A DNA stretch of 64,000 nt from Caldisericota bacterium. Its GTDB lineage: Bacteria; Caldisericota; JANLFM01. Under the pieces are notes generated by a model. That model worked only from the letters and a program-made list of their open reading frames with translations. It searched no databases and was not told the DNA's origin. The DNA lies in assembly GCA_024655965.1 (NCBI GenBank), contig JANLFL010000001.1:402120-466119 (forward strand), in the 5' to 3' direction. The position numbers and the translations under genes were made by a program. Shown piece after piece: positions 1 through 64,000 of this stretch. Positions within the stretch are counted from its first letter, which is position 1. Every line of letters starts with the position of its first letter.

Positions 1-253
1 TCAAAAGGTTGTTAATTTCCACAACCTTTCCGGAAAGAGGAGCATATACGTCGGAAGCGGTCTTCACGCTCTCAACAACAAGGAGGGTTTCTCCCTGTTT
101 CACCTCCTTTCCCAGATGGGGGAGATCCACATAAACAATATCCCCAAGGTGCGCCTGGGCGAAATCGGTGACCCCAACTTTCGCCCTGTTCCCCTCGATC
201 AAAGCCCATTCGTGCTCCTTCGTGTATTTGAGTCCCTGCTTAACTTCACTCAT
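1..253 (-). CDS. gcvH: Glycine cleavage system H protein (C-terminus missing at window edge)
   Basis: This is the lipoyl carrier of the glycine cleavage complex, shuttling the aminomethyl group between the P, T and L proteins in the cytoplasm. Eighty-four codons are present, starting MSEVKQGLKYTKEHEWA. The lipoylation site is seen as ESVKTASD with Lys64. The usual length is about 125-130 residues, so roughly 40 C-terminal residues lie outside the window; this is a window cut, not a truncation. The ATG at 253 is preceded by GGAGG. It lies just after gcvT on the same strand and is clearly co-transcribed with it. The family assignment is secure. Confidence 0.95.
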   Translation of the reverse strand, partial: MSEVKQGLKYTKEHEWALIEGNRAKVGVTDFAQAHLGDIVYVDLPHLGKEVKQGETLLVVESVKTASDVYAPLSGKVVEINNLL

Positions 254-254
254 T

Positions 255-1370
255 TTAGACCTCCTTTGCTCTTAATTTTCCTGCGGTCCCCGCCTTCCAG
301 AAAGGGGTCTCCACTACCTGGGCGGGAACCAGTTTTTCCCTTATTTGAATATCCAAAAGAGTCCCGGGCTTCTCAAATCCCACCGGAACGTAAGCCAGTC
401 CAATCCCCTTTTTGAGTGACGGGGAAAAAGCCCCACTCGTTACCATCCCCCGCTCCTCCCCATTTATGAAAACCTTGTAATGCTCCCGGGGGACCCCCGG
501 TTCGAGGAGCTCGAACCCCACAAGCTTCCTCCTTGGGCCCTCCTCCTTCACCTTTAGCAAAGCGTCCCTCCCGATGAAGTCTCCCTTTTGGAGCTTCACC
601 ACCCACCCCAACCCCGCTTCGTAGGGATTAGTGGTCTCATCGATGTCATTTCCGTGGAGGGCCATCTTCATCTCAAGGCGAAGGGTATTCCTCGCACCTA
701 AACCGCAGGGCTCGAGGGAGAGGTCCTTTCCTTTCTCCATTATCAAGTTCCAGACCTGCGGGGTTTGATCCCATGGGGATAATATTTCAAAGCCGTCCTC
801 CCCGGTGTAACCGGTACGGGAGATGATTACCGGAATGCCATCAATTTTCCCTTCCAGGAGGTGAAAATAAAAAAGGTAATTCAAATCCATGGGGACTATC
901 CTCTGGAGGATTTCCTGGCTTAAAGGGCCTTGGAGAGCGACCTCCCCCCATAGGGAAGATTCATCCAAAACCTCCACCCCATCCCTCTCGTGTTCCTTGA
1001 GCCAGAGAAAATCCTTCTCGGCATTGGAGGCGTTGACCACCAGAAAATATTCCTCCTCCCCCAGGCGCCCGATGATCAGGTCGTCCTTAATTCCTCCCTC
1101 CCTATTCAAGATCATTGAGTAGTGGGATTGGCCGATCTTCAGCCTGGAGACGTCATTCGGAGTCATGAACTGGAGGAATTCCAGGGCCTTTGGGCCTTTT
1201 ACCCTAATATCCCCCATGTGGGAGACATCGAAGAGCCCCGCTTTTCCCCGCACCGCGAGGTGCTCTTCAACGATCCCCCGGTATTGAACAGGCATTTCCC
1301 ACCCCGCGAAGGGGACCATCCTGGCTCCCAATTGGAGGTGGATTTCAAAAAGAGGCGTCCTTCTGAGCAT
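255..1370 (-). CDS. gcvT: Glycine cleavage system T protein (aminomethyltransferase)
   Basis: The protein transfers the methylene unit from the H-protein-bound aminomethyl group to tetrahydrofolate and releases ammonia. At 371 aa it has the normal family length. Recognisable parts are the N-terminal RTPLFEIH segment, LFDVSHMG near residue 46, GGIKDD near residue 93 (the aspartate pair typical of the folate site) and SRTGYTGEDGFEI in the second half. The ATG at 1370 lies inside the 3' end of the upstream phosphoribosyltransferase gene (26-nt overlap), so translation is probably coupled. gcvH follows immediately. No glycine riboswitch is visible because there is no intergenic leader. Confidence 0.96.
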   Translation of the reverse strand: MLRRTPLFEIHLQLGARMVPFAGWEMPVQYRGIVEEHLAVRGKAGLFDVSHMGDIRVKGPKALEFLQFMTPNDVSRLKIGQSHYSMILNREGGIKDDLIIGRLGEEEYFLVVNASNAEKDFLWLKEHERDGVEVLDESSLWGEVALQGPLSQEILQRIVPMDLNYLFYFHLLEGKIDGIPVIISRTGYTGEDGFEILSPWDQTPQVWNLIMEKGKDLSLEPCGLGARNTLRLEMKMALHGNDIDETTNPYEAGLGWVVKLQKGDFIGRDALLKVKEEGPRRKLVGFELLEPGVPREHYKVFINGEERGMVTSGAFSPSLKKGIGLAYVPVGFEKPGTLLDIQIREKLVPAQVVETPFWKAGTAGKLRAKEV

Positions 1371-1989
1371 GGTTTCCTTTCCCTTCTTTTAACCTTTCTC
1401 TTGACTCCTTTAAAAGCCTGCAGACGGTTTCGTCCGAGGTTTGGGAAAAGTCCTCGTAAAATTGCCCCACAGCCATGAAATGGGGGGGAATATCCAGGGC
1501 GTAAATTCCGGAGACCAAGGGCTGGAGCATGGAGACCGATTCAGGGGAAGCGACCGGCACCACAATCAAAATTTCCTTGGGGCTTTTGGCTTTTACGCTT
1601 AAGACCGCTGCTTTCATTGTTGATCCAGTAGCAATCCCGTCGTCGGTGAGCACCACCACCCTGTCCCTAATTTCCAAGGGGGGGTTGCCCCCGCGGTAAA
1701 GCTCAAGCCTTCGGGCGATCTCCTTCTTCTCAGCTTCAAGGGTGCGCTTTAAAAAATCCCGGTCAAATTCCCCGCTTTCGTATCGCTCGTCGAGGATCAC
1801 CTCCCCTTCCTCAGTGAGAGCACCAATAGCGAGTTCGGGATCGAATGGGGCGCCGATCTTTCGAGGGACTATTACATCAAGGGGGGCATTCCATTTCAGG
1901 GAAAGCTCATAACCGACCTCCACCCCTCCTCTGGGGATGGCAAGAATCACGGGTTGCTTTCGGGCAAGGTCTTTGAACCTTTCCGCCAA
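1345..1989 (-). CDS. Phosphoribosyltransferase-domain protein, start uncertain
   Basis: This is a type I phosphoribosyltransferase-fold protein of the stand-alone family with an N-terminal F-D-R-x-x-A-G motif. The PRPP loop is seen as VVVLTDDGIATGSTMKAA near residues 110-127, and AIPRGGVEVG marks the N-terminal strand. The substrate is not known for this family. The listed start is a TTG with AGGAG five bases upstream. However, the 13 in-frame codons before it read GTLFSDKRHAGVL, which matches the conserved family N-terminus, and they follow directly after the UAG of the upstream gene in the same frame without a standard start codon. The true start could be a non-standard codon such as ACG at about 2025, or the N-terminus may be shortened. 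The 3' end overlaps gcvT. Confidence 0.8.
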   Translation of the reverse strand: MAERFKDLARKQPVILAIPRGGVEVGYELSLKWNAPLDVIVPRKIGAPFDPELAIGALTEEGEVILDERYESGEFDRDFLKRTLEAEKKEIARRLELYRGGNPPLEIRDRVVVLTDDGIATGSTMKAAVLSVKAKSPKEILIVVPVASPESVSMLQPLVSGIYALDIPPHFMAVGQFYEDFSQTSDETVCRLLKESRERLKEGKGNHAQKDASF

Positions 1990-2028
1990 AAGGACTCCTG
2001 CGTGCCTTTTGTCCGAAAAAAGCGTACC

Positions 2029-2550
2029 CTAACTCCTCCCTAAAATATAATCTTCTGCTTTCTCTATCGCCCTTTTTTCTTCCTCGCTGAGAGGGTAAGT
2101 GGACACCCCCTTTTTGATCGGCTTGGCGTAAACTCGGTAGCTCTCCCGACCGTATAACCCGGTGATCACCCAACCGTTGCTCTGGGCGTCAAGGACTGCG
2201 AGGGAGAAGCTCAATTCCCCTGAAGTATCTGGGAAGGCATTGTATCTTTCCAGCGCTGCTCCCTGGAGAAACCGCTGGGAGCGGTGCTCCAGGATGGAGA
2301 GCCTGTTGTTCAGTTCCGAGTTTTCCTCGGCGACTTTCTGCACGTCTTTTCCTAACTTCCCCAGGGCTTCTTCGAGGTTTAACCCCTCCGCCCCTCTCAA
2401 CAGGGATCGCAGGTGCCCAAGAAGCCTGCGGGTTTGACCTCTCTCCTTCAGAAAAAGGACAAGAAGCACGAGGCAGAACAAGAACAGGACAACAACGGCT
2501 AAAAAAGAATAAATGGATAATTCCTTAAGCCAGCTCAAAAAATCCCACAT
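2029..2550 (-). CDS. DUF4446 family single-pass membrane protein
   Basis: This 173-aa protein has one strongly hydrophobic segment (about residues 13-34, ending before KERGQ), a helical, coiled-coil-like region (about 50-95, rich in Leu, Glu and Lys, including KVAEENSELNNRLSILEHR), and a compact C-terminal domain starting around ERYNAFPDTSGELSFSLAVLD. That arrangement is typical of DUF4446, a Gram-positive family of unknown function often encoded beside parB. The ATG at 2550 is clear. It ends in UAG at 2029-2031, directly in front of and in frame with the phosphoribosyltransferase. I infer a role at the membrane near the chromosome-partition genes only from position. Confidence 0.8.
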   Translation of the reverse strand: MWDFLSWLKELSIYSFLAVVVLFLFCLVLLVLFLKERGQTRRLLGHLRSLLRGAEGLNLEEALGKLGKDVQKVAEENSELNNRLSILEHRSQRFLQGAALERYNAFPDTSGELSFSLAVLDAQSNGWVITGLYGRESYRVYAKPIKKGVSTYPLSEEEKRAIEKAEDYILGRS

Positions 2551-2613
2551 CGCTCCTGCCCTCTTTGCTCCATTTTAAAAAAGTCTACACCAGGGAGCTC
2601 CTGCTGACAATCC

Positions 2614-3390
2614 TTACACCTTTCCGGGGGGAAATCCTTTCCTTGCAAGGATCATCATTCTGGGGCTTTCCAAATTGAAGGGCTCTCCATCGTACCCACC
2701 GAAGGTTTTTTCCACTTTGAATCCAGAATCAGCCAAAAAACTGGAAATCGTGGTATAAGGATAAAGCTTTAACCTCCTCTCGGCTTCCTTGCGATCGCCC
2801 CCGGAAAGGTAAACCTTCCTCGTGATTAAAAGGTCGGAGGTTGGATCGAAGCGGTTCCTCTCCAGAATGACGCAGTTTTTTTTATCCTTCCAGGTCTCCC
2901 CCTGAAAGTGCTTTATTATGTAGTCCCGGTTTTCCTGGTCCAGAAAAATGAGACCTCCGGGTTTTAAAGCCCCATTAATCCTAAAAAGAAGGTCCCTGTT
3001 CTCCTGGTCCTCGAAATAACCGAAGCTCGACCAGAAAAAAAGCGCGGCGGAAAACACCTCTAAATCGTCGAGAGAACGAAGGTCCTGAAGCCGGAATTCG
3101 CAGGAGACGCCGTTCTTTTGGGCTTCTTCCTGCGCTTTTTTTATAAATTGGGGAACGATGTCCACCCCGATTACCCTGTATCCCTTCAGGGCGAGGGAGA
3201 TGCTGTGACGGCCAATTCCACATCCCGCGTCCAGCAATGGCCCCTCTTCGGGTGGAGGAAGAAAGGGGAGGATGAATTCCACTTGCTTCTTGGTCCTCTC
3301 CGGGGGGATCTCCTCCAGGACCCACCGCAGATAATATTCATCGAAATAGGTGGGGAGCCAATCGGGAAGTTTAGGTTTCACGTGAAACAT
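2614..3390 (-). CDS. Class I SAM-dependent methyltransferase
   Basis: This is a 258-aa soluble methyltransferase of the Rossmann type. Motif I is seen as LLDAGCGIGRHSISLA near residues 52-67 and is followed by the acidic strand end VIGVDI. LQDLRSLD corresponds to motif II and LKPGGLIFLD to motif III. The substrate cannot be read from the sequence. Its ATG at 3390 lies within the last codons of parB (20-nt overlap), and the parS site encodes the FHVK of its N-terminus. No separate promoter is visible, so it is probably expressed as the tail of the parAB operon. Confidence 0.88.
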   Translation of the reverse strand: MFHVKPKLPDWLPTYFDEYYLRWVLEEIPPERTKKQVEFILPFLPPPEEGPLLDAGCGIGRHSISLALKGYRVIGVDIVPQFIKKAQEEAQKNGVSCEFRLQDLRSLDDLEVFSAALFFWSSFGYFEDQENRDLLFRINGALKPGGLIFLDQENRDYIIKHFQGETWKDKKNCVILERNRFDPTSDLLITRKVYLSGGDRKEAERRLKLYPYTTISSFLADSGFKVEKTFGGYDGEPFNLESPRMMILARKGFPPGKV

Positions 3391-4228
3391 CGCGGCGGCG
3401 AGTGATAATTTCCCAGATCCGGCGGAGGTCGGTGTAGGAATAATACTCGATAACGATTTTCCCCACCGGCTTTCCTTTTTTGACCTGGACTTTGGTCCCC
3501 AGCAGGACTTTCAGGTCCGCCTCGATCCGTTCCCTCTCCTCGGCGAAGAGGTCCCTGGTGATAGCTTTCTTCTCCTTTTTGGCCGTGACCATCTTCTCCG
3601 TCTGGCGGACGGTTAATTTTTTTTCCTCCACCATTCGCAGGGCCTTGACCATCTCCTCCTCATTTTCCAGGGAAAGGAGGGCCCTTGCTTGACCGTAGGA
3701 AATCTTTCCCGCTTTTAGGCTGTTCTTTACGGGAGGGGGAAGGTTAAGAAGGCGAAGGAGGTTAGAAACTTCCGAGCGGCTCTTGCCGATTTTTTCCGCG
3801 GCTTCCTCCTGGGTGAGGTGGAATTTTTCCATTAACTCCTTCAAACCCCGGGCAACCTCCAGGGGATTGAGGTCTTCCCTCTGGATGTTCTCCACGAGGG
3901 AGACTTCCAGGGCCTGGAGGTCATCAAGCTCCTTGACGATGGCGGGGATATTTGAAAGGCCAGCCAGCTGGGCAGCCCTCCACCTCCGTTCCCCGGCAAT
4001 AAGCTCGTAATTCTGCCCCCGGGGTCTGACCAGAACGGGGTGGACAACCCCGTGCTGCTTTACCGAACTTACCAGTTCCTCAAGGGCTTCCCCTCCAAAA
4101 TCCTCTCTGGGCTGGAGCGGGGAGGGAAAAATGGAAGTCAGGGGGATTTCCAGGAGTTCGCCCCCAACCTCAAGCTCTGAGCCGGGGATTAAAGCACCTA
4201 ACCCTTTCCCCAAACCCCTTTTTGTCAC
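3371..4228 (-). CDS. parB: Chromosome-partitioning protein ParB (Spo0J type)
   Basis: ParB is a CTP-dependent clamp that loads at parS and spreads along DNA to organise the origin. The 285-aa protein opens with the conserved MTKRGLGKGLGALIP. It carries the CTP-binding motif GERRWRA (residues 79-85), ENIQREDL (113-120) and a helix-turn-helix region around TQEEAAEKIGKSRSEVSNLLRLL. The C-terminal dimerisation region ends in SRET. The start overlaps the parA stop by 4 nt. The 3' end of the gene contains a parS site, as in the spo0J gene of Bacillus subtilis. Confidence 0.98.
   Translation of the reverse strand: MTKRGLGKGLGALIPGSELEVGGELLEIPLTSIFPSPLQPREDFGGEALEELVSSVKQHGVVHPVLVRPRGQNYELIAGERRWRAAQLAGLSNIPAIVKELDDLQALEVSLVENIQREDLNPLEVARGLKELMEKFHLTQEEAAEKIGKSRSEVSNLLRLLNLPPPVKNSLKAGKISYGQARALLSLENEEEMVKALRMVEEKKLTVRQTEKMVTAKKEKKAITRDLFAEERERIEADLKVLLGTKVQVKKGKPVGKIVIEYYSYTDLRRIWEIITRRRDVSRET
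3374..3389. promoter_or_regulatory. parS centromere site
   Basis: The 16-mer GGTTTCACGTGAAACA matches the bacterial parS consensus TGTTTCACGTGAAACA at 15 of 16 positions and contains the perfect palindromic core. It sits exactly in the overlap between the end of parB and the start of the methyltransferase. ParB (encoded here) would load on it and spread, marking the origin region for segregation. Confidence 0.93.
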
Positions 4229-4983
4229 TTTTCAAGTACCTCCTTCGCCAGGGTCAAATAAGCCTGGGCCCCCTTTGAATGGGGCTCGTAATCAAGGATG
4301 GATTTTCCGTGAGAGGGGGCCTCTGCCAGGCGAACCGACCTGGGAATGTTCGCCCGGAACACTTTCCCCTCAAAAACAGATCGCACATCCCTCTCCACAT
4401 CCTGGGATAAGGTGGTCCTCCCATCGAACATCGTGAGGAGGACTCCCTCCAGTTCCAAGTTGGGGTTCAGCCTCCTGCGGACCAAATTTATGGTATTCAA
4501 AAGCTGGGTCACCCCTTCGAGGGCATAAAATTCGCACTGAATGGGGATCAAGATGCTATCGGCGGCAGTCATGGCGTTGATCGTTAAAAGGCCCAGGGAA
4601 GGAGGGCAGTCCAGGAGAACGAAGTCGAAACCGCTTTTTATTTCCTTTAAGGCTTCCTGGAGGCGGTACTCCCTGGACACAAGCGCAACCAGTTCAATTT
4701 CCGCCCCGGCAAGTTCGATTGTAGAAGGGATCAGAAATAATCCGGGATAACGGGTGGGAAGAATTACTTCCTGGGGAGAAACCTCGTCCAGCAAAATTTG
4801 ATAGACCGAGAAATCCAACTTTGAGCGGTCCACTCCCAGGCCGATGGTGGCGTTCCCCTGGGGATCGAGGTCCACAACAAGAGTCTTACATCCCAGATGA
4901 GCAAGCGCAGCCCCAAGGTTAACCGCGGTTGTGGTTTTTCCCACTCCGCCTTTTTGATTGGCAAGGGCGATTACTTTGGCCAC
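4225..4983 (-). CDS. parA: Chromosome-partitioning ATPase ParA (Soj type)
   Basis: ParA is a deviant Walker ATPase that dimerises on the nucleoid when ATP-bound and is stimulated by ParB. At 252 aa it is the short chromosomal (Soj) form without an N-terminal DNA-binding extension. The deviant P-loop KGGVGKTT is at residues 11-18 with the signature lysine, followed by VDLDPQGNAT, and FVLLDCPPSLG is the Walker B region. The ATG at 4983 gives the standard MAKVIALANQKGG start. It is translationally coupled to parB. Confidence 0.98.
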   Translation of the reverse strand: MAKVIALANQKGGVGKTTTAVNLGAALAHLGCKTLVVDLDPQGNATIGLGVDRSKLDFSVYQILLDEVSPQEVILPTRYPGLFLIPSTIELAGAEIELVALVSREYRLQEALKEIKSGFDFVLLDCPPSLGLLTINAMTAADSILIPIQCEFYALEGVTQLLNTINLVRRRLNPNLELEGVLLTMFDGRTTLSQDVERDVRSVFEGKVFRANIPRSVRLAEAPSHGKSILDYEPHSKGAQAYLTLAKEVLEK

Positions 4984-5000
4984 TTCAAATTTTCATTATA

Positions 5001-5741
5001 CTATCTTTCGAAGAAAGCCAGGGGCCTTTTGGCCGGCATGCCCGGTCTCCGGGGGTATTTTTCCGGGGTCTTTTTTATTTTTCTCACCACAAGGAGATTT
5101 CTGTTCAGGTTCCAGTAGGGGAGTCTGTAGGGGACAACTTTCTCAATTTCTCCCCCCAATTCCCCAAGGGCGTAGCCAGCCCTTTCCATTTCATCATTAA
5201 TTTCGTCCCCCTTCCAGGAGACAAGGCGGCCACCAGGCTCAAGTAAGGGGAGGGCGAGTTCAACAAGCTGGTTTAAAGGTGCCACCGCTCGGGAAACCAC
5301 AAAATGGCACCTTTCCCGGAGTTCCCCCCTTCCCGCAACTTCAGCTCTCTGGCAGACGATTTTGGCGCTTACCTCAAGACGGGTCAGGATTTCTCCCAAA
5401 AACCTTGAAGCGTGGAGCCGGGGCTCCAGGAGAACCAGGGAAAATTCTGGCTTTACAATCTTTAGGGGGATACCGGGAAAGCCAGCCCCAGAACCAAGAT
5501 CCAGAACCAGATCAGCGTCTTCCGGGGAAAAAACCAGAAACCCAAAAAGGGAATCGAGAAAGTGTTTAACGAAAATTTCCTCCTCGGTCCGAAGGCCGGT
5601 GAGGTTGTGCTTCCTGTTCCATTCTAAAAGGAGGTCGGAGTAGGTTTGAAATTTCTCCAAGCACTCATCGGAGATCTCCAGGCCAAAACTGAAAGCCCCT
5701 TTTTTCAACCAGGAATGGGAGATCTTCAATCCTTTCCCCAA
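5001..5741 (-). CDS. rsmG: 16S rRNA m7G methyltransferase RsmG (GidB)
   Basis: RsmG methylates N7 of G527 in 16S rRNA (E. coli numbering). The 246-aa protein shows the family motifs LLLEWNRKHNLTGLR, HFLDSLF, VLDLGSGAGFPGIPL (SAM site) and VVSRAVAPL. The listed TTG at 5741 has no obvious ribosome site. A second in-frame TTG at 5729 lies behind GGGGAAAGGA and may be the real start, shortening the protein by four residues. It lies between mnmG and parA in the classical gid/par arrangement. Confidence 0.95.
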   Translation of the reverse strand: MGKGLKISHSWLKKGAFSFGLEISDECLEKFQTYSDLLLEWNRKHNLTGLRTEEEIFVKHFLDSLFGFLVFSPEDADLVLDLGSGAGFPGIPLKIVKPEFSLVLLEPRLHASRFLGEILTRLEVSAKIVCQRAEVAGRGELRERCHFVVSRAVAPLNQLVELALPLLEPGGRLVSWKGDEINDEMERAGYALGELGGEIEKVVPYRLPYWNLNRNLLVVRKIKKTPEKYPRRPGMPAKRPLAFFER

Positions 5742-5753
5742 TGCTTACAAAAC

Positions 5754-7610
5754 CTAATTTTTCCTCCGGGCTTCCAGGAAAAACATTAAGGCGATCAAAT
5801 CGGCATCCTTGACCCCAGGAATTCGCTGGGCCTGAGCAAAATTCCTGGGCTTCTGGGCTTTCAATTTTGTCCTCGCTTCATTGCTCAAATTGGGAATGTG
5901 ATCGTAGGGGAGGTCTTCGGGCAGGGTTTTTCCCTCCCACCTTTCAAGGCGATCCCTCCAGTCCCTCTCCCTCTCAAGGTATCCCCTGTATTTAATTTCC
6001 GTTACCACCCTTTCCCAGATCTCGGGAGGGATTTCCGGGAACTCAACCAGCTCCTTAAAATCGACCCAATCAAGCTGGGGCCTTTCCAGCAGGTTTTCTA
6101 AGGTGGTCGCCTGGTCCAATTTTCCCGCCTCCTTCCTTTGGAGAAGGGAGTCGATTTCCCTTCCGGGAACGATTTTCGTCTCCTCAAGGAAGGATTTGGC
6201 CCTTTCTTTAGCTTTTACTCTTTCCCGAAAAATCCTCCATTTTTCCTCGTCGATCAGCCCGAGCTGGTAGGCGGTTGGACAGAGCCTTTCGTCAGCATTG
6301 TCCTGGCGAAGGCTCAAGCGGAACTCAGACCGGGCGGTGAACATCCGGTAGGGCTCATCGACTCCCACGGTGGTCAGGTCCTCGATCATCTGGCCCATGT
6401 AGCTCTGGCTCCGGGAAAGAATTAGCGGGGGCCTCCTCTGAACTTTTAGGGCGGCGTTGGCCCCCGCAAGGAGGCCCTGGGCAGCCGCTTCCTCATATCC
6501 AGTAGTCCCGTTAATCTGGCCCGCGAAGAAAAGCCCCTCGATTCGCTTTGACTCAAGGGTAGAGGAAAGCTCGCGGGGATCAATAAGATCGTAAGCGATG
6601 GCATAACCCGGGCGAATGATTTCAACTTCCTCCAGGCCCGGTATGGTGCGGAGAATTCTTAGCTGGATCTCGGGTGGGAGGCTAGTGTAAAGACCCTGGA
6701 GGTACATCTCCACGGTATTCCAGCCCTCTGGCTCAAGGAAAATCTGGTGGCGGGTCTTTGAGGGGAACCAAACCACTTTCTCCTCAATCGAGGGGCAGTA
6801 CCTCGGACCAACCTTGACCATGTCGCCCCTTCGAGAAGGGGAAAGATGGAGGTTCTCCCGGACGATTTCATGCGTCCTCTCGTTGGTGTAGGTCAGATAG
6901 CAGGGTTTTTGGGGAAAGGAGCGGGGTATGTTCCAGAAAGAAAAGGAGAGGGGCTGGTCGCTTCCTGGCTGGATGGTGGTGCGGGAGAAATCCACGGTTC
7001 TGGAATCGATCCTGGGGGTGGTCCCGGTGTTGAACCGCATAATTGGAAAACCGAGGGAGGCCAGGGATTGAGAAAGGTGCTGGGAGGGGAGTTCCCAGGC
7101 TCTTCCGGCAGGAACTTGGAAGGGACCGATGTGGACTACTCCGGAAAGGAAGGTTCCGGGGCAAAGCACGACCGCTCCCGCCAAAAATTCCTCGCCGCTC
7201 GAGAGGCGAACGCCAGCACACCTGTTCCCTTCGCTCAAAACTTCCGAAACTTCCCCCTGGTAAAGGCTAAGCCCGGGCTGGGTCTCCAAGGCTTCCTTAA
7301 CAGCAAGGGAATATAAAGCCCGATCGTTCTGGGCCCTCAGGGATTGGACCGCCCTTCCCCGGGAAATATTTAAAATTTTGATCTGGATCATGGTGCGGTC
7401 TGAGGCCAGGGCCATCAACCCCCCGAGGGCATCGATTTCCCTGACTAGTTGCGCTTTTCCCGGTCCTCCAATTGCCGGGTTACAAGGCATCACACCAACT
7501 CGATCCAGGCTCATGGTGATGAGGAGGGTCTTACATCCCAGCCTGGTTGAGGCAAGGGCTGCCTCAGTTCCTGCGTGACCGCCCCCGACTACTATCACGT
7601 CAAAATTCAT
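5754..7610 (-). CDS. mnmG: tRNA U34 carboxymethylaminomethyl synthase subunit MnmG (GidA)
   Basis: MnmG is the FAD-dependent subunit that works with MnmE to modify the wobble uridine of several tRNAs. The 618-aa protein has the N-terminal FAD motif [12 protein letters not shown] (residues 8-19), the conserved [23 protein letters not shown] block, [16 protein letters not shown] and, later, [21 protein letters not shown] and [20 protein letters not shown]. Length and motifs match the full-length long form. The stop/start overlap with mnmE is 4 nt, so the two complex partners are co-translated. Confidence 0.98.
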
Positions 7611-8950
7611 TTTCCCACACAGAAACGGGAGAAAATCTCCTCAATAACTCTGGGAGAAACCTCCCTCCCGGTCAACTGGAAGATGCTCCTCGTGGCGGCG
7701 CGAACTTCCTCGCAGATTAATTCAAGGGGCTGGACTCCGAGGCTCTCAAGGGCTTTTTTGATTGCTTCACGTGAAACGGATAGGGCTTCCCTCTGCCTGA
7801 GGGAGAGAAAAAATACCTCCTGGGTTGAGGGAAACAATTTTTTCCCCTCCTTTTTAAGGGCATCCCTTAAGTCTTCAAGACCATGACCCGTGAGGGCAGA
7901 AACCTTCAAGAGAGGCTCTTGAGGAAAATTCTGCCAACCGGGATCCTCTCTAAGGTCGACTTTGTTTCCAATGAGGAGAAACTTCTTTCCCTCGAGGACT
8001 TTGAAAATTTCCAGGTCCTCCAAAGAGGGGGGGGAGGAGATATCAACCAGGAATATTATCAGATCGCCCCTCTCCAAAAGATCCCGGGTTCTCTTCTGAC
8101 CAAGGTTTTCAAGCAACCCTTTGGCCTTTCCCAATCCCGCGGTATCAACCAAGCGGAGCTTCTGCCCCCCAATGTCCAATTCTTCCTCCACGGAATCCCT
8201 GGTGGTCCCTGGAATGGGGGTTACAATTGCCCTTTCTTTTCCCAGAAGAGCGTTGAGGAGAGAGCTCTTCCCAACGTTTGGTTTTCCCACGATCACCAGT
8301 TCCGGGGTCCGGGCAGCCTGGTCGCCCAGCTGGGCCTTCTCAAGAAGGGCCTCCAGTCCATCCAGGCTCTCTTTAAGAGAAACCCTTAACTCCCCTTCGT
8401 CCACCTCCACATCCTCCGGAAAATCCAGTGCTCCCTCAAGGAGGGCCAGCAGGGATGTCAGTCGCTCCTCTAAAGGGAAAAGGTTTTGGGAAAACTCCCC
8501 CTCAAGTTGTTTAAGGGCAGCCTTGGCGAGGGTGATATTCGGTGCCTGAACGAGGGAGAGGATCGCTTCCGCCTGGGAAAGATCGAGCTTTCCATTGAGA
8601 AACGCCCTCTTGGTAAACTCCCCCGGTCCCGCCAGCCTGATCCCCAGGGAGAGCACCTCATTCAAAATTGCTTCCAGAAGAGGGGGGCTCCCGTGACAGT
8701 GGATTTCCACAACGTCCTCCCCTGTATAGGAGCGGGGGCCAGGCATGAATACGGCCAGACACCTTTCCAGGATTTCTCCTTCCGATGAATATATCCTCAC
8801 CACCTTGAGCACCCTCGGGAGGAAGTGCTCCTTTCCCTTCCCGGTTAATTTCTGGAGGGCACCCAGGCTGTCCGGTCCGGAAATCCTGATGACTCCGATC
8901 CCGGAGGGGAAAATCGGGGTAGCGATTGCGGCGATCGTTCGAGATTCCAA
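7607..8950 (-). CDS. mnmE: tRNA modification GTPase MnmE (TrmE)
   Basis: MnmE is the GTPase partner of MnmG. The 447-aa protein has an N-terminal tetrahydrofolate-binding domain (DTIAAIATP-like start, here [22 protein letters not shown]), then a helical domain interrupted by a G domain with P-loop [13 protein letters not shown]3 DTAG and G4 NKVD. It ends in FCVGK, the one-carbon-binding cysteine tail of the family (usually C-I-G-K). A second parS-like site lies inside the 3' part of the coding sequence. It is adjacent to mnmG and jag. Confidence 0.98.
7763..7778. promoter_or_regulatory. Second parS-like site
   Basis: TGCTTCACGTGAAACG matches the parS consensus TGTTTCACGTGAAACA at 14 of 16 positions, including the complete central TTCACGTGAAAC. 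It lies inside mnmE, about 4.4 kb from the parB-embedded site. Multiple parS copies close to the origin are common in bacteria, so this is probably functional, though weaker than the first. Confidence 0.8.
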
Positions 8951-8956
8951 ATCCCT

Positions 8957-9715
8957 TTAACGGCCCTTTTTCAGATACCGGTAAGTGTTCCGGGAAGGCA
9001 GGGTTGTGCGCTTGGAAAGAGGGGGTAGCCATTTTCGGTTGGGGGCGAGGGGAGAGGGAATGGAAGCGGAGCCTTTCCCGTTATTGGGCTTCGTTTCCGT
9101 AGGCTCGATTATCACCCTGCGGTATGGCTCCTCACCCTCGGAGTGAGTTTTGACATCGGGGCGGTTTTGGAGGGAAAGGTGAATCAAGCGCCTCTCCATG
9201 GGGGGCATCGGGGGGAAGGTATAGGGCCTCTGGAGCCTCCGCACCTTCTCCGCAATTCGCTGGGCTGTCTTCCTCAGGGTTTCCTCCCTGCGTCCCCGGA
9301 AGCCGTTGGCGTCCAATATTATCCGCACCTTAAGCCCCTTCTTCGCCAGCGCCGCCTGGAGGAGAAATTGGAGGGAATTGATGGTATCTCCGTGCTTTCC
9401 AATGACTCTCCCCAGGTTCTGCCCAACCAGATTAAGGTAAAAGGAGCCCTCGCGGGGGGAACACTCTAGGCCCAAAGAAGGGTCGATTTTTTGGATGAGC
9501 TCCCGGGCTGTCTCCTGGACGAGCTCCTCCTGGGTTAAAAGCTTGGTAACCCTTACCCTTGCCTGTCTGGCTCCCAGGCCGAAAAGGCCCTGTCGAGATT
9601 CCTCGAGAACCTCCACCTCGGCTTTTTCCCTGGGAATTCCCAGCTCCTCCAATGCCGCCTGGATGGCCTCTTCCACCGAGCGGCCGGTTTTTTCAATGAC
9701 TTGACCTCTTAACAT
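8957..9715 (-). CDS. khpB: Jag/KhpB RNA-binding protein (Jag-N, KH, R3H)
   Basis: The 252-aa protein has the three-domain layout of the KhpB family. A Jag-N domain (about residues 4-55, GKTVEEA-like EKTGRSVEEAIQAALEELG) is followed by a KH domain with the GxxG loop seen as IGKHGDT (near 103-110). An R3H domain then runs from about ERRLIHLSLQNRPDV to GEEPYRRVII. About 45 residues beyond the R3H domain form a basic, low-complexity tail that is longer than usual. KhpB proteins bind RNA with KhpA and affect cell elongation in Gram-positives. Its position between yidC and mnmE is canonical. Confidence 0.95.
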   Translation of the reverse strand: MLRGQVIEKTGRSVEEAIQAALEELGIPREKAEVEVLEESRQGLFGLGARQARVRVTKLLTQEELVQETARELIQKIDPSLGLECSPREGSFYLNLVGQNLGRVIGKHGDTINSLQFLLQAALAKKGLKVRIILDANGFRGRREETLRKTAQRIAEKVRRLQRPYTFPPMPPMERRLIHLSLQNRPDVKTHSEGEEPYRRVIIEPTETKPNNGKGSASIPSPLAPNRKWLPPLSKRTTLPSRNTYRYLKKGR

Positions 9716-9716
9716 G

Positions 9717-10547
9717 CTACTTTTCCTTCTTTGCTTCCTCGGTCTTTACCGGAACGGGGGCAGGTTTGGGGATCCCCCTGAAAACGATCAACTGCTGAAC
9801 GATCTGAAGGATTGAAAACATCACCCAGTAAAGGGAAACCGCGATGGGAATGGAAAGGGAAATCCAACCGATCAAGAGGGGGAAGAGGATCATCATCAAC
9901 ATCCCTCCTTGCTGGCGGGAACTCCCCATGGTGTAGGATTGGAGGTACATCGTCAGGGCGACGAGCACTGGCCAGATATAGTAATACCAACCGCCCTGGG
10001 TAGGTAGGTAGGCGAGATTAAACCCCAAAAACCAGGCCCCTGGGGTTGCCCCCCTGACAAACTGGGCATACTGGGCCCCGTTGACAATGGTGGTGGTGTA
10101 GGTGTGGTAAAGCGCGAAGGGCTCGGTGGGGGTGGTGGTGGAAAGGGTTAAGCCGTAGGAGGTGGCAACGTCAATTGGTGCGGGAGCAAGGGGCATGAGA
10201 AAGTAAGCCTGAATAGCGAACCAGAGGGCCCACATGATGATCAATTGGGGAATTTGAAGCAGACAGGATGAGGTGAAACATCCCGCGGGATTTATCCCGT
10301 GTTTCTTGTAAAGCTGGCTCATCGCCTTGTTCAACTGCTGGGGATCGTTTTTGAACTTCTTCTGGATTTCCTGCATCTCGGGGGTCATCCTCTGCATCTT
10401 CAAAGAGGTCATCAGCGATTGCTGCTGGGGCCAGTAAAGAAGCGCCTTGAGGATGATCGTGAGAAAGATGATGGCCACGCCGTAATTTGGGACCAAGGAG
10501 TAAAAGAAATCCAGGATCTGAGTGAGAATGTTCTGTAACCAGGCCAA
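9717..10547 (-). CDS. yidC: Membrane protein insertase YidC (short Oxa1 type)
   Basis: YidC inserts membrane proteins alone or with Sec. The 276-aa protein is the short Gram-positive/Oxa1 type without a large N-terminal periplasmic domain. Hydrophobic segments occur near residues 22-36, 95-115, 190-210 and 220-255. The cytoplasmic loop KMQRMTPEMQEIQKKFKNDP and the sequence around NPAGCFTSSCLLQIPQL are typical. Unlike many short YidC proteins there is no lipobox. It has an extended TM1-TM2-type external loop rich in Thr/Pro. The start is TTG, chosen because AGGAG lies 8-9 nt upstream. The C-terminus is Lys-rich, as expected for ribosome contact. Confidence 0.95.
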   Translation of the reverse strand: MAWLQNILTQILDFFYSLVPNYGVAIIFLTIILKALLYWPQQQSLMTSLKMQRMTPEMQEIQKKFKNDPQQLNKAMSQLYKKHGINPAGCFTSSCLLQIPQLIIMWALWFAIQAYFLMPLAPAPIDVATSYGLTLSTTTPTEPFALYHTYTTTIVNGAQYAQFVRGATPGAWFLGFNLAYLPTQGGWYYYIWPVLVALTMYLQSYTMGSSRQQGGMLMMILFPLLIGWISLSIPIAVSLYWVMFSILQIVQQLIVFRGIPKPAPVPVKTEEAKKEK

Positions 10548-10562
10548 ATTTGATTCTCCTTT

Positions 10563-10784
10563 CTATGGTACGGGATCATAGCCCCCGGGATGGAAGGGAT
10601 TGCAGCGCAGAATTCTCTTAATGGCCATCCATCCTCCACGGGCTACTCCGTATTTTTCAATCGCTTGAATCGCGTACTGGGAACAGGTGGGTATATACCT
10701 GCACGATGGTGGGGTGTAAGGAGAGATTCCCCTGCGATAAAAATGAATTAAAAACAAAACAAACTTTTTTAACAATTTTGCCAT
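10563..10784 (-). CDS. yidD: Membrane protein insertion efficiency factor YidD
   Basis: This is a small 73-aa protein with the diagnostic cysteine block [20 protein letters not shown] and the [15 protein letters not shown]-terminus. YidD is an amphipathic peripheral membrane protein encoded between rnpA and yidC in most bacteria and improves YidC-dependent insertion. The ATG at 10784 is four bases from the rnpA stop, so translation is coupled. Confidence 0.97.
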
Positions 10785-10787
10785 TCC

Positions 10788-11165
10788 TTAATTTGGGGAG
10801 GCCCCCCTAAAAATGTTAGCCTTTTTCAATAGCTTTTCCAATTCCCCCCTGAGCTCCTCAAAGCCCAGTTCAAGCGCTTTTGGTTTTCCGATTACCACAA
10901 CTTTAAAATTGGGGGCGAGTTCCGGACGAAGAAGCCGATAAGCCTCTTTAAGCCTCCTGCGGAGGCGATTCCTTTCTACCGCTTTTCGGACCTCCTTTGT
11001 TGTCCCAAATCCAGCCCCCCAGCGGTCGTCCTCCTTATAATACAAAATCATCCAGGGCGAGACAAAAGCCCGTCCCTGCCGGCAAACCTCCCGGAATTCC
11101 TTCCTTCCAAGCCTTCCCTCGGGGGGAAAAGAAAATTTCAACGAAAGACCCAATTCCTCAAGCAA
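10788..11165 (-). CDS. rnpA: Ribonuclease P protein component
   Basis: This is the protein subunit of RNase P, which helps the RNA subunit cleave tRNA 5' leaders. The 125-aa protein contains the hallmark RNR box as [18 protein letters not shown] (residues about 63-80) and the N-terminal F-R-x-V-x-x-x-G-R-A-F pattern. The longest reading starts at a TTG at 11165 inside the last codons of rpmH. Other in-frame TTG codons follow within 15 codons, so the exact start is uncertain. Overlap with rpmH is known in Thermus-type and some other origins. Confidence 0.95.
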
Positions 11166-11295
11166 TGGTTAATTTATGGCGACCCTTCTGCCTTCTCCTT
11201 TTTAAAACATTCCGGCCAGCCCGGGTCTTCATTCTGCTCAGGAACCCGTGAGTTTTATATCTCTTTCTCAAATGGGGTTGAAAAGTCCTTTTCAT
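11158..11295 (-). CDS. rpmH: Ribosomal protein L34
   Basis: This 45-codon gene encodes [20 protein letters not shown] and continues through the conserved [16 protein letters not shown], with a TIA extension. It is the last-assembled 50S protein L34. Two in-frame ATGs are possible (11301 and 11295). The inner one is chosen because GAGG lies 8 nt upstream and because it gives the universal MKRT start. The stop overlaps the rnpA start by 8 nt. A strong promoter lies about 45 bp upstream. Confidence 0.96.
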
Positions 11296-11339
11296 TATCA
11301 TTACCTCACTACGAGGAGGATTTTTAAAAACGCCCAATA

Positions 11340-11368
11340 ATTATAGGGAAAGGGCAGGGGGTGGTCAA
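11340..11368 (-). promoter_or_regulatory. Sigma-70 type promoter of the rpmH-rnpA operon
   Basis: On the minus strand TTGACC (11363-11368) is followed by a 17-bp spacer and a perfect TATAAT (11340-11345). This is the best-looking promoter in the window. It would produce a leader of about 40 nt before rpmH and drive the long leftward operon through yidC and probably beyond. Confidence 0.85.
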
Positions 11369-11485
11369 ATAAAAAGGAAAATTGATTGCAGGAAACGGAA
11401 AAAAGAAGGCTTGCCAAAAAACCCGCGGGCATTTATTGGAATGGAGCGTTGAACTATAATCATCAAAGCAGGAAAGGAGGAGCGG

Positions 11486-11680
11486 ATGCCCGAGAATTTC
11501 TGGCTTTTCATTCCCTTGATTGCCCTTCAATTAATCCTTCTCGTTTTTGCTTTAATTGACCTTCTTAAAAGGAGGCCCCGGGGGATGATAATATGGGGTA
11601 TTGTGATCGTCCTGTTTTCCATCGTGGGCCCGGTTCTTTATTTTGCCCTGGGAAGGAAAAGCCCCCCGGATGAGGATTGA
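11486..11680 (+). CDS. PLDc_N-domain small membrane protein (YxlE-like)
   Basis: This 64-aa protein has two hydrophobic helices (about residues 7-27 and 34-54) separated by a basic loop, KRRPRG, and a short acidic tail. It matches the phospholipase D N-terminal-like domain found alone in small proteins such as YxlE of Bacillus subtilis. There, YxlE, YxlF (ABC ATPase) and YxlG (permease) form part of an operon with an ECF sigma factor and its anti-sigma proteins. The same three-gene order occurs here, without a sigma gene. A strong AGGAGGAG site precedes the ATG, and TATAAT at 11455-11460 may be its -10 element, though no good -35 is seen. Confidence 0.8.
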   Translation: MPENFWLFIPLIALQLILLVFALIDLLKRRPRGMIIWGIVIVLFSIVGPVLYFALGRKSPPDED

Positions 11681-11710
11681 GGTTCCTGGGGCCTTTGGTT
11701 TTGGAAGAAA

Positions 11711-12643
11711 ATGAGCCTGGCAGTCGAGACTATTTCGCTTACAAAAAGATACGGGAGAAAAGTCGCCCTGGATGGTTTAAATCTTCAGGTTGAAGAGGGT
11801 TCAATTTTCGGCCTTCTTGGCCCCAACGGAGCGGGGAAAACAACGACCATCAAATTGATCACTGGTCTCCGAAAACCAACTACGGGAAAAATAATCCTCT
11901 TCGGAGAGGATATTTCCCGTCTCCCCAACCAGGCGGGGAGGGATCTGGGATACCTTTCAGAGCGCCCCTCCTTTTATGGGTGGATGACAGCAAGGGAGTA
12001 CCTTTCATTTGTGGGAAGCTTCGGTCGGATGCCTGGAAGGGAATTGAGGATGAGGGTTGATTACCTTCTCAACCTGGTTTCCCTCCACAGGGTAAGGGAA
12101 CCTATTCGCAGCTTTTCCCGGGGGATGAGACAGCGGCTGGGAATAGCTCAGGCTCTAATCAACAATCCCAAGCTCCTGGTGCTGGATGAGCCGGCTTCCG
12201 CCCTTGATCCCCTGGGAAGGAAGGAGCTTCTCGAGACGATAAAGGCACTGCGGGGTGGGGTGACCATCCTCCTTTCCACGCACATCCTCTCCGATGCTGA
12301 AACGGTTTGCGATTACGTCTGCATCCTTCACCAGGGGAAAATGCTTGCCCAGGAAAGCGTCTCCTCTCTGCGAACAAGATACTCGGGAAGGAAGATCGAG
12401 CTCGAAACCACCCCGGAAAACGAGGAGTTCCTCCTAAAATTGCGGCGAGCAGAGTGGGTGGAGGATTTAAAAAAGGATGGGGGAATTTTAACCCTTAAAG
12501 TGAGGGATGTTTCCCGGGCGGAAATTGAAATTCCCTCCCTTCTTTCCGAATTTAGCCTCCCCTTGAAAAAGATGGAGGAAAAGGAGCCCACCCTGGAAGA
12601 GATTTTTCTTGAGGTCTTAAAAGAGGAAGATGCGGGAGCTTAG
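11711..12643 (+). CDS. ABC transporter ATP-binding protein (YxlF/CcmA type)
   Basis: This 310-aa ATPase has Walker A GPNGAGKTTTIKL (near residues 37-49), the Q-loop region around LSERPSFYGWMT, a signature motif altered to SRGMRQRLGIAQAL, Walker B LLVLDEPASALD and the H-loop LLSTHIL. A C-terminal accessory region of about 90 residues (from RTRYSGRK) is typical of exporter subunits of the DUF4162-like class. The 3' end overlaps the permease gene by 14 nt, so the two are coupled. The substrate is unknown; the YxlFG relatives are linked to control of an ECF sigma factor. Confidence 0.92.
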   Translation: MSLAVETISLTKRYGRKVALDGLNLQVEEGSIFGLLGPNGAGKTTTIKLITGLRKPTTGKIILFGEDISRLPNQAGRDLGYLSERPSFYGWMTAREYLSFVGSFGRMPGRELRMRVDYLLNLVSLHRVREPIRSFSRGMRQRLGIAQALINNPKLLVLDEPASALDPLGRKELLETIKALRGGVTILLSTHILSDAETVCDYVCILHQGKMLAQESVSSLRTRYSGRKIELETTPENEEFLLKLRRAEWVEDLKKDGGILTLKVRDVSRAEIEIPSLLSEFSLPLKKMEEKEPTLEEIFLEVLKEEDAGA

Positions 12644-13391
12644 GGTATTTTTCCGAAAAGAATTAAAAGAAGGGCTGAAGAGCTGGCGAGTACCGATCAT
12701 GCTCGTCGTGTTTTTTATCCTGGGGATTTCCTCTCCCCTTCTCTTTAAATTTATGCCCGCCTTAATCCCCCCGGAACTGAAATCGGCGTTTGAGCAATTC
12801 ATGAAACCGACCTTCGAGGAGATGGCAAGTTCTCTTGCGAAAAACTTGAGCCAGATCGGGGTGCTGGTGATCATCCTCTTTTTCATGGGTAGCGTTGCAG
12901 AAGAGAAGGGGAAAGGCCAGCTTGAACTGCTCTTCGCCAGGCCAATTCCGCGCTCTTCCTTGATCTGGGCGAAATTTTTAGCAGGCTCGATTGCCATCAT
13001 CCTCTGCCTTGCGATCTCCTTCCTGGCCTTCGCCCTGTATTTTGGGGTCCTCTTCCCTCAAGAAATTCCCCTAAAAAATCTCGCCTGGGGATTTTTTCTC
13101 TTCAGTCTTTTTTTCATTCTGGTCCTTTCCTTCACCCTTTTTTCCAGCACCCTCTTTTCCTCGGGGCTCTGGGCAGGATTGCTCTCGGGGTCGTTCTTCC
13201 TTCTTTTGAGTTTCCTCCCCTCCCTTGGAGAAAAATTTTCCCGATATTCCCCTTCGGGCCTCCTTGAATCCGCAAACCTGATCATGAGGGGGCAGGGGGC
13301 CAGCTTCGGGGATAGTTTGATGGTTACGGTTGTTGGAATTTTGATTTTTACCCTCCTTGCAAGCATTGTTCTGGAACGCCAGGAGTTTTAA
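12630..13391 (+). CDS. ABC transporter permease (ABC-2 family)
   Basis: This 253-aa integral membrane protein has about six hydrophobic segments: residues 21-42, about 76-96, 112-140, 152-175, 180-200 and the C-terminal region ending in VVGILIFTLLASIVLERQEF. The arrangement and the conserved first cytosolic helix FFRKELKEGLKSWR are those of ABC-2 exporters such as YxlG. It pairs with the ATPase encoded immediately upstream. The operon lies between rpmH and dnaA, an unusual place for a transporter. Confidence 0.9.
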   Translation: MRELRVFFRKELKEGLKSWRVPIMLVVFFILGISSPLLFKFMPALIPPELKSAFEQFMKPTFEEMASSLAKNLSQIGVLVIILFFMGSVAEEKGKGQLELLFARPIPRSSLIWAKFLAGSIAIILCLAISFLAFALYFGVLFPQEIPLKNLAWGFFLFSLFFILVLSFTLFSSTLFSSGLWAGLLSGSFFLLLSFLPSLGEKFSRYSPSGLLESANLIMRGQGASFGDSLMVTVVGILIFTLLASIVLERQEF

Positions 13392-13504
13392 ATTTACCTT
13401 GAAGGAGGGGTTATAGTTTGCTAAAGTTTTTTCGAATTCCCAGAGATCGAGCTCCCATTCCCCGTGGTTTTGGTGGGCCGATGGGGGCCTAGGAAGGAGG
13501 AGGA

Positions 13505-14842
13505 ATGCCCGACCTTTTTGACGAACCTGAGGACCTCTGGCAACAGGTACTCCAGGTCCTGAAGCAACAACTCTCCAGGCCGGCGTTTGAAACCTGGTTG
13601 AAATCCACCCGGGCTTTATCCCTTCAGGAGGGAGTTCTCCTCGTGGGAGTTCCCAACGAGTTCGCAAGAGATTGGCTTCAAACAAGGCTTTATTCCCTGA
13701 TCAAAAGCACCGCCTCCTCAACTTTGAAGAAGGACCTCGAGGTGGAATTCAGGGTCATCGAAGCTCCCCAGAACCCTCCACCTGCGGAGTCCCTCTTTCC
13801 CGAAAAACAAGCGGGGATCCGCTTTAACCCCCGGTACACTTTTTCCACTTTCGTAGTGGGGAACTCCAACCGCTTCGCCCATGCGGCATGCATGGCGGTT
13901 GCGGAGGCCCCCGGTCGCTCCTACAACCCCCTCTTTATTTACGGGGGAGTGGGTTTGGGGAAAACGCACCTCCTCCAAGCGATTGGCCACCAGGTTATTT
14001 CCCGCAACCGGGGTTTAAAAGTGCTCTATATTTCCTCTGAGACCTTCACCAATGAAGTAATTAACGGGATCCGGGATCGAAAGATGTCCGAGTTCAGGGA
14101 TCGCTATCGCTCTTTAGACCTGCTCCTCCTTGACGACGTCCAGTTTATCGCCGGAAAGGAAAGCACCCAGGAAGAGTTCTTCCACACTTTTAATGCCCTT
14201 CACGAGGCCTCAAAGCAAATTGTGATCTCTTCCGATCGTCCCCCAAAAGACATACCCACCCTTGAGGACAGGCTCCGCTCCCGGTTCGAATGGGGCTTGA
14301 TCGCTGACATCCAGCCCCCGGATTTCGAAACCAGAATCGCCATTTTAAAGAAAAAAATCGAGTCAGAGGAAATGTCCTTTCCCCAGGAGGTCCTTGAATA
14401 CATCGCCCAGAACATCACCACCAATATCCGGGAACTGGAGGGGGCCTTAACTCGCCTCCTGGCCTACGCTTCCTTAAATAACCTGGAAATCGACCTTCCG
14501 ATGGCCGCTTCCGTCCTGAAAGACATCATCCCAGTTGTTCAGCGGCCTTTATCCCTCTCCGACATTCAAAAAACGGTCGCTTCCTATTTCGGGCTTACAG
14601 TCGAGGACCTGGTTGCTAAAAAACGCTCCCGGGAAATCTCCGTACCCCGCCAGATCGCCATGTATCTGGCTAGGGAATTGACGGACTCGTCCCTCCTCCA
14701 AATTGGGGCATCCTTTGGCGGAAGGGACCACTCCACGGTGCTTCATGCCTGCGACAAAATCCGGACCGAGGCGGAAACAAACATTAATTTAAGGACCGCC
14801 CTGGAAGAGATTAAAAAACAACTTTCCTCGAATTTTCAATAA
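13505..14842 (+). CDS. dnaA: Chromosomal replication initiator DnaA
   Basis: DnaA opens the origin and loads the helicase. The 445-aa protein has domain I (residues 9-80, with the W-F-x-x-W-L type core), a short linker domain II, the AAA+ domain with Walker A GGVGLGKTH (147-155) and Walker B LLLLDDVQFIAGKE, and domain IV with the DnaA signature around SLLQIGASFGGRDHSTVLHACDKI. The start is supported by AAGGAGGAGG five bases before the ATG. Downstream DnaA boxes begin at the stop codon. Confidence 0.98.
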   Translation: MPDLFDEPEDLWQQVLQVLKQQLSRPAFETWLKSTRALSLQEGVLLVGVPNEFARDWLQTRLYSLIKSTASSTLKKDLEVEFRVIEAPQNPPPAESLFPEKQAGIRFNPRYTFSTFVVGNSNRFAHAACMAVAEAPGRSYNPLFIYGGVGLGKTHLLQAIGHQVISRNRGLKVLYISSETFTNEVINGIRDRKMSEFRDRYRSLDLLLLDDVQFIAGKESTQEEFFHTFNALHEASKQIVISSDRPPKDIPTLEDRLRSRFEWGLIADIQPPDFETRIAILKKKIESEEMSFPQEVLEYIAQNITTNIRELEGALTRLLAYASLNNLEIDLPMAASVLKDIIPVVQRPLSLSDIQKTVASYFGLTVEDLVAKKRSREISVPRQIAMYLARELTDSSLLQIGASFGGRDHSTVLHACDKIRTEAETNINLRTALEEIKKQLSSNFQ

Positions 14843-15048
14843 TTATCCACAGGAAGAGAAAAACCTGTTTATAACCTTAAAATTTTTGCTTTATTTTTTA
14901 AAAATCCACATAATAAACAATAGTGTCCACAACCATTGGGAAGAATATTTGGCTTTCAAAGGAAACAAAATTGATTTATCAACAGGTAGGGTCCTCCCCT
15001 ACTACTTCTAAATTGAATTTAAAAATATAAAAAATAGAGGTATGGAAA
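14843..15048 (+). other. oriC: Candidate replication origin (oriC) between dnaA and dnaN
   Basis: This 206-bp AT-rich gap begins with a perfect DnaA box, TTATCCACA (14843-14851). One-mismatch boxes are TGTTTATAA (reverse orientation, 14866-14874) and TTATCAACA (14976-14984). Weaker matches are AAATCCACA (14902-14910) and GTGTCCACA (14923-14931). Runs of A and T at 14875-14905 and 15003-15037 could serve as unwinding elements. The dnaA-dnaN position is the commonest oriC site. The rpmH-side gap shows no DnaA box. Confidence 0.78.
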
Positions 15049-16149
15049 ATGCGGGTTGCATGTGAAAAAGAGGTTCTGACAAAAAACATCGGGGCTGTCC
15101 AGAGGGCAATTTCTGGGAGAAGCACCCTGCCGGTGCTCAACAACATCTTAATGGAAGCGAAAGGCGACCATATGCGCTTGATGGCCACGGACATCGAAAT
15201 TGCCATTGAGGCAAAGTTCCCAGTGAGGGTTGAAGAAGAAGGAAGCATAACCTTTCCCGGAAAATATTTTCTTGAAATCGTCAAAAGGCTTCCTTCTGGA
15301 GAGGTAGAGATTGAACTTGAAAAAGAAGCAATTATTCATGTAAAGAGCGGCAAAACTCACTTCTCGATCAGCGGGCTCTCCAGTGAGGAATTTCCGGTTC
15401 TGTCTCAGGTGAAAGAGGGAACGACAATACAAATTAAGCCAGAAAGCCTGAGGTCCCTGGTGGAAGATACCGCTTTTGCCACCTCAAAAGACGAGGTGAC
15501 CAGGCCCGAGTTGAGCGGTATCCTTTTGATTTTCCATCCCGAAAAGATTCAGGCGGTGGGAACTGATGGAAACAGGCTTGCCTTGAAGGAAGTTGAGGAG
15601 CCCACAGGGGTGAGCTCCAAACAGGAAGTTCTTCTACCCTCGAGGGCCCTCGAAGAGTTTTTGCGCATAGGAGAGGGCGAGGAGAATCTTCAAATTTTGG
15701 TTGGGCAGAACCAGGTCGATTTTGTCATGCCAACCAAGAAACTTTCCACGAGAAAAATCCAAAGCAAATTTCCCAGTTGGGAACAGGTAATTCCCCAAAC
15801 TTTTGAGGCCACTTTCCTTGTTGAGACCAAAAAGTTTCAGGAAGCTCTCGACCGCTGTTATCTCCTCGCTCGTCAAATTGCCAACAAAGTATTCCTTAAG
15901 GGACAGGGAGGGGCCTTCACATTAGCTACAACCGTTCCTGAAGTGGGAAGCGTCGAGGAAGAAGTGGAGTGGGTTCAAGGAACTGCAGATATCGAGCTTT
16001 TTTTCAACGTACGGTACCTGCTTGAGGGCCTAAAGGGAGTTAGAACGGAGTACACATTCTTGGGCTTCACGGGCAAAGAGAGACCGCTTGTTTTAAAACC
16101 CTCCGACGAAAAGGGGTACCTTTACCTAGCAATGCCCCTTAGAGCATAA
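15049..16149 (+). CDS. dnaN: DNA polymerase III sliding clamp (beta subunit)
   Basis: The clamp encircles DNA and tethers the polymerase. The 366-aa protein has the usual three-repeat length. It shows the N-terminal MRVACEKEVLTKNIGAVQRA and STLPVLNNILMEA, the DGNRLALKE motif in the second repeat, and the canonical MPLR C-terminal strand that forms part of the client-binding pocket. It follows oriC and is followed after 3 bases by recF. Confidence 0.98.
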   Translation: MRVACEKEVLTKNIGAVQRAISGRSTLPVLNNILMEAKGDHMRLMATDIEIAIEAKFPVRVEEEGSITFPGKYFLEIVKRLPSGEVEIELEKEAIIHVKSGKTHFSISGLSSEEFPVLSQVKEGTTIQIKPESLRSLVEDTAFATSKDEVTRPELSGILLIFHPEKIQAVGTDGNRLALKEVEEPTGVSSKQEVLLPSRALEEFLRIGEGEENLQILVGQNQVDFVMPTKKLSTRKIQSKFPSWEQVIPQTFEATFLVETKKFQEALDRCYLLARQIANKVFLKGQGGAFTLATTVPEVGSVEEEVEWVQGTADIELFFNVRYLLEGLKGVRTEYTFLGFTGKERPLVLKPSDEKGYLYLAMPLRA

Positions 16150-16152
16150 GGT

Positions 16153-17247
16153 TTGGTCCTAAAAGACCTTTCAGTATACGGATTCCGGAATTTAAAAGAA
16201 CAGACCCTTTCCTTTGGCGAGGGACTTCAGGTTTTTGTGGGTCCCAACGCCCAGGGAAAAACCAACTTCCTGGAGGCGATTTACACCCTTGTTGCCGGGC
16301 GTTCCTTTCGGCAGGTTGAAGAATCCGCCCTTGTGCAGAACGGAAGCTCCGGCTTCAGGCTTTCAGGAAAAATAAGCCGAAGGCTGGGGGAGATAACAAT
16401 TTTGCTCGTTTACCACAAGGAAAAGAGGGACAAAACCGTGGAAATTGACTCCCAGCCAGTAAGAAGGATCATCGACCTTTGGGGAGAGGCGAAGGCGGTG
16501 GTTTTCCATCCCCAGGACGTTCAGTTGATAAAAGGACCCCCCGCCCTCCGAAGGCAATTCCTCAACCGTCTTTTAGGGCAAAGCTCCCCGATCTATCGGC
16601 AAAACCTTTTAAAGTTCAGCATCGCTTTGAAACAGCGAAATGCGATGCTGAAGAAACTCTCGAGAGGGGAAACGGGGGAGGGTTTCGGCGAATGGGAGGA
16701 AGCTTTCGTTGATCTGGGGCAAAAAATTGTTGATGAGAGGGCAAGGGCTGTCCAGCTCCTCTCTCAGAAGGCGGATCGCGCATATTCGAAATTGGGCAAG
16801 GAAAGTCAGGAGGTTTCGATTAGATACCGGCCTTCAAGTTCTGAACTTGCCCGGGATATTATTCAAAGCCGCCCGAGGGAGATCCTTCAAGGAGCCTCTC
16901 TTGTAGGGCCCCACCTAGACGACCTGGAGGTCTTCCTTGGAGGAAAGGAGGCCAAAAGCTTTTCCTCCGAAGGCGAAATCCGGGGGCTCTCTTTGGCAAT
17001 TAAACTTGCAGAGTGGGAGCTGATAAAGGAGGAAACAGGCGAGGCCCCCCTTCTGATTTTAGATGATGCCCTCTCCGAGCTCGACGAAAAGAGACAGGTT
17101 TCCCTCCTTGGCTTTTTGAGGGACTATCCCCAGGTATTCCTTTCCACCGTGTCCAGAAGGTTTCTTCCCGATCCCTATTTAAGTACCGCGGAGGTTTTCT
17201 TTGTAGATGCAGGGGAAGCGCAAAAGAGCACTAAAGCCCATTTCTGA
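16153..17247 (+). CDS. recF: DNA replication and repair protein RecF
   Basis: RecF is an SMC-like ATPase that helps load RecA at gaps. The 364-aa protein carries the P-loop GPNAQGKTN (residues 30-38), GLSLAIKLAEWELI near the ABC-type signature position and the Walker B LLILDDALSELD. The start is a TTG directly after the dnaN stop. The last 41 nt overlap the dciA gene. The dnaA-dnaN-recF order is canonical. Confidence 0.97.
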   Translation: MVLKDLSVYGFRNLKEQTLSFGEGLQVFVGPNAQGKTNFLEAIYTLVAGRSFRQVEESALVQNGSSGFRLSGKISRRLGEITILLVYHKEKRDKTVEIDSQPVRRIIDLWGEAKAVVFHPQDVQLIKGPPALRRQFLNRLLGQSSPIYRQNLLKFSIALKQRNAMLKKLSRGETGEGFGEWEEAFVDLGQKIVDERARAVQLLSQKADRAYSKLGKESQEVSIRYRPSSSELARDIIQSRPREILQGASLVGPHLDDLEVFLGGKEAKSFSSEGEIRGLSLAIKLAEWELIKEETGEAPLLILDDALSELDEKRQVSLLGFLRDYPQVFLSTVSRRFLPDPYLSTAEVFFVDAGEAQKSTKAHF

Positions 17248-17524
17248 ACTTTTGGGACCAGTTGTCTCATCTTTGGGGCTCAAAGAAAGGCTTTTGGAAG
17301 AAGAGGTTAAAATGGCCTGGGTAAAATGCCTTCCGGAAGTTTGGAAGGAACACGTTTTTTTCCGAGGCTTCAGGAAAGGGGTCCTCCTTGTCTCCTGTTC
17401 CTCCTCGAGCTGGGCCCAGGAGGTTCGCTTCAACAGCCCCGAGTTGAAAAAGAAGATCAATGCCACCCTTAAGAGGGAGTTAGTTTCGGAACTTAAGACC
17501 GCAGGTCTGACAAAAAGGGGATAA
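17207..17524 (+). CDS. dciA: DciA-like protein (DUF721)
   Basis: This 105-aa protein matches the DUF721/DciA family by the pattern of an N-terminal helical region, a central K/W-x-x-x-L-P-E-V-W motif, and GVLLVSCSSSSWAQEVRFNSPELKKKINATL, which is the conserved wing with the S-S-x-W-A-Q-E-L-type signature. DciA is the helicase loader or operator in bacteria lacking DnaC/DnaI, and it is often encoded between recF and gyrB, as here. The helicase role for this protein is inferred from the family. Confidence 0.85.
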   Translation: MQGKRKRALKPISELLGPVVSSLGLKERLLEEEVKMAWVKCLPEVWKEHVFFRGFRKGVLLVSCSSSSWAQEVRFNSPELKKKINATLKRELVSELKTAGLTKRG

Positions 17525-17537
17525 AGAGATAAAATAA

Positions 17538-19442
<1,905 letters not shown>

Positions 19443-19461
19443 AGCCCCCCGTTTGATAAGC

Positions 19462-19470
19462 TGTGGATAA
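19462..19470 (-). promoter_or_regulatory. DnaA box downstream of gyrB
   Basis: TGTGGATAA is a perfect reverse-orientation DnaA box in the 80-bp gap between gyrB and the phosphofructokinase gene. It is followed by partial matches in TTTTGTGGAAATTGTTGATTAA. A single perfect 9-mer could arise by chance, but its placement in a short AT-rich gap makes DnaA-dependent regulation plausible. Confidence 0.5.
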
Positions 19471-19522
19471 TTTTGTGGAAATTGTTGATTAATTTGATTC
19501 ATTTGGAAGAGGAGTGCTTGCC

Positions 19523-20554
19523 ATGAGGATAGGAATATTAACTGGAGGAGGGGACGCTCCGGGGTTAAACGCCTGCATCAGGGCAGCAGTTGCCAGGGCG
19601 GAGGATCTGGGGTGGGAGGCGATCGGGATCCGCCGCGGCTGGGCGGGTCTGCTTGAGAACGACTGCTTCCCCCTTTCCTGGCCTTTTGTGGAAAAAATTG
19701 TCTCCCTTGGGGGGACCGTCCTCGAGACCTCCCGTACTAATCCCTTTAAAAGGGAAGGGGACGAGGAAAGGATCTTCGAGAATTTTCAAAAAATCAAGCT
19801 GGACGCTCTAATTGCCATTGGGGGGGACGATACCTTGACGGTTGCTCACAAGCTCGCGCAGAGGGGCTTGCCCGTAGTTGGCGTCCCCAAGACCATGGAC
19901 AACGACGTCCCCCTGACAGACTACACCATCGGATATGATACCGCGGTGAATATCTCCACAGAAGCTATCGACAGGCTTCACACCACAGCAGCTTCCCACC
20001 GGAGGCTGATGGTAGTCGAGGTAATGGGAAGGGACGCAGGGTGGGTGGCAATTGCCAGCGGGCTCGCGGGTGGGGCCCACCTGATACTCATCCCCGAAGT
20101 CCCCTATGATCTGGAAGAGGTCGCCCAGTTTCTCATTGATCGTAAATCCCGGGGGAACACCTACAGCCTGATCGTCGTATCGGAAGCCATTCACCCCAAG
20201 GATGGAACGGAGCCCTTCGGCTACGAGAAAAGGGAGGTTGACGCCTTCGGCCACGTGAGGCTTGGGGGGGTTGGCCACATCTTCGCGGAGCTCCTGGAGA
20301 GGAAAACGGGAATGGAGGCCAGGGCAACCGTTCTGGGACACTTGATCCGTTCGGGCCCCCCAACTCCCTTTGACCGGAACCTCGGGACCCACCTGGCATT
20401 GAAGGCCATTGATCTGGTCCAGGAGAAAAAATGGGATCACATGGCGGCTTTAAAGGGGACGGATTACACTTCCGTGAACCTCGGGGATGTCCTCTCCCAG
20501 ACAAAGAGGGTCCCCCTGGAGTTCTATAACCGGATCAAATTATTCTTCAGGTGA
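19523..20554 (+). CDS. pfp: 6-phosphofructokinase, probably PPi-dependent
   Basis: This is a phosphofructokinase of the PfkA superfamily, phosphorylating fructose 6-phosphate at C1. Counting from the ATG at 19523 (344 aa), the phosphoryl-donor loop reads GGDDT with Asp103, and the catalytic block is PKTMDND with Lys123. In ATP-using enzymes these two positions are glycine. Asp plus Lys is the established signature of pyrophosphate-dependent, reversible enzymes. Other motifs are TGGGDAPGLN and EVMGRDAGW. A GTG nine bases earlier is possible, but GAGGAG stands 8 nt before this ATG. Cofactor use is inferred from these residues. Confidence 0.92.
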   Translation: MRIGILTGGGDAPGLNACIRAAVARAEDLGWEAIGIRRGWAGLLENDCFPLSWPFVEKIVSLGGTVLETSRTNPFKREGDEERIFENFQKIKLDALIAIGGDDTLTVAHKLAQRGLPVVGVPKTMDNDVPLTDYTIGYDTAVNISTEAIDRLHTTAASHRRLMVVEVMGRDAGWVAIASGLAGGAHLILIPEVPYDLEEVAQFLIDRKSRGNTYSLIVVSEAIHPKDGTEPFGYEKREVDAFGHVRLGGVGHIFAELLERKTGMEARATVLGHLIRSGPPTPFDRNLGTHLALKAIDLVQEKKWDHMAALKGTDYTSVNLGDVLSQTKRVPLEFYNRIKLFFR

Positions 20555-20563
20555 GGAGTGACA

Positions 20564-20971
20564 ATGGAAAGAACTTTCGCCATGGTTAAACCGGACGGAT
20601 TTTCAAGGGGGTTGGTGGGGGAGGTAATCCGACGTTTTGAGGGGAAGGGCTTAAAAATCGTGGCCCTCGAATTGAAGGAATTTTCCCCCGAACTGGCGGA
20701 AGAATTTTATGCGGAGCATAAGGGAAAAGGTTTTTTCTCCTCCCTCGTGGAATTGATCACCGCAGGGCCTTCCGTGGGTATGGTTTTAGAGGGACCAAAT
20801 GCGGTTAAAATCGTGCGCACCCTCATTGGGGCGACAAATCCCCAGGAGGCGCAACCCGGAAGCATCAGGGGTGACTTTGGGCTCGAGCTTCCCGCCAACA
20901 TTGTTCACGCCTCGGACTCGCAGGATTCCTTTAAGCGGGAAAGCCGGATCTTTTTCGGCAAGGAATTTTAA
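20564..20971 (+). CDS. ndk: Nucleoside diphosphate kinase
   Basis: The enzyme transfers the gamma phosphate between nucleoside triphosphates and diphosphates through a phosphohistidine. The 135-aa protein starts MERTFAMVKPDG and contains the active-site NIVHASDS with His115. The ATG at 20564 is preferred over the GTG at 20558 because GAGGAG is 5 nt upstream. It follows the phosphofructokinase gene closely and is probably co-transcribed. It ends back-to-back with the convergent nucleotidyltransferase gene, with no bases between the stops. Confidence 0.97.
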   Translation: MERTFAMVKPDGFSRGLVGEVIRRFEGKGLKIVALELKEFSPELAEEFYAEHKGKGFFSSLVELITAGPSVGMVLEGPNAVKIVRTLIGATNPQEAQPGSIRGDFGLELPANIVHASDSQDSFKRESRIFFGKEF

Positions 20972-21718
20972 TTATTTTTCGAGGACCGCTCGAGCAAGGA
21001 TCAGGTCCTCGAGTTTATCCACATCCACCCCCAGGTCAGGAGCGTCAATCATTAAAGCCTTAACCGGGAGGGAGGTCGCCCGGGAGACCACGTTTTCAAG
21101 TTCCTCGATTGAAAGGTTGCCCAGGAGGAACTTGAAAAGGCACTTCGTCCCCAAAATTGAGGCGAGTTTCCAGATTTGCTTTCTTCCCGCAACCACCCTC
21201 GAAAGGAAGTTCTCCACGGTGTGCCAGCTTTCCCTGCGGAAAAGGAAGAGGTTTCCTGCCTTGACATTGCCCTCCTTCAGGTGGGCGTAAGTCCGCTGGC
21301 TCCCGGGGAAAACCCTCTCTATATCCTCCTTCCTGACCACTGGAAGGTACAAGGAAGCGGAATAGGATTCACAAAGGGAAATTACCCGGTCGATTGTCTG
21401 GGTGGAAATCAGGGGAATGTCCGAACCCATTAAGGCAACCAGGGGGCTCGTGGTCTCCATCACCCCTCTCTCGATGTTTTCCTCCATGGTGTTTCCTGCA
21501 GGGACGAGCTTATCTACAAAAGGTTTCAGTCCCTCCCCGACCTCGAAATTTGAAACTAATATCAGGTTTTTTAAGTAGCGCGACCCCTTTAGGGCCCGCA
21601 ACACATATTCCACCATCGGCCTCCCGTCGATGGAAAGGAGGCTTTTGTTTTTAACCCCTTCCCCGGCGAACCATTCCTCAGCACCGCCACCTGCAAGGAC
21701 CACAGCGTCAAATTCCAT
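20972..21718 (-). CDS. Nucleotidyltransferase-family protein (MobA-like fold)
   Basis: The 248-aa protein has the N-terminal glycine-rich nucleotide-binding loop AVVLAGGGAEEWF and the K-S-L-L-x-I-x-G-R-P-M-V-E-Y block. An aspartate (MGSDIPLIS) sits near residue 100, at the metal-binding position of GT-A nucleotidyltransferases. The C-terminal part (VDVDKLEDLILARAVL) resembles the end of MobA-like enzymes. The substrate is not deducible: neighbours do not include molybdopterin genes, so I do not call it MobA. It is transcribed away from the YdjC-type gene and toward ndk. Confidence 0.8.
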   Translation of the reverse strand: MEFDAVVLAGGGAEEWFAGEGVKNKSLLSIDGRPMVEYVLRALKGSRYLKNLILVSNFEVGEGLKPFVDKLVPAGNTMEENIERGVMETTSPLVALMGSDIPLISTQTIDRVISLCESYSASLYLPVVRKEDIERVFPGSQRTYAHLKEGNVKAGNLFLFRRESWHTVENFLSRVVAGRKQIWKLASILGTKCLFKFLLGNLSIEELENVVSRATSLPVKALMIDAPDLGVDVDKLEDLILARAVLEK

Positions 21719-21827
21719 TTTTTCCTCCAGGTATACTGAATTAAAACCCTTCTTGTTTTAATATTTAGAGCAGACGGCATCAAATTTTGTTACCATAGGG
21801 ATCTTCCCGGGAGGCCCTTTTTGAAAA

Positions 21828-22637
21828 ATGAGAAAAAATAAGTTCCTTTTTTTCAACGCGGATGACCTGGGGTATTCTTTCAAAACCAATGAGAGGATCC
21901 TCGCAGCCTTCTTGAAGGGGCCGGTCGGGGGGTCTTCATTGATTGTTAACATGGGAAAAAGCACTGCTTCCGGGGCAATGATTGCTATTGAAGAAGGAAT
22001 TCCCGTGGGACTTCATTTCAATGTTAACGAAGGGGCTCCCCTCTCCGGGGCCCCTTCTTTGGTGGGGAAAAATGGAAAATTTTTTCCTCCGCCAACTTTC
22101 CTTTATCGAATGCGGCAGGGTTTTATTGACCCCCAGGACTTGAAAGAGGAATGCCGGGCTCAAATTGAGGAATTCATCTCCCTGGGTTTTTCCCCGTTTC
22201 GTTTCGACAGCCACAATCATTCCCACGTCTTCCCGGGGGTCTTCCCCATAATTGCCCCAATTCTCAAGGAATACGGGTTCAAAGTGGTTAGAACTCCCAG
22301 GGAGAGGAAGGGGAATTTTTTCCGAGCACTGCCCAGAGTTGGAAGGGCGCTGGAGATCCTTTTCCTTTCCCTCTGGGGGGATTCCCTTAAGCGGAATTTG
22401 CCCAAGTTTGGTTTCAAAACCATCCCTCATTTTTCGGGGATGCTTGAGCAGGAGCCATATTTTTCAAAGGAACGGATTTTAAGGATGCTCAAAAGACTAA
22501 ACTTCGGTTTGACCGAGATCATGGTTCATCCGGGACACAAGGGCGAAATGGAGGTTTTAATCGATGAGGAGATCAATAGGGCAATTCATTCGGAAAACTT
22601 TAGAGTCCTTAAGCAAGAAATTCTGGAATTTTTATGA
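21828..22637 (+). CDS. YdjC/ChbG-type carbohydrate deacetylase
   Basis: The 269-aa protein shows the metal-site motifs of the YdjC/ChbG family: FFNADDLGYS near residues 8-17, GLHFNVNEG near 60-68 and RFDSHNHSHVFP near 123-134. Members remove N-acetyl groups from diacetylchitobiose or related sugars, and HpnK relatives act in hopanoid or lipid-sugar pathways. The gene overlaps the following YkoP-like gene by up to 74 nt. The exact sugar substrate is unknown. Confidence 0.87.
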   Translation: MRKNKFLFFNADDLGYSFKTNERILAAFLKGPVGGSSLIVNMGKSTASGAMIAIEEGIPVGLHFNVNEGAPLSGAPSLVGKNGKFFPPPTFLYRMRQGFIDPQDLKEECRAQIEEFISLGFSPFRFDSHNHSHVFPGVFPIIAPILKEYGFKVVRTPRERKGNFFRALPRVGRALEILFLSLWGDSLKRNLPKFGFKTIPHFSGMLEQEPYFSKERILRMLKRLNFGLTEIMVHPGHKGEMEVLIDEEINRAIHSENFRVLKQEILEFL

Positions 22638-23169
22638 GGATTTTTACGAGTGGCTTTTCCGGATAAAACCGGTCGGTCCTCCCGGGGAAGGGGCTTTCCG
22701 CTGGGGAATCACCCACTACCGGGGCCCGGGTATCACTTTGGAAGATGGGGTTCGAATCGCTAGGGGGGAAGTGGTGGGGGAGATTCATACGGACAACAGG
22801 TTAATCATGGAGTTGAGAAAAAAATTCAACGACCCGGTTTCCTTCTATGTGGAGGTTTTAAGAAGGATGAGGCTTTCCCTGGGGGAACTGGCAAAAATCT
22901 CCAATTTCGAGCCCCGATTAAAAAAGGTTAAAGCTTTCCGCGGGACCACCCTCCTTCATGAGGGAGCCAGGCGCCTTGGATTTGAGGTATTCCCCATGGA
23001 AACGAAGGCTAAAGAGGTCTGGGAGACAAAAGTCCAGTATTTTTTCCTCAGGAAGTACATGGACGAGGGTTTTGAAAAGAAGAGGGAAAAGGGGTTGGTT
23101 TCCAAAAGGATCTGGCTTTCAAAGGAAAAGCTCATCAGGTTATACGGGGATCACTCCACCTTGAAATAG
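22564..23169 (+). CDS. YkoP-like protein
   Basis: The sequence contains RWGITHYRGPGITLEDGVRIARGEVVGEIHTDNRLIMEL (spanning roughly residues 47-85), the conserved pattern of the YkoP family: a G-D/E-x-x-G-x-x-H-x-D/N-N motif. YkoP domains are often encoded beside or fused to polysaccharide deacetylases and glycosyltransferases, which agrees with the overlapping deacetylase gene. The longest reading starts at the ATG at 22564, deep inside the upstream gene; a shorter start is possible. Function is unknown. It converges with folC with a 19-nt overlap. Confidence 0.7.
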   Translation: MRRSIGQFIRKTLESLSKKFWNFYEDFYEWLFRIKPVGPPGEGAFRWGITHYRGPGITLEDGVRIARGEVVGEIHTDNRLIMELRKKFNDPVSFYVEVLRRMRLSLGELAKISNFEPRLKKVKAFRGTTLLHEGARRLGFEVFPMETKAKEVWETKVQYFFLRKYMDEGFEKKREKGLVSKRIWLSKEKLIRLYGDHSTLK

Positions 23170-24443
23170 AGGTCCCTTGCTTCACCGGCAACGTAAATCG
23201 ACCCGGTTACAAGGATCAGGTCCCCTTCTCGGGCAATTCCGATTGCTTCCTGTAAGGCGGTTGAAACCCCGGGGAATTCCCTGGCAGGAATCCCCAGGCC
23301 CTGACATCCCTCGACAATTTCTGCAGGCTTGAATCCCCTCCCCGAGCTTGCCGCCGAAGCGAGGATGAGTGGCTCAAAGTCCTTGAACTTAAGAAGAATG
23401 CCTTTGAGGTCCTTGTCCCTTGAGACTCCCATGACAATGATCAAGCGCTTAAATTGGAAGCACTCCTTAATTGCCCTGGAGAGGGCTCCCGCCTTCGAGG
23501 GGTTATGAGCGCCATCGATGACAATTAGGGGGGACTGAGAAAGGATCTCAATCCGCCCAGGCCAGCGAAGACCAGCAACCCCCCTTTTAAAATCCCCCTC
23601 CGTCCAGGAAAAGCCCATTTCCTTTATACACTGGAGGCAGGCGAGGGCGAAGGCGGCGTTACTTATCTGGTGCTCTCCCAATAGGGGGAGAAAAATTTCC
23701 TCAAGGACGCCTCCTTGACCCTTGAGGTTAATGGTTTGGCCCGCAAGGCTGAAGGATAAAGGTCCTTCTGCTTGTACTGCTCCTTGGAGGAGGGGCGCCC
23801 CTCTTTCTTCCGCAACCCTCATTAGGACCTCCATTGCCTCTTCTTCCTGACGGGAGACCACTACGGGAGTTCCGGGTTTGATAATCCCGGCCTTCTCGAA
23901 GGCAATTTGAGAGAGGGTGTTTCCCAGGTATTTTTCATGGTCGAAGCCGATCTCCGTGATTCCGCATATAATTGGTTTTAGGACATTCGTGGCATCGAAC
24001 CTCCCGCCCATTCCGACCTCCACCACGGCAATGTCAACTTTCTTCTGGGCAAAATATTTAAAAGCCAGGGCCACCCCCATTTCGAAGTAAGTGGGGAAAC
24101 CCAATTCCGTTTTCCCGATATTTTCTGCTATGGGGACGATCTCTTCCACGAGGGATGTGAGTTCTTCCTTGGAGATCAGATCGTCGCCGATAGCTATCCT
24201 TTCCCGGTAGGTCTGGAGGTGTGGCTTGGTGAAAAGTCCCACTTTGAAACCCGCCTCTTTCAGGACAGATTCAATCATCTTGCAGCTTGAGCCTTTCCCG
24301 GAGGTTCCCCCGATGAGGATTGAAGGGAAGGTCTCCTGGGGGGAGCCAAGCGCCTCGAGGAAAGCCCCGATCCTTTCAAGTCCAAGTCGGGGCGAGAAGC
24401 GTGAGGGCGATTCCAGAAATTTCAGGGCTTCCTGATAGTTCAT
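23151..24443 (-). CDS. folC: Folylpolyglutamate synthase / dihydrofolate synthase
   Basis: The enzyme adds glutamate to (dihydro)folate. The 430-aa protein contains the P-loop IGGTSGKGSSCKMIESVL (near residues 43-60), FTKPHLQTYRERI, EVGMGGRFDATNVL and the Mur-ligase-like IDGAHNPSKAGALSRAI block. It overlaps valS by 4 nt, so it is translated from the same valine-regulated transcript. The valS-folC order is common in Gram-positives. Confidence 0.97.
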   Translation of the reverse strand: MNYQEALKFLESPSRFSPRLGLERIGAFLEALGSPQETFPSILIGGTSGKGSSCKMIESVLKEAGFKVGLFTKPHLQTYRERIAIGDDLISKEELTSLVEEIVPIAENIGKTELGFPTYFEMGVALAFKYFAQKKVDIAVVEVGMGGRFDATNVLKPIICGITEIGFDHEKYLGNTLSQIAFEKAGIIKPGTPVVVSRQEEEAMEVLMRVAEERGAPLLQGAVQAEGPLSFSLAGQTINLKGQGGVLEEIFLPLLGEHQISNAAFALACLQCIKEMGFSWTEGDFKRGVAGLRWPGRIEILSQSPLIVIDGAHNPSKAGALSRAIKECFQFKRLIIVMGVSRDKDLKGILLKFKDFEPLILASAASSGRGFKPAEIVEGCQGLGIPAREFPGVSTALQEAIGIAREGDLILVTGSIYVAGEARDLYFKVE

Positions 24444-27067
24444 TCTCCCCCAAGCTCCTGAAATATCTTCCGGGCTCTTTCCAGCCTGAATCTTAAATCC
24501 TCCAGGCTCTTTTGTTGCTTTTCCAGGACATCGGGTGGGGCTTTTTCCAGGAATTCGGGATTGGAAATTCTTGACTCAACCCGCCCCAGGTCTGCTCTAA
24601 GTTTTTCCGTTTCTTTTTTGAGTTTTAATAGAAGCCCCTCCCTCTCTTTGGGGTTTAGGGGAAGGAAGATTTCCATCCCCGGAGCCACTCCCCCAATTGC
24701 CCCTTTGGGCCGTTGCTGTTCCTCCCGGAATTCTATCCCCGATATTCGAGCCAGGGGAAGGATGTATTCCAGCGATTCCTCGAGGATCTCCTTAATTTCT
24801 GGAGTGGTTAAGACTATCGCTTTGGTGAGGCTGGAAGGGGGAAGGCCTCCCTCGGCGCGCAGATTTCTCACCGTCCGGACGAAGGCCTTGAGGAATTCCA
24901 TCCTCCTTTCGGCTTCTTCGTCGAGATCGGAAGCCTCGGGTTTCGGCCAGGGGGCGACGATCAGCGCTTCCCCTTCTTTGCCCGGCAACTTCTGCCAGAG
25001 TTCTTCGGTTATGAAGGGGCAGATGGGATGAAGAAGGCGGAGGATCGTCTCCAGTGTCCGGTGAAGGAGGGTCTGGGCCCCCTTTCGCCTGTCCCCGCCC
25101 ATGTTCAGGTCGGTTTTGCACATCTCAATGTACCAGTCGCAGAATTCCCCCCAAAAAAAATCCTCCAGGGTGTGGGCGAAATCAGCGAAGTTGAATTCCT
25201 CCAGGTCTCGCGTCGCTTCGTCAATTACCCTGGAAAGGAGGGAAAGGATGTAGCGGTGAGGAAGGGAATTTAAGGGTTTTGCTTGGGGGTCGAAGCCCTC
25301 GAGGTTTAAGAGGAGGAAGCGGGAAGCATTCCACAGTTTATTGGTAAAATTCCTCCCCCTCTCGAACCGCTCCTCCCCCATGGGGATGTCCTGGCCCCCG
25401 AGGGTTGCGGAAGCTGCCATGGCGAATCGAAAAGCGTCTGTCCCGTATTGTTCCATTTTCTCCAGGGGATCGATCACGTTGCCCAGAGATCTGGACATCT
25501 TCCTTCCCTTCCCATCCCTGATCAGTCCGTGAATGTAGACGTGGCTGAAGGGAATTTTTCCTGTGAAGTAAAGGGAGGCCATGATCATTCGGGCCACCCA
25601 GAAAAAAATGATGTCGTACCCGGTAGAAAGTACCGTGGTGGGAAAGAAATACCGGAGGTCCTCCGTTTCCTCGGGCCAGCCCAGGATGGCGAAGGGCCAG
25701 AGGTTTGAGGAGAACCAGGTATCCAGGGCATCGGGATCCTGCTTAAGATCGTTGGACCGACAGCGGGGGCAGGTCTCCGGCTCTTCCTCGCTTGCGAAGA
25801 CCTCCCCGCAGGACTGGCAATACCAGACGGGAATCCGATGGCCCCACCATATCTGCCTGGAGATACACCAATCCTTGATGTTTTCCATCCATTCCATGTA
25901 GACCTTTTTCCAGCGCTCGGGGTGGAATTTGATTTCCCCGCTTTCCACGACCTTCATCGCCGGGATGGCAAGAGGTTTCATTTTCACAAACCACTGGGTG
26001 GATATCAGGGGTTCAATCGGCTGGTGACAGCGGTAGCACTTACCAATGGAATGGGAGTAGGGCTCGACCTTCTGAAGGAAGCCCCCTTCCTCCAGCTTTT
26101 TTACTATCTGTTTTCGGGCTTCTAAGCGATCCAATCCGGAAAATTCTCCTGCCTCCTGGGTCATTAACCCTCCTTCCCCGATGACCGAGATGGAAGGGAG
26201 GCTGTGCCTTTGCCCGATCTCGTAGTCCAGGGGGTCGTGGGCGGGGGTAATTTTTACCGCACCGGTTCCGAATTCTGGGTCGACCTCTGAATCGGAAATG
26301 ATGGGGATCCTTCTATTCATCAAGGGCAGGATGGCGGTCTTTCCAACCAGATCCTTGTATCTTTGGTCCTCGGGGTGAACCGCAACCGCCGTATCCCCCA
26401 GCATGGTCTCTGGCCTGGTGGTGGCAACGGTAATGAAACCGTTCTCTCCCTCGAGCGGGTACCTTACGAAATAGAGGAAAGTCCGCTCTTCCTCATATTC
26501 CACTTCGATGTCCGATAGGGCAGTGAGACAGGTGGGGCACCAGTTGATGATCCTCCTTCCCCGGTAGATCAAGCCATCGTTGAACAGTTGGATGAATTGG
26601 CGCCGGACCGCCCTTTGATACCCTTCGTCCATGGTAAACCGAAGCCTTGACCAATCCGCGGAAGCCCCCATCATTTTTAATTGCTCGACAACGTATGAAG
26701 CTTGCTCCTCTTTCCACTTCCAGCACCTTTTGAGGAACTCCTCCCTTCCCAAATCGAAGCGGGAGAGCCCCTCCTTCCGGAGTTCTTTTTCAACCGCGTT
26801 CTGAAAAGCTAGGCCTGCATGGTCCAGCCCGGGAATCCAGAGGGCGTTCCATCCGCTCATCCTCCAGAAACGGATGATCAAATCCTGAAGGGTATTGTTA
26901 AAACCATGGCCCACGTGCAGGGACCCGTAGACATTTGGAGGGGGCATGGCTATCACCGCCGGCTTTTTCGAGGGGTCGATTTCCGCGCGGAAATAATTAC
27001 CCTCCAGCCAAAACTGATATATCCTTTTTTCAACTTCTTTTGGTTCGTATGCTGTTGGGATGTTCAT
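24440..27067 (-). CDS. valS: Valyl-tRNA synthetase
   Basis: This is a class I synthetase charging tRNA-Val, with an editing domain. The 875-aa protein has the HIGH motif as HVGHGFNN (residues about 52-59), WIPGLDHAG, the editing region with ATTRPETMLGDTAVAVHP, and KMSKS as KMSRSLGN. The C-terminal coiled coil begins near LLLKLKKETEKLRADL. A T-box leader on the same strand precedes it, and the ATG at 27067 stands behind GGAGGAAGGAG. Confidence 0.98.
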   Translation of the reverse strand: MNIPTAYEPKEVEKRIYQFWLEGNYFRAEIDPSKKPAVIAMPPPNVYGSLHVGHGFNNTLQDLIIRFWRMSGWNALWIPGLDHAGLAFQNAVEKELRKEGLSRFDLGREEFLKRCWKWKEEQASYVVEQLKMMGASADWSRLRFTMDEGYQRAVRRQFIQLFNDGLIYRGRRIINWCPTCLTALSDIEVEYEEERTFLYFVRYPLEGENGFITVATTRPETMLGDTAVAVHPEDQRYKDLVGKTAILPLMNRRIPIISDSEVDPEFGTGAVKITPAHDPLDYEIGQRHSLPSISVIGEGGLMTQEAGEFSGLDRLEARKQIVKKLEEGGFLQKVEPYSHSIGKCYRCHQPIEPLISTQWFVKMKPLAIPAMKVVESGEIKFHPERWKKVYMEWMENIKDWCISRQIWWGHRIPVWYCQSCGEVFASEEEPETCPRCRSNDLKQDPDALDTWFSSNLWPFAILGWPEETEDLRYFFPTTVLSTGYDIIFFWVARMIMASLYFTGKIPFSHVYIHGLIRDGKGRKMSRSLGNVIDPLEKMEQYGTDAFRFAMAASATLGGQDIPMGEERFERGRNFTNKLWNASRFLLLNLEGFDPQAKPLNSLPHRYILSLLSRVIDEATRDLEEFNFADFAHTLEDFFWGEFCDWYIEMCKTDLNMGGDRRKGAQTLLHRTLETILRLLHPICPFITEELWQKLPGKEGEALIVAPWPKPEASDLDEEAERRMEFLKAFVRTVRNLRAEGGLPPSSLTKAIVLTTPEIKEILEESLEYILPLARISGIEFREEQQRPKGAIGGVAPGMEIFLPLNPKEREGLLLKLKKETEKLRADLGRVESRISNPEFLEKAPPDVLEKQQKSLEDLRFRLERARKIFQELGGE

Positions 27068-27083
27068 TTTTTCTCCTTCCTCC

Positions 27084-27305
27084 CAAAAAAAGAAAAACCT
27101 CCGTCAAGGACGGAGGTCCGCGGTACCACCTTTATTCCCTTTCGGGCTCTCTTGGCTTTAACGCAGCATGCGAGAAGGCTTACTTTCCTTTCAGCCCCCA
27201 GCTCAGAGAGCGACTTCAGCTCCAACTTGACGGGGAACTCGCACCTTTCATCCCCTCTCTGAGACAAGCGAAGGAGCTTACTCCTCTCTCTTCATCGCTT
27301 TGGGC
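27084..27305 (-). ncRNA. T-box riboswitch, valine specific
   Basis: Reading the minus strand, the leader has the AGGAGTAAGC segment of stem I, an ATGAAAGGTGCGA bulge region and GCTGAAGTCGCTCTCTGAGC, in which the specifier codon is GTC (27212-27214, valine). Then follows the universal T-box sequence AGGTGGTACCGCG (27119-27131). The terminator hairpin ACCTCCGTC-aag-GACGGAGGT lies at 27097-27117, followed by T-rich sequence to 27084. Uncharged tRNA-Val would stabilise the antiterminator and switch on valS-folC. The specifier was placed by alignment from memory to the glycine T-box pattern GAA-codon-pyrimidine stretch-GAGC. Confidence 0.95.
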
Positions 27306-27307
27306 TT

Positions 27308-27335
27308 TTTTAACAGATATTCTCCAGGCTGTCAA
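27308..27335 (-). promoter_or_regulatory. Promoter of the valS T-box leader
   Basis: A perfect -35 hexamer, TTGACA (27330-27335), is followed after about 16 bp by TTAAAA as a weak -10 element. Transcription would start just before the T-box stem I, giving a leader of roughly 235 nt. Confidence 0.55.
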
Positions 27336-27393
27336 CAATTGACTCTGGCAGGGGAAAGATTGAGCGCCGGATGGGGAGGTTCCGGGCTTAATA

Positions 27394-27402
27394 TGGTATA
27401 AT
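27394..27402 (+). promoter_or_regulatory. Extended -10 promoter of the 27413 gene
   Basis: TGGTATAAT is an extended -10 element (TGnTATAAT). No good -35 is present, which is tolerated for extended -10 promoters. The expected start site near 27409 lies only a few bases before the first ATG at 27413, so the mRNA may be leaderless or use the second ATG at 27428. Confidence 0.55.
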
Positions 27403-27412
27403 ACAAAAAACT

Positions 27413-28054
27413 ATGGAACGGGAAAGCATGGAGATAAAGCAGGTCCTCGAGGAGAGACTCAGGGGAATCGAGGGGATTCTTGCGGTATCCTCCAAGTTCG
27501 GGGCGGATAACCAGCTTGAAGCTTTGAACCTGATCGTTGATAATTCCCGGAATTACTCTCAATGGAGGAGGGAGATCTCCCGCCTGGTTTCAGAAGTCCT
27601 GGGGGAGAGCCCGGATCCCGCCGTGATAAATGTCGCCATTTGGAATTCCCGGGACCTTGCTCAGAGCTGGGGGAGGCCAAAGGTCGACAAGGTCTCCTTC
27701 GAGACCTCCCCGGAGCACGCCCACGTAAAAGTTTGCCTTTCCTGGAGGGGGGACCACTTCTGGGGCGAGGCTTCCGGTCCTAACACTGCCGCTTTCGTTC
27801 GGATGCTCATCGCCCAGGCCACCCTTCGGGCTTTAGAGGGATTTTTGAAAGAGTCTTTCAGCCTTTCCCTCCTCGGATGCCAGGAACTAACAATGCAGGA
27901 CAGGACGCTGATCGTGGCATGCGTGAGCGTCTCCTCTTCCTATGGAGAGCAAACCTTAACGGGTTCCGCTTTTGTCAAAAATAATTACCTTGAAGCGGTT
28001 GTGAAGGCTACCCTCGATTCCTTGAACCGCATCTGGGGTAGAATTTCCATCTGA
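27413..28054 (+). CDS. Uncharacterised two-domain protein (paralogue of the 50176 gene)
   Basis: I do not recognise a named family. The 213-aa soluble protein has an N-terminal part with the pattern hydrophobic-strand, N-x-R-x-x-x-Q-x-x-R, helix, D-P-A-V-I-N-V-A-I. The C-terminal alpha/beta part runs from HVKVCLSWRGDHFWGEASG through AQATLRALEGFLKE to LTGSAFVKNNYLEAVVKATLDSLNRI. The same order of motifs, including the G-x-A tail strand and the AxLxxxNR ending, occurs in the protein encoded at 50176-50811, so the two are paralogues. It has its own extended -10 promoter and precedes metK by 73 bp. No membrane segment or catalytic motif is visible. Confidence 0.8.
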   Translation: MERESMEIKQVLEERLRGIEGILAVSSKFGADNQLEALNLIVDNSRNYSQWRREISRLVSEVLGESPDPAVINVAIWNSRDLAQSWGRPKVDKVSFETSPEHAHVKVCLSWRGDHFWGEASGPNTAAFVRMLIAQATLRALEGFLKESFSLSLLGCQELTMQDRTLIVACVSVSSSYGEQTLTGSAFVKNNYLEAVVKATLDSLNRIWGRISI

Positions 28055-28127
28055 TCGCCTTCCCTCTCCTACTTGTTTTAAGCCCAATTTTAGGTTATTT
28101 TATGAAAATCCTTATAGGAGGTCATAA

Positions 28128-29330
28128 ATGAACCAGGAAAAATATTTATTTACCTCCGAATCAGTTACTGAGGGACATCCCGACAAGATAGCGGATCAGA
28201 TTTCGGACGCTATCCTCGATGAAATATTGATTCAGGATCCAAGAGCCAGGGTCGCCTGTGAAGTGATGGTTTCTACTGGTTTGGTTTTCGTTGCCGGTGA
28301 GATTACCACCTCGGCAATGGTGGATTACCCGGATGTAGTAAGGAGAACTGTAAGGGAGATTGGATACAATTCCCCCGAGCTTGGCTTTGATGCCTCCACT
28401 TGTGCGGTCTTGATTTCCCTCGATAAGCAGTCCCCGGATATCGCCATGGGGGTCGATAAATCCCAAGAGGTAAGGTTCGGACTGGCGAAAGACCAATATG
28501 ATGAGATCGGGGCTGGGGACTCCGGGATGGTTGTCGGCTATGCCTGCAATGAGACCCATGCTTTAATGCCCCTCCCCATCTTCCTTGCTCACCAGCTTTC
28601 CTTTGCCCTTGCCGAGGAGAGGAAAAGTGGTCGACTTCCATACCTCAGGCCGGATGGGAAAACCCAGGTGACGGTTGAATACAGGAAGAACGCCCCCTAC
28701 AGGGTGCATACAATAATAGTGTCCACCCAGCACGACGAGCCGATCTCTCACGATTACGAACGCCTCCAAAGCGACATCAAAGAGAGGGTGATTAAAAGGG
28801 TCATTCCCCCGGAACTCCTGGATGAAAACACCCTAATTTATGTAAACCCGACGGGGAAATTCGTCATCGGGGGACCCGTGGCGGACGTGGGGTTAACGGG
28901 AAGGAAAATCATCCAGGACACCTACGGGGGGAGGGGCGCTCATGGAGGTGGTTGCTTCTCGGGAAAGGATCCCACCAAGGTTGATCGTTCCGGGGCTTAC
29001 ATGGCCCGCTACATTGCCAAGAACGTTGTTGCTGCAGGCTTGGCCGAGGTCTTCGAGATCCAGGTTTCTTACGCCATTGGAGTGGCCCGGCCGGTCTCGG
29101 TTTTCATTGACAGTTTTGGCACGGCGAAGGTGCCTGAGGAGAAAATTCAAAAAGCAATCTTAAAAGTCTTCGATCTCCGCCCCAAAGCGATTATTGATCA
29201 ATTGAATCTGCTCAGGCCAATATATCGGAAAACCGCCGCTTACGGTCATTTCGGAAGGACCGACGTTCTTTTCCCCTGGGAAAAAACTGATAAAACCGAG
29301 GACCTTTTAAGAGAGGTTAAAAATTTATGA
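28128..29330 (+). CDS. metK: S-adenosylmethionine synthetase
   Basis: The enzyme makes SAM from methionine and ATP. The 400-aa protein shows [20 protein letters not shown] at the N-terminus, [16 protein letters not shown] (the ATP/methionine loop region), [28 protein letters not shown] and the C-terminal YGHFGR. The ATG is preceded by AGGAGG. The 73-bp upstream gap is too short for a SAM riboswitch, and none is seen. It overlaps the AspRS gene by 4 nt. Confidence 0.98.
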
Positions 29331-30619
29331 AAAAGACCGATTCCCGCTCTCTGAAAAGCTTCATCGGCGAAAAAGTGATCCTTGAAGGTTGGGTGCATCG
29401 CATCAGGGATATGGGTGCTTTTGCCTTTCTCCTTCTTCGGGACCCCTGGGATGTTATCCAGGTTGTTGTCCCCCAGGCTGAAACCGTGAGGGACATCCCG
29501 TTGGAGAGCGCAGTAAGGATTCAAGGGGAGGTCATCAGTGAACCCCGCGCGCCCCAGGGCTTTGAGGTTCATTCTCTTTCCATCTCCCTCCTTTCGCCCG
29601 CAATTGAAATTCCCCCATTTGAATTAAATAAAAAGGACCTTGAGGTGAGCCTAAGCCTGATTCTTGACCACCGACCCCTCAGCTTGAGACACCCAAAGCA
29701 GAGGGCGATTTTCCGAATCGAAGGCGAATTCGTGAACTCCTTCCGGAATTTCCTCCGACAGGAGGGCTTCACGGAGATTTTTTCCCCCAAAATCGTGGCC
29801 ACGGGAACGGAGGGGGGCGCATCCCTCTTCCCTATCGATTACCTCGGGAAAAAAGCTTACCTTGCTCAAAGCCCCCAATTTTATAAGCAAATGATGGTGG
29901 GAGTATTCGGGAGGGTGTTTGAAGTTGGTCACGTCTACCGGGCCGAACCCCATGCCACCTCCAGGCACATCAACGAATATCTGAGCCTCGACTACGAGAT
30001 GGGCTTCATTGAAAACGAACAGGATGTGATGAAAGTTGAAACTCGCCTCCTTGCTTATGCCCTTTCCAGGATAAAGGAGAATTGCGCCAGGGAAATCGAG
30101 CTTCTAAAAGCAAAAATCCCCGATCCCCCCGAGGAAATTCCCCAGCTCACCCTGGCCCAGGCAAAGGAGGTCTTAAGGAAGGAGTTCGGAAAGGACCTCA
30201 ATGAAGAGGACGATTTAGATCCCGAGGGGGAAAAGTTCCTCAGCGAATTTGCCTTGAAGGAATTCAAGTCGGAGTTCCTTTTCCTCACAAGCTACCCCGT
30301 CTCCCTTCGACCCATGTACGCCATGCCCGATCGGGAAAACCCGTCCCTAACCCGGAGCTTCGACCTCCTCTTCCGGGGGATGGAAGTCACCACCGGAGGA
30401 CAGCGAATCCACGAATACCAGATGCTGGTTTCTAATATCCGGAAATTCGGCCTTGACCCCGATGTTTTCGGGTTCTATCTGGAGCCCTTCAAGTTTGGGA
30501 TGCCCCCTCATGGGGGGCTGGCCATTGGCGCGGAAAGAATAACCGCCAGGCTCCTCGGGCTGGAAAATATAAGGCAGGCCTGCCTTTTCCCCCGCGATGT
30601 CAATCGCTTGACCCCCTGA
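29327..30619 (+). CDS. aspS: Aspartyl-tRNA synthetase, archaeal-type (probably non-discriminating)
   Basis: This is a class IIb synthetase. At 430 aa it is much shorter than the bacterial AspRS (about 590 aa) and lacks the bacterial GAD insertion. It has an N-terminal OB-fold ([23 protein letters not shown]), motif 2 [19 protein letters not shown], the archaeal-type block [26 protein letters not shown] and motif 3 [28 protein letters not shown]. Enzymes of this type often charge both tRNA-Asp and tRNA-Asn, with GatCAB then converting Asp-tRNA-Asn. That specificity is inferred from the family, and no gat genes are in this window. A possible alternative is AsnRS, but the motifs favour AspRS. 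Confidence 0.92.
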
Positions 30620-30671
30620 CTTGTCCCGCCTGCCTTCTTGTCTTTACAATAGTGAAAAAGGAGGGAATGGA

Positions 30672-30896
30672 ATGAAAGCGTACGTTCTTATTGATGCAGA
30701 AGTCGGGTCAATTCCTCACGTCCAGAAAGAACTTCTCGCTCTTCCAGAGGTGAAGGTGGCCGATGTGGTGACCGGGCCTTACGATGTGATTGCGGTGGTG
30801 GAAAGCGAGGATCCCTCGGTGATGTCCAACCTGATTACTTCCAAGATCCACCAGATTGAGGGCGTGGTCGCCACAATGACCTGCATGGTCATGTGA
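30672..30896 (+). CDS. Stand-alone Lrp/AsnC ligand-binding (RAM) domain protein
   Basis: The 74-aa protein starts MKAYVLIDAEVGSI and matches the regulation-of-amino-acid-metabolism domain of Lrp/AsnC proteins, including the central TGPYDVIAVVE. It has no DNA-binding domain. Such free domains form oligomers that bind amino acids or modulate Lrp-type regulators. A longer TTG-initiated reading exists, but the ATG at 30672 with AAAGGAGGG upstream is preferred. It follows AspRS closely and converges with the 30889 gene, overlapping it by 8 nt. Confidence 0.88.
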   Translation: MKAYVLIDAEVGSIPHVQKELLALPEVKVADVVTGPYDVIAVVESEDPSVMSNLITSKIHQIEGVVATMTCMVM

Positions 30897-31431
30897 AGTC
30901 AGCCTCTTCTTGAATTGATTTCATCTCCTGGGCGATTAGCTCCTCCCATTTTTCCCAGGAGGACCAGCCCGTTTTGCAAAGTCGAATCCTCTGCTCGTAA
31001 TCCTCCGCAACCCACCTTAATAGTCCTCGGAACATCCTCGAGGGATGAGCTGCACCCTGGGCGAGGACTTCCTGGGGGACTCCAAGGCTGTTCAAGTATT
31101 GGGCAAAGGATTTTTCCAGGAGGGATTGAAGCGGATCTCCAATTGTGCGGACCTGAAAGTTATACCCCTTTTCAAAGAGAAAAGCCCTGAACTCTCGAAA
31201 AAGGGGGCCCTGGCAGACGACGATTTGCTCCCGGGCTCGGACCTTTAGCCTTCCCATGAGGTTTTTTGCCAGGCTCCTGGCCTTTAAAAGGTAAGAGCCC
31301 TTCTTGAATTCCTCCTGAAAGAAGGAGACGGGGATGATTCCCGTGAGAAATTCTTCAGTTTCCCTTCGCAGAGCGCCGATCAAAACTCCCCCTATCGGGC
31401 AACCCCATCCGGAATCATCGATTTCCAGCAT
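30889..31431 (-). CDS. Uncharacterised protein with RNase H-like N-terminal motif
   Basis: I do not recognise a named family. The 180-aa protein begins LEIDDSGWGCPIGGVLIGAL, which resembles the I-D-E-A-G-R-G-P-x-x-G-P-V-V motif of RNase HII, so an RNase H-like fold is possible. A second conserved-looking region is REQIVVCQGPLFREFRAFLFEKGYNF, and the middle has IGDPLQSLLEKSFAQYLNSLGVP. No membrane segments are present. Its start lies 17 nt inside the uracil-DNA glycosylase gene, so the two are coupled. The protein may support DNA repair, by association only. Confidence 0.7.
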   Translation of the reverse strand: MLEIDDSGWGCPIGGVLIGALRRETEEFLTGIIPVSFFQEEFKKGSYLLKARSLAKNLMGRLKVRAREQIVVCQGPLFREFRAFLFEKGYNFQVRTIGDPLQSLLEKSFAQYLNSLGVPQEVLAQGAAHPSRMFRGLLRWVAEDYEQRIRLCKTGWSSWEKWEELIAQEMKSIQEEADFT

Positions 31432-32023
31432 CGGTTAACTCCTCGATGTAACTCAAAGCCCTCTTCAGCCTTAACCTGTTTTCCTCAAAATTCAACCACC
31501 TGCTCGCTCCCGAGGGGTGAGGGAGAGGGATCCAGATCATTCCCTCCTTTTTAAAGGTCCTCCCCACTCCTTCCTCCAGTTTTTCAATTTTAAGGAGGAT
31601 TTTTAATGCCAATTTCCCCACAAGTAGTATGACTTTGGGCGATATTATTTCAATTTCCTTAAAAAGGAAGGGCAGGCAGAGGGCTAACTCCTCTTTCGAG
31701 GGGGAACGATCCCCTTCGCCCCTGGGATTTTTCCCCGGGTAGCATTTTGTGACCGAGGTCATGTAAACCGAAGCGCGGAACTCTTTCTCCTCATAACCCG
31801 CCTCCTTTAGCCAGCGAAAAAGGGTCCTTCCTGCCCTTCCCGAGAATGGAAGTCCCGTTTCCAACTCCACTTTCCCGGGGGCCTGCCCGATAAGCATCCA
31901 GGTGGAAGGATAGACAGGGGAAAAAACCGGTTGTGGATTTGGGATGGATCCCTTCTCCTGGCATTTCCTGCAGGACCTGATTTTGCCAACGAGCCCCAAA
32001 AGGAGATCCTCAGTTTGATTCAT
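31415..32023 (-). CDS. Uracil-DNA glycosylase superfamily protein (4Fe-4S type)
   Basis: The 202-aa protein carries the glycosylase motif A as GQAPGKVELETGLPFSGRAGRTL and motif B near PLPHPSGASRW. Four cysteines in the family positions (CRKC near residue 18, TKCYPGKNP, and LALCLPFL) suggest an iron-sulfur cluster like that of family 4 enzymes. It removes uracil or a related deaminated base from DNA. Motif A has Gln rather than the Glu of GEAPG in typical family 4, so it may be a sub-family with different activity. It is coupled to the uncharacterised 30889 gene. Confidence 0.83.
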   Translation of the reverse strand: MNQTEDLLLGLVGKIRSCRKCQEKGSIPNPQPVFSPVYPSTWMLIGQAPGKVELETGLPFSGRAGRTLFRWLKEAGYEEKEFRASVYMTSVTKCYPGKNPRGEGDRSPSKEELALCLPFLFKEIEIISPKVILLVGKLALKILLKIEKLEEGVGRTFKKEGMIWIPLPHPSGASRWLNFEENRLRLKRALSYIEELTDAGNR

Positions 32024-32903
32024 CGGGAATTTTCCAGGAAGGCCAGAATTTTAAAAGAATTTCGGATAAAGGAACGATCCTGATCCCCTCTTTATTCCAT
32101 AAGTCAACTCCCTCTTTAAGGAGGGAAATAATGTCCTTGGTGTAAATGTGGATGATCCCAATTGCTGAACCTTTTCTTTTGGCAATTTCCCCGAGTTTCC
32201 TCATGTTTTCCCGGATCGCCTTGGGGTTGGTGTCGTGGTCCAGGGATAGGTCATTTTCCAAGACTGGTATCCCAATTTGATTCCCGAGCTCCCTGGCAAC
32301 GGATTTTGGGGTCACCCGGGAGTCGAGGAAAAACAACCCCCTCTCTTTGAGGTAAGAGAGAATTGCCCCCATCACCCTTCGATCCTCCGTAACCTTCGTC
32401 CCCATGTGGTTGTTCATGCCTATTGCTCCCGGCACATCGTAAAGGTCAGCCTCGACCTGTTTTTTTACCTCCTCGTCGCTCATGGAAGAAAGGATTGCCC
32501 CCGGGCCCAGCCAGTCGTTACCCTTGTGCGATTCCATTGGGCAGTGAAGGATCACCTCTTTCCCATGTCTTTTTGCTTCCAGCGCTACATCCCGGGAATA
32601 TTTCAGAGAGGGCATGACCGAAATCGTCAGGGGAAACGGAAGGGAAAAAGCCATCCTCGATTGTTGGAGGTTGTAACCGTTGTCATCGACCACGATTGAA
32701 ATTAAAGGGACCTCCAGTTCAGGGTTTGAGGGGGTGTAAGTGTTTGAAGGGGTAATTTTCCCCGTCCCAATAACCTGTTCAAGGTCAAATCCTATAAGGG
32801 GGTTTGGGGAAGGGCGAAGGATGAAAAACAAAATCAGGGCCAGGGCAAGGACACCGGCGATAATTAATAAAACAGATAGAACCCCCTTTTTTACCTTTAT
32901 CAC
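32010..32903 (-). CDS. Divergent polysaccharide deacetylase (YibQ/DUF610) family
   Basis: The 297-aa protein has one N-terminal membrane anchor (residues about 8-30) followed by a short spacer with NTYTPSNP. The catalytic-like domain starts at PLISIVVDDNGYNLQQSRMAFSLP and shows NNHMGTKVTEDRRVM and FFLDSRVTPKSVA. These are the landmarks of the divergent polysaccharide deacetylase family, whose substrate is unknown; cell-envelope polysaccharide is likely. The start is GTG. The 3' end overlaps the glycosylase gene by 14 nt. It is divergent from degV. Confidence 0.85.
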   Translation of the reverse strand: MIKVKKGVLSVLLIIAGVLALALILFFILRPSPNPLIGFDLEQVIGTGKITPSNTYTPSNPELEVPLISIVVDDNGYNLQQSRMAFSLPFPLTISVMPSLKYSRDVALEAKRHGKEVILHCPMESHKGNDWLGPGAILSSMSDEEVKKQVEADLYDVPGAIGMNNHMGTKVTEDRRVMGAILSYLKERGLFFLDSRVTPKSVARELGNQIGIPVLENDLSLDHDTNPKAIRENMRKLGEIAKRKGSAIGIIHIYTKDIISLLKEGVDLWNKEGIRIVPLSEILLKFWPSWKIPDESN

Positions 32904-33012
32904 CTTTCCTTGATAACCCCCGGGAACTTTGCCATTTTCTTGGGAGTCAAAATTAAAACCTACTTGAATTTATAACATTTTTATAAAAGCGGGGTTAGAA
33001 AGAGGAAAAAGC

Positions 33013-33903
33013 ATGAAAAAAGTGAGGATTGTGACTGACTCAACTTGTTATCTTCCCCCGGAGATACTTGGAGAGTATCCCGAGCTTTCCGTGGTCCCCC
33101 TTTACGTGAGCTTCGGCGAAGAGAGCTTTAAAGAGGGCGTGGGCCTGAAAACAGAGCAGTTCTTTTTTAAATTAAAAGAATCGAGAGCCCTTCCCACTTC
33201 CTCCCAGCCCTCCGTGGGGGATTTTCTCGAAGTTTATAAACCGCTGGTCGAGGAGGGATCGGCAATTATCTCCATTCATATTTCCTCAAAACTTTCCGGC
33301 ACGGTCGATTCCGCCCAGCAGGCAGCCCAAATTTTGGGAGGGGAAATCGAGGTCATTGATTCCCTGTTTACGGGGATGGGACTTGGCTTTATGGTCCTTG
33401 AAGCCCTTAGGGCGGAAAGAAAAGGAGCGACGAAGGAGGAGATCGTTTCCCGGGTTATGGCCGTGCGAGATGGGATTACGGTGATCTTTGTCGTCGATAC
33501 CCTCGAATACCTCCACAAGGGGGGTAGGATCGGGGGGGCTCAGGCCCTTCTGGGAACCCTCTTAAAAATTAAGCCCATTCTTTTCTTAAAGGAAGGAAGG
33601 ATCGATGTCCTGGAAAAGGTTAGGACTCAGATTGCGGCTCGGGAAAGGATGATCTCCATTCTTGAGGAAATCAGAAAAGAGAGCCCCGGGGCAAAAATGA
33701 GAATTGCCATTCATGAAGCTCAAGCGCAACAGGAAGCTCGGGAGGTTTTAGAAAGCCTTAAGGAAAAACTAAGGCCCGAGGAGATTTTTATATCCTCCTT
33801 GGGCCCTGTTCTTGCTACGCATACCGGGCCAGGGCTCCTCGGTTTTGCCTGTTTTCTGGAGGACGAAAAGGGAATCATCCCATCCTGGGGGAGCAGGCAT
33901 TAG
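33013..33903 (+). CDS. DegV family fatty-acid-binding protein
   Basis: DegV/FakB proteins hold a fatty acid for the kinase FakA. The 296-aa protein has the N-terminal VRIVTDSTCYLPP, TSQPSVGDF, the HISSKLSGT lipid-binding block and the C-terminal TGPGLLGFACF. The ATG follows an AGAAAGAGGA ribosome site. It is a single gene between two oppositely oriented genes, ending 4 nt into the PIG-L gene. fakA is not in this window. Confidence 0.93.
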   Translation: MKKVRIVTDSTCYLPPEILGEYPELSVVPLYVSFGEESFKEGVGLKTEQFFFKLKESRALPTSSQPSVGDFLEVYKPLVEEGSAIISIHISSKLSGTVDSAQQAAQILGGEIEVIDSLFTGMGLGFMVLEALRAERKGATKEEIVSRVMAVRDGITVIFVVDTLEYLHKGGRIGGAQALLGTLLKIKPILFLKEGRIDVLEKVRTQIAARERMISILEEIRKESPGAKMRIAIHEAQAQQEAREVLESLKEKLRPEEIFISSLGPVLATHTGPGLLGFACFLEDEKGIIPSWGSRH

Positions 33904-35213
33904 GGAAAGGACAAAACCCAGCAAGCGCTGCGGTCGATATTCACCCAGAATCTGGAGGACACCTCCAGGACCATCAACTCAGGTCTTTCCATCGGGAGGA
34001 AAACCTGAATTTCCTTCCCGGATCTCTTGATTTCCCCCCCTGATTTGGGGAGGTTGTGAAAGGAATCCTTGAAAAATATGGGGGTCCAGAGGCCGTTCTT
34101 AAAAAAGAGGATGTGGATTTCCAGATCGAAGGAAGAAGGGAATGAACCCAGAGTTTCAATTTTTAGCTTCAATCCGTTTTGCCAGGAAAAAGAAAGGGAT
34201 TTGAAATCCGCCCCTCTAAAGATCGTCCTCCAGAAGGTATCCCCCGAGGGTTCCAAAACCGTGAGGTTGCTTAAAACCACCATTTCTTTTTCCAGACAAA
34301 AGATTTCGTTAGGGCGGAGGAAGGAAAAGAGGTATCCCGAGAGAATCCTCAATTGACTCTTGTATTCCTTCAGCGCTGAATCCTTTTTTGAAATACTTTC
34401 CGCAGACAGGGGAAAGGAAACCCAGGAAAGGGCTTGATCCTGCAGGGTTGGAGGAGGAATGAGGAGGGAAGAGGATTTCCCTTTCTGGCCGGGCCAGTTG
34501 CCCCTGTGAACCAAGTAGGAAACGAGGACGGGTTCTTTGGGGAAATACCCTTTTCCCTGGTTTAATGCCATCCGGATGAAAGCGGCCCCGGCTCTATGAT
34601 CTGGGTGGGAATCGTATGGAGAGGGGAGAAAAACGAAGTCCCATGTCCTCAAGGACAGGACTTTCAGGAGATCCTCAAGCAGGGATTCGCCAGAAAAAAG
34701 GGCCTCGGGGTCGAAGGAGTTGGAAAAGGGGGTCCTGTTCGCCTGGAGCGGCTTGCTGAAAAAGGGGCTATCTTTTGACCAGTTTTCCCTCAATAAGGCA
34801 GTAAGGCTTCTATCCGGGTACCCCAAAAAAATCATTTCCGGGTTTGAAAGGCCCAGGTCTTGGAGGGCTTTCTTTGTTTCCCTCTGCCGTTCGTAGCCGA
34901 ACCTCAAATATTCCTCGGGTTTGAGGAGGTTGGAGCCCTCCTCTTCCTCTAAGGCCCACTCGAAGTTCTCCCCGTTTGTCAGGTACAGGAAGGTCAGGTG
35001 ACAATCCGTTTGCTGAAGGTAGGAGATCAGCCCCCCGGCGGAAATTACCTCGTCGTCGGGGTGTGGGAGGATGAACAGGACGTTCCCGTGATCGGGAGGG
35101 CTGAAAGGCACGGGATTGAATTCCTTTTCCCGGGGTGCCATTGCGAAACCGACCCCTACCGCGATTAAAGTAAGGGAGAGCAAAATTATTACCGCGACCC
35201 TCCGTCGATTCAT
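33900..35213 (-). CDS. PIG-L (LmbE-like) deacetylase with extra C-terminal domain
   Basis: The 437-aa protein has an N-terminal membrane anchor (residues 6-25) and a PIG-L catalytic domain with the zinc-binding LFILPHPDDEVISAGGLI (near residues 45-62) and the later PSPYDSHPDHRAGAAFI. This family removes N-acetyl groups from GlcNAc-containing conjugates. About 150 residues after the catalytic domain (from LSNLTVLEPSG) are beta-rich and likely extracytoplasmic. The protein is probably tethered outside or at the membrane. The substrate is not known. Confidence 0.88.
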   Translation of the reverse strand: MNRRRVAVIILLSLTLIAVGVGFAMAPREKEFNPVPFSPPDHGNVLFILPHPDDEVISAGGLISYLQQTDCHLTFLYLTNGENFEWALEEEEGSNLLKPEEYLRFGYERQRETKKALQDLGLSNPEMIFLGYPDRSLTALLRENWSKDSPFFSKPLQANRTPFSNSFDPEALFSGESLLEDLLKVLSLRTWDFVFLPSPYDSHPDHRAGAAFIRMALNQGKGYFPKEPVLVSYLVHRGNWPGQKGKSSSLLIPPPTLQDQALSWVSFPLSAESISKKDSALKEYKSQLRILSGYLFSFLRPNEIFCLEKEMVVLSNLTVLEPSGDTFWRTIFRGADFKSLSFSWQNGLKLKIETLGSFPSSFDLEIHILFFKNGLWTPIFFKDSFHNLPKSGGEIKRSGKEIQVFLPMERPELMVLEVSSRFWVNIDRSACWVLSFP

Positions 35214-35272
35214 GGGGATATTTTAACTTTTTTTCCCTTTGGTTATCATAAAGGCGAAGGGAGGAATGACGA

Positions 35273-36727
35273 ATGGCTTGGAAAGGAAAACTGGAGAAGG
35301 TCGATCAGTATAAGTTCCGAATCCCAAAAGGATACAAATCGGGGATGCGGGTTGACGGGATTATCTACGCATCCGAGGCCCTTTTGCCCGATATCCTTTC
35401 CGAGGATGCCCCCGAACAGGTTGCCAACGTCGCCTGTCTTCCGGGGATCGTGAACGCCTCCCTGGCGATGCCCGATATCCATTGGGGATACGGCTTCCCC
35501 ATCGGGGGGGTCGCGGCTTTCGAAGTTGAGAGAGGGGTGATATCCCCCGGGGGAGTGGGATACGATATCAACTGTGGGGTTCGCTTGCTGACCACATATC
35601 TTCACAGGAAGGACCTTGAGGGGAGGTTGGAAAACCTGGTTTCCCGGATTTCCTCGAACGTTCCCTCCGGCGTGGGGTCTGAGGGAAAAATCAAAGTAAC
35701 CCGCGGGGAAATCGACAACCTCTTAAGAAGCGGAGCGCGATGGGCAGTGGAAAAGGGCTACGGCCACGTGGAGGACCTCGAGGCAATCGAGTCCTACGGG
35801 GAAATGAAAGGGGCAGACCCCGGAAAGGTTTCAAACAAGGCCAAAGAAAGAGGGTTTTCCCAGGTGGGAAGCCTGGGGGCGGGAAACCACTTCCTCGAGG
35901 TTCAGGAGGTTGTGGAGATATACGATAAGGAAGTCGCCGAGGCTTTCGGAATAAAGGAGGTTGGACAGATCACCATCCTCATCCATACTGGTTCCCGGGG
36001 TCTTGGCCACCAGGTCTGCTCGGATTACATCGAAGTGATGCAGAGAGCCGCTCAGAAATATGGAATCACCCTTCCTGACCGTCAACTTGCCTGCGCCCCC
36101 GTAAAGTCCGAGGAGGGGCAATCCTACCTTCAAGCCATGAGGGCAGCAACCAACTTCGCCTGGGCAAATAGACAGTTGATCACCCACTGGGTGAGGGAAG
36201 CCGTGACCTCCACATTTGGCAAGAGCGAGAGGGAGCTTGGCCTTCAAGTGGTTTACGATGTGGCCCATAACGTCGCCAAGATCGAGGAACACGAGGTGAA
36301 TGGGAAAAAGGTCACCCTTTGTGTCCACCGGAAGGGAGCCACAAGGGCTTTTCCGGCTGGGCATCCGGAGCTCCCGGAGCGTTACCAGAAGGTCGGGCAA
36401 CCCGTCCTCATTCCCGGTGACATGGGAAGATGTTCATTTGTCCTTGTGGGAACCGAACTCGCTTTGAAGGAGACATTTGGCTCCACCTGCCACGGTGCTG
36501 GAAGGGTGAAGAGCCGGAGCGAGGCTAAAAGGGAAATTAAACCTCAGGAACTTGTCTCCGAACTAAAAAGGAGGGGGATTTTAGTTAAGGCTGCCAGCCG
36601 GGAAACTCTTGTAGAGGAAGCTCCCGAAGCCTACAAGGATGTCACTCAGGTCGTGGAGGCCGTTGCCGGCGCTGGGATCTCCAGGAAAGTCGCCAAAATG
36701 AAACCGCTTGGAGTGATCAAGGGTTAA
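35273..36727 (+). CDS. rtcB: RNA-splicing ligase RtcB
   Basis: RtcB joins RNA 2',3'-cyclic phosphate or 3'-phosphate ends to 5'-OH ends using GTP and Mn2+. The 484-aa protein has YGFPIGGVAAF, GVGYDINCGVRLL (metal cysteine), SLGAGNHFLEVQ, the histidine pair in HTGSRGLGHQV, and the guanylylated histidine in CHGAGRVKSR. Length is full. The archease partner gene is elsewhere in this window (about 50.9 kb). A small membrane protein follows without a gap. Confidence 0.97.
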   Translation: MAWKGKLEKVDQYKFRIPKGYKSGMRVDGIIYASEALLPDILSEDAPEQVANVACLPGIVNASLAMPDIHWGYGFPIGGVAAFEVERGVISPGGVGYDINCGVRLLTTYLHRKDLEGRLENLVSRISSNVPSGVGSEGKIKVTRGEIDNLLRSGARWAVEKGYGHVEDLEAIESYGEMKGADPGKVSNKAKERGFSQVGSLGAGNHFLEVQEVVEIYDKEVAEAFGIKEVGQITILIHTGSRGLGHQVCSDYIEVMQRAAQKYGITLPDRQLACAPVKSEEGQSYLQAMRAATNFAWANRQLITHWVREAVTSTFGKSERELGLQVVYDVAHNVAKIEEHEVNGKKVTLCVHRKGATRAFPAGHPELPERYQKVGQPVLIPGDMGRCSFVLVGTELALKETFGSTCHGAGRVKSRSEAKREIKPQELVSELKRRGILVKAASRETLVEEAPEAYKDVTQVVEAVAGAGISRKVAKMKPLGVIKG

Positions 36728-37009
36728 ATGATCACCAGCTTCTGGCACTGGCTTTCCATAATCCTTGTGGGGGGATTTGTGGGAATTGTTACGGGGTTTA
36801 TCTCCACAAGGAGAGTTGCAGGAGGGGTATGGCTTTTCGCCTTCGTGGGGATTCTGGGGGCATTTCTTTTTGATTTCGTCTGCGCGGTGATCTTCAAGCT
36901 CTACATCGACCTTCCAGTTTTTTACAACCTCAGCCTTCTTTTCTGGATGGTGATTGGAGCTGTGGGAGCAACCCAGATCCTGAACCTTCTTGGTGAAAAA
37001 CCGGATTAA
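36728..37009 (+). CDS. Small membrane protein (YeaQ/GlsB-like)
   Basis: The 93-aa protein has three hydrophobic helices (about residues 7-27, 33-57 and 65-88) with a short RRVAGG loop, resembling the transglycosylase-associated YeaQ/GlsB group of membrane proteins, though not closely. Its ATG directly follows the rtcB stop, so it is probably translated from the rtcB transcript. Function is unknown. Confidence 0.65.
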   Translation: MITSFWHWLSIILVGGFVGIVTGFISTRRVAGGVWLFAFVGILGAFLFDFVCAVIFKLYIDLPVFYNLSLLFWMVIGAVGATQILNLLGEKPD

Positions 37010-38445
37010 TAGGATTTAGCGAAGTAGGCCAGGAATTTTGCCTCATTCCCGCAGACCAGGCACATCTTTCCCGAGGGCTCCTCATCTTTAATGCACCTGA
37101 TCGTAGCAGTTGTCTGGGCTTTGACCTCCTCCTCGCAGGCTTCGTTTCCGCACCAGGGGGATAAAATGAAGCCCCGTTTTTCCTCCATTATCTTTTTGAA
37201 TTCAGAAAAGTCTTCGCTCTCCCTGGTGTTCGTTTCCCGGAAGTTTTTCGCCCGATCGAACAGGGATTTTTGCACTGATTCAAGAACCTGGGGGGCGACC
37301 GTGGGGAGCGCTTCCCATGAAGCCCTTCTCTTTTCCCGGTTGTCCCTCCTCACAAGCACTGCTTCGGAGGAGGCAAGGTCCCGGGGGCCTATCTCCAGAC
37401 GCAGGGGGACTCCCCTCAGCTCCCACTCCGAGAACTTCCACCCAGGGGTGTACTCGTCCCGGTCATCCAGAAGGACCCTGATCCCAGATTTTTTGAGCAG
37501 GTCCCTCAATTCCCGGGCCTTGTTGATCACCTCTTCCTGCTCCTGGCCGTAAAAAATGGGGACGATGACCACCTGGTAAGGGGCAATTCTGGGGGGAATG
37601 ATTAAACCGGAATCGTCTCCGTGAACCATGATCAGCCCCCCGATCAACCTGGTGGAGACTCCCCAGGAGGTCGACCATGCGTGCTTTTCCTGGCCATCTG
37701 AATCGAGGAAGGTGATTTCAAAGGCTCGGGAAAAATTTTGCCCCAGATCGTGGGAGGTACCGCATTGAAGGGCTTTTCCGTCGGGCATCAGGGCCTCGAG
37801 GGTGAAGGTATCCAGTGCTCCTGCAAATTTTTCTGAGGGGGACTTCTTTCCGGTGATCACGGGAATGGCTAAGTCGTTCTCCACAAGGTCCCGGTAGATT
37901 TCTAAAATACGGAGGACCTCCTCCAGCGCCTCCTCATGGGTGCGGTGGAGGGTGTGGCCTTCCTGCCAGAGGAATTCCGTCGTGCGGAGGAAAAGTCTTG
38001 TGACCTTCTCCCACCTGACGATGTTGCACCACTGGTTGATCAGAATGGGAAGGTCCCTCCAGGAACGAACCCATTTGGAATACATGTAACCGATGATGGC
38101 TTCGGAAGTTGGTCTAACAGCCCAGCGTTCCTCTAAAATTTCGTCACCACCCTGGGTTACCCAGGCAACCTGGGGAGCAAACCCCTTGACGTGCTCCGCT
38201 TCCCTGGAAAGGAAGCTTTCGGGGATGAAGAGGGGAAAGTAAGCGTTGACGTGCCCGGTTTCCTTCAGCCGGCGGTCAAGGGCATCCTGGATATTTTCCC
38301 AGATGGTGAAGCCGTAAGGACGAATGACCATGCAACCCTTAAGGGGGCTGTAATCAGCAAGTTCCGCCCTCCGGACTACCTGGACGTACCATTCGGAAAA
38401 ATCCTCTGATTTTTTGGTAATTTCAGTAACAAATTCCTCTGCCAT
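37006..38445 (-). CDS. proS: Prolyl-tRNA synthetase, archaeal/eukaryotic-like type
   Basis: This is a class II synthetase charging tRNA-Pro. At 479 aa it lacks the bacterial editing insertion and has a C-terminal extension, as in archaeal-type ProRS. Motif 2 is WCNIVRWEKVTRLFLRTTEFLWQEGHT, PTSEAIIGYM belongs to the active site, and MVHGDDSGLIIPPRIAP is motif 3. The C-terminal zinc-type region has cysteines in WCGNEACEEEV and MCLVCGNEA and ends with a Tyr residue, as usual. The ATG at 38445 with GAGGAG six bases upstream is preferred to the TTG at 38463. Confidence 0.96.
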   Translation of the reverse strand: MAEEFVTEITKKSEDFSEWYVQVVRRAELADYSPLKGCMVIRPYGFTIWENIQDALDRRLKETGHVNAYFPLFIPESFLSREAEHVKGFAPQVAWVTQGGDEILEERWAVRPTSEAIIGYMYSKWVRSWRDLPILINQWCNIVRWEKVTRLFLRTTEFLWQEGHTLHRTHEEALEEVLRILEIYRDLVENDLAIPVITGKKSPSEKFAGALDTFTLEALMPDGKALQCGTSHDLGQNFSRAFEITFLDSDGQEKHAWSTSWGVSTRLIGGLIMVHGDDSGLIIPPRIAPYQVVIVPIFYGQEQEEVINKARELRDLLKKSGIRVLLDDRDEYTPGWKFSEWELRGVPLRLEIGPRDLASSEAVLVRRDNREKRRASWEALPTVAPQVLESVQKSLFDRAKNFRETNTRESEDFSEFKKIMEEKRGFILSPWCGNEACEEEVKAQTTATIRCIKDEEPSGKMCLVCGNEAKFLAYFAKSY

Positions 38446-38512
38446 CTTTGCTCCTCGGTCCAAGGAAAGATTGGAGTTAATTTATCAGGTAAAGAGGATT
38501 TGGTAAAGGGTC

Positions 38513-39631
38513 TCAGGATTGAAGGAGGGTTTTGCCCGAATTACTTTCGAAAAGATGCATCCTTTCGGGGTCAAGGAAGACCCCGACATCCTCTCCGGGG
38601 GAAAGTTCCAGGGTTGCGCTTGTCACGGAAACAAGCGACCATCCCGAGAGATCCAGATGGACTATGAATTCCTTGCCCACCAGTTCTATGACGTCGATTT
38701 TTCCTCTGATTAACCCCTGCCCATCCTTTACGACCTCCACGTGCTCTGGTCTTATCCCCGCAGTTACTTCCAATGGGAGGGAAATCCCTTTCTTTTGGAT
38801 ACTGCTTTCGATCTTTTTTGGGAGGGGAATTTTTGAAAATCCCAAATCGACCGAGAAGATGCCTTCCTCCCTTTTTAAAATCCCAGGGAAGAAATTCATG
38901 GGAGGACTCCCGATAAAGGAGGCCACGAATATGTTCGCCGGGTTTTCGTAAACTTCCCGGGGAGTTCCCACCTGTTCAAGATGTCCCTGGTTTAAAATGG
39001 CAATCCGGTCCCCGATGGACATCGCTTCCACCTGATCGTGGGTGACGTATATGATGGTTGTCTTAATACGTTCGTGGAGCTTTTTTAGTTCCGCCCGGGC
39101 GGCAACCCGCAATTTGGCGTCCAGGTTGGAGAGGGGCTCGTCCATTAAAAAGACTTTTGGTTCCCGGACGATCGCCCTGGCCAGAGCGACCCTCTGCCTC
39201 TGGCCCCCGGATAGCTGGGCTGGCTTTCTGGAGAGGAGTTCGCCAATTCCCAGGCTCTCGGAGACCTCCTTCACTTTCTTTTCAATTATTTCTTTGTCCA
39301 CCCCTCTCACTTCGAGGGGGAAGGAAATGTTCCGGAAGACCGTGAGGTGTGGGTAAATGGCGTAGTCCTGAAAAACCATCGCCACATCCCTTTCCTGGGG
39401 GCGAAGGAAGAGCCTTTTTTCTCTTGAGGTGACAATCTCATCTCCCAGCAAAATTTCCCCATCGTCTGGGTTAATCAAGCCCGCCACGCAGAGCAAGGTG
39501 GTCGTCTTCCCGCACCCGGAAGGACCAAGTAGGACAAAGAATTCCCCGTCGCGAATTTCCAGATTCAGGTTATCTACCGCTTCTGATTTGCCGTATTTTT
39601 TCTTGAGGTTTTTTATTGTAACGCTGGCCAT
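38513..39631 (-). CDS. Sugar ABC transporter ATP-binding protein (MsmK/UgpC type)
   Basis: The 372-aa ATPase has Walker A LLGPSGCGKTTTLLCVAG, the signature LSGGQRQRVALARAIVREPKVFLMDEPLSNLD and the C-terminal MOI/TOBE regulatory region (from VGTPREVYENPANIFVASFIGSPPMNF). Such subunits often serve several sugar importers. It lies downstream of two permeases and a binding protein, so it probably powers that importer. The 3' end precedes proS by 67 bp. Confidence 0.93.
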   Translation of the reverse strand: MASVTIKNLKKKYGKSEAVDNLNLEIRDGEFFVLLGPSGCGKTTTLLCVAGLINPDDGEILLGDEIVTSREKRLFLRPQERDVAMVFQDYAIYPHLTVFRNISFPLEVRGVDKEIIEKKVKEVSESLGIGELLSRKPAQLSGGQRQRVALARAIVREPKVFLMDEPLSNLDAKLRVAARAELKKLHERIKTTIIYVTHDQVEAMSIGDRIAILNQGHLEQVGTPREVYENPANIFVASFIGSPPMNFFPGILKREEGIFSVDLGFSKIPLPKKIESSIQKKGISLPLEVTAGIRPEHVEVVKDGQGLIRGKIDVIELVGKEFIVHLDLSGWSLVSVTSATLELSPGEDVGVFLDPERMHLFESNSGKTLLQS

Positions 39632-39679
39632 TCCTTTCCTTTCTTAACCCGCAGAAGAGCTTCCGACAGGTGCCATTTT

Positions 39680-40504
39680 TTAACCCTTGATCGCTCCCGC
39701 CATGTACCCCCTGATTAAATATTTCCCCAGGAGAAAATAAACGATCAAAGCAGGAAGGGCGTACCACAGGGTCCCGGCCATCTGTAAATTCCACAAAGCG
39801 ACGAACCCCCCTTTGAGGTTGGCCAATGCCACGGAAGCGGGCATTGCCTCCACGCCCCGGGAAAGAACGAGACCGATTAAAAGGTCGTTCCAGATTGAGG
39901 TGAACTGGAATACTCCGGCAACAGCGAAGGGAAGCCAGGAAAGGGGAAGCACGACCCTCCGGTAAATCGTCCAGGTTCCCGCACCGTCAATCTGGGCAGC
40001 CCTGATCAAGCTGTCTGGAATGTCCTCGTAAAAGGAGCGGAAAAGCAGGGTGCATATCGGGATCCCGTAGGCGGTGTGGGTTAGGATCAATCCCCAGATG
40101 GTGTTGTACAAGCCCAACCGCACCATGGTCAGGACCAGGGGGACCAGGACTGCCTGGTAGGGGATAAATATCCCTAAAATTATCAGGCCAAAAATCAACC
40201 CCGATCCCGGGAATTTAATTTTTGTGAGGATATATCCGGCTATGGAACCAAAAAGGCAGGAGAGTAAGGTTGCTCCCAGGGTAAAAGACAGGCTGTTTAG
40301 AAGAGGCCTCCCCATTACCGAAAGGGTGGTCTTCAGGGGTTCCAGGGTTGGGTTCTGTGGGGGTTCAATGGGGGTGGTGTAGATCAAATCCTCCTCTGTC
40401 TTTAACGCAGTGACCAGGGCGCTCCAGAGGGGAAGGAGAAAGAGGATCACGAAGAAAATTAAAATCAGGTAAAGGAAAAACCTCCCGATTCTTGCCCGGC
40501 TCAT
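39680..40504 (-). CDS. Sugar ABC transporter permease (MalG type)
   Basis: The 274-aa protein has six hydrophobic segments and the EAA coupling motif DIPDSLIRAAQIDGAGTWTIYRRVVLPL in the cytoplasmic loop (about residues 180-207), which contacts the ATPase. It overlaps the preceding permease gene by 4 nt. It is the MalG/GtsC-type partner in a carbohydrate importer. Confidence 0.93.
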   Translation of the reverse strand: MSRARIGRFFLYLILIFFVILFLLPLWSALVTALKTEEDLIYTTPIEPPQNPTLEPLKTTLSVMGRPLLNSLSFTLGATLLSCLFGSIAGYILTKIKFPGSGLIFGLIILGIFIPYQAVLVPLVLTMVRLGLYNTIWGLILTHTAYGIPICTLLFRSFYEDIPDSLIRAAQIDGAGTWTIYRRVVLPLSWLPFAVAGVFQFTSIWNDLLIGLVLSRGVEAMPASVALANLKGGFVALWNLQMAGTLWYALPALIVYFLLGKYLIRGYMAGAIKG

Positions 40505-41391
40505 TTCGTTTTCCTCCAGTAAGTGCGGAAAAGATAGGGGACGACGATCATCATCACCAGGAAAAATAGCAAGGAGGCGATGGCAGAACCGTAGGCGAAA
40601 TGAGTCATGGCGAAGCTTTCTTTGTACATCGTAAGGGGGAGAATTTCTGTGGCGTATCCTGGCCCCCCCGAGGTGAGGATGTAAATGAAGTCGAAGGCCT
40701 TCAGGGCAAAGACCATTAAAATCACAAAAGCGGTGAAAAAGGAGAATTTGATCTGTGGGATGATTATCCTCCGGTAGAGGGTGAATCCCGACGCGCCATC
40801 AACCTGGGCGGCCATGATGTGGGATTCGGGGACGGACCTTATCCCCGCGAGGAAGATGAGCATGGTGTATCCAGCAAATTGCCAGATTAATGCCAGGACA
40901 ACGCAGTAAAGGGCGATATTCGGATCGGTGATCCAGCCGCTTTTTAAAAAGCCCAGCCCCAGGGAATCGAGGATCGTGTTGATCACGCCTATGGTCGGGT
41001 TGTACATCCACCGCCAGAGATACCCGGTGATAACGAAAGAGAGGGTGAAGGGAAGAAGGTAGATCGCCCTTAGGGTTCCCTCAAACCGGACCTTTTGGTC
41101 GAGGAGGATGGCGAGGAAAAGACCGAGAATTAGGCTTCCGGGAACGAAGAGGGCCATTAAAATCAGGTTGTTTTTCAGGGAGGTGAGGAAAACGGAATCA
41201 TTGAATAATTTTAGGTATTGTGAGAAGCCGACTATGTGGTAACTGGGGACAAGGCCCTTCCAGTCGGAAAGAGATACGACAATATTCCAGGCAATGCTGA
41301 AATAGACGAAGTAACCCACCAGGACAAGGGCGGGCAGGAAAAGGGTCAGGGTTAAGGCTCTGTCTTTGAATTCTCCCCAGGAAATTTTCAT
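40501..41391 (-). CDS. Sugar ABC transporter permease (MalF type)
   Basis: The 296-aa protein has six predicted membrane segments, beginning with LTLTLFLPALVLVGYFVYFSIAW, and the EAA loop SVPESHIMAAQVDGASGFTLYRRIIIPQ. It is the MalF/GtsB-type permease. There is no clear ribosome site in front of its ATG: the transcript here ends a T-run from the hairpin at 41397-41428. Expression may therefore depend on readthrough from the binding-protein gene. Confidence 0.92.
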   Translation of the reverse strand: MKISWGEFKDRALTLTLFLPALVLVGYFVYFSIAWNIVVSLSDWKGLVPSYHIVGFSQYLKLFNDSVFLTSLKNNLILMALFVPGSLILGLFLAILLDQKVRFEGTLRAIYLLPFTLSFVITGYLWRWMYNPTIGVINTILDSLGLGFLKSGWITDPNIALYCVVLALIWQFAGYTMLIFLAGIRSVPESHIMAAQVDGASGFTLYRRIIIPQIKFSFFTAFVILMVFALKAFDFIYILTSGGPGYATEILPLTMYKESFAMTHFAYGSAIASLLFFLVMMIVVPYLFRTYWRKTK

Positions 41392-41396
41392 CTGAG

Positions 41397-41428
41397 AAAA
41401 AAAGAGGGGGGAGTGTTCCCCCCTCTTT
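41397..41428 (-). terminator. Intercistronic hairpin with T-run after the binding-protein gene
   Basis: On the minus strand AAAGAGGGGGGA-acac-TCCCCCCTCTTT forms a 12-bp stem followed by a run of T, ending 5 bases before the permease ATG. It looks like a rho-independent terminator or 3'-end stabiliser that yields more binding-protein mRNA than permease mRNA. Such hairpins are common in sugar ABC operons. Confidence 0.85.
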
Positions 41429-41440
41429 CAAGTCAAAGTT

Positions 41441-42799
41441 TTATTTTAGCGACCATTGAGTGGTGTATTCCCCGGAGATTTCCTTGGTGTAATCCGTGAG
41501 GGCTTTGGCCGCTTTTGCCACGTCCAGATCGGTGGTGAACCCGGAGATGATGTCGGAAAGTTTAACCTTGAAGGCCTCAGGAGCCCCGCTTCCGTGGACC
41601 ACGCTGGGGAACATGTACTGGGCGGCTTTGAAGTCGGAAATTGCGGATTGCTGGTAAGGCCCGTATTTTGAGATATCGGCGTCGGTCCTGGCAGATATCG
41701 AACCCTTGATCGGGTTAAAAGCGTCCTGCCCCTCCTTGGAGGCCACGGTCTTCAACCACCGTAAAGAGTTGGTGGGGTGCTTAACCCCTTTGGGGTGCTG
41801 GAAGACGTCGATGCACAGGCCGTACATCCCCTGGGTCCCGGGCACTGCGAAGGTCCCATAGTCCTTTCCATACTCCTTCTTGGCGACGTAGAATTCACCG
41901 TTTGCCCAGTCGCCCATGATATTGAAAGCCCCCTCCCCGGTGATGATCCTCTTGGTGGCATCATCCCAGGTCAAAGCAGCATGGTCCGGGTTTACATAGC
42001 TCAGGTATTTTTTAAAGGTCTCGAGGGCCTGGGTGAGTTTGGGGTCATCTGGAGAGGTGATCTTGCCGTTGATCCAGTCCTGGTAGAAATCGATGCCCAT
42101 GCTGGCGGCGATCTGTTCGAAGGTGTGAGCGGCAGTCCAGGCTTCACCCATTTGAATTGGATATTGCACCCCAGCCTCTTTCAACTTGTCGCAGGCCGCG
42201 AAGAAAGTATCCCACGAGGTTAAGGTTGCAGGATCGATCCCGTTCTGGTCAAGGAGGGTCTTATTGTACCAGACGACGTTTACTCTGTGGATGTTCACCG
42301 GGACGGAATAGTAATGGCCATCGAACTGACACATTTTCCTCACGACTTCTGGAATCACAGCTTCCAGGCCTTCCTCGGTCCACAGGTCGTCGATCGGATC
42401 GAGCAAGCCGGCGTCAAAGTAGGGTTTCCCCTCGTAACCCGCATGCATCTGGAAGGCATCCGGAGCATCCCCTGCCAGGACAAGGGTCTTGATGATCCCC
42501 ATCATGGTGAAACCAGCTCCGCCTGTCACGGGAGTCTGCATCACTGCCACATCCGGGTACTTGGTGGTGAACACTTTCACCAGGGCATCGATTGCCGCCT
42601 TCTCTCCTCCGGAAGTCCACCAGTGATAGATGGTGAGGGCGTTTACTTCAGGAGTAGGTGAGGGTGTCGTCGGAGTAGGTGAGGGAGAAGTTGGGGATGG
42701 AGTCGTCGGAGAAGGAGACGGAGCGGCACAGCTTGAAAACATTGCGGTGGTTAAAAGGAGAGAGACCAAAACAAGGGTTACTTTCCACTTCCCTTTCAT
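41441..42799 (-). CDS. Sugar ABC transporter substrate-binding lipoprotein (glucose/mannose type)
   Basis: The 452-aa protein has a lipoprotein signal ([11 protein letters not shown], lipobox cysteine near residue 24) followed by a Pro/Ser/Thr-rich linker of about 24 residues, then the mature domain beginning [36 protein letters not shown] and [10 protein letters not shown] resemble the glucose/mannose-binding proteins of Thermus-type Gts importers. The protein would be tethered outside the membrane and capture a sugar for the two permeases. Sugar identity is inferred only from this likeness. Confidence 0.9.
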
Positions 42800-42835
42800 T
42801 TGTCCACTAACCCCCTTTTTTTGTAGTGCAAAATA

Positions 42836-42864
42836 AACATAGGTTTTCGAAAATTGGCTGTCAA
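42836..42864 (-). promoter_or_regulatory. Promoter of the sugar ABC operon with a possible operator
   Basis: On the minus strand a perfect TTGACA (42859-42864), a 17-bp spacer and TATGTT (42836-42841) form a promoter for the binding-protein gene. The spacer contains the perfect palindrome TTTTCGAAAA (42844-42853) with a central CG, the type of core bound by LacI-family sugar repressors. No regulator gene lies next to it. Confidence 0.65.
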
Positions 42865-42965
42865 GGGGATTTTTTCTTCCAGGAATTTATTTTTGAAATT
42901 AAAGGAATGATTTGATGATTATGGGGAATGTGAAAGAGGCTATCAAAAACTGTTTATCCTCCCCT

Positions 42966-43649
42966 TTAATATGGAGATTGGAATGAGATCGGGATTTGCC
43001 TTGTCTGCCCCGGTCGTCTCCCGAGGCTGAAAATTATTGCCAGGGCAATTCCCGCGAGGAAGCCCCCTATGTGGGCCTGGACAGCAACTCCCTCGGAAGG
43101 GGCGATGAGGAATTGAGATCCGAACCAGATTAAAAGGTAGATCCAGGCAGGAATGGGAACCACCCTGGAAAATATCCCCAGGGGAATAAGGGTGATGATG
43201 GGGGCTCTGGGAAAGAAATAAATATATGCCCCCATCACCCCGGAGATTGCTCCCGATGCTCCAATCATAGGAATGAAGGGGTAATTTCCCGAGAACAGGA
43301 CATAGCTGTAAGCAGCTGCAACCCCGGAAAGAAGGTAGAAAAGGATGAAGCGAATGGGTCCCAGGAAATCCTCCACGTTGTCCCCGAAGACCCAGAGGAA
43401 AAACATGTTCCCGATGATGTGGAGCCAGCCTCCGTGGAGGAACATGGAGCTGAAAATGGAAGGCAGGTTCTGGCCCTGGAGGATTAAAGCCGGCACCGCT
43501 CCATAAAGCGTGACAAAGCGGTTCCCCGCATCTGTGGACAGACCGAGGGTGAGCTGATAGATGAAGACCAGGGTGCAGGAAAGGATGATGGAGACGGTGA
43601 TCAGAGGGAACCCCCTTCTCCTGTTTATGTCGTAAATCGGGATAACCAT
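42966..43649 (-). CDS. Rhomboid-family intramembrane serine protease
   Basis: The 227-aa protein has about six membrane helices. Its catalytic serine is in IGASGAISGVMGAY and the histidine in HIGGFLAGIAL, the rhomboid dyad. FLHGGWLHIIGNMFFLWVFGDNVED carries the L1/TM2 motif HxxxxHxxxN. It cleaves membrane protein substrates within the bilayer. It starts one base after the stop of the upstream small secreted or anchored protein, so the two are co-transcribed. Confidence 0.95.
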   Translation of the reverse strand: MVIPIYDINRRRGFPLITVSIILSCTLVFIYQLTLGLSTDAGNRFVTLYGAVPALILQGQNLPSIFSSMFLHGGWLHIIGNMFFLWVFGDNVEDFLGPIRFILFYLLSGVAAAYSYVLFSGNYPFIPMIGASGAISGVMGAYIYFFPRAPIITLIPLGIFSRVVPIPAWIYLLIWFGSQFLIAPSEGVAVQAHIGGFLAGIALAIIFSLGRRPGQTRQIPISFQSPY

Positions 43650-44030
43650 CTATTTGGCCTCCAGATTGAGTATCCTTGTCCGGTTGACATTTACCCGGAT
43701 TGAGCTAAAACGGGAAGGTTCAAAAAGGATGTCCTTGCTATCCAGAAGCTCCCCTTTAAAAAAATAATGGAAAACCAACTGATGTTCTCCCTCAGTTAAA
43801 AGGAGGTCCCCGAAAAAAGCGGAAGCGGAGAGGTTATTGTCAACGACAATTTTTAAGTCCCGGACGCCTTCCTGAAAGTCCTGCTCGATTTCCCTGAAGG
43901 TGAGGGTATCTCCTTGAATGTAAATGTCCACCTTTACCGGAAAGAGGTCACTTCGGGGGAGAAAACCAAAAATCAGTGATCCTCCAAGAATCAGAAGAGC
44001 AATAATGTTCTGAAGCGCTTTAGTCCTCAC
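43650..44030 (-). CDS. Uncharacterised membrane-anchored protein upstream of rhomboid
   Basis: The 126-aa protein starts with GTG and has one N-terminal hydrophobic segment (about residues 8-26), then a beta-rich extracytoplasmic region (VDIYIQGDTLTFREI, KIVVDNNLSASAFFGD, LVFHYFFKGELLDSKDILF). I do not recognise a family. It is directly followed by the rhomboid gene and so may be a substrate or partner, which is inference from position only. Confidence 0.7.
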   Translation of the reverse strand: MRTKALQNIIALLILGGSLIFGFLPRSDLFPVKVDIYIQGDTLTFREIEQDFQEGVRDLKIVVDNNLSASAFFGDLLLTEGEHQLVFHYFFKGELLDSKDILFEPSRFSSIRVNVNRTRILNLEAK

Positions 44031-44119
44031 GAAAAAATTTTAACACTCCCTTACCCGGGGAACCAGGCAAAAACCCCATTTTTATTCAAGCAAATATTCC
44101 CCAAACGAAGGGGGAACAT

Positions 44120-44704
44120 TTAAACTGACAGGGGAATTTCCCTGCTCCCGGGTTTTACAAGTTTAATCCCCTGCTTGCAAAGGGGACACTCCTCCTTATT
44201 CCAGGTCTGAATTTCCAGCCTCAAAAGGGATTTCATGGGCACGCCTAAATCGAGGGGTTTCACGCTTCGGTCGATTATTGCCCCAACCCCGCCAACTTTT
44301 GCCCCGAAGGAGTGGCAAACGTCGATTACCTCGAGGACAGATCCGCCGGTAGTGATTACATCCTCGATTACTAAAACCGACTCCCCTTGCTCTAAAGAGA
44401 AACCCCGCCTTAAGACCATCTTCCCCTGCTCCCTTTCGGTGAAGATCGCCCTTTTCCTCAGGTGTCTGGCTACTTCGTAAACGATGATTATTCCCCCCAT
44501 TGCCGGACCGATTACCGTATCTATGGAAATTTCCCCAAAGAGGGAGGCCAGTTCTTCTCCCACGTTTGAGGAGATGGCCGGGTATTGAAGGAGAAGGGCG
44601 CATTGGACATAGCGGTCTGAATGCAGCCCCGAGGAGAGGAGAAAGTGCCCCTGCTGGAGTGCTCCGGTGCGGTAAAGAGTCTCTAAAAGTTCTTCCTTTT
44701 TCAC
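44120..44704 (-). CDS. pyrE: Orotate phosphoribosyltransferase
   Basis: The enzyme converts orotate and PRPP to OMP. The 194-aa protein has the PRPP motif VLVIEDVITTGGSVLEVI (near residues 110-128) and GPAMGGIIIVYEVAR. Its start overlaps the pyrF stop by 4 nt. It is the last gene of the pyrK-pyrD-pyrF-pyrE operon. The C-terminus carries CPLCKQG, a small extra cysteine pair seen in the longer Thermus/Clostridium-like forms. Confidence 0.96.
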   Translation of the reverse strand: MKKEELLETLYRTGALQQGHFLLSSGLHSDRYVQCALLLQYPAISSNVGEELASLFGEISIDTVIGPAMGGIIIVYEVARHLRKRAIFTEREQGKMVLRRGFSLEQGESVLVIEDVITTGGSVLEVIDVCHSFGAKVGGVGAIIDRSVKPLDLGVPMKSLLRLEIQTWNKEECPLCKQGIKLVKPGSREIPLSV

Positions 44705-45594
44705 TTTTTCACCCTTTCTTTTATTGCCTGATTGAGTTTGTCTCGGGCTTCAATATATGCCAGTCTCGTCGCTTCCCAGAATTTGATGTTCATCCCCGAA
44801 TATGGGGGTCTTTGAAAAGCATAAATCAGCTGCCTGGAGGAATTGATCACGGCCCCATTCCCTTTTTGATCGAAAGCCAGCGCAACCTCTTTCTCCGTGG
44901 CTCCCTGGGCACCGTAGCCCGGGACGAGGAAAAAAATTGAGGGAAATTGGCTTCGGAGGAGGGTAAGCTCTTCCGGGGAATTTCCGGCTACAACTGCTCC
45001 CAGTGCACTGAATCCGCTTTTTCCAATAAAGGGTTCCCCCCATTTCCTCACCATTTTTGCTACCTCGAGAAACAGAGGGCCTTCCTTTGTCCCCAGTTCC
45101 TGAATATTTTTGGCGGAGGGGTTTGATGTTCGAACCAGGACGAAGACCCCCTTTTTGAATTTTAGGAAGGGCAGGAACGGCTCGACGGAATCGAACCCCA
45201 GGAAAGGATTCAAGGTAACCGCGTCTGCCCCAAGGGGAGCATCCTCAGAAAGATAAGCTTCGGCATAATGCTCCGAGATTGTTCCGATATCCCCTCTCTT
45301 ACAATCAAGTATGGAGATGATTCCACTTTTCCGGGTTTTCCTCAGGGCTTCTTCTAAAGCCTCGATTCCTTCGCTCCCGTGGCGTTCGAAGCAGGCGATT
45401 TGAAACTTGATCACTGGAACCAGATCCTCGACGCTTTCCAAAATCTGGGCGCAGAACTCAATTAGTGCCTTTTTGGGGGGAAGGCTTGAAAGTTCCCGAG
45501 GAAATGAATCAAGCACCGGATCCATTCCCAGGCAAAGGAGGGAATCCTTTTTCTTCAAGTTGAAAAGAAGCCAATCGGCAAAATTCTCATCCAT
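44701..45594 (-). CDS. pyrF: Orotidine 5'-phosphate decarboxylase (PyrF, long type)
   Basis: The enzyme decarboxylates OMP to UMP. The 297-aa protein is the longer, group-2 type, with the LDCKRGDIGTISEHYAEAYLSE active-site block (the K-x-x-D catalytic array), VTLNPFLGFDSVEPFL and FLVPGYGAQGA. The ATG at 45594 (MDENFADW) overlaps the 3' end of pyrD by 8 nt. A longer in-frame reading to 45666 runs further into pyrD and is not supported. Confidence 0.95.
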   Translation of the reverse strand: MDENFADWLLFNLKKKDSLLCLGMDPVLDSFPRELSSLPPKKALIEFCAQILESVEDLVPVIKFQIACFERHGSEGIEALEEALRKTRKSGIISILDCKRGDIGTISEHYAEAYLSEDAPLGADAVTLNPFLGFDSVEPFLPFLKFKKGVFVLVRTSNPSAKNIQELGTKEGPLFLEVAKMVRKWGEPFIGKSGFSALGAVVAGNSPEELTLLRSQFPSIFFLVPGYGAQGATEKEVALAFDQKGNGAVINSSRQLIYAFQRPPYSGMNIKFWEATRLAYIEARDKLNQAIKERVKK

Positions 45595-46495
45595 CTTTAA
45601 AGGTCCCCCTGATCTCCTCCAGGCTCTCGATCCCCAGTTCATCAAGGATGGATTCCAGTTCCTCAAGGACTTTTATCGGTGCATCCGGTCTGCGGAAGGA
45701 GGCACTCCCCACAGCGATGGCGTAGGCCCCGGCGATGATAAATTCCAGAGCATCCTCCCCGGAGATTATCCCCCCCATGCCTATTACCGGAGTTTTTACG
45801 GCTTTGGAAACTTCGTAAACGAGCCTTAAGGCAAGGGGTTTGATCGCTGGGCCCGAGAGTCCTCCAAAGGTTGTGGCCAGGCGGGATCGTCTTGTCCGGG
45901 GATCGATGGCCATTCCCAAAAAGGTGTTAACCAGCGCGAGACAATCGGCTCCCTCCTCCTCAGCCGCCCTTGCCACTTCCTTAATTTCCCCCGTATTGGG
46001 GGTCAGCTTGACGATCATGGTTTTGGAGCAGGCCTTTCTTAATTTCCGGACAAGTTCCCCGGTTAATTTTGGGCTTGTCCCGAAAAGCATTCCCTCCTTG
46101 ACGTTGGGGCAGGAGACGTTGATCTCCAGAGCGTCAACGCGGGATTGGCTCTCCAAAGTCATGGCAAGGTCGAGGAACTCATCGATCGTCTCCCCCGCGA
46201 TGCTCACAACCAGGGGAACGCGGTATTTTTTAAATAGGGGGAGGGAGTTCTTTAAAAATTCATTTAAGCCATTGTTTTGAAGGCCAATGGAGTTCAAAAG
46301 GCCTGAAGGGGTTTCCCAGATCCGCGGGGAGGGGTTTCCTTGTCGGGGATTTAAAGTGACGGTTTTGGTAACGAAAGCCCCGAGGGAGTCGAGATCGATC
46401 AGGGATTCCGCCTCCTCCCCCCAGCCGTAAGTCCCAGAAGCGACCATTACCGGATTCTTGAGCCTTAAAGCTCCTATTTTTGCTTCAAGATTCAG
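45587..46495 (-). CDS. pyrD: Dihydroorotate dehydrogenase (catalytic subunit, class 1B)
   Basis: The FMN-dependent catalytic subunit oxidises dihydroorotate, passing electrons to PyrK. Conserved blocks are LKNPVMVASGTYGWG, NSIGLQNNG, LEINVSCPNVKEG (active-site cysteine), MIVKLTPN and GGIISGEDALEFI. The first ATG (46447) falls after the conserved LKNPV strand. In-frame upstream codons give NLEAKIGALRLKNPV, so the true start is most likely the CTG at 46495, behind GAGGTGA, since a stop codon lies two codons earlier. It overlaps the pyrK end by 11 nt. Confidence 0.93.
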   Translation of the reverse strand: MNLEAKIGALRLKNPVMVASGTYGWGEEAESLIDLDSLGAFVTKTVTLNPRQGNPSPRIWETPSGLLNSIGLQNNGLNEFLKNSLPLFKKYRVPLVVSIAGETIDEFLDLAMTLESQSRVDALEINVSCPNVKEGMLFGTSPKLTGELVRKLRKACSKTMIVKLTPNTGEIKEVARAAEEEGADCLALVNTFLGMAIDPRTRRSRLATTFGGLSGPAIKPLALRLVYEVSKAVKTPVIGMGGIISGEDALEFIIAGAYAIAVGSASFRRPDAPIKVLEELESILDELGIESLEEIRGTFKDG

Positions 46496-47255
46496 GGAGG
46501 ATCACCTCGCTTGCATTCCAAACCAGTCCTTCCCGGCACAGCCGGACTCTTTTTAGCCCCCTTTCTCCTTTAAGGGAGATGGCGCAGCTCAAACAAACTC
46601 CCACTCCACAGCCCATGATTTCTTCCAGAACTAAATAAAGGGGGACCCCCCGGATTTCTGAAACACTTTTCACTTTTTTCAAAAGAGAAATTGGCCCGCT
46701 GGCAATGATTAGATCGGGGGTAAAATCATCGATCAATTGGGGCAAGGGGTCGATGACCGTCCCCTTTATTCCGGAGGATCCATCTTCGGTCACCAGAAAG
46801 GTTTCCTTTTGGGGAAAAACCAGGGGGAACCAGTTTGTGGAAAGACTCCTTGAGCCCAGAAGGAAGAGGTGTCTTTTGCTTTTGAGGGTTTCAAGATAGC
46901 GAGAAAAGAAAACCCCCCCGGTTCCTCCGCCGACGAGGAGATAACTTTTGGCATCAGGGAGAACGAAGGGTTTTCCCAGAGGGCCTTGCAGTTGGAGAAA
47001 CATTCCCTCCTCAACTTCGGAAAGGATCCGGGTGAATTTTCCCCTGGGGTAAAAAACGATTTCCACTAAGGTCCCCATTTCCTTGAAAACCAGAAAGGGG
47101 CGGGGGAGAAAAGGATCAAGCACCCCCGGAAGGGAAAGCCTGATGAATTGCCCCGGCGCGCTTCCCAGAGGTGAGTCGATCTCCATCACCAGGTGGAAGA
47201 TTTCCCCAGCCAGGCTCGCTTTCTTTAAGATTCTTGCTTTAAATACCCCGCTCAT
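46485..47255 (-). CDS. pyrK: Dihydroorotate dehydrogenase electron-transfer subunit
   Basis: PyrK holds FAD and a [2Fe-2S] cluster and passes electrons from PyrD to NAD. The 256-aa protein has the FAD motif FLPRPFLVF, the NAD-binding LLVGGGTGGVFFSRYLE and the C-terminal cluster cysteines in EIMGCGVGVCLSCAISLKGERG and RLCREG. The ATG directly follows the T-run of a terminator hairpin, with the ribosome site GGAGG inside that hairpin. It heads the pyrKDFE operon. Confidence 0.95.
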   Translation of the reverse strand: MSGVFKARILKKASLAGEIFHLVMEIDSPLGSAPGQFIRLSLPGVLDPFLPRPFLVFKEMGTLVEIVFYPRGKFTRILSEVEEGMFLQLQGPLGKPFVLPDAKSYLLVGGGTGGVFFSRYLETLKSKRHLFLLGSRSLSTNWFPLVFPQKETFLVTEDGSSGIKGTVIDPLPQLIDDFTPDLIIASGPISLLKKVKSVSEIRGVPLYLVLEEIMGCGVGVCLSCAISLKGERGLKRVRLCREGLVWNASEVILPES

Positions 47256-47336
47256 AAAAAAAGAGCCCTCCAGGCTCTATGGAAAATGCCACCCCAATGA
47301 AGGCGGACCGGTTTTTTTCTCTGGTCCAGGTTCATT
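47256..47336 (-). promoter_or_regulatory. Candidate pyrimidine attenuator leader
   Basis: The minus-strand leader between the promoter and pyrK contains two hairpins. The first is AATGAACCTGGACC paired with GGTCCGCCTTCATT around a loop that starts CAGAGAAAAAAACC (47296-47336). It resembles a PyrR-binding hairpin, although the conserved CCAGAGAGG is only partly kept as CCAGAGA. The second is a terminator, AGAGCC-tggag-GGCTCT, with a T-run (47256-47278) that ends at the pyrK ATG. No pyrR gene is in the window. Confidence 0.65.
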
Positions 47337-47364
47337 TTAACCTCCGTCAGGGTAAATTTTAGGT

Positions 47365-47392
47365 ATTTTACCCTTTTACCTCAGTTTTGCAA
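47365..47392 (-). promoter_or_regulatory. Promoter of the pyrKDFE operon
   Basis: TTGCAA (47387-47392), a 16-bp spacer and TAAAAT (47365-47370) on the minus strand form a reasonable sigma-70 promoter. It gives a leader of about 100 nt that contains the two hairpins in front of pyrK. Confidence 0.55.
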
Positions 47393-47416
47393 GGTCAAAA
47401 AAGGTTTAAATAACCT

Positions 47417-48685
47417 TTATTGGCCGGGAAGACCGAGGCTCTTTAAGAAGTTCTTCTTCCTGATCAAGCGTTTGAAGGCTTTCACCACCATAGGATCGAA
47501 TTGGGTTCCCGAATTGTTTTCAATTTCCTTTAAAGCCTCCTCGACGGTAAGCGGTGGGCGGTAAGGTCTGTTGGAAATCATGGCATCGAAAGCATCGGCC
47601 AGGGTGATAATCCTTGCTTCAAGGGGGATTTCGGAGAGAGAAAGGGCGGATGGGTAACCCGAGCCATTTGCCTTTTCGTGGTGGTGCTCAATCCAGGGCA
47701 ATATCGGTTTGAGAAACTTGACGTTTCGGAGAATTTCCACTCCATCCACTGGATGGGCCTTGATTATTTTCCATTCCTCTTCGGTCAAAGCCCCGGGCTT
47801 GCGGAGGATGGCGGGATCGATCGAAACCTTTCCCATGTCATGTAGATAAGCGGCGTATTCCAGAAGTTGCAACCTTGGTTGGGAAAGGGGTAGAGTTTTT
47901 CCTATCTCCAGGGAAACGGTTGCCACTCTATCTGAGTGTCCGTGGGTGTACGGGTCCATGGCCTCGATCACTCCAACCAGGGAACGGAGGGACTGCCGGT
48001 AGACCTCCTGGGTGTGAAAGTAAAGTTTTGAGGCAAAGAAAAAGACGCAGAGAGGGATCAATCCAAGGAGGAGCCCCAGAATTCCAAAGGCTGCGTAGGT
48101 GGGTACAAGCAAAAAAAGGCTCACCCCCAGGACCAAATAAATTCCGAAGAAAAAGAGGGAAAGATGAACTCTTAAAGCATCCCTTAAGTTGGAGCGAAGG
48201 ATGAAAGAGCTTAATAGAGAAATGAAATTGAAGGAAAGGGCGTAGCCGAGAAAGACGGAGGCGAGCGCCAGAAGGAGGGCGGGGGAGTAAGTGTTTAAGG
48301 GAATCCCGATTAACTGGGAGGCGAAGTAATATCGGTATAGGAGTAAGGCCCCCAGGAATCCCCCCAGTTCGGAGGCAATTGATTTGAGAAAGCCGTCCTG
48401 GGCAATATGGGAGAAACTTAGAAAGACGAAGCCACCAAGAAGGGAGGAAAAGAGGACGACCAGGGCCTGTGGTGCCGGGAAGAGGAAAAGGGAAGCGATT
48501 GTGACTACACCAGCAGGGGAAATAATTTCGCCGAAATAGGAAACCTCAAGCGATCGGAGGAGGAAGGCTATTACAGCAAGGGGGAGGACGTTTAAGAAAG
48601 ACCCTGGGTCAAGGTACAGGGCATAGCCCCCGGTAAAAAGGAGCGCGGGAAGCAGAAAGAGGATGTAATTAAGCGGTCTTTTCAT
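47417..48685 (-). CDS. Multi-pass membrane protein with HD-GYP output domain
   Basis: The 422-aa protein has about seven or eight membrane helices in residues 5-220, then a cytoplasmic HD-GYP domain (about 230-410). The metal and catalytic residues are intact: HGHSDRVA (248-255), the HD pair of LHDMGK (282-283), HHHEKANGSGYP (334-345, with the GYP signature at 343-345) and LADAFDAM. HD-GYP domains hydrolyse cyclic di-GMP (some act on cGAMP). The membrane part looks like a sensor and matches no domain I can name. Its ATG lies 17 nt inside the upstream gene, which encodes a degenerate copy. Confidence 0.93.
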   Translation of the reverse strand: MKRPLNYILFLLPALLFTGGYALYLDPGSFLNVLPLAVIAFLLRSLEVSYFGEIISPAGVVTIASLFLFPAPQALVVLFSSLLGGFVFLSFSHIAQDGFLKSIASELGGFLGALLLYRYYFASQLIGIPLNTYSPALLLALASVFLGYALSFNFISLLSSFILRSNLRDALRVHLSLFFFGIYLVLGVSLFLLVPTYAAFGILGLLLGLIPLCVFFFASKLYFHTQEVYRQSLRSLVGVIEAMDPYTHGHSDRVATVSLEIGKTLPLSQPRLQLLEYAAYLHDMGKVSIDPAILRKPGALTEEEWKIIKAHPVDGVEILRNVKFLKPILPWIEHHHEKANGSGYPSALSLSEIPLEARIITLADAFDAMISNRPYRPPLTVEEALKEIENNSGTQFDPMVVKAFKRLIRKKNFLKSLGLPGQ

Positions 48686-49910
48686 TTTCTTTCTCCCTTT
48701 CCAGGATGGCGATCAAGGATTCAATTACCCTTGGGTCGAAGTGTTTTCCGCCTTTTTCCCTTAGACTTTTCAGGATTCCCTCGCGGGACTCCCCCTGGAA
48801 TTCGAGTTCCTCCAGAAATTCGCAGGCGGAAATGATTCGGGCCCCGAGGGGAATCTGGTCTCCCTTGAGTCCCCAGGGTCCAGTACCGTCCCATCTTTCG
48901 TGATGAAGGCGGATGAAAGGGGCCGCCTTTTTTAAGGTCTCGGTTCGCTCAAGAATTTGAGAGCCTGCCAGAAGGGCATTCACCACGATGGGGCTTGAAG
49001 ACCAGATAGGACGGGAAAGGGTGAGTTCCAGAAGGCTGTCCTCAATCCCCACCAGTCCGATATGGCGAAGATAGCTGGCATACCCTAATGTTTCGGCTTC
49101 CTCTGGAGGAAGGCCCAAAGCCTGACTTACCTGAAGGGCGTATTCGTAAACCTTTTGGTTTCTTCCCTGTTGGCCGAATTTTTTATCCACCGTGGCCATC
49201 AATGCGCGGATGGTTTCGGTGTAAGTCTCCTGGATACCCACGTAAGCCTGGAAGATGTACCTGGAAGCGAGGAGGGGTAAAAAGAGGATGGCAAGCCCCA
49301 GGTAGCCCAATTGAGTGAAGATGTAAGCCAGAAAGAGGGCGAAGGGGACAGCGATGAGCATGTTGGGAAACTCCCATTTGAGGATGTTCCAGAAAACCTT
49401 TTTAAGTGATCCCTGGTCGAAAGAGATGGCCCCCGCGGTAAGCCCCACGTTTACCACTGAGTAAACCATGCCGCTTAAGATTGCCGGAAGGATGGTTTTT
49501 AGGGGAACAGCGAAAGAAATTGAAAGAGCCGACCCTCCTGTGCGGTAGTAAATCAAAGCGGCTGCCCCATAGGAAATGGCAAGCTGGGCGCCATTAAAGA
49601 GGTAAACGTAGGGTTTTTTTAGGGGAAGGCTCTCCGGAAGGGCCCCGGTTATTGCCGGTATCCACACCGAAAAAGGGCCGAATAGAAAAAGGGCAGCGAA
49701 GTTCACATGAGAGGCCACGGAAAGATAGACGTTCAATTTTGGGAGTTTTACAAGGAGGATATAAGCGAGGTAACTGATAATGGCGAAAATCAAATAATCC
49801 CAGGCAAAAACCAAACGAAAATATGGGAAGGTGAGGAAAAGGACAACTAAACCCCCTGTGATGACCAATGCCAAGTAGACCTTAAGGCCTTTTGGAAATT
49901 CCTTCTTCAT
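48669..49910 (-). CDS. Multi-pass membrane protein with degenerate HD domain
   Basis: The 413-aa protein has the same layout as its downstream neighbour: about eight hydrophobic segments in residues 10-225, then an HD-like domain. At exactly matching positions the HD of LHDMGK is replaced by RH in LRHIGL (282-283), GYP (343-345) is replaced by GPW, and the DAFD block is replaced by CEFLEE. It is therefore probably catalytically dead but retains the fold, a pseudo-enzyme sensor. No clear ribosome site precedes its ATG (49910). It follows the 31-codon peptide gene by 36 bases. Confidence 0.88.
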   Translation of the reverse strand: MKKEFPKGLKVYLALVITGGLVVLFLTFPYFRLVFAWDYLIFAIISYLAYILLVKLPKLNVYLSVASHVNFAALFLFGPFSVWIPAITGALPESLPLKKPYVYLFNGAQLAISYGAAALIYYRTGGSALSISFAVPLKTILPAILSGMVYSVVNVGLTAGAISFDQGSLKKVFWNILKWEFPNMLIAVPFALFLAYIFTQLGYLGLAILFLPLLASRYIFQAYVGIQETYTETIRALMATVDKKFGQQGRNQKVYEYALQVSQALGLPPEEAETLGYASYLRHIGLVGIEDSLLELTLSRPIWSSSPIVVNALLAGSQILERTETLKKAAPFIRLHHERWDGTGPWGLKGDQIPLGARIISACEFLEELEFQGESREGILKSLREKGGKHFDPRVIESLIAILEREKENEKTA

Positions 49911-49946
49911 TCTTTTATTAGACGGCGCACTCCATTCAGGCGTTCG

Positions 49947-50042
49947 CTACCTTCCGCCCCACTTGACGTCTGCTCCGGATGCCAGAATCAAGGAAGCGAT
50001 AGTGGCCACAAACCACAGAGCTCTCGTTAACCAGCGTTTCAT
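49947..50042 (-). CDS. 31-aa signal-peptide-like small protein (candidate pheromone precursor)
   Basis: A 31-codon ORF starts ATG at 50042 and ends TAG at 49947. Its N-terminus is basic (MKRWLTR), the centre is hydrophobic (ALWFVATIASLIL), and it ends ASGADVKWGGR. The S-G-A before DVKWGGR is a fair signal-peptidase site, so a secreted heptapeptide DVKWGGR is predicted. AAAGGGGG stands 6-7 nt before the ATG. A TATAAT (50130-50135) lies upstream. It precedes two membrane HD-domain genes on the same strand with a 36-nt gap. No cysteine is present, so it is not an AgrD-type lactone precursor. Function is unproven; expression must be tested. Confidence 0.6.
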   Translation of the reverse strand: MKRWLTRALWFVATIASLILASGADVKWGGR

Positions 50043-50122
50043 GGGGATCCCCCTTTCGCACTCAAATGTTTCCACAGAGCGCTTCGCTAAAGGGAGTTTC
50101 CCGCTTCAGAATGCGCCGTCCA
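50043..50122 (-). promoter_or_regulatory. Structured leader of the small-peptide gene
   Basis: Read on the minus strand, CTCCCTTT (50089-50096) can pair with AAAGGGGG (50049-50056), which is the ribosome site of the 31-codon ORF. Inside this stem GCGCTC (50077-50082) pairs with GAGTGC (50058-50063), capped by TGT-GGAA-ACA. Alternatively GGGA-AAC-TCCC (50092-50102) forms and would free the ribosome site. The two folds exclude each other, so the leader could be a translational switch. It does not match c-di-GMP-I or -II riboswitch sequences as I know them. Confidence 0.5.
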
Positions 50123-50129
50123 GAAAAAG

Positions 50130-50135
50130 ATTATA
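50130..50135 (-). promoter_or_regulatory. -10 element upstream of the peptide gene
   Basis: TATAAT on the minus strand. A weak TTTACC lies 18 bp further upstream as a -35 element; TTGACT is too close (10 bp). The expected start near 50123 places GACGGCGCA (50112-50120) almost at the 5' end of the RNA. Confidence 0.45.
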
Positions 50136-50175
50136 GAGGAAAAAAAGTCAAGGGGTAAATTACAGAAAAAATATT

Positions 50176-50811
50176 TTAAACTTCCCCCTCCGCGATTTTG
50201 GGAAGAAGTCGGTTAATTGCACTGAGAACGCTTTTTACCGCCGCTTCTTCCTCGCTTCCCCTAACGGGGGCCGTCCCCGCGAGGACCAGGCCCCCCTTTC
50301 TTCCGTTCAGCAGGACCGAAGATACGACAAAAGGCATTTCAGCGGTCTTTAGGAGGTATATTCCTTGAAGGTGGAGTTTTTCATCCCCCAGGAAATGATT
50401 GACCGCTGAAACTGCAGCCTGCCCAATGGACTGAAGTCTCTGGGAGGGGTCCCGAACGAACGCTTGCCCCGGATGTTCCAAACCCGCTGGGTCTTTCAAG
50501 AGAACTTCGAAAAAATTTGGGTCCCCGGGAACAGTGCTGATTCCCACGAATTTGAGCCTGCCCTCGAGTGGGTGCTCCGCTTCCTTTTCGCTCTGCTGGA
50601 CAACTCCGATTTTTTTGTGGTCGACTTTTTTGCCGAATTTTACAAGCAGGGTTGACTCCACGTCTCGCACTACCTGTTTTGGGTTCCTCTGGTCGGTTGC
50701 CAGGATGTGGATTTCAACAATCTCCCCCTTCTGGTCGGTGACAATTTTGGCTCCCAGAACAGACTTAATGCGCAAAATCGCGCTTTCCATTTCCTGAATC
50801 AAGCTTTTCAA
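50176..50811 (-). CDS. Uncharacterised two-domain protein (paralogue of the 27413 gene)
   Basis: I do not recognise a named family. The 211-aa protein has an N-terminal part with EIHILATDQRNPKQVVRDVESTL and KVDHKKIGVVQ, and a C-terminal part with PGQAFVRDPSQRLQSIGQAAVSAVNHFLG and LVLAGTAPVRGSEEEAAVKSVLSAINRL. The same motif series is found in the protein at 27413-28054. It is soluble, without a visible catalytic motif. It lies directly upstream of the peptide/HD-domain cluster on the same strand (133-bp gap with a promoter-like -10), and diverges from the archease gene. Confidence 0.82.
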   Translation of the reverse strand: MKSLIQEMESAILRIKSVLGAKIVTDQKGEIVEIHILATDQRNPKQVVRDVESTLLVKFGKKVDHKKIGVVQQSEKEAEHPLEGRLKFVGISTVPGDPNFFEVLLKDPAGLEHPGQAFVRDPSQRLQSIGQAAVSAVNHFLGDEKLHLQGIYLLKTAEMPFVVSSVLLNGRKGGLVLAGTAPVRGSEEEAAVKSVLSAINRLLPKIAEGEV

Positions 50812-50901
50812 CCCGATTATTCCTCCTTCCGCCAGCCATATTTTACCACATCAGGCTCGAGGTATTTTTCAAAGCCATTTGCTAAAATGGAGGTTGTGAA
50901 A

Positions 50902-51306
50902 GTGGAAATCTTTCCCCATACCGCTGATATGGGTTTATTGGTCTCCGCACGGACCCTGAGGGAGGCTTTCAAAACATGCGCCCTTGCGGTTTCCTCCCTC
51001 CTGGTGCCCCAGAAGGTCCGTCCCCTTTCCAAAAGAATAATTGAAGTGAGCGCTACTGACAGGGAGTCCCTCCTGGTGAACTTCTTAAATGAGATCGTTT
51101 TCCTTTTTGAAGCGCACAAATTCATTCCATCGAAGATCAAGATTTCCAGATTGGGAAGGAAAAATTTAAAAGCGGAAATTTTGGGCGAAAAGTTTTCTCC
51201 CCAGAAGCACAAACAGGGTATCCCCGTTAAGGCTGCCACCTATCATAACATTGAAATCAAGAAAGAGGGAAATAAATGGGAAATAAAGGTAATTTTCGAC
51301 GTCTGA
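50902..51306 (+). CDS. Archease
   Basis: Archease activates RtcB by promoting guanylylation and multiple turnovers. The 134-aa protein begins (M)EIFPHTADMGLLVSARTLREAF, has the acidic/His metal site pattern D/H-T-A-D, and ends GIPVKAATYHNIEIKKEGNKWEIKVIFDV, the conserved archease tail. The GTG at 50902 is chosen because GGAGG lies 8 nt upstream. The ATG at 50887 is possible but lacks a ribosome site. rtcB is 14 kb away, so the pair is encoded separately here. Confidence 0.93.
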   Translation: MEIFPHTADMGLLVSARTLREAFKTCALAVSSLLVPQKVRPLSKRIIEVSATDRESLLVNFLNEIVFLFEAHKFIPSKIKISRLGRKNLKAEILGEKFSPQKHKQGIPVKAATYHNIEIKKEGNKWEIKVIFDV

Positions 51307-51315
51307 GAGGAAAAA

Positions 51316-52620
51316 ATGGATAACATTTCCCAGCTGAAGAAAAGGATCGATGAAAGGGATTTTAAAATTTCAGTCATTGGACTGGGATACGTTGGCTTGC
51401 CCTTGGCCCTGGCTTTCTCCCAGGAGGGTTTCCCCGTTTCCGGCCTGGACAAGGATCCCAGGAAGGTAAAAGCATTGAATGAGGGAAAAAGCTACGTTGA
51501 CGATATCCCATCCCTTCAGGTTGAGTATTCCCTGAAAAAGGGTTTTTTGGCAACCACGAGGGAAACGGAGGCCCTTGCAGGGGCAGACGCTGTTTTTATC
51601 TGCGTCCCCACTCCTTTGACCAAGACGAAGGAGCCAGACCTCTCTTATGTCGTTTCCGCGGGGAAATCGATTTCCCGCTTCCTGAAATTGGGGGAACTTG
51701 TGGTTCTTGTTTCCACAACCTATCCGGGGACGACCGAGGAAGTCCTTCAGCCCCTTCTGGAGAAGGGGGGAAGGAAGGCGGGATCGCATTTTTTCCTCGC
51801 CTTTTCTCCGGAAAGGGTTGACCCGGGAAACAAAAAATTCAACATCCGGAATACTCCCAAAGTTGTTGGAGGGGTAACCCCCGCCTGTGCGGAACTCGCA
51901 TCTTTCCTTTTGAGTACGATTGTCGAAAGAATTGTCCCCGTCTCCTCCCCCCGCGTGGCGGAGATGACCAAGCTTTTGGAAAACACTTACCGGGTGGTGA
52001 ACATCTCCCTGGTCAACGAACTGGCACAACTTTCTCGGAGGATGAAGGTGGACATCTGGGAAGTAATCGAGGCGGCCTCCACGAAACCCTACGGCTTCAC
52101 TCCCTTTTATCCGGGCCCGGGGATGGGGGGCCACTGCATCCCGATTGATCCCTTTTATCTGTCCTGGAAAGCCAGGGCGTTCGATTTCAATTTGAGGTTC
52201 GTGGAACTTGCGGGGGAGATAAACGACTCCATGCCCTATTTTGTTGTCGACCTCGTGGCAGAAGCCCTGAACCATGAAGGAAAACCCCTAAAAGGGAGCA
52301 AGGTTTTAATCCTGGGAGCCTCCTATAAGCAGGATATAAGCGACCTTCGAGAGTCCCCGGCTTTAAAAATCATTCCCCTTTTGGAACAAAGGGAAGCCAG
52401 GGTTTACTACTGCGACCCTCTGGTTCCCACCCTGGAGCTTGGAGGGGGAACCATGAAGAGCCTTTCCCTTTCGGGGAAACCCTGGGAGGAGGCTGACTGT
52501 GTCCTTCTACTTACCGCCCATAAAGTTTTCCCTTACAAGGAAATTGCTTCAAAAAGCAAATTAATCGTGGATACGAGGAACGCCTTCAAGGGGATTGAAG
52601 GAAATATTTGGAGGCTTTGA
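51316..52620 (+). CDS. Nucleotide-sugar dehydrogenase (WecC/WbpA type)
   Basis: The enzyme oxidises the C6 hydroxyl of a UDP-sugar to the acid in two NAD-dependent steps. The 434-aa protein has VIGLGYVGLPLALAF (residues 20-34), CVPTPLTKTKEPDLS, the substrate loop SPERVDPGNKKF and the catalytic cysteine in GGHCIPIDPFYLSWKA. The SPERVDPGN loop favours UDP-GlcNAc or UDP-ManNAc over UDP-glucose, but specificity is uncertain. It is followed by a phosphomannomutase gene in an overlapping arrangement. Confidence 0.9.
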   Translation: MDNISQLKKRIDERDFKISVIGLGYVGLPLALAFSQEGFPVSGLDKDPRKVKALNEGKSYVDDIPSLQVEYSLKKGFLATTRETEALAGADAVFICVPTPLTKTKEPDLSYVVSAGKSISRFLKLGELVVLVSTTYPGTTEEVLQPLLEKGGRKAGSHFFLAFSPERVDPGNKKFNIRNTPKVVGGVTPACAELASFLLSTIVERIVPVSSPRVAEMTKLLENTYRVVNISLVNELAQLSRRMKVDIWEVIEAASTKPYGFTPFYPGPGMGGHCIPIDPFYLSWKARAFDFNLRFVELAGEINDSMPYFVVDLVAEALNHEGKPLKGSKVLILGASYKQDISDLRESPALKIIPLLEQREARVYYCDPLVPTLELGGGTMKSLSLSGKPWEEADCVLLLTAHKVFPYKEIASKSKLIVDTRNAFKGIEGNIWRL

Positions 52621-52622
52621 AA

Positions 52623-53960
52623 TTGGAGGGAATATTTAAAGCTTACGACATCAGGGGGACCTACCCCAATGAGTTGAACGAGGAAAAAGCTTACCGCATT
52701 GGCAGGGCTTTCGTTAAGCTTTTGAACCTGAATGAACTGGTGATTGGACATGATGCACGGCTTTCCTCCCCTTCCCTGGTTCAGGCTTTTTCAGCGGGAG
52801 CCAAAAGGGAGGGTTGCGAGGTGACCAATGTGGGAATGGTTTCCACGGACATGGTCTATTTCGCCCTGGGATATTACGGATACCCCGGCGCCTGTATGGT
52901 TACCGCTTCCCATAATCCTCCCCAGTACAACGGATTCAAGCTTTTAAAAGAAAATGTCATCCCCCTGAGCGGGGATTCCGGGCTTCCGGAACTTCACTCC
53001 CTTTACCAGAAAATGGATTTTTCTCCTTATTCCCCTCCCGAAGTTAAAACGAGGGATATTTACGAGGATTATTCCCGTTTTGTTCTCTCCTTTATCGACC
53101 CTTCCCTGATTCTCCCCATGAAGGTGGTCATGGATGCGGGAAACGGGGTCGCGGGGTTAATCGCCAGACAGGTCTTTTCCTCGCTCCCTCAAATCGAGAT
53201 CCTGCCATTGAATTTCGTTCCCGATGGCCGCTTTCCATCACACGAACCAAACCCCCTCCTTCCGGAAAACAGGAGGGAAATAATGGAATCGGTAATCAGG
53301 AACAAGGCGGATTTGGGTATTGCCTGGGATGGTGACGCTGACCGTTGCTTCTTCATCGACGACCGGGGGGAATTCGTCGATGGATATTTCATCACTGCCC
53401 TCTTAATTGAGGCAATTCTGAGAAAGTTCCCCGGAGAGAAAGTGATCTTTGACAACCGCCTGATCTGGGCAAACTTGGAAGCAACCAGGAGGAATAACGG
53501 AATATCCATTTTAAACCGCGCCGGCCATTCCTTCATAAAAGCGAGGATGCGGCAGGAAAACGCCATCTTCGGGGGGGAGTCCTCCGGACACTATTATTTC
53601 CGGGAGAACTTCTTCGCGGACAACGGGATGATCCCTGCCCTTTTGATCCTGGAATTGCTCAGCGTGCGAAAAGTGAAGATGTCCGAACTGGTTGGACCGT
53701 TAAAGTCCAGGTATCACATTTCCGGGGAGATTAATATCCGAGTCGACGAGCCCTCGCGCTTGATTGAAAAAATTTCCCGGCAATTCCCCGGGGGAGAAAT
53801 CTCCTTTCTTGATGGGGTCGCTGTGGAGTTTCCGGAGTGGCGCTTCAGTTTAAGACCCTCTCAGACCGAGCCCCTGGTTCGTTTGAATGTTGAGGCCTTG
53901 AGTCCGGGGCTTTTGAAGGAGAAAACCTCCCTTATTCTGGAGCTAATCAAGCGAGGGTAA
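52623..53960 (+). CDS. manB: Phosphomannomutase / phosphoglucomutase
   Basis: The enzyme interconverts hexose 6- and 1-phosphates through a phosphoserine. It carries MVTASHNPPQYNG (active serine), GDADRCFFID (metal), GGESSGHYYF and the C-terminal SQTEPLVRLNVEA phosphate-binding loop. The TTG at 52623, giving MEGIFKAYDIRG, is chosen because GGAGG lies 8 nt upstream, although a longer TTG-initiated reading exists at 52608. The protein is about 445 aa, the usual alpha-D-phosphohexomutase length. Confidence 0.94.
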   Translation: MEGIFKAYDIRGTYPNELNEEKAYRIGRAFVKLLNLNELVIGHDARLSSPSLVQAFSAGAKREGCEVTNVGMVSTDMVYFALGYYGYPGACMVTASHNPPQYNGFKLLKENVIPLSGDSGLPELHSLYQKMDFSPYSPPEVKTRDIYEDYSRFVLSFIDPSLILPMKVVMDAGNGVAGLIARQVFSSLPQIEILPLNFVPDGRFPSHEPNPLLPENRREIMESVIRNKADLGIAWDGDADRCFFIDDRGEFVDGYFITALLIEAILRKFPGEKVIFDNRLIWANLEATRRNNGISILNRAGHSFIKARMRQENAIFGGESSGHYYFRENFFADNGMIPALLILELLSVRKVKMSELVGPLKSRYHISGEINIRVDEPSRLIEKISRQFPGGEISFLDGVAVEFPEWRFSLRPSQTEPLVRLNVEALSPGLLKEKTSLILELIKRG

Positions 53961-53966
53961 ATTCCC

Positions 53967-55598
53967 TTGGAAATCTTAAAAACGGAAAATAGGGCTCGGG
54001 GAATCCTCAATTTTTTGAAGAGGCAAACCGCGGCTCAGGCCGCTCTTCTTCTAACGATTATTTCCGTAATTTCCAAGCCCCTCGGCCTTCTGCGGGAGAT
54101 CGTGATTGCTGATTTCTTCGGGGCTTCGAAAGTCACCGATGCTTTTTTCATCTCCCAGATCCTCCCCAACGTTTTCGGGACGATCATTGCCGGTGCTTTA
54201 ATTTCCGCTTTCATTCCGGTTTTCATCAGGGTTAGGGAAACCGGGGGTGAGAGTGAAGCGTGGGTTTTGACTTCCAAGGTCTTCTCTTTGCTTACCCTGG
54301 TTTTAATTCTCATTTGCCTTTCAATTTATTTCTTCGCGGGGCCTGTTACCAGGATAATGGCCCCCGGCTTTGGCCCGAGCGAGCAGGAGCTGGCGAGCTG
54401 GCTCGTGAAATTCATGATCCCCACGGTCTTTCTGGGGACCCTTCTCGGTCTTTTTACGGCAATTTTGAATTCCTACCAGCACTTCCTCCTCCCTGCGGCA
54501 GCAGCCCTTTTAAATAACGTCTTTCTAATTGTCGCGGTGCTCCTGCTTGCGGCAAAAAGCGGGATTGTCAGCCTGATAATTGGTTCCATCGGAGCGGTCC
54601 TCTTTCAGTTTTTGATCGTGGGAGGGGGGCTTCTCGTCCGGAAGCCATTCCTGAAATTGAACTTCAAGTGGCGGGATCCCAACCTTTCCCTGATCTTCAA
54701 AATGGTAATTCCCATAGTGATTGGAAGCTCCGCGGGACTCCTTAATCTGCTGGTGGACAGGGCGATCGCTTCCGGCCTTCCCGAGGCTTCGATCTCCGCC
54801 TTGAATTACTCCTCGAAGATCATGGGGATTCCCCAGGGGATGTTCATCGCCAATGTGGCAACCGCAATTTTCCCCACGCTCTCCCTTCAGGTGGCGAGGA
54901 ACGCCCTGGAAGACTTCAGAAGGTCGCTTTCCCGCGGACTCCGGGCACTTTGGTACATAATTCTACCGAGCACCGCCGGCTTGGTATTCCTTGCCAGTCC
55001 GATCATCGCCACCATTTACCAGCATGGGGCTTTCACCGCCGAGGACACCATCCTCACCTCGGGAACCCTGGTCTTTTACTCCCTGGGCCTCTTCGCCCAC
55101 GGGGGAAATTCCCTCCTGAGCAATGCCTTCGTTAGTTTAAGAGACACCATCACTCCCATGAAACTGGGGTTTTTGGTGGTGGCAACTAACATCGTTTTGA
55201 ACCTCCTCCTTTCCCGAATCATGGGAGCCTCGGGGATTGCTCTGGCAACTTCCATATCCGCGTTCTTGAATTTCCTTCTCCTTTCCCTTCTTCTTCAGAA
55301 AAAGGTAGGGCAGGGGGTGTTAAAGGGGTCAGGGCGGGAACTTTTTAAAATGATCTTTGCCTCCCTGATAATGGGGTTTTCCGTTTATCTCCTCTGGAAA
55401 GGCATTGTCCTCTGGCTCAACCCTCAGAACTTCTGGATTAAACTATTCCTCCTGGCATCCCTCTGCGGGTTTGGGGTGATTGAATATGCCCTTCTTTCCC
55501 TGGTTTTCAAGATCGACGAGGCAAACCGATACCTCGGGTATCTAAAACGGGGGAAGGAAAAAATTATGGCTCTATTTTCAAGAAGGTCAGGGGGTTGA
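53967..55598 (+). CDS. murJ: Lipid II flippase MurJ (MviN)
   Basis: MurJ flips the peptidoglycan precursor lipid II across the membrane. The 543-aa protein has about fourteen hydrophobic segments and the family patterns SKPLGLLREIVIADFFGASKVTDAFF near the N-terminus, LPNVFGTIIAGALISAFIPVF and GLFAHGGNSLLSNAFVSLRDTITPM. The start is TTG. Upstream genes concern nucleotide-sugar metabolism, consistent with envelope assembly. A Wzx-type O-antigen flippase is a less likely alternative. Confidence 0.92.
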   Translation: MEILKTENRARGILNFLKRQTAAQAALLLTIISVISKPLGLLREIVIADFFGASKVTDAFFISQILPNVFGTIIAGALISAFIPVFIRVRETGGESEAWVLTSKVFSLLTLVLILICLSIYFFAGPVTRIMAPGFGPSEQELASWLVKFMIPTVFLGTLLGLFTAILNSYQHFLLPAAAALLNNVFLIVAVLLLAAKSGIVSLIIGSIGAVLFQFLIVGGGLLVRKPFLKLNFKWRDPNLSLIFKMVIPIVIGSSAGLLNLLVDRAIASGLPEASISALNYSSKIMGIPQGMFIANVATAIFPTLSLQVARNALEDFRRSLSRGLRALWYIILPSTAGLVFLASPIIATIYQHGAFTAEDTILTSGTLVFYSLGLFAHGGNSLLSNAFVSLRDTITPMKLGFLVVATNIVLNLLLSRIMGASGIALATSISAFLNFLLLSLLLQKKVGQGVLKGSGRELFKMIFASLIMGFSVYLLWKGIVLWLNPQNFWIKLFLLASLCGFGVIEYALLSLVFKIDEANRYLGYLKRGKEKIMALFSRRSGG

Positions 55599-55609
55599 GT
55601 TAGAAATTC

Positions 55610-58048
55610 CTAAATCTTTCCCTCCCTTAGGAACCGCGCGGCTTCCTCCGGAGGGGTGGGATTGATGTAGAAATCCGTTCCCCACTCAAATCCCGCGGGG
55701 GTCGTCAACCGGGGGATGATCTCTATGTGCCAGTGATAGTAGGGGATGTTCAAAAATCCCAGGGGGGCGGAGTGGATCATCATGTTGTAAGGTGGATCCT
55801 GGACAACTGTCTTAAGCCTTCCTAGGACTTCTCGGAGGATCCCGGCCAGGTTCTGGAGCTCCCCGTTTTCTAAATCCGAGAAGGCTGCCTGGTGTCTTTT
55901 GGGGATGATCGTGGTCTCGAAGGGGAAACGGGAAGCGTAGGGAGCGAAAGCCAAAAAATCCCCGTTTTCCAGAATCAACCTGCTTTTCCCTTCGAGTTCC
56001 TCCCTGATCAAAGCGCAGAAGATGCATTCCCCGGTGTGCTCGTAGAAGGTGTGGGCGGAGTCAAGCTCTTCCTTGATCCTCCGGGGGACTATGGGGGTGG
56101 CAATGAGCTGGGAGTGGGGATGGGAAAGGGAGGCGCCCGCTGATCTTCCGTGGTTCCGGAAGATCAAGATGTACCTGAGATCCTTGTTCAAGGAGAGCAC
56201 ACGGTACCTCTCGCGGAATGCCTTGATCACCTGAGCCAGCTGGTCGAAGCTCAAATCCGGAAGGTCCTTGTGGTGGTCTGGGGTCTCAACGATCACCTCG
56301 TGGGCTCCCACCCCGGAAATGTGGGTGAAAAGCCAGGAATGGCCGTGCTGGGGCTCCTCGCTTTTCATTAAAGCGGGGAATTTATTGTCGAAGACCCTGA
56401 CCTCCCACCCGGGAGAGTTGGGTTTCCCGCCATTGGGGCGGAAAGCGTACAACTCATCGGGGGTCATCTTCTCGTTCCCCGGGCAGAAGGGGCATCCTTC
56501 AATCTGATTCTTCTGGTACTCGTCCTCCTTGGACTTGTAATCGCTTGGCCTTTTTGTCCTCCCCTTGGCGATAATTGCCCATTCCTCAAGGATGGGGTCT
56601 TTTCTGATCTCCGGGGGATTGACCGCCCCCGTTTTTTTCAAGTGCAGATAAATTGCCCTCCGGTAGACTTCCTCATATTTGGGAACCGCCCTTCCCCAGG
56701 AGAAATCGCTGGAAAGAGCATTCCTGACGATTTGAGCCCAGAGGTTTTTCTCCCCGTAAACTTCCAGGCACTCGCATATCGCATCCAGGAAGGACCGGGG
56801 GTCATACTGGGTGAATTGAAATCCGTTTCCGGTTCCTTCCTCCCGATCGAAATGGGCAACTGTGTCCGCCAGGCCCCCAGTCTTCCTCACCACCGGAATA
56901 GTCCCGTAGCGCATGGCGATCAACTGCCCCAGCCCGCAGGGCTCAAAACGCGAGGGCATGAGGAAGATGTCTGAACCTGCGTAAATCAACTTTGCAAGGT
57001 CCGGGTCGAAAGCGGAATTGAAGGAGATCTTTTCCGGGAACCTGATTTGGGCATCCTTGAAAAACCCCTCGTACCTTTCCTCCCCTTGCCCTAAAATGAC
57101 CAGCTGAACATCCCTTTCCATTAAACGGTCAAGGATTGGGGGGAAGAGGTCGAGGCCCTTCTGGTCGGTTAAACGCGAGACCATTGACAAAAGTGGTGTA
57201 GCCGGGGAGACCTTCAACTGGAGTCTTTCCTGAAGCTTCTTTTTTGCCTGCTCTTTGAACGAGATTGGGTCCCCGGGTTTGTAACCGAACTCCGCTGGGT
57301 CGAACTCCTCGGTATCTATGCCGTTCACGATCCCCACCAGTTGCTTCTTCCTCAGGGCGAGGACCCCTTCCAGCCCCAGCCCGAGGGCTGGAGTCTGGAT
57401 CTCCCGGGCGTATGTTTCACTTACCGTGGTGACCATATCGGATGACAAAATCCCTGCCTTTAGGAGATTCACCTTTCCGAAGAACTCCACCCTCTCGTCC
57501 CCCGGGGGAAGGGGAATTCCCACCTCCTGGAGGAAGCGAGGATCTTGGATTCCCTGAAAGGCGAGGTTATGAATGGTGAAGACGGTCGCCAGGCGGGAAA
57601 AATCAGGATCGTCCTTCAAAACCGAACCAAGGTAAAGGAAAATCGGGCAGGTGTGCCAGTCGTGAAGGTGGAGCAGTTCGGGAAACCCGACATGTTTTAA
57701 TGATTCAAGGACGGCCCGGGAGAAAAAGGCGAACCTCAGGGCGTCGTCCGGGTACCCGTAGACCTTCTCCCTGCTCAGGAATTTTTCGTTTTCCAAAAAA
57801 AGGAATTTGACCTCCCAGAGTTCCTTTTTCCGGATGGTGACCCTCTCATCGCGTCCCTGGAAGGAAAGGGTGAAGGAGGAAACTTCTTCCATCTCCCTTA
57901 TTCCCGGGATGGTGGAATATCCGGGAAGGATCACCGAAAGGTCGTGCCCCTTCTGGGAGAGGGCTTTGGGAAGGGAGCTTGCGACGTCACCAAGCCCCCC
58001 AACTTTGGAAAATGGAGCCGCTTCCGCGGTTACGAATGTGATTTTCAC
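55610..58048 (-). CDS. Glycogen synthase - galactose-1-phosphate uridylyltransferase fusion
   Basis: This 812-aa protein is two enzymes in one chain. Residues 1 to about 475 are a GT5 glycogen synthase (KVGGLGDVASSLPKAL at 15-30, FTIHNLAFQG, VNGIDTEEFDPAEFGYKPGD, FLMPSRFEPCGLGQLIAMRYG). Residues about 483-812 are a GalT: zinc cysteines in GCPFCPGNEK, HEVIVETPDHH, and the catalytic SHPHSQLIATP, followed by the HIT-like YHWHIEIIPRLT. A short linker (HLKKTGAVNPPEIRKDP) joins them. The fusion would couple ADP- or UDP-glucose use with galactose phosphate exchange; that coupling is inferred. The gene is divergent from the GH57 gene. Confidence 0.93.
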   Translation of the reverse strand: MKITFVTAEAAPFSKVGGLGDVASSLPKALSQKGHDLSVILPGYSTIPGIREMEEVSSFTLSFQGRDERVTIRKKELWEVKFLFLENEKFLSREKVYGYPDDALRFAFFSRAVLESLKHVGFPELLHLHDWHTCPIFLYLGSVLKDDPDFSRLATVFTIHNLAFQGIQDPRFLQEVGIPLPPGDERVEFFGKVNLLKAGILSSDMVTTVSETYAREIQTPALGLGLEGVLALRKKQLVGIVNGIDTEEFDPAEFGYKPGDPISFKEQAKKKLQERLQLKVSPATPLLSMVSRLTDQKGLDLFPPILDRLMERDVQLVILGQGEERYEGFFKDAQIRFPEKISFNSAFDPDLAKLIYAGSDIFLMPSRFEPCGLGQLIAMRYGTIPVVRKTGGLADTVAHFDREEGTGNGFQFTQYDPRSFLDAICECLEVYGEKNLWAQIVRNALSSDFSWGRAVPKYEEVYRRAIYLHLKKTGAVNPPEIRKDPILEEWAIIAKGRTKRPSDYKSKEDEYQKNQIEGCPFCPGNEKMTPDELYAFRPNGGKPNSPGWEVRVFDNKFPALMKSEEPQHGHSWLFTHISGVGAHEVIVETPDHHKDLPDLSFDQLAQVIKAFRERYRVLSLNKDLRYILIFRNHGRSAGASLSHPHSQLIATPIVPRRIKEELDSAHTFYEHTGECIFCALIREELEGKSRLILENGDFLAFAPYASRFPFETTIIPKRHQAAFSDLENGELQNLAGILREVLGRLKTVVQDPPYNMMIHSAPLGFLNIPYYHWHIEIIPRLTTPAGFEWGTDFYINPTPPEEAARFLREGKI

Positions 58049-58199
58049 AATTTTTCATATTAGAGAAAGGGGGTGGCGGTGTCAAATTACTGGTTTCCTC
58101 TTCTTGCAGATTTCCCGCTGGATTATTTTTTCCTCAGGCTTTAAAGTATTTTGAGGTTAACCAACCCTCGGGATTCCCTGAGGCCTGAAAGGAGTTTTC

Positions 58200-60017
58200 A
58201 TGAAAAGGTTCATATTATGCATCCACAACCATCAACCTGTGGGGAACTTCGGGGAGGTCTTTCAAAAGGCCTTGAAGGAGGCCTATGTCCCCTTCCTCCA
58301 GACCTTGAGGGATTTTCCTTCGATAAAAGTCGCCCTTCACAACTCGGGCCCCATTTTCGAGTTCCTTAAAGAGAGAAACCAGCTTGATTACCTGAATCTA
58401 ATCCGGGAATTGCTGGGAAGGGGGCAACTGGAGCTTTTAAGCGGAGGCTTCTGGGAACCAATTCTTCCTTTAATTCCCGAAGAGGACATCATTTCACAGG
58501 TTGAGGCCATGAACCGCTTCTTGAAAGAGGCCTTCAATTTTCAGCCCAGGGGCCTCTGGCTGGCGGAGAGGGTGTGGGAGTCGAGCTTGATAAAGCCCCT
58601 CAGGAAAGCAGGGATGGAGTTCACCTTCGTGGACGACAACGGGTTCCAGAAAATCGGCCTGGCGGAGAGGGACCTTGACGGGTATTTCATCACCGAGGAC
58701 GAGGGCATTTCCTTCAAGCTCTTCCCCATTTCCAAACCCTTGAGGTACTTGATCCCCGGAAGCAGTCCGGAGGAGGCGATCCAGTACATCAAGAATTTCC
58801 CCAACCCCGATGCTTTGCTGGTCTTTGGGGACGACGGGGAGAAGTTCGGGCTTTGGCCCGGGACGAGCGAGCTCCTTTATCGGGATGGATGGCTCAGGCG
58901 ATTCTTTGAACTTCTCTCAAGGGAAGAAACAATAAAAACCATTTTTCCCTCGGAAGCCCTCAATTCCCTTGCCCCAAAAGGAAGGGTTTATCTTCCCCCC
59001 TCCTCCTACGAGGAAATGGAGGAGTGGTCATTGCCTGCGAGGATGCAGCTGGAGCTCAAGAGAAAGAAAGCCTCAACCGATCCGGAGACGAAAAAGTTCA
59101 TCCGCGGAGGTTTCTTTCAGAACTTCCTTTCCAAATACCCGGAGTCCAACCGGATGCACAAGCGGATGCTCTTTTTAAAGGAAAATTTGAAGGGCGATCG
59201 CGGGAAAGCTTTTGAGCACTATCTGAGAGGGCAGTGCAACTGTGCCTACTGGCACGGGGTCTTCGGCGGTTTGTACTTCCCCTTCCTGAGGGACGCCGTT
59301 TATCGGGAGTTCCTTCAGGCCGAGGGGGAATTGGGTTTCCCCGAGGGCCTCTTTAAGGAGGATTTCGACAGGGATGGGCTTGAGGAAATTATTTTGATGG
59401 GGAAGCCCTTTAACCTCTTTTTTCACTCCCGGGGAGGGCGGGTTATGGAGTGGGACGATCGACCTTCTTTCACCAACCTCACCAATGTGATGACCCGCTA
59501 CCTGGAGGCTTACCATCTGGAAGCTGGCGGAGATCAGATGGTTCCAGACCCCTATGTCAAGGAAAACTTCCTGGACCATTTCCTCGATTCCCCTGAAGGC
59601 TGTGAAAACTCCCTCCCCAATCTCTCCCTTTACCAGGTTGAGGCCAGCTCTCCCTCGCTCGTCCGCTTTAAGGGAGAGGGGATTCCCTTGAAGGAGTTCT
59701 CTTTCGGCGGAGGCGGGCTTGAAATAAACCTGGAAATTGAAAGGAGAAAGCTCTTTTTTGCCATAGAGTTGAATTTATCGTCTATGCCAAACTGGGAGAT
59801 TAAGGAGGGAAAGGGGAGGTCCCTTTTCGTTCCTTTCTATTCCCTGGGGGTACAGTTCGAGTTCTCCCGTGAAGTTTTCTTCAGGACGAAAAAGATTTTT
59901 ACCGTTTCCGCTTCCCAGGCAGGACTGGAGAGGATTTATCAGGGGACATCCCTCTTTCTCATCCTTCCCCTCGGGGAAGGGAAAACTCAATTAAAATTTT
60001 TCATCTATCGGAAATGA
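58200..60017 (+). CDS. GH57 family 4-alpha-glucanotransferase / alpha-amylase
   Basis: The 605-aa protein has the five GH57 conserved regions: HNHQP (9-13), GGFWEP (82-87), WLAERVWE (120-127, nucleophile Glu123 as in the Thermococcus litoralis enzyme), VFGDDGEKFG (208-217, acid/base aspartate) and a later C-terminal alpha-helical and beta region. It acts on maltodextrins or glycogen in the cytoplasm. Length fits the 4-alpha-glucanotransferase sub-group, so that is favoured over a simple alpha-amylase. It is divergent from the glycogen synthase fusion. Confidence 0.92.
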   Translation: MKRFILCIHNHQPVGNFGEVFQKALKEAYVPFLQTLRDFPSIKVALHNSGPIFEFLKERNQLDYLNLIRELLGRGQLELLSGGFWEPILPLIPEEDIISQVEAMNRFLKEAFNFQPRGLWLAERVWESSLIKPLRKAGMEFTFVDDNGFQKIGLAERDLDGYFITEDEGISFKLFPISKPLRYLIPGSSPEEAIQYIKNFPNPDALLVFGDDGEKFGLWPGTSELLYRDGWLRRFFELLSREETIKTIFPSEALNSLAPKGRVYLPPSSYEEMEEWSLPARMQLELKRKKASTDPETKKFIRGGFFQNFLSKYPESNRMHKRMLFLKENLKGDRGKAFEHYLRGQCNCAYWHGVFGGLYFPFLRDAVYREFLQAEGELGFPEGLFKEDFDRDGLEEIILMGKPFNLFFHSRGGRVMEWDDRPSFTNLTNVMTRYLEAYHLEAGGDQMVPDPYVKENFLDHFLDSPEGCENSLPNLSLYQVEASSPSLVRFKGEGIPLKEFSFGGGGLEINLEIERRKLFFAIELNLSSMPNWEIKEGKGRSLFVPFYSLGVQFEFSREVFFRTKKIFTVSASQAGLERIYQGTSLFLILPLGEGKTQLKFFIYRK

Positions 60018-60086
60018 GATTGAAAATTGGCGTCTAAAGGATAAGTAATCTTTTTGTTTTTAATTGGAAAATTTTTGAGGACCTGA

Positions 60087-61307
60087 TTGGCTTTATTTAT
60101 TTTTTATCAAGCATTGGTCACCATTGGGATTCTCTGGGTTCTCTGGAATTTTTCCAGGAACCTGAAGGACCTTATTCCCTTGGAAAATTTCCGGGATTTC
60201 CCGATTTCCAGGGAGCCCCTTATATCCGTCCTCGTTCCTGCAAGAAACGAGGAGAGGAATATCCGTCGCTGCATTGAAAGCCTCCTTTCTCAGGACTACC
60301 AAAACCTGGAAATCATCGTTTTGGACGACCAGTCCACCGACCGAACCGGGGAGATCCTGAAAGAGCTTCAAGGGAAATATTCCGGAAATAGGTTGAAGAT
60401 CATCGAGGGAAAGCACCTTCCCCAGGGATGGCTGGGAAAAAATTTCGCCTGCCACCAGCTATCCCAGGAGGCGGAGGGGGATTTCCTGCTTTTCGTTGAC
60501 GCTGACACCTGGCTTTCTCCCGATGCGGTCAGGGCGGGCCTCTCTGCTTTAGAGAAAACCAAGAGCGATTTTCTTAGCCTTTTCCCCGGAGAGGTCACGG
60601 GAACGATCTGGGAGAGGATGGTCGTTCCCTTCCTGCACTTTGCGCCCATGTGCTTCCTCCCCATGAGCTTGATCCGGAAAAGCCCGAACCCCCTGATTTC
60701 CATCGCCATCGGGCAGTTCATGATGTTTCGAAGATCCGCTTACCGTGGGATCGGAGGGCACGCGGGGGTTAAAAGCGAGGTAGTGGAGGACATCGCCCTC
60801 TCCAGGAGGATCAAGGAGTTCGGTTTCTCCCCCTTATTTCTCGACGGGGGATCGATGGTCTCATGTAGGATGTATCGCAACTTCAAGGAGGTCTGGCTTG
60901 GTTTCTCCAAGATCATCTTCGCTGTCTTTAAATTCAGGCTAATTCCCCTTTTAGTTGCCATGTCCCTGTTCGATGCCCTCTTCCTGTTCCCGTTTTTTTA
61001 TCTTTTGAGGCTTTTTTTCCATCCGGGATACCCGGAAGTTGTGAACCTGATGATTCTTCTCCAGATTTCCGCAATTTTCCTTTTAAGGATGATTCATTCC
61101 TACCGCTTCAAAAATCCAGGGGGCGCAGTTCTTCACCCCTTTTCGGTGATTAATTTGAACTTGATCGCCCTTTTTTCCGCTTACCTCCATGTGAGCGGAA
61201 AAGGGGTGATCTGGAAGGGAAGAAAGTACAGGACGGTTGCCGAGGATGATTTCCCTCTTGATGCTGAAGAAGAGGAGGAATCCCTTCCCTCGGACTTGAA
61301 AGGGTGA
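60087..61307 (+). CDS. GT2-family membrane glycosyltransferase
   Basis: The 406-aa protein has an N-terminal membrane segment (residues 1-20), a GT-A domain starting PLISVLVPARNEERNIRRCIESLL with LDDQSTDRT and the FVDADTWLS aspartate pair, then three or four further hydrophobic segments (about 285-360). The acidic tail ends AEEEEESLPSDLKG. Relatives act on lipid carriers in hopanoid or carotenoid-type pathways, but no substrate is evident. The TTG start has GAGG six bases upstream. Confidence 0.88.
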   Translation: MALFIFYQALVTIGILWVLWNFSRNLKDLIPLENFRDFPISREPLISVLVPARNEERNIRRCIESLLSQDYQNLEIIVLDDQSTDRTGEILKELQGKYSGNRLKIIEGKHLPQGWLGKNFACHQLSQEAEGDFLLFVDADTWLSPDAVRAGLSALEKTKSDFLSLFPGEVTGTIWERMVVPFLHFAPMCFLPMSLIRKSPNPLISIAIGQFMMFRRSAYRGIGGHAGVKSEVVEDIALSRRIKEFGFSPLFLDGGSMVSCRMYRNFKEVWLGFSKIIFAVFKFRLIPLLVAMSLFDALFLFPFFYLLRLFFHPGYPEVVNLMILLQISAIFLLRMIHSYRFKNPGGAVLHPFSVINLNLIALFSAYLHVSGKGVIWKGRKYRTVAEDDFPLDAEEEEESLPSDLKG

Positions 61308-61327
61308 ATTTGAAAAGGAGGATTTAG

Positions 61328-61942
61328 ATGCCTTTTAAAGATTTGGGATTGATTTTTCTTTCCTACCTTTTGGGAGGAATTCCTTTTTCCTACCTTTTGG
61401 GGAAGTTAAAGGGGAAGGACCTGCTGGAAACCGGGGACAGGAACCCGGGAGCTTGGAACTTGATGTTCAACGTGAATAAAAAGGCGGGCATCCTCGGGGT
61501 GCTTCTTGATGGGGGAAAAGGCCTGGGGGCTTGCCTGATTGGCGCTCAATTTGGGGATTATTCCTGGGTTCCTTTTTTCTGCGTGGTTTCAAGCGTGGCG
61601 GGACACAACTGGTCTCCATTTCTCCGCTTGAAAGGGGGGAAGGGGGTGGCCGCCTGCGTGGGGGGAATTTTGGGCTTGAGCCTTTATGCCCTTCTTGTTT
61701 TTGGAGTGGTGGCCCTTTCCCTTCTTCTGATGGTCCGGAGGATGGCCCTGGGGATTCTGGGAGGGGTGGCTGGAGCCTCAGCCTATTTATTCATTTCCAA
61801 TCCCGGTTGGACGACTTTCCTCTTTGGTATTTCTCTCCTCCTGGTGATGGCCCCCAAATACCTGAGGGAAGCCCGGGAGATGAAGGCCAGGCTGGGCGAC
61901 GACCGCCGTGAGGTGAAGGACCTCTTCACCGCCAAGCCCTAA
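61328..61942 (+). CDS. plsY: Glycerol-3-phosphate acyltransferase PlsY
   Basis: PlsY transfers acyl groups from acyl-phosphate to glycerol 3-phosphate, the first step of phospholipid synthesis. The 204-aa membrane protein has the three conserved motifs: LGGIPFSYLLGK, the NPGAWNLM region, and GHNWSPFLRLKGGKGVAACVGG. There are about five membrane helices. The ATG follows AAAGGAGGA. Two palindromic hairpins follow the stop codon, suggesting transcript ends there. plsX is not in the window. Confidence 0.95.
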   Translation: MPFKDLGLIFLSYLLGGIPFSYLLGKLKGKDLLETGDRNPGAWNLMFNVNKKAGILGVLLDGGKGLGACLIGAQFGDYSWVPFFCVVSSVAGHNWSPFLRLKGGKGVAACVGGILGLSLYALLVFGVVALSLLLMVRRMALGILGGVAGASAYLFISNPGWTTFLFGISLLLVMAPKYLREAREMKARLGDDRREVKDLFTAKP

Positions 61943-62047
61943 AAAAATGGGGACAGTCCCCATTTTTTTCTCAAAATTTTGAAAAATGGGACCCGAAAAC
62001 CGCTCCCCATCTAATCTGAAAAAATTGGGGACAGTCCCCATTTTTTT
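61941..62047. repeat. Tandem pair of GGGGACAGTCCCC palindromes with A/T flanks
   Basis: Two near-identical copies (61941-61969 and 62019-62047) of AAAAATGGGGACAGTCCCC followed by ATTTTTTT are separated by 49 bp. The intervening spacer contains TCAAAATTTTGA. Each copy can form a hairpin with a T-run on either strand, so they may act as bidirectional terminators for plsY. They may also be a mobile or dispersed palindromic repeat; no other copies occur in the window. Confidence 0.8.
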
Positions 62048-62093
62048 CTCTGGCAAAGTTGGGGTAAAATCGAAAAAGAAAGGGGGTGCCCGC

Positions 62094-64000
62094 ATGAAAG
62101 CAGTGATTATGGCGGGAGGGTTCGGCACGCGACTCCGCCCCTTGACCATGAACATCCCCAAGCCCATGGTCCCGGTGATCAACCGGCCAATCATGGAGCA
62201 CGTGGTGGAACTCCTGAAAAGCGCGGGCTTCAAAGAGCTGATCGTCCTTTTATATTTCCAGCCGGAAGCCATCCAGAATTATTTCGGTGACGGGGAAAAA
62301 TGGGGCGTAAAAATTCAGTACATCAAGCCGGAAGCTGATTTCGGAACTGCAGGAAGCGTGAAAAGGGCACAACCGCATCTCGACGACACATTTCTGGTCA
62401 TTTCCGCCGACGTGCTCACCGATTTCGACCTTCAATCCGCCCTCCGCTTTCATGAAGAGAAGAGCTCCTCCGCAACCATCCTCCTCACTCGGGTGAAGGA
62501 CCCCCGGGCTTACGGGATCGTGATCACCGAGGAGAGCGGGAGGATCCATTCCTTTCTGGAGAAACCCACCTGGGGGGAGGTCTTTTCCGATACCGTGAAC
62601 ACGGGAATTTATGTCCTGGAACCGGAAGTCCTGGAAAAAATTCCCCCGGACCTTCCCTTCGATTTTTCCAAGGACCTCTTTCCCGCCCTCCTTAAAGAAG
62701 GCGTTCCCCTTTACGGCATGATAACCCCCGGATACTGGAGGGACATCGGAAACCTGGAGGATTACCGCCAGGCCCACATGGACATCCTTCACGGTGAAGT
62801 GAACATCAAGGTCGAGGGCACCCGCGTTAACCGCGTTGGCATGGACATCTGGGTCGGGAAAGGAGTGAAGATCCATCCCCGGGCAAAATTAAGGGGGACG
62901 GTGATCCTGGGAGATGGCTCCCAGGTGGGGGATGACGCTTATCTCCACGATTCGGTGATCGGTCCCAGGACTATAATTTCGGACGGTTCACAGATCTCAG
63001 ACTCGGTGATCTGGAGCGATTGCGAAATCGGTAAGGAAGTGCGGATAAAAAAGGCTGTCCTGGGGTTCGGGGTCAAGGTTGGTCCCCTGGCCTCCATACA
63101 GGAAGGAAGCGTGATCGCGGACGGATGTCTAATCGGGAATAAAGCAACCGTTTCAAGCGGAGTAAGGATCTGGCCTTTCAAGCACGTCGAAGGAGGGGCC
63201 TTCCTCACCGGGAGCCTGATCTGGGGTGATCGGTGGTCCCGCAGCCTTTTCGGGAACTACGGGATCACCGGCCTGGCAAACCAAGAGATCACCCCGGAAT
63301 TCGCGGCCAAGGTGGGGGCCGCTTATGGGACCCTGCTCAAAAAAGGACAGTCGATAATTTCCTCCTACGATGGACACAGGGCCTGTCGCTTGATTCACCG
63401 CTCGCTGATGGCCGGACTTCTTTCCACGGGGATCAACATTTTCGACCTTGGCCAGGTGGCGATCCCCGTTGCCCGCCACGCCACCGTTAGCCTGGAGGCC
63501 CTTGGGGGAGTTCACGTTCGCAAGTCACCCTTCAACCCGAAGGTGATTGACATCAAGTTTTTTGACGAAACCGGTCTGGATCTCCCCCCGACGAGGGAGA
63601 GAGCGATTGAGAACTCGTATTTCCGGGAGGAGTTCTTGAGGGTCAGCCCGGAGGAAGTGGGGATGATCTCGTTTCCTTCGAGGATTCTGGAATATTATCA
63701 GGAATCATTTCTCCATGCCCTGAACCTCGATGTTTTAAGGGAAGCCAGGTTCAAGGTGGTTGTGGATTACGGCTTTGGCACGGCCTCCACTGTGCTCCCG
63801 ATTTTATTCGGAAAAATGGGGGTTGAGGTGGTCGCCTTGAACGCTTACCTCGACGAGCGAAAGATCACCAAGTCGGAGGAGGAATACAGGGAAGCCCTCC
63901 AAGCCCTGGCGGAAATCGTGGTCTCCCTGAAATGCCAGGTGGGTTTCATGCTTGACGCCGGAGCGGAGAAACTTTTTATGGTTGACGATCAGGGGAAAAT
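62094..64000 (+). CDS. Mannose-1-phosphate guanylyltransferase / phosphomannomutase fusion (cut at window end)
   Basis: The open reading frame runs to the window end without a stop. The N-terminal domain (residues 1 to about 235) is a nucleotidyltransferase: MKAVIMAGGFGTRLRPLTM, ISADVLTDFD and FLEKPTWGEVFSDTVNTGIYVL. Next comes a left-handed beta-helix (about 250-370, repeats of I-G-x-x-x-x-I). From about residue 380 it continues into a phosphohexomutase-type domain with GNYGITGLANQEITPEFAAKVGAAYGTLL. The active-site loop reads HVRKSPFNP rather than TASHNP. It makes GDP-mannose or a related nucleotide sugar. Confidence 0.88.
   Translation, partial: MKAVIMAGGFGTRLRPLTMNIPKPMVPVINRPIMEHVVELLKSAGFKELIVLLYFQPEAIQNYFGDGEKWGVKIQYIKPEADFGTAGSVKRAQPHLDDTFLVISADVLTDFDLQSALRFHEEKSSSATILLTRVKDPRAYGIVITEESGRIHSFLEKPTWGEVFSDTVNTGIYVLEPEVLEKIPPDLPFDFSKDLFPALLKEGVPLYGMITPGYWRDIGNLEDYRQAHMDILHGEVNIKVEGTRVNRVGMDIWVGKGVKIHPRAKLRGTVILGDGSQVGDDAYLHDSVIGPRTIISDGSQISDSVIWSDCEIGKEVRIKKAVLGFGVKVGPLASIQEGSVIADGCLIGNKATVSSGVRIWPFKHVEGGAFLTGSLIWGDRWSRSLFGNYGITGLANQEITPEFAAKVGAAYGTLLKKGQSIISSYDGHRACRLIHRSLMAGLLSTGINIFDLGQVAIPVARHATVSLEALGGVHVRKSPFNPKVIDIKFFDETGLDLPPTRERAIENSYFREEFLRVSPEEVGMISFPSRILEYYQESFLHALNLDVLREARFKVVVDYGFGTASTVLPILFGKMGVEVVALNAYLDERKITKSEEEYREALQALAEIVVSLKCQVGFMLDAGAEKLFMVDDQGK

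Follow-up and report, generated by a model that had tools for sequence, protein, structure and literature searches.

Short peptide genes beside membrane HD-GYP genes suggest a candidate peptide-signalling system in mainly thermophilic bacteria

Introduction

What is the role of a gene of only 31 codons that lies directly ahead of two overlapping genes for membrane proteins? The question is raised by a 64,000-nucleotide stretch of a Caldisericota genome (contig JANLFL010000001.1; hereafter the window), for which it had been predicted from the DNA letters that the short open reading frame (ORF) encodes a secreted peptide sensed by membrane proteins with an HD-GYP output. The reading that best fits our data, and that we hold to be probable, is a secreted short peptide acting as a signal to a membrane-bound c-di-GMP phosphodiesterase. 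It is supported by a constant layout and genetic linkage across at least five phyla, and by a peptide tail that varies with the sensor; peptide cleavage, secretion, binding and an effect on c-di-GMP would complete the scheme.

Results

A short coding ORF precedes two receptor genes

The module is encoded on the reverse strand of the window:

49947..50042, reverse strand: peptide gene of 31 codons, MKRWLTRALWFVATIASLILASGADVKWGGR, assigned from its sequence and its conservation in the family
49971..50042, reverse strand: codons 1–24, basic N-terminus and hydrophobic stretch ending in Ala, a predicted export signal (from the family alignment)
49950..49970, reverse strand: codons 25–31, predicted released tail DVKWGGR, with Trp at position 4
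48669..49910, reverse strand: R1, membrane sensor (MASE9, predicted fold like that of ECF S-components) with an HD-GYP domain that lacks the catalytic residues
47417..48685, reverse strand: R2, multi-pass membrane domain with an intact HD-GYP domain

The sequence bears out the predicted arrangement, in which the ORF has a ribosome-binding site (Shine-Dalgarno site AAAGGGGG), stops 36 bp ahead of R1 and is followed by two membrane genes that overlap by 17 bp. Pfam recognised HD_5 in both receptors and MASE9 (PF20972) in R1, at 27.5 bits against a gathering cut-off of 24.3; the R2 membrane domain was not recognised as MASE9 by Pfam. The proposal that one HD-GYP domain is intact and the other catalytically lost also held: R2 retains the HD motif and GYP, whereas R1 carries six substitutions (H250R, H282R, D283H, K286L, H312A and D364E) and has no GYP. 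The substitutions are the same in the ortholog of a congener, and RH stands in place of HD in R1 of G003, a genome from another genus of the same family, the degenerate HD motif being common to all three family genomes. By their metal-binding His and Asp residues and GYP motif, R2 and the wider receptor family are classed as predicted HD-GYP c-di-GMP phosphodiesterases; R1 lacks these features. Of the 83 receptors in our alignment, 81 keep the full catalytic set, and sequence matches of the HD-GYP domain in the PDB include 4mcw and 5z7c.

The pairing of a pseudo-enzyme with an enzyme is real at this locus, and is a local variant, as we observed this tandem only in the window's family; elsewhere, one intact HD-GYP gene is accompanied by a gene for a DUF5317 protein. 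In the window's family no DUF5317 gene adjoins the module; in the window's genome, DUF5317 is encoded at another site that has no HD-GYP gene.

From its substitution pattern, we judge the short ORF to be coding, since synonymous changes dominate in the congener (six, next to one K-to-R change; pN/pS 0.06) and since the ORF is retained in the other genus as MSRNWLSRVIWFIASIATLILASGADLKWGGH (pN/pS 0.29), where R1 is 54% identical. The downstream gene is identical in kind in both relatives. Conservation among relatives, on which the original prediction had staked itself, was thus found in the congener and beyond the genus. Neither NCBIfam nor Pfam holds a family covering these peptides. Upstream of the module (50176-50811, reverse strand) lies a gene for a 211-aa protein without a Pfam match, and G001 and G003 have an ORF of similar size in the corresponding position.

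The peptide genes recur in at least five phyla

Other Caldisericota have distant HD-GYP homologs that are likewise preceded by short ORFs, MKWGARVLAFILSVMVIALTVLADLKWH being one example. A profile HMM built from five such peptides matched about 20 Caldisericota genomes at E <0.01; almost all of the matches immediately precede a membrane HD-GYP gene. The gene order in this phylum is peptide array, HD-GYP, DUF5317, and every peptide-bearing Caldisericota genome also has DUF5317. While the HMM did not reach into other phyla by sequence, the DUF5317 neighbourhood did. We located DUF5317 genes, first across 386 genomes and afterwards in additional phyla, and read the upstream DNA for peptide ORFs. 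Ahead of membrane HD-GYP genes that are paired with DUF5317, this gave 133 ORFs (a handful of them probable false positives of the loose rule) with 116 unique sequences at 109 loci. These loci fall in Caldisericota, Deinococcota (presumably Thermus and Meiothermus) and at least three other phyla, so the expected recurrence in relatives of a short basic-hydrophobic-polar ORF before membrane HD-GYP genes extends over at least five phyla.

The linkage is close to complete. There are 109 HD-GYP/DUF5317 pairs, of which 11 end at a contig edge without upstream sequence, leaving 98 testable pairs; an upstream peptide was detected in 92 of these by an automatic rule and in 97 on inspection. Among the five pairs recognised by inspection, the peptide gene starts with a different codon in two, is displaced in one, and has Trp changed to Tyr in one and to Leu in another; L279 is the sole testable pair in which no upstream peptide was found. 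Under a strict rule, a peptide precedes 73 of 87 HD-GYP starts, compared with none of the 731 ORFs used as controls and 3 of the 4350 shuffled sequences. The same layout at 109 loci, with 0 of 731 in controls, is more than chance. Applied to DUF5317 genes without HD-GYP (L144, L145, L147, L148 and L150), the rule used found no peptide.

Other arrangements were also seen. Two tandem DUF5317 genes follow the HD-GYP gene at L084, L078, L094 and L095 in Caldisericota, and DUF5317 genes located away from HD-GYP genes at L144 (G000:C11:22304-22744), L145 and L152 are preceded by ORFs of ~165 aa and 230–250 aa, which is a second context for DUF5317. A tblastn search with a Thermus receptor against plasmids gave only partial matches, mostly to the HD-GYP part.

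The peptide genes often occur in 2–6 tandem copies; in G008, six identical copies repeat every 104 bp, and each has its own Shine-Dalgarno site. Arrays lie at contig ends at L076, L077, L081, L082, L083, L087 and L089, which implies that assemblies seem to break there and that copy numbers in metagenome-assembled genomes are underestimates. Their length, their hydrophobicity and these identical copies are features that the peptides share with Ldr/Ibs-like type I toxins, short membrane-disrupting peptides of repeat arrays. We consider a toxin extremely improbable: the genes have strong Shine-Dalgarno sites and, across five or more phyla, accompany a single type of receptor gene in the same orientation, and a toxin would predict neither the invariant Trp at tail position 4 nor the tracking of tail and sensor described below.

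A conserved pre-part carries a variable tail

Throughout the family the layout is constant: a basic N-terminus, a hydrophobic stretch, an Ala and a tail of mostly 4–7 residues with Trp at tail position 4. With the candidate cut site read by rule from the Ala at -1 and the -3 residue, Ala occupies -1 in 104 of the 116 unique peptides, and a small or aliphatic -3 residue accompanies it in ~90% of peptides, being Ile or Leu in some clades. The layout matches a predicted export signal with a site like that of signal peptidase I (SPase I). A short Trp-containing tail after Ala, as predicted for the window, therefore recurs across the family, while the seven residues of DVKWGGR are peculiar to the window's family, the usual tail having five; a single residue follows Trp in 82 of the 116 unique peptides, and three in that of the window. 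Tails are almost free of Cys, with examples elsewhere including DLKWH, DTQWQ and SARWE. Natural tails without Trp occur at L231 (SASYNP) and L319 (ASFKLG, in two copies), and in the phylum of G153 the loci L320, L321 and L322 have 2–3 tandem copies with the longer tails TLKWRPG, NVKWHGGG and SIKWRPGGR.

Variation is concentrated in the tail. In 27 Thermus species we found 22 different tails on a nearly invariant pre-part, with pN/pS of 0.61 in the tail versus 0.27 in the pre-part; the corresponding values in Meiothermus are 0.56 and 0.37. A frozen carrier with a variable tail is a pattern of the pheromone type.

Tail variation tracks the sensor

In partial Mantel tests of tail against sensor, given the HD domain, the correlation in four groups was r 0.25, 0.17, 0.24 and 0.51 (p 0.005, 0.048, 0.0015 and 0.0005, respectively), with a first Thermus run giving r 0.33 and p 0.0002; such tests remove shared ancestry only in part. 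The reverse test, of tail against HD domain given the sensor, was non-significant in three of the four groups. In Thermus, Meiothermus and Caldisericota, tail differences go with the sensor and show no significant association with DUF5317; in the phylum of G194 they follow DUF5317 as well and, to a weak degree, the HD domain. Among the genomic data, the tracking of the sensor makes the strongest case that tail and sensor form a pair, but it stops short of proving binding.

The same observations bear on a different possibility, that the peptide stays uncut as a membrane-anchored regulatory subunit whose tail dips into the outward pocket of the sensor, acting as a tethered or same-cell ligand. 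A single hydrophobic stretch with the 4–7-residue tail directly after it would suit such a subunit, strict linkage and tail-sensor tracking fit it equally well, and in Thermus the pre-part follows the sensor too (r 0.33, p 0.001). Three points speak against it, namely that the Ala with a small -3 residue resembles a peptidase site in ~90% of peptides, that fast, species-specific change of the tail on a frozen pre-part is the pattern of an exchanged signal, and that gene arrays suggest a need for dose. We regard the uncut subunit as unlikely.

The predicted sensor fold resembles vitamin-binding S-components

An AlphaFold2 model of R1 (mean pLDDT 91.2) was compared with known structures using Foldseek. 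The HD-GYP part matched known HD-GYP structures, and a segment of ~166 columns, taken as the membrane domain because of its length, matched ECF S-components with weak E-values (0.04–0.95) and TM scores on target of 0.65 for TmRibU (probability 1.00), 0.70 for FolT and 0.59 for ThiT. The sensor part of the receptor has no sequence match in the PDB. By sequence, 62 of the 83 receptors match MASE9 at E 0.001, a domain that to our knowledge has no known ligand. ECF S-components bind vitamins from the outside; together with the similar size of a pentapeptide, this suggests how the tail may be sensed. The membrane protein DUF5317 has conserved polar residues (model pLDDT 95.2); comparison with the PDB, whether of sequence or of fold, gave no relative.

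These structures could also be read differently, with the peptide as the precursor of some other exported product, for example one processed by DUF5317, and the HD-GYP sensor answering another ligand such as a vitamin. The S-component-like fold suggests vitamin-like ligands, the polar residues of DUF5317 and its lack of a known fold relative are in keeping with such a role, and the tail tracks DUF5317 in the phylum of G194. We nevertheless find another product very unlikely, given that the window's family has the peptide-receptor pair without a neighbouring DUF5317, and that tails in Thermus, Meiothermus and Caldisericota follow the sensor.

For the secreted signal that we favour, the steps might be as follows. 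Once inserted into the membrane through its basic-hydrophobic part, the pre-peptide would be cleaved behind the conserved Ala, by SPase I or a comparable protease, to set free a short tail whose fourth residue is Trp (DVKWGGR in the window). The S-component-like membrane domain of the downstream receptor would bind this tail on the outer side, altering the c-di-GMP phosphodiesterase activity of the cytoplasmic HD-GYP domain. Most genomes have one intact receptor together with DUF5317, which perhaps exports or processes the peptide or acts as a co-receptor. For the window's family, we propose that the pseudo-enzyme R1 may sense the tail and regulate the intact R2.

A predicted RNA element surrounds the peptide gene of the window

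In the window's family, the peptide ORF lies within a predicted RNA element (49921-50135, reverse strand), in which a long-range stem of 12–13 bp encloses the whole ORF:

50154..50159, reverse strand: putative -35 TTTACC, 18 bp from the -10, found by eye and conserved in the congener
50130..50135, reverse strand: putative -10 TATAAT, conserved in the three genomes of the family
50109..50121, reverse strand: 5' arm of the long-range stem (GGACGGCGCATTC), pairing with 49921-49932 in all three genomes
50049..50096, reverse strand: predicted hairpin burying the Shine-Dalgarno site of the peptide gene, the same in the window and the congener
49921..49932, reverse strand: 3' arm of the long-range stem, ~10 nt before the R1 start codon

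The transcript start predicted from TATAAT falls at the base of the long stem. The element is conserved in the three family genomes, with fold z-scores of -3.5, -2.9 and -3.4, although in G003 the minimum-energy fold of the hairpin differs and the centroid is similar. Synonymous sites change more slowly in the ORF than in R1 (pS 0.26 vs 0.72), which fits the RNA sequence also mattering. Rfam 15 covariance models gave no match over 49700-50300 even at E 5. The 230-bp element is not a mobile repeat, as it is single-copy in the genome and present in only three genomes.

Such an arrangement might be expected of a cis-acting leader peptide, whose translation would open the RNA structure and set expression of the receptor genes; the buried Shine-Dalgarno site, the stem ending just before R1, the z-scores and the slow synonymous sites all point that way. 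However, the element was found in only the three genomes of the window's family and not in other groups, loci elsewhere have an ordinary Shine-Dalgarno site, a variable distance to the receptor gene and, often, identical tandem copies, and a leader gives no reason for tail variation to track the sensor protein. A leader as the function of the family is thus highly improbable. Because we did not find the element in other groups, we take it as an extra control over peptide synthesis, not the main function; the leader RNA may be a layer added to peptide signalling in the window's family.

Discussion

How does the proposed signal relate to known systems? In Firmicutes, Phr/RRNPPA signals, like the one proposed here, arise from short pro-peptides with a Sec signal, have the mature signal at the C-terminus and are encoded beside the receptor, and there is precedent among them for cutting of a C-terminal peptide by signal peptidase and for coevolution of signal and receptor (PMC9765709; ComS/ComR, PMC8605241). 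RRNPPA receptors, unlike the present ones, are cytoplasmic and depend on re-import by Opp; the neighbour of our pro-peptide is a gene for a membrane protein with HD-GYP output, in other phyla, and not one for a cytoplasmic TPR/HTH receptor. AgrD/AgrC and ComD-type systems similarly encode a short peptide beside a multi-pass membrane receptor. In contrast to AgrD/AgrC, the output here is HD-GYP, with no histidine kinase, AgrB or thiolactone Cys; the identified neighbours of the peptide loci are HD-GYP and DUF5317, with neither AgrB nor a kinase among them. A cell-density signal is read directly by a c-di-GMP enzyme in RpfR with BDSF and in rpHK1S-Z16 with AI-2, and the predicted fold of the membrane domain, here fused to HD-GYP, resembles that of RibU, FolT and ThiT.

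A census of c-di-GMP stimuli from 2022 names the quorum signals AI-2 and BDSF; we found no peptide signal there (PMC8846402). For thermophiles, a 2018 survey reported no complete peptide quorum system of known type in any of them, leaving open unknown components, and cites a report of a Thermotoga maritima quorum peptide (PMC6022435). Searches of the open-access literature gave no paper dealing with DUF5317 and a single one, on an unrelated subject, that mentions MASE9; they revealed no peptide-pheromone system with HD-GYP or in Thermus. The T. maritima signal is, as far as we know, a single peptide without a known receptor.

We know of no part that the present family has in common with any known peptide-signal system; in principle it would count as peptide signalling, with a predicted function. 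On balance, we lean towards a new class of cell-cell signalling in at least five mainly thermophilic phyla, in which secreted, species-specific Trp peptides of 4–7 residues would act on an S-component-like sensor that directly controls a c-di-GMP phosphodiesterase. If true, this would fill two gaps, peptide signals in thermophiles and peptide stimuli for c-di-GMP, and would give MASE9 a ligand class and DUF5317 a context. The peptide genes may have been overlooked because, at 24–36 codons, they are close to or shorter than the minimum gene length that annotation usually accepts. Since the family occurs in cultivable Thermus and Meiothermus, the question is testable at once.

Elsewhere in the window, pyrimidine genes lie downstream of the module (44120-47255, reverse strand), recognised by Pfam as dihydroorotate dehydrogenase and its FeS subunit, and a T-box leader (RF00230, 111 bits) is found at 27103-27304 on the reverse strand.
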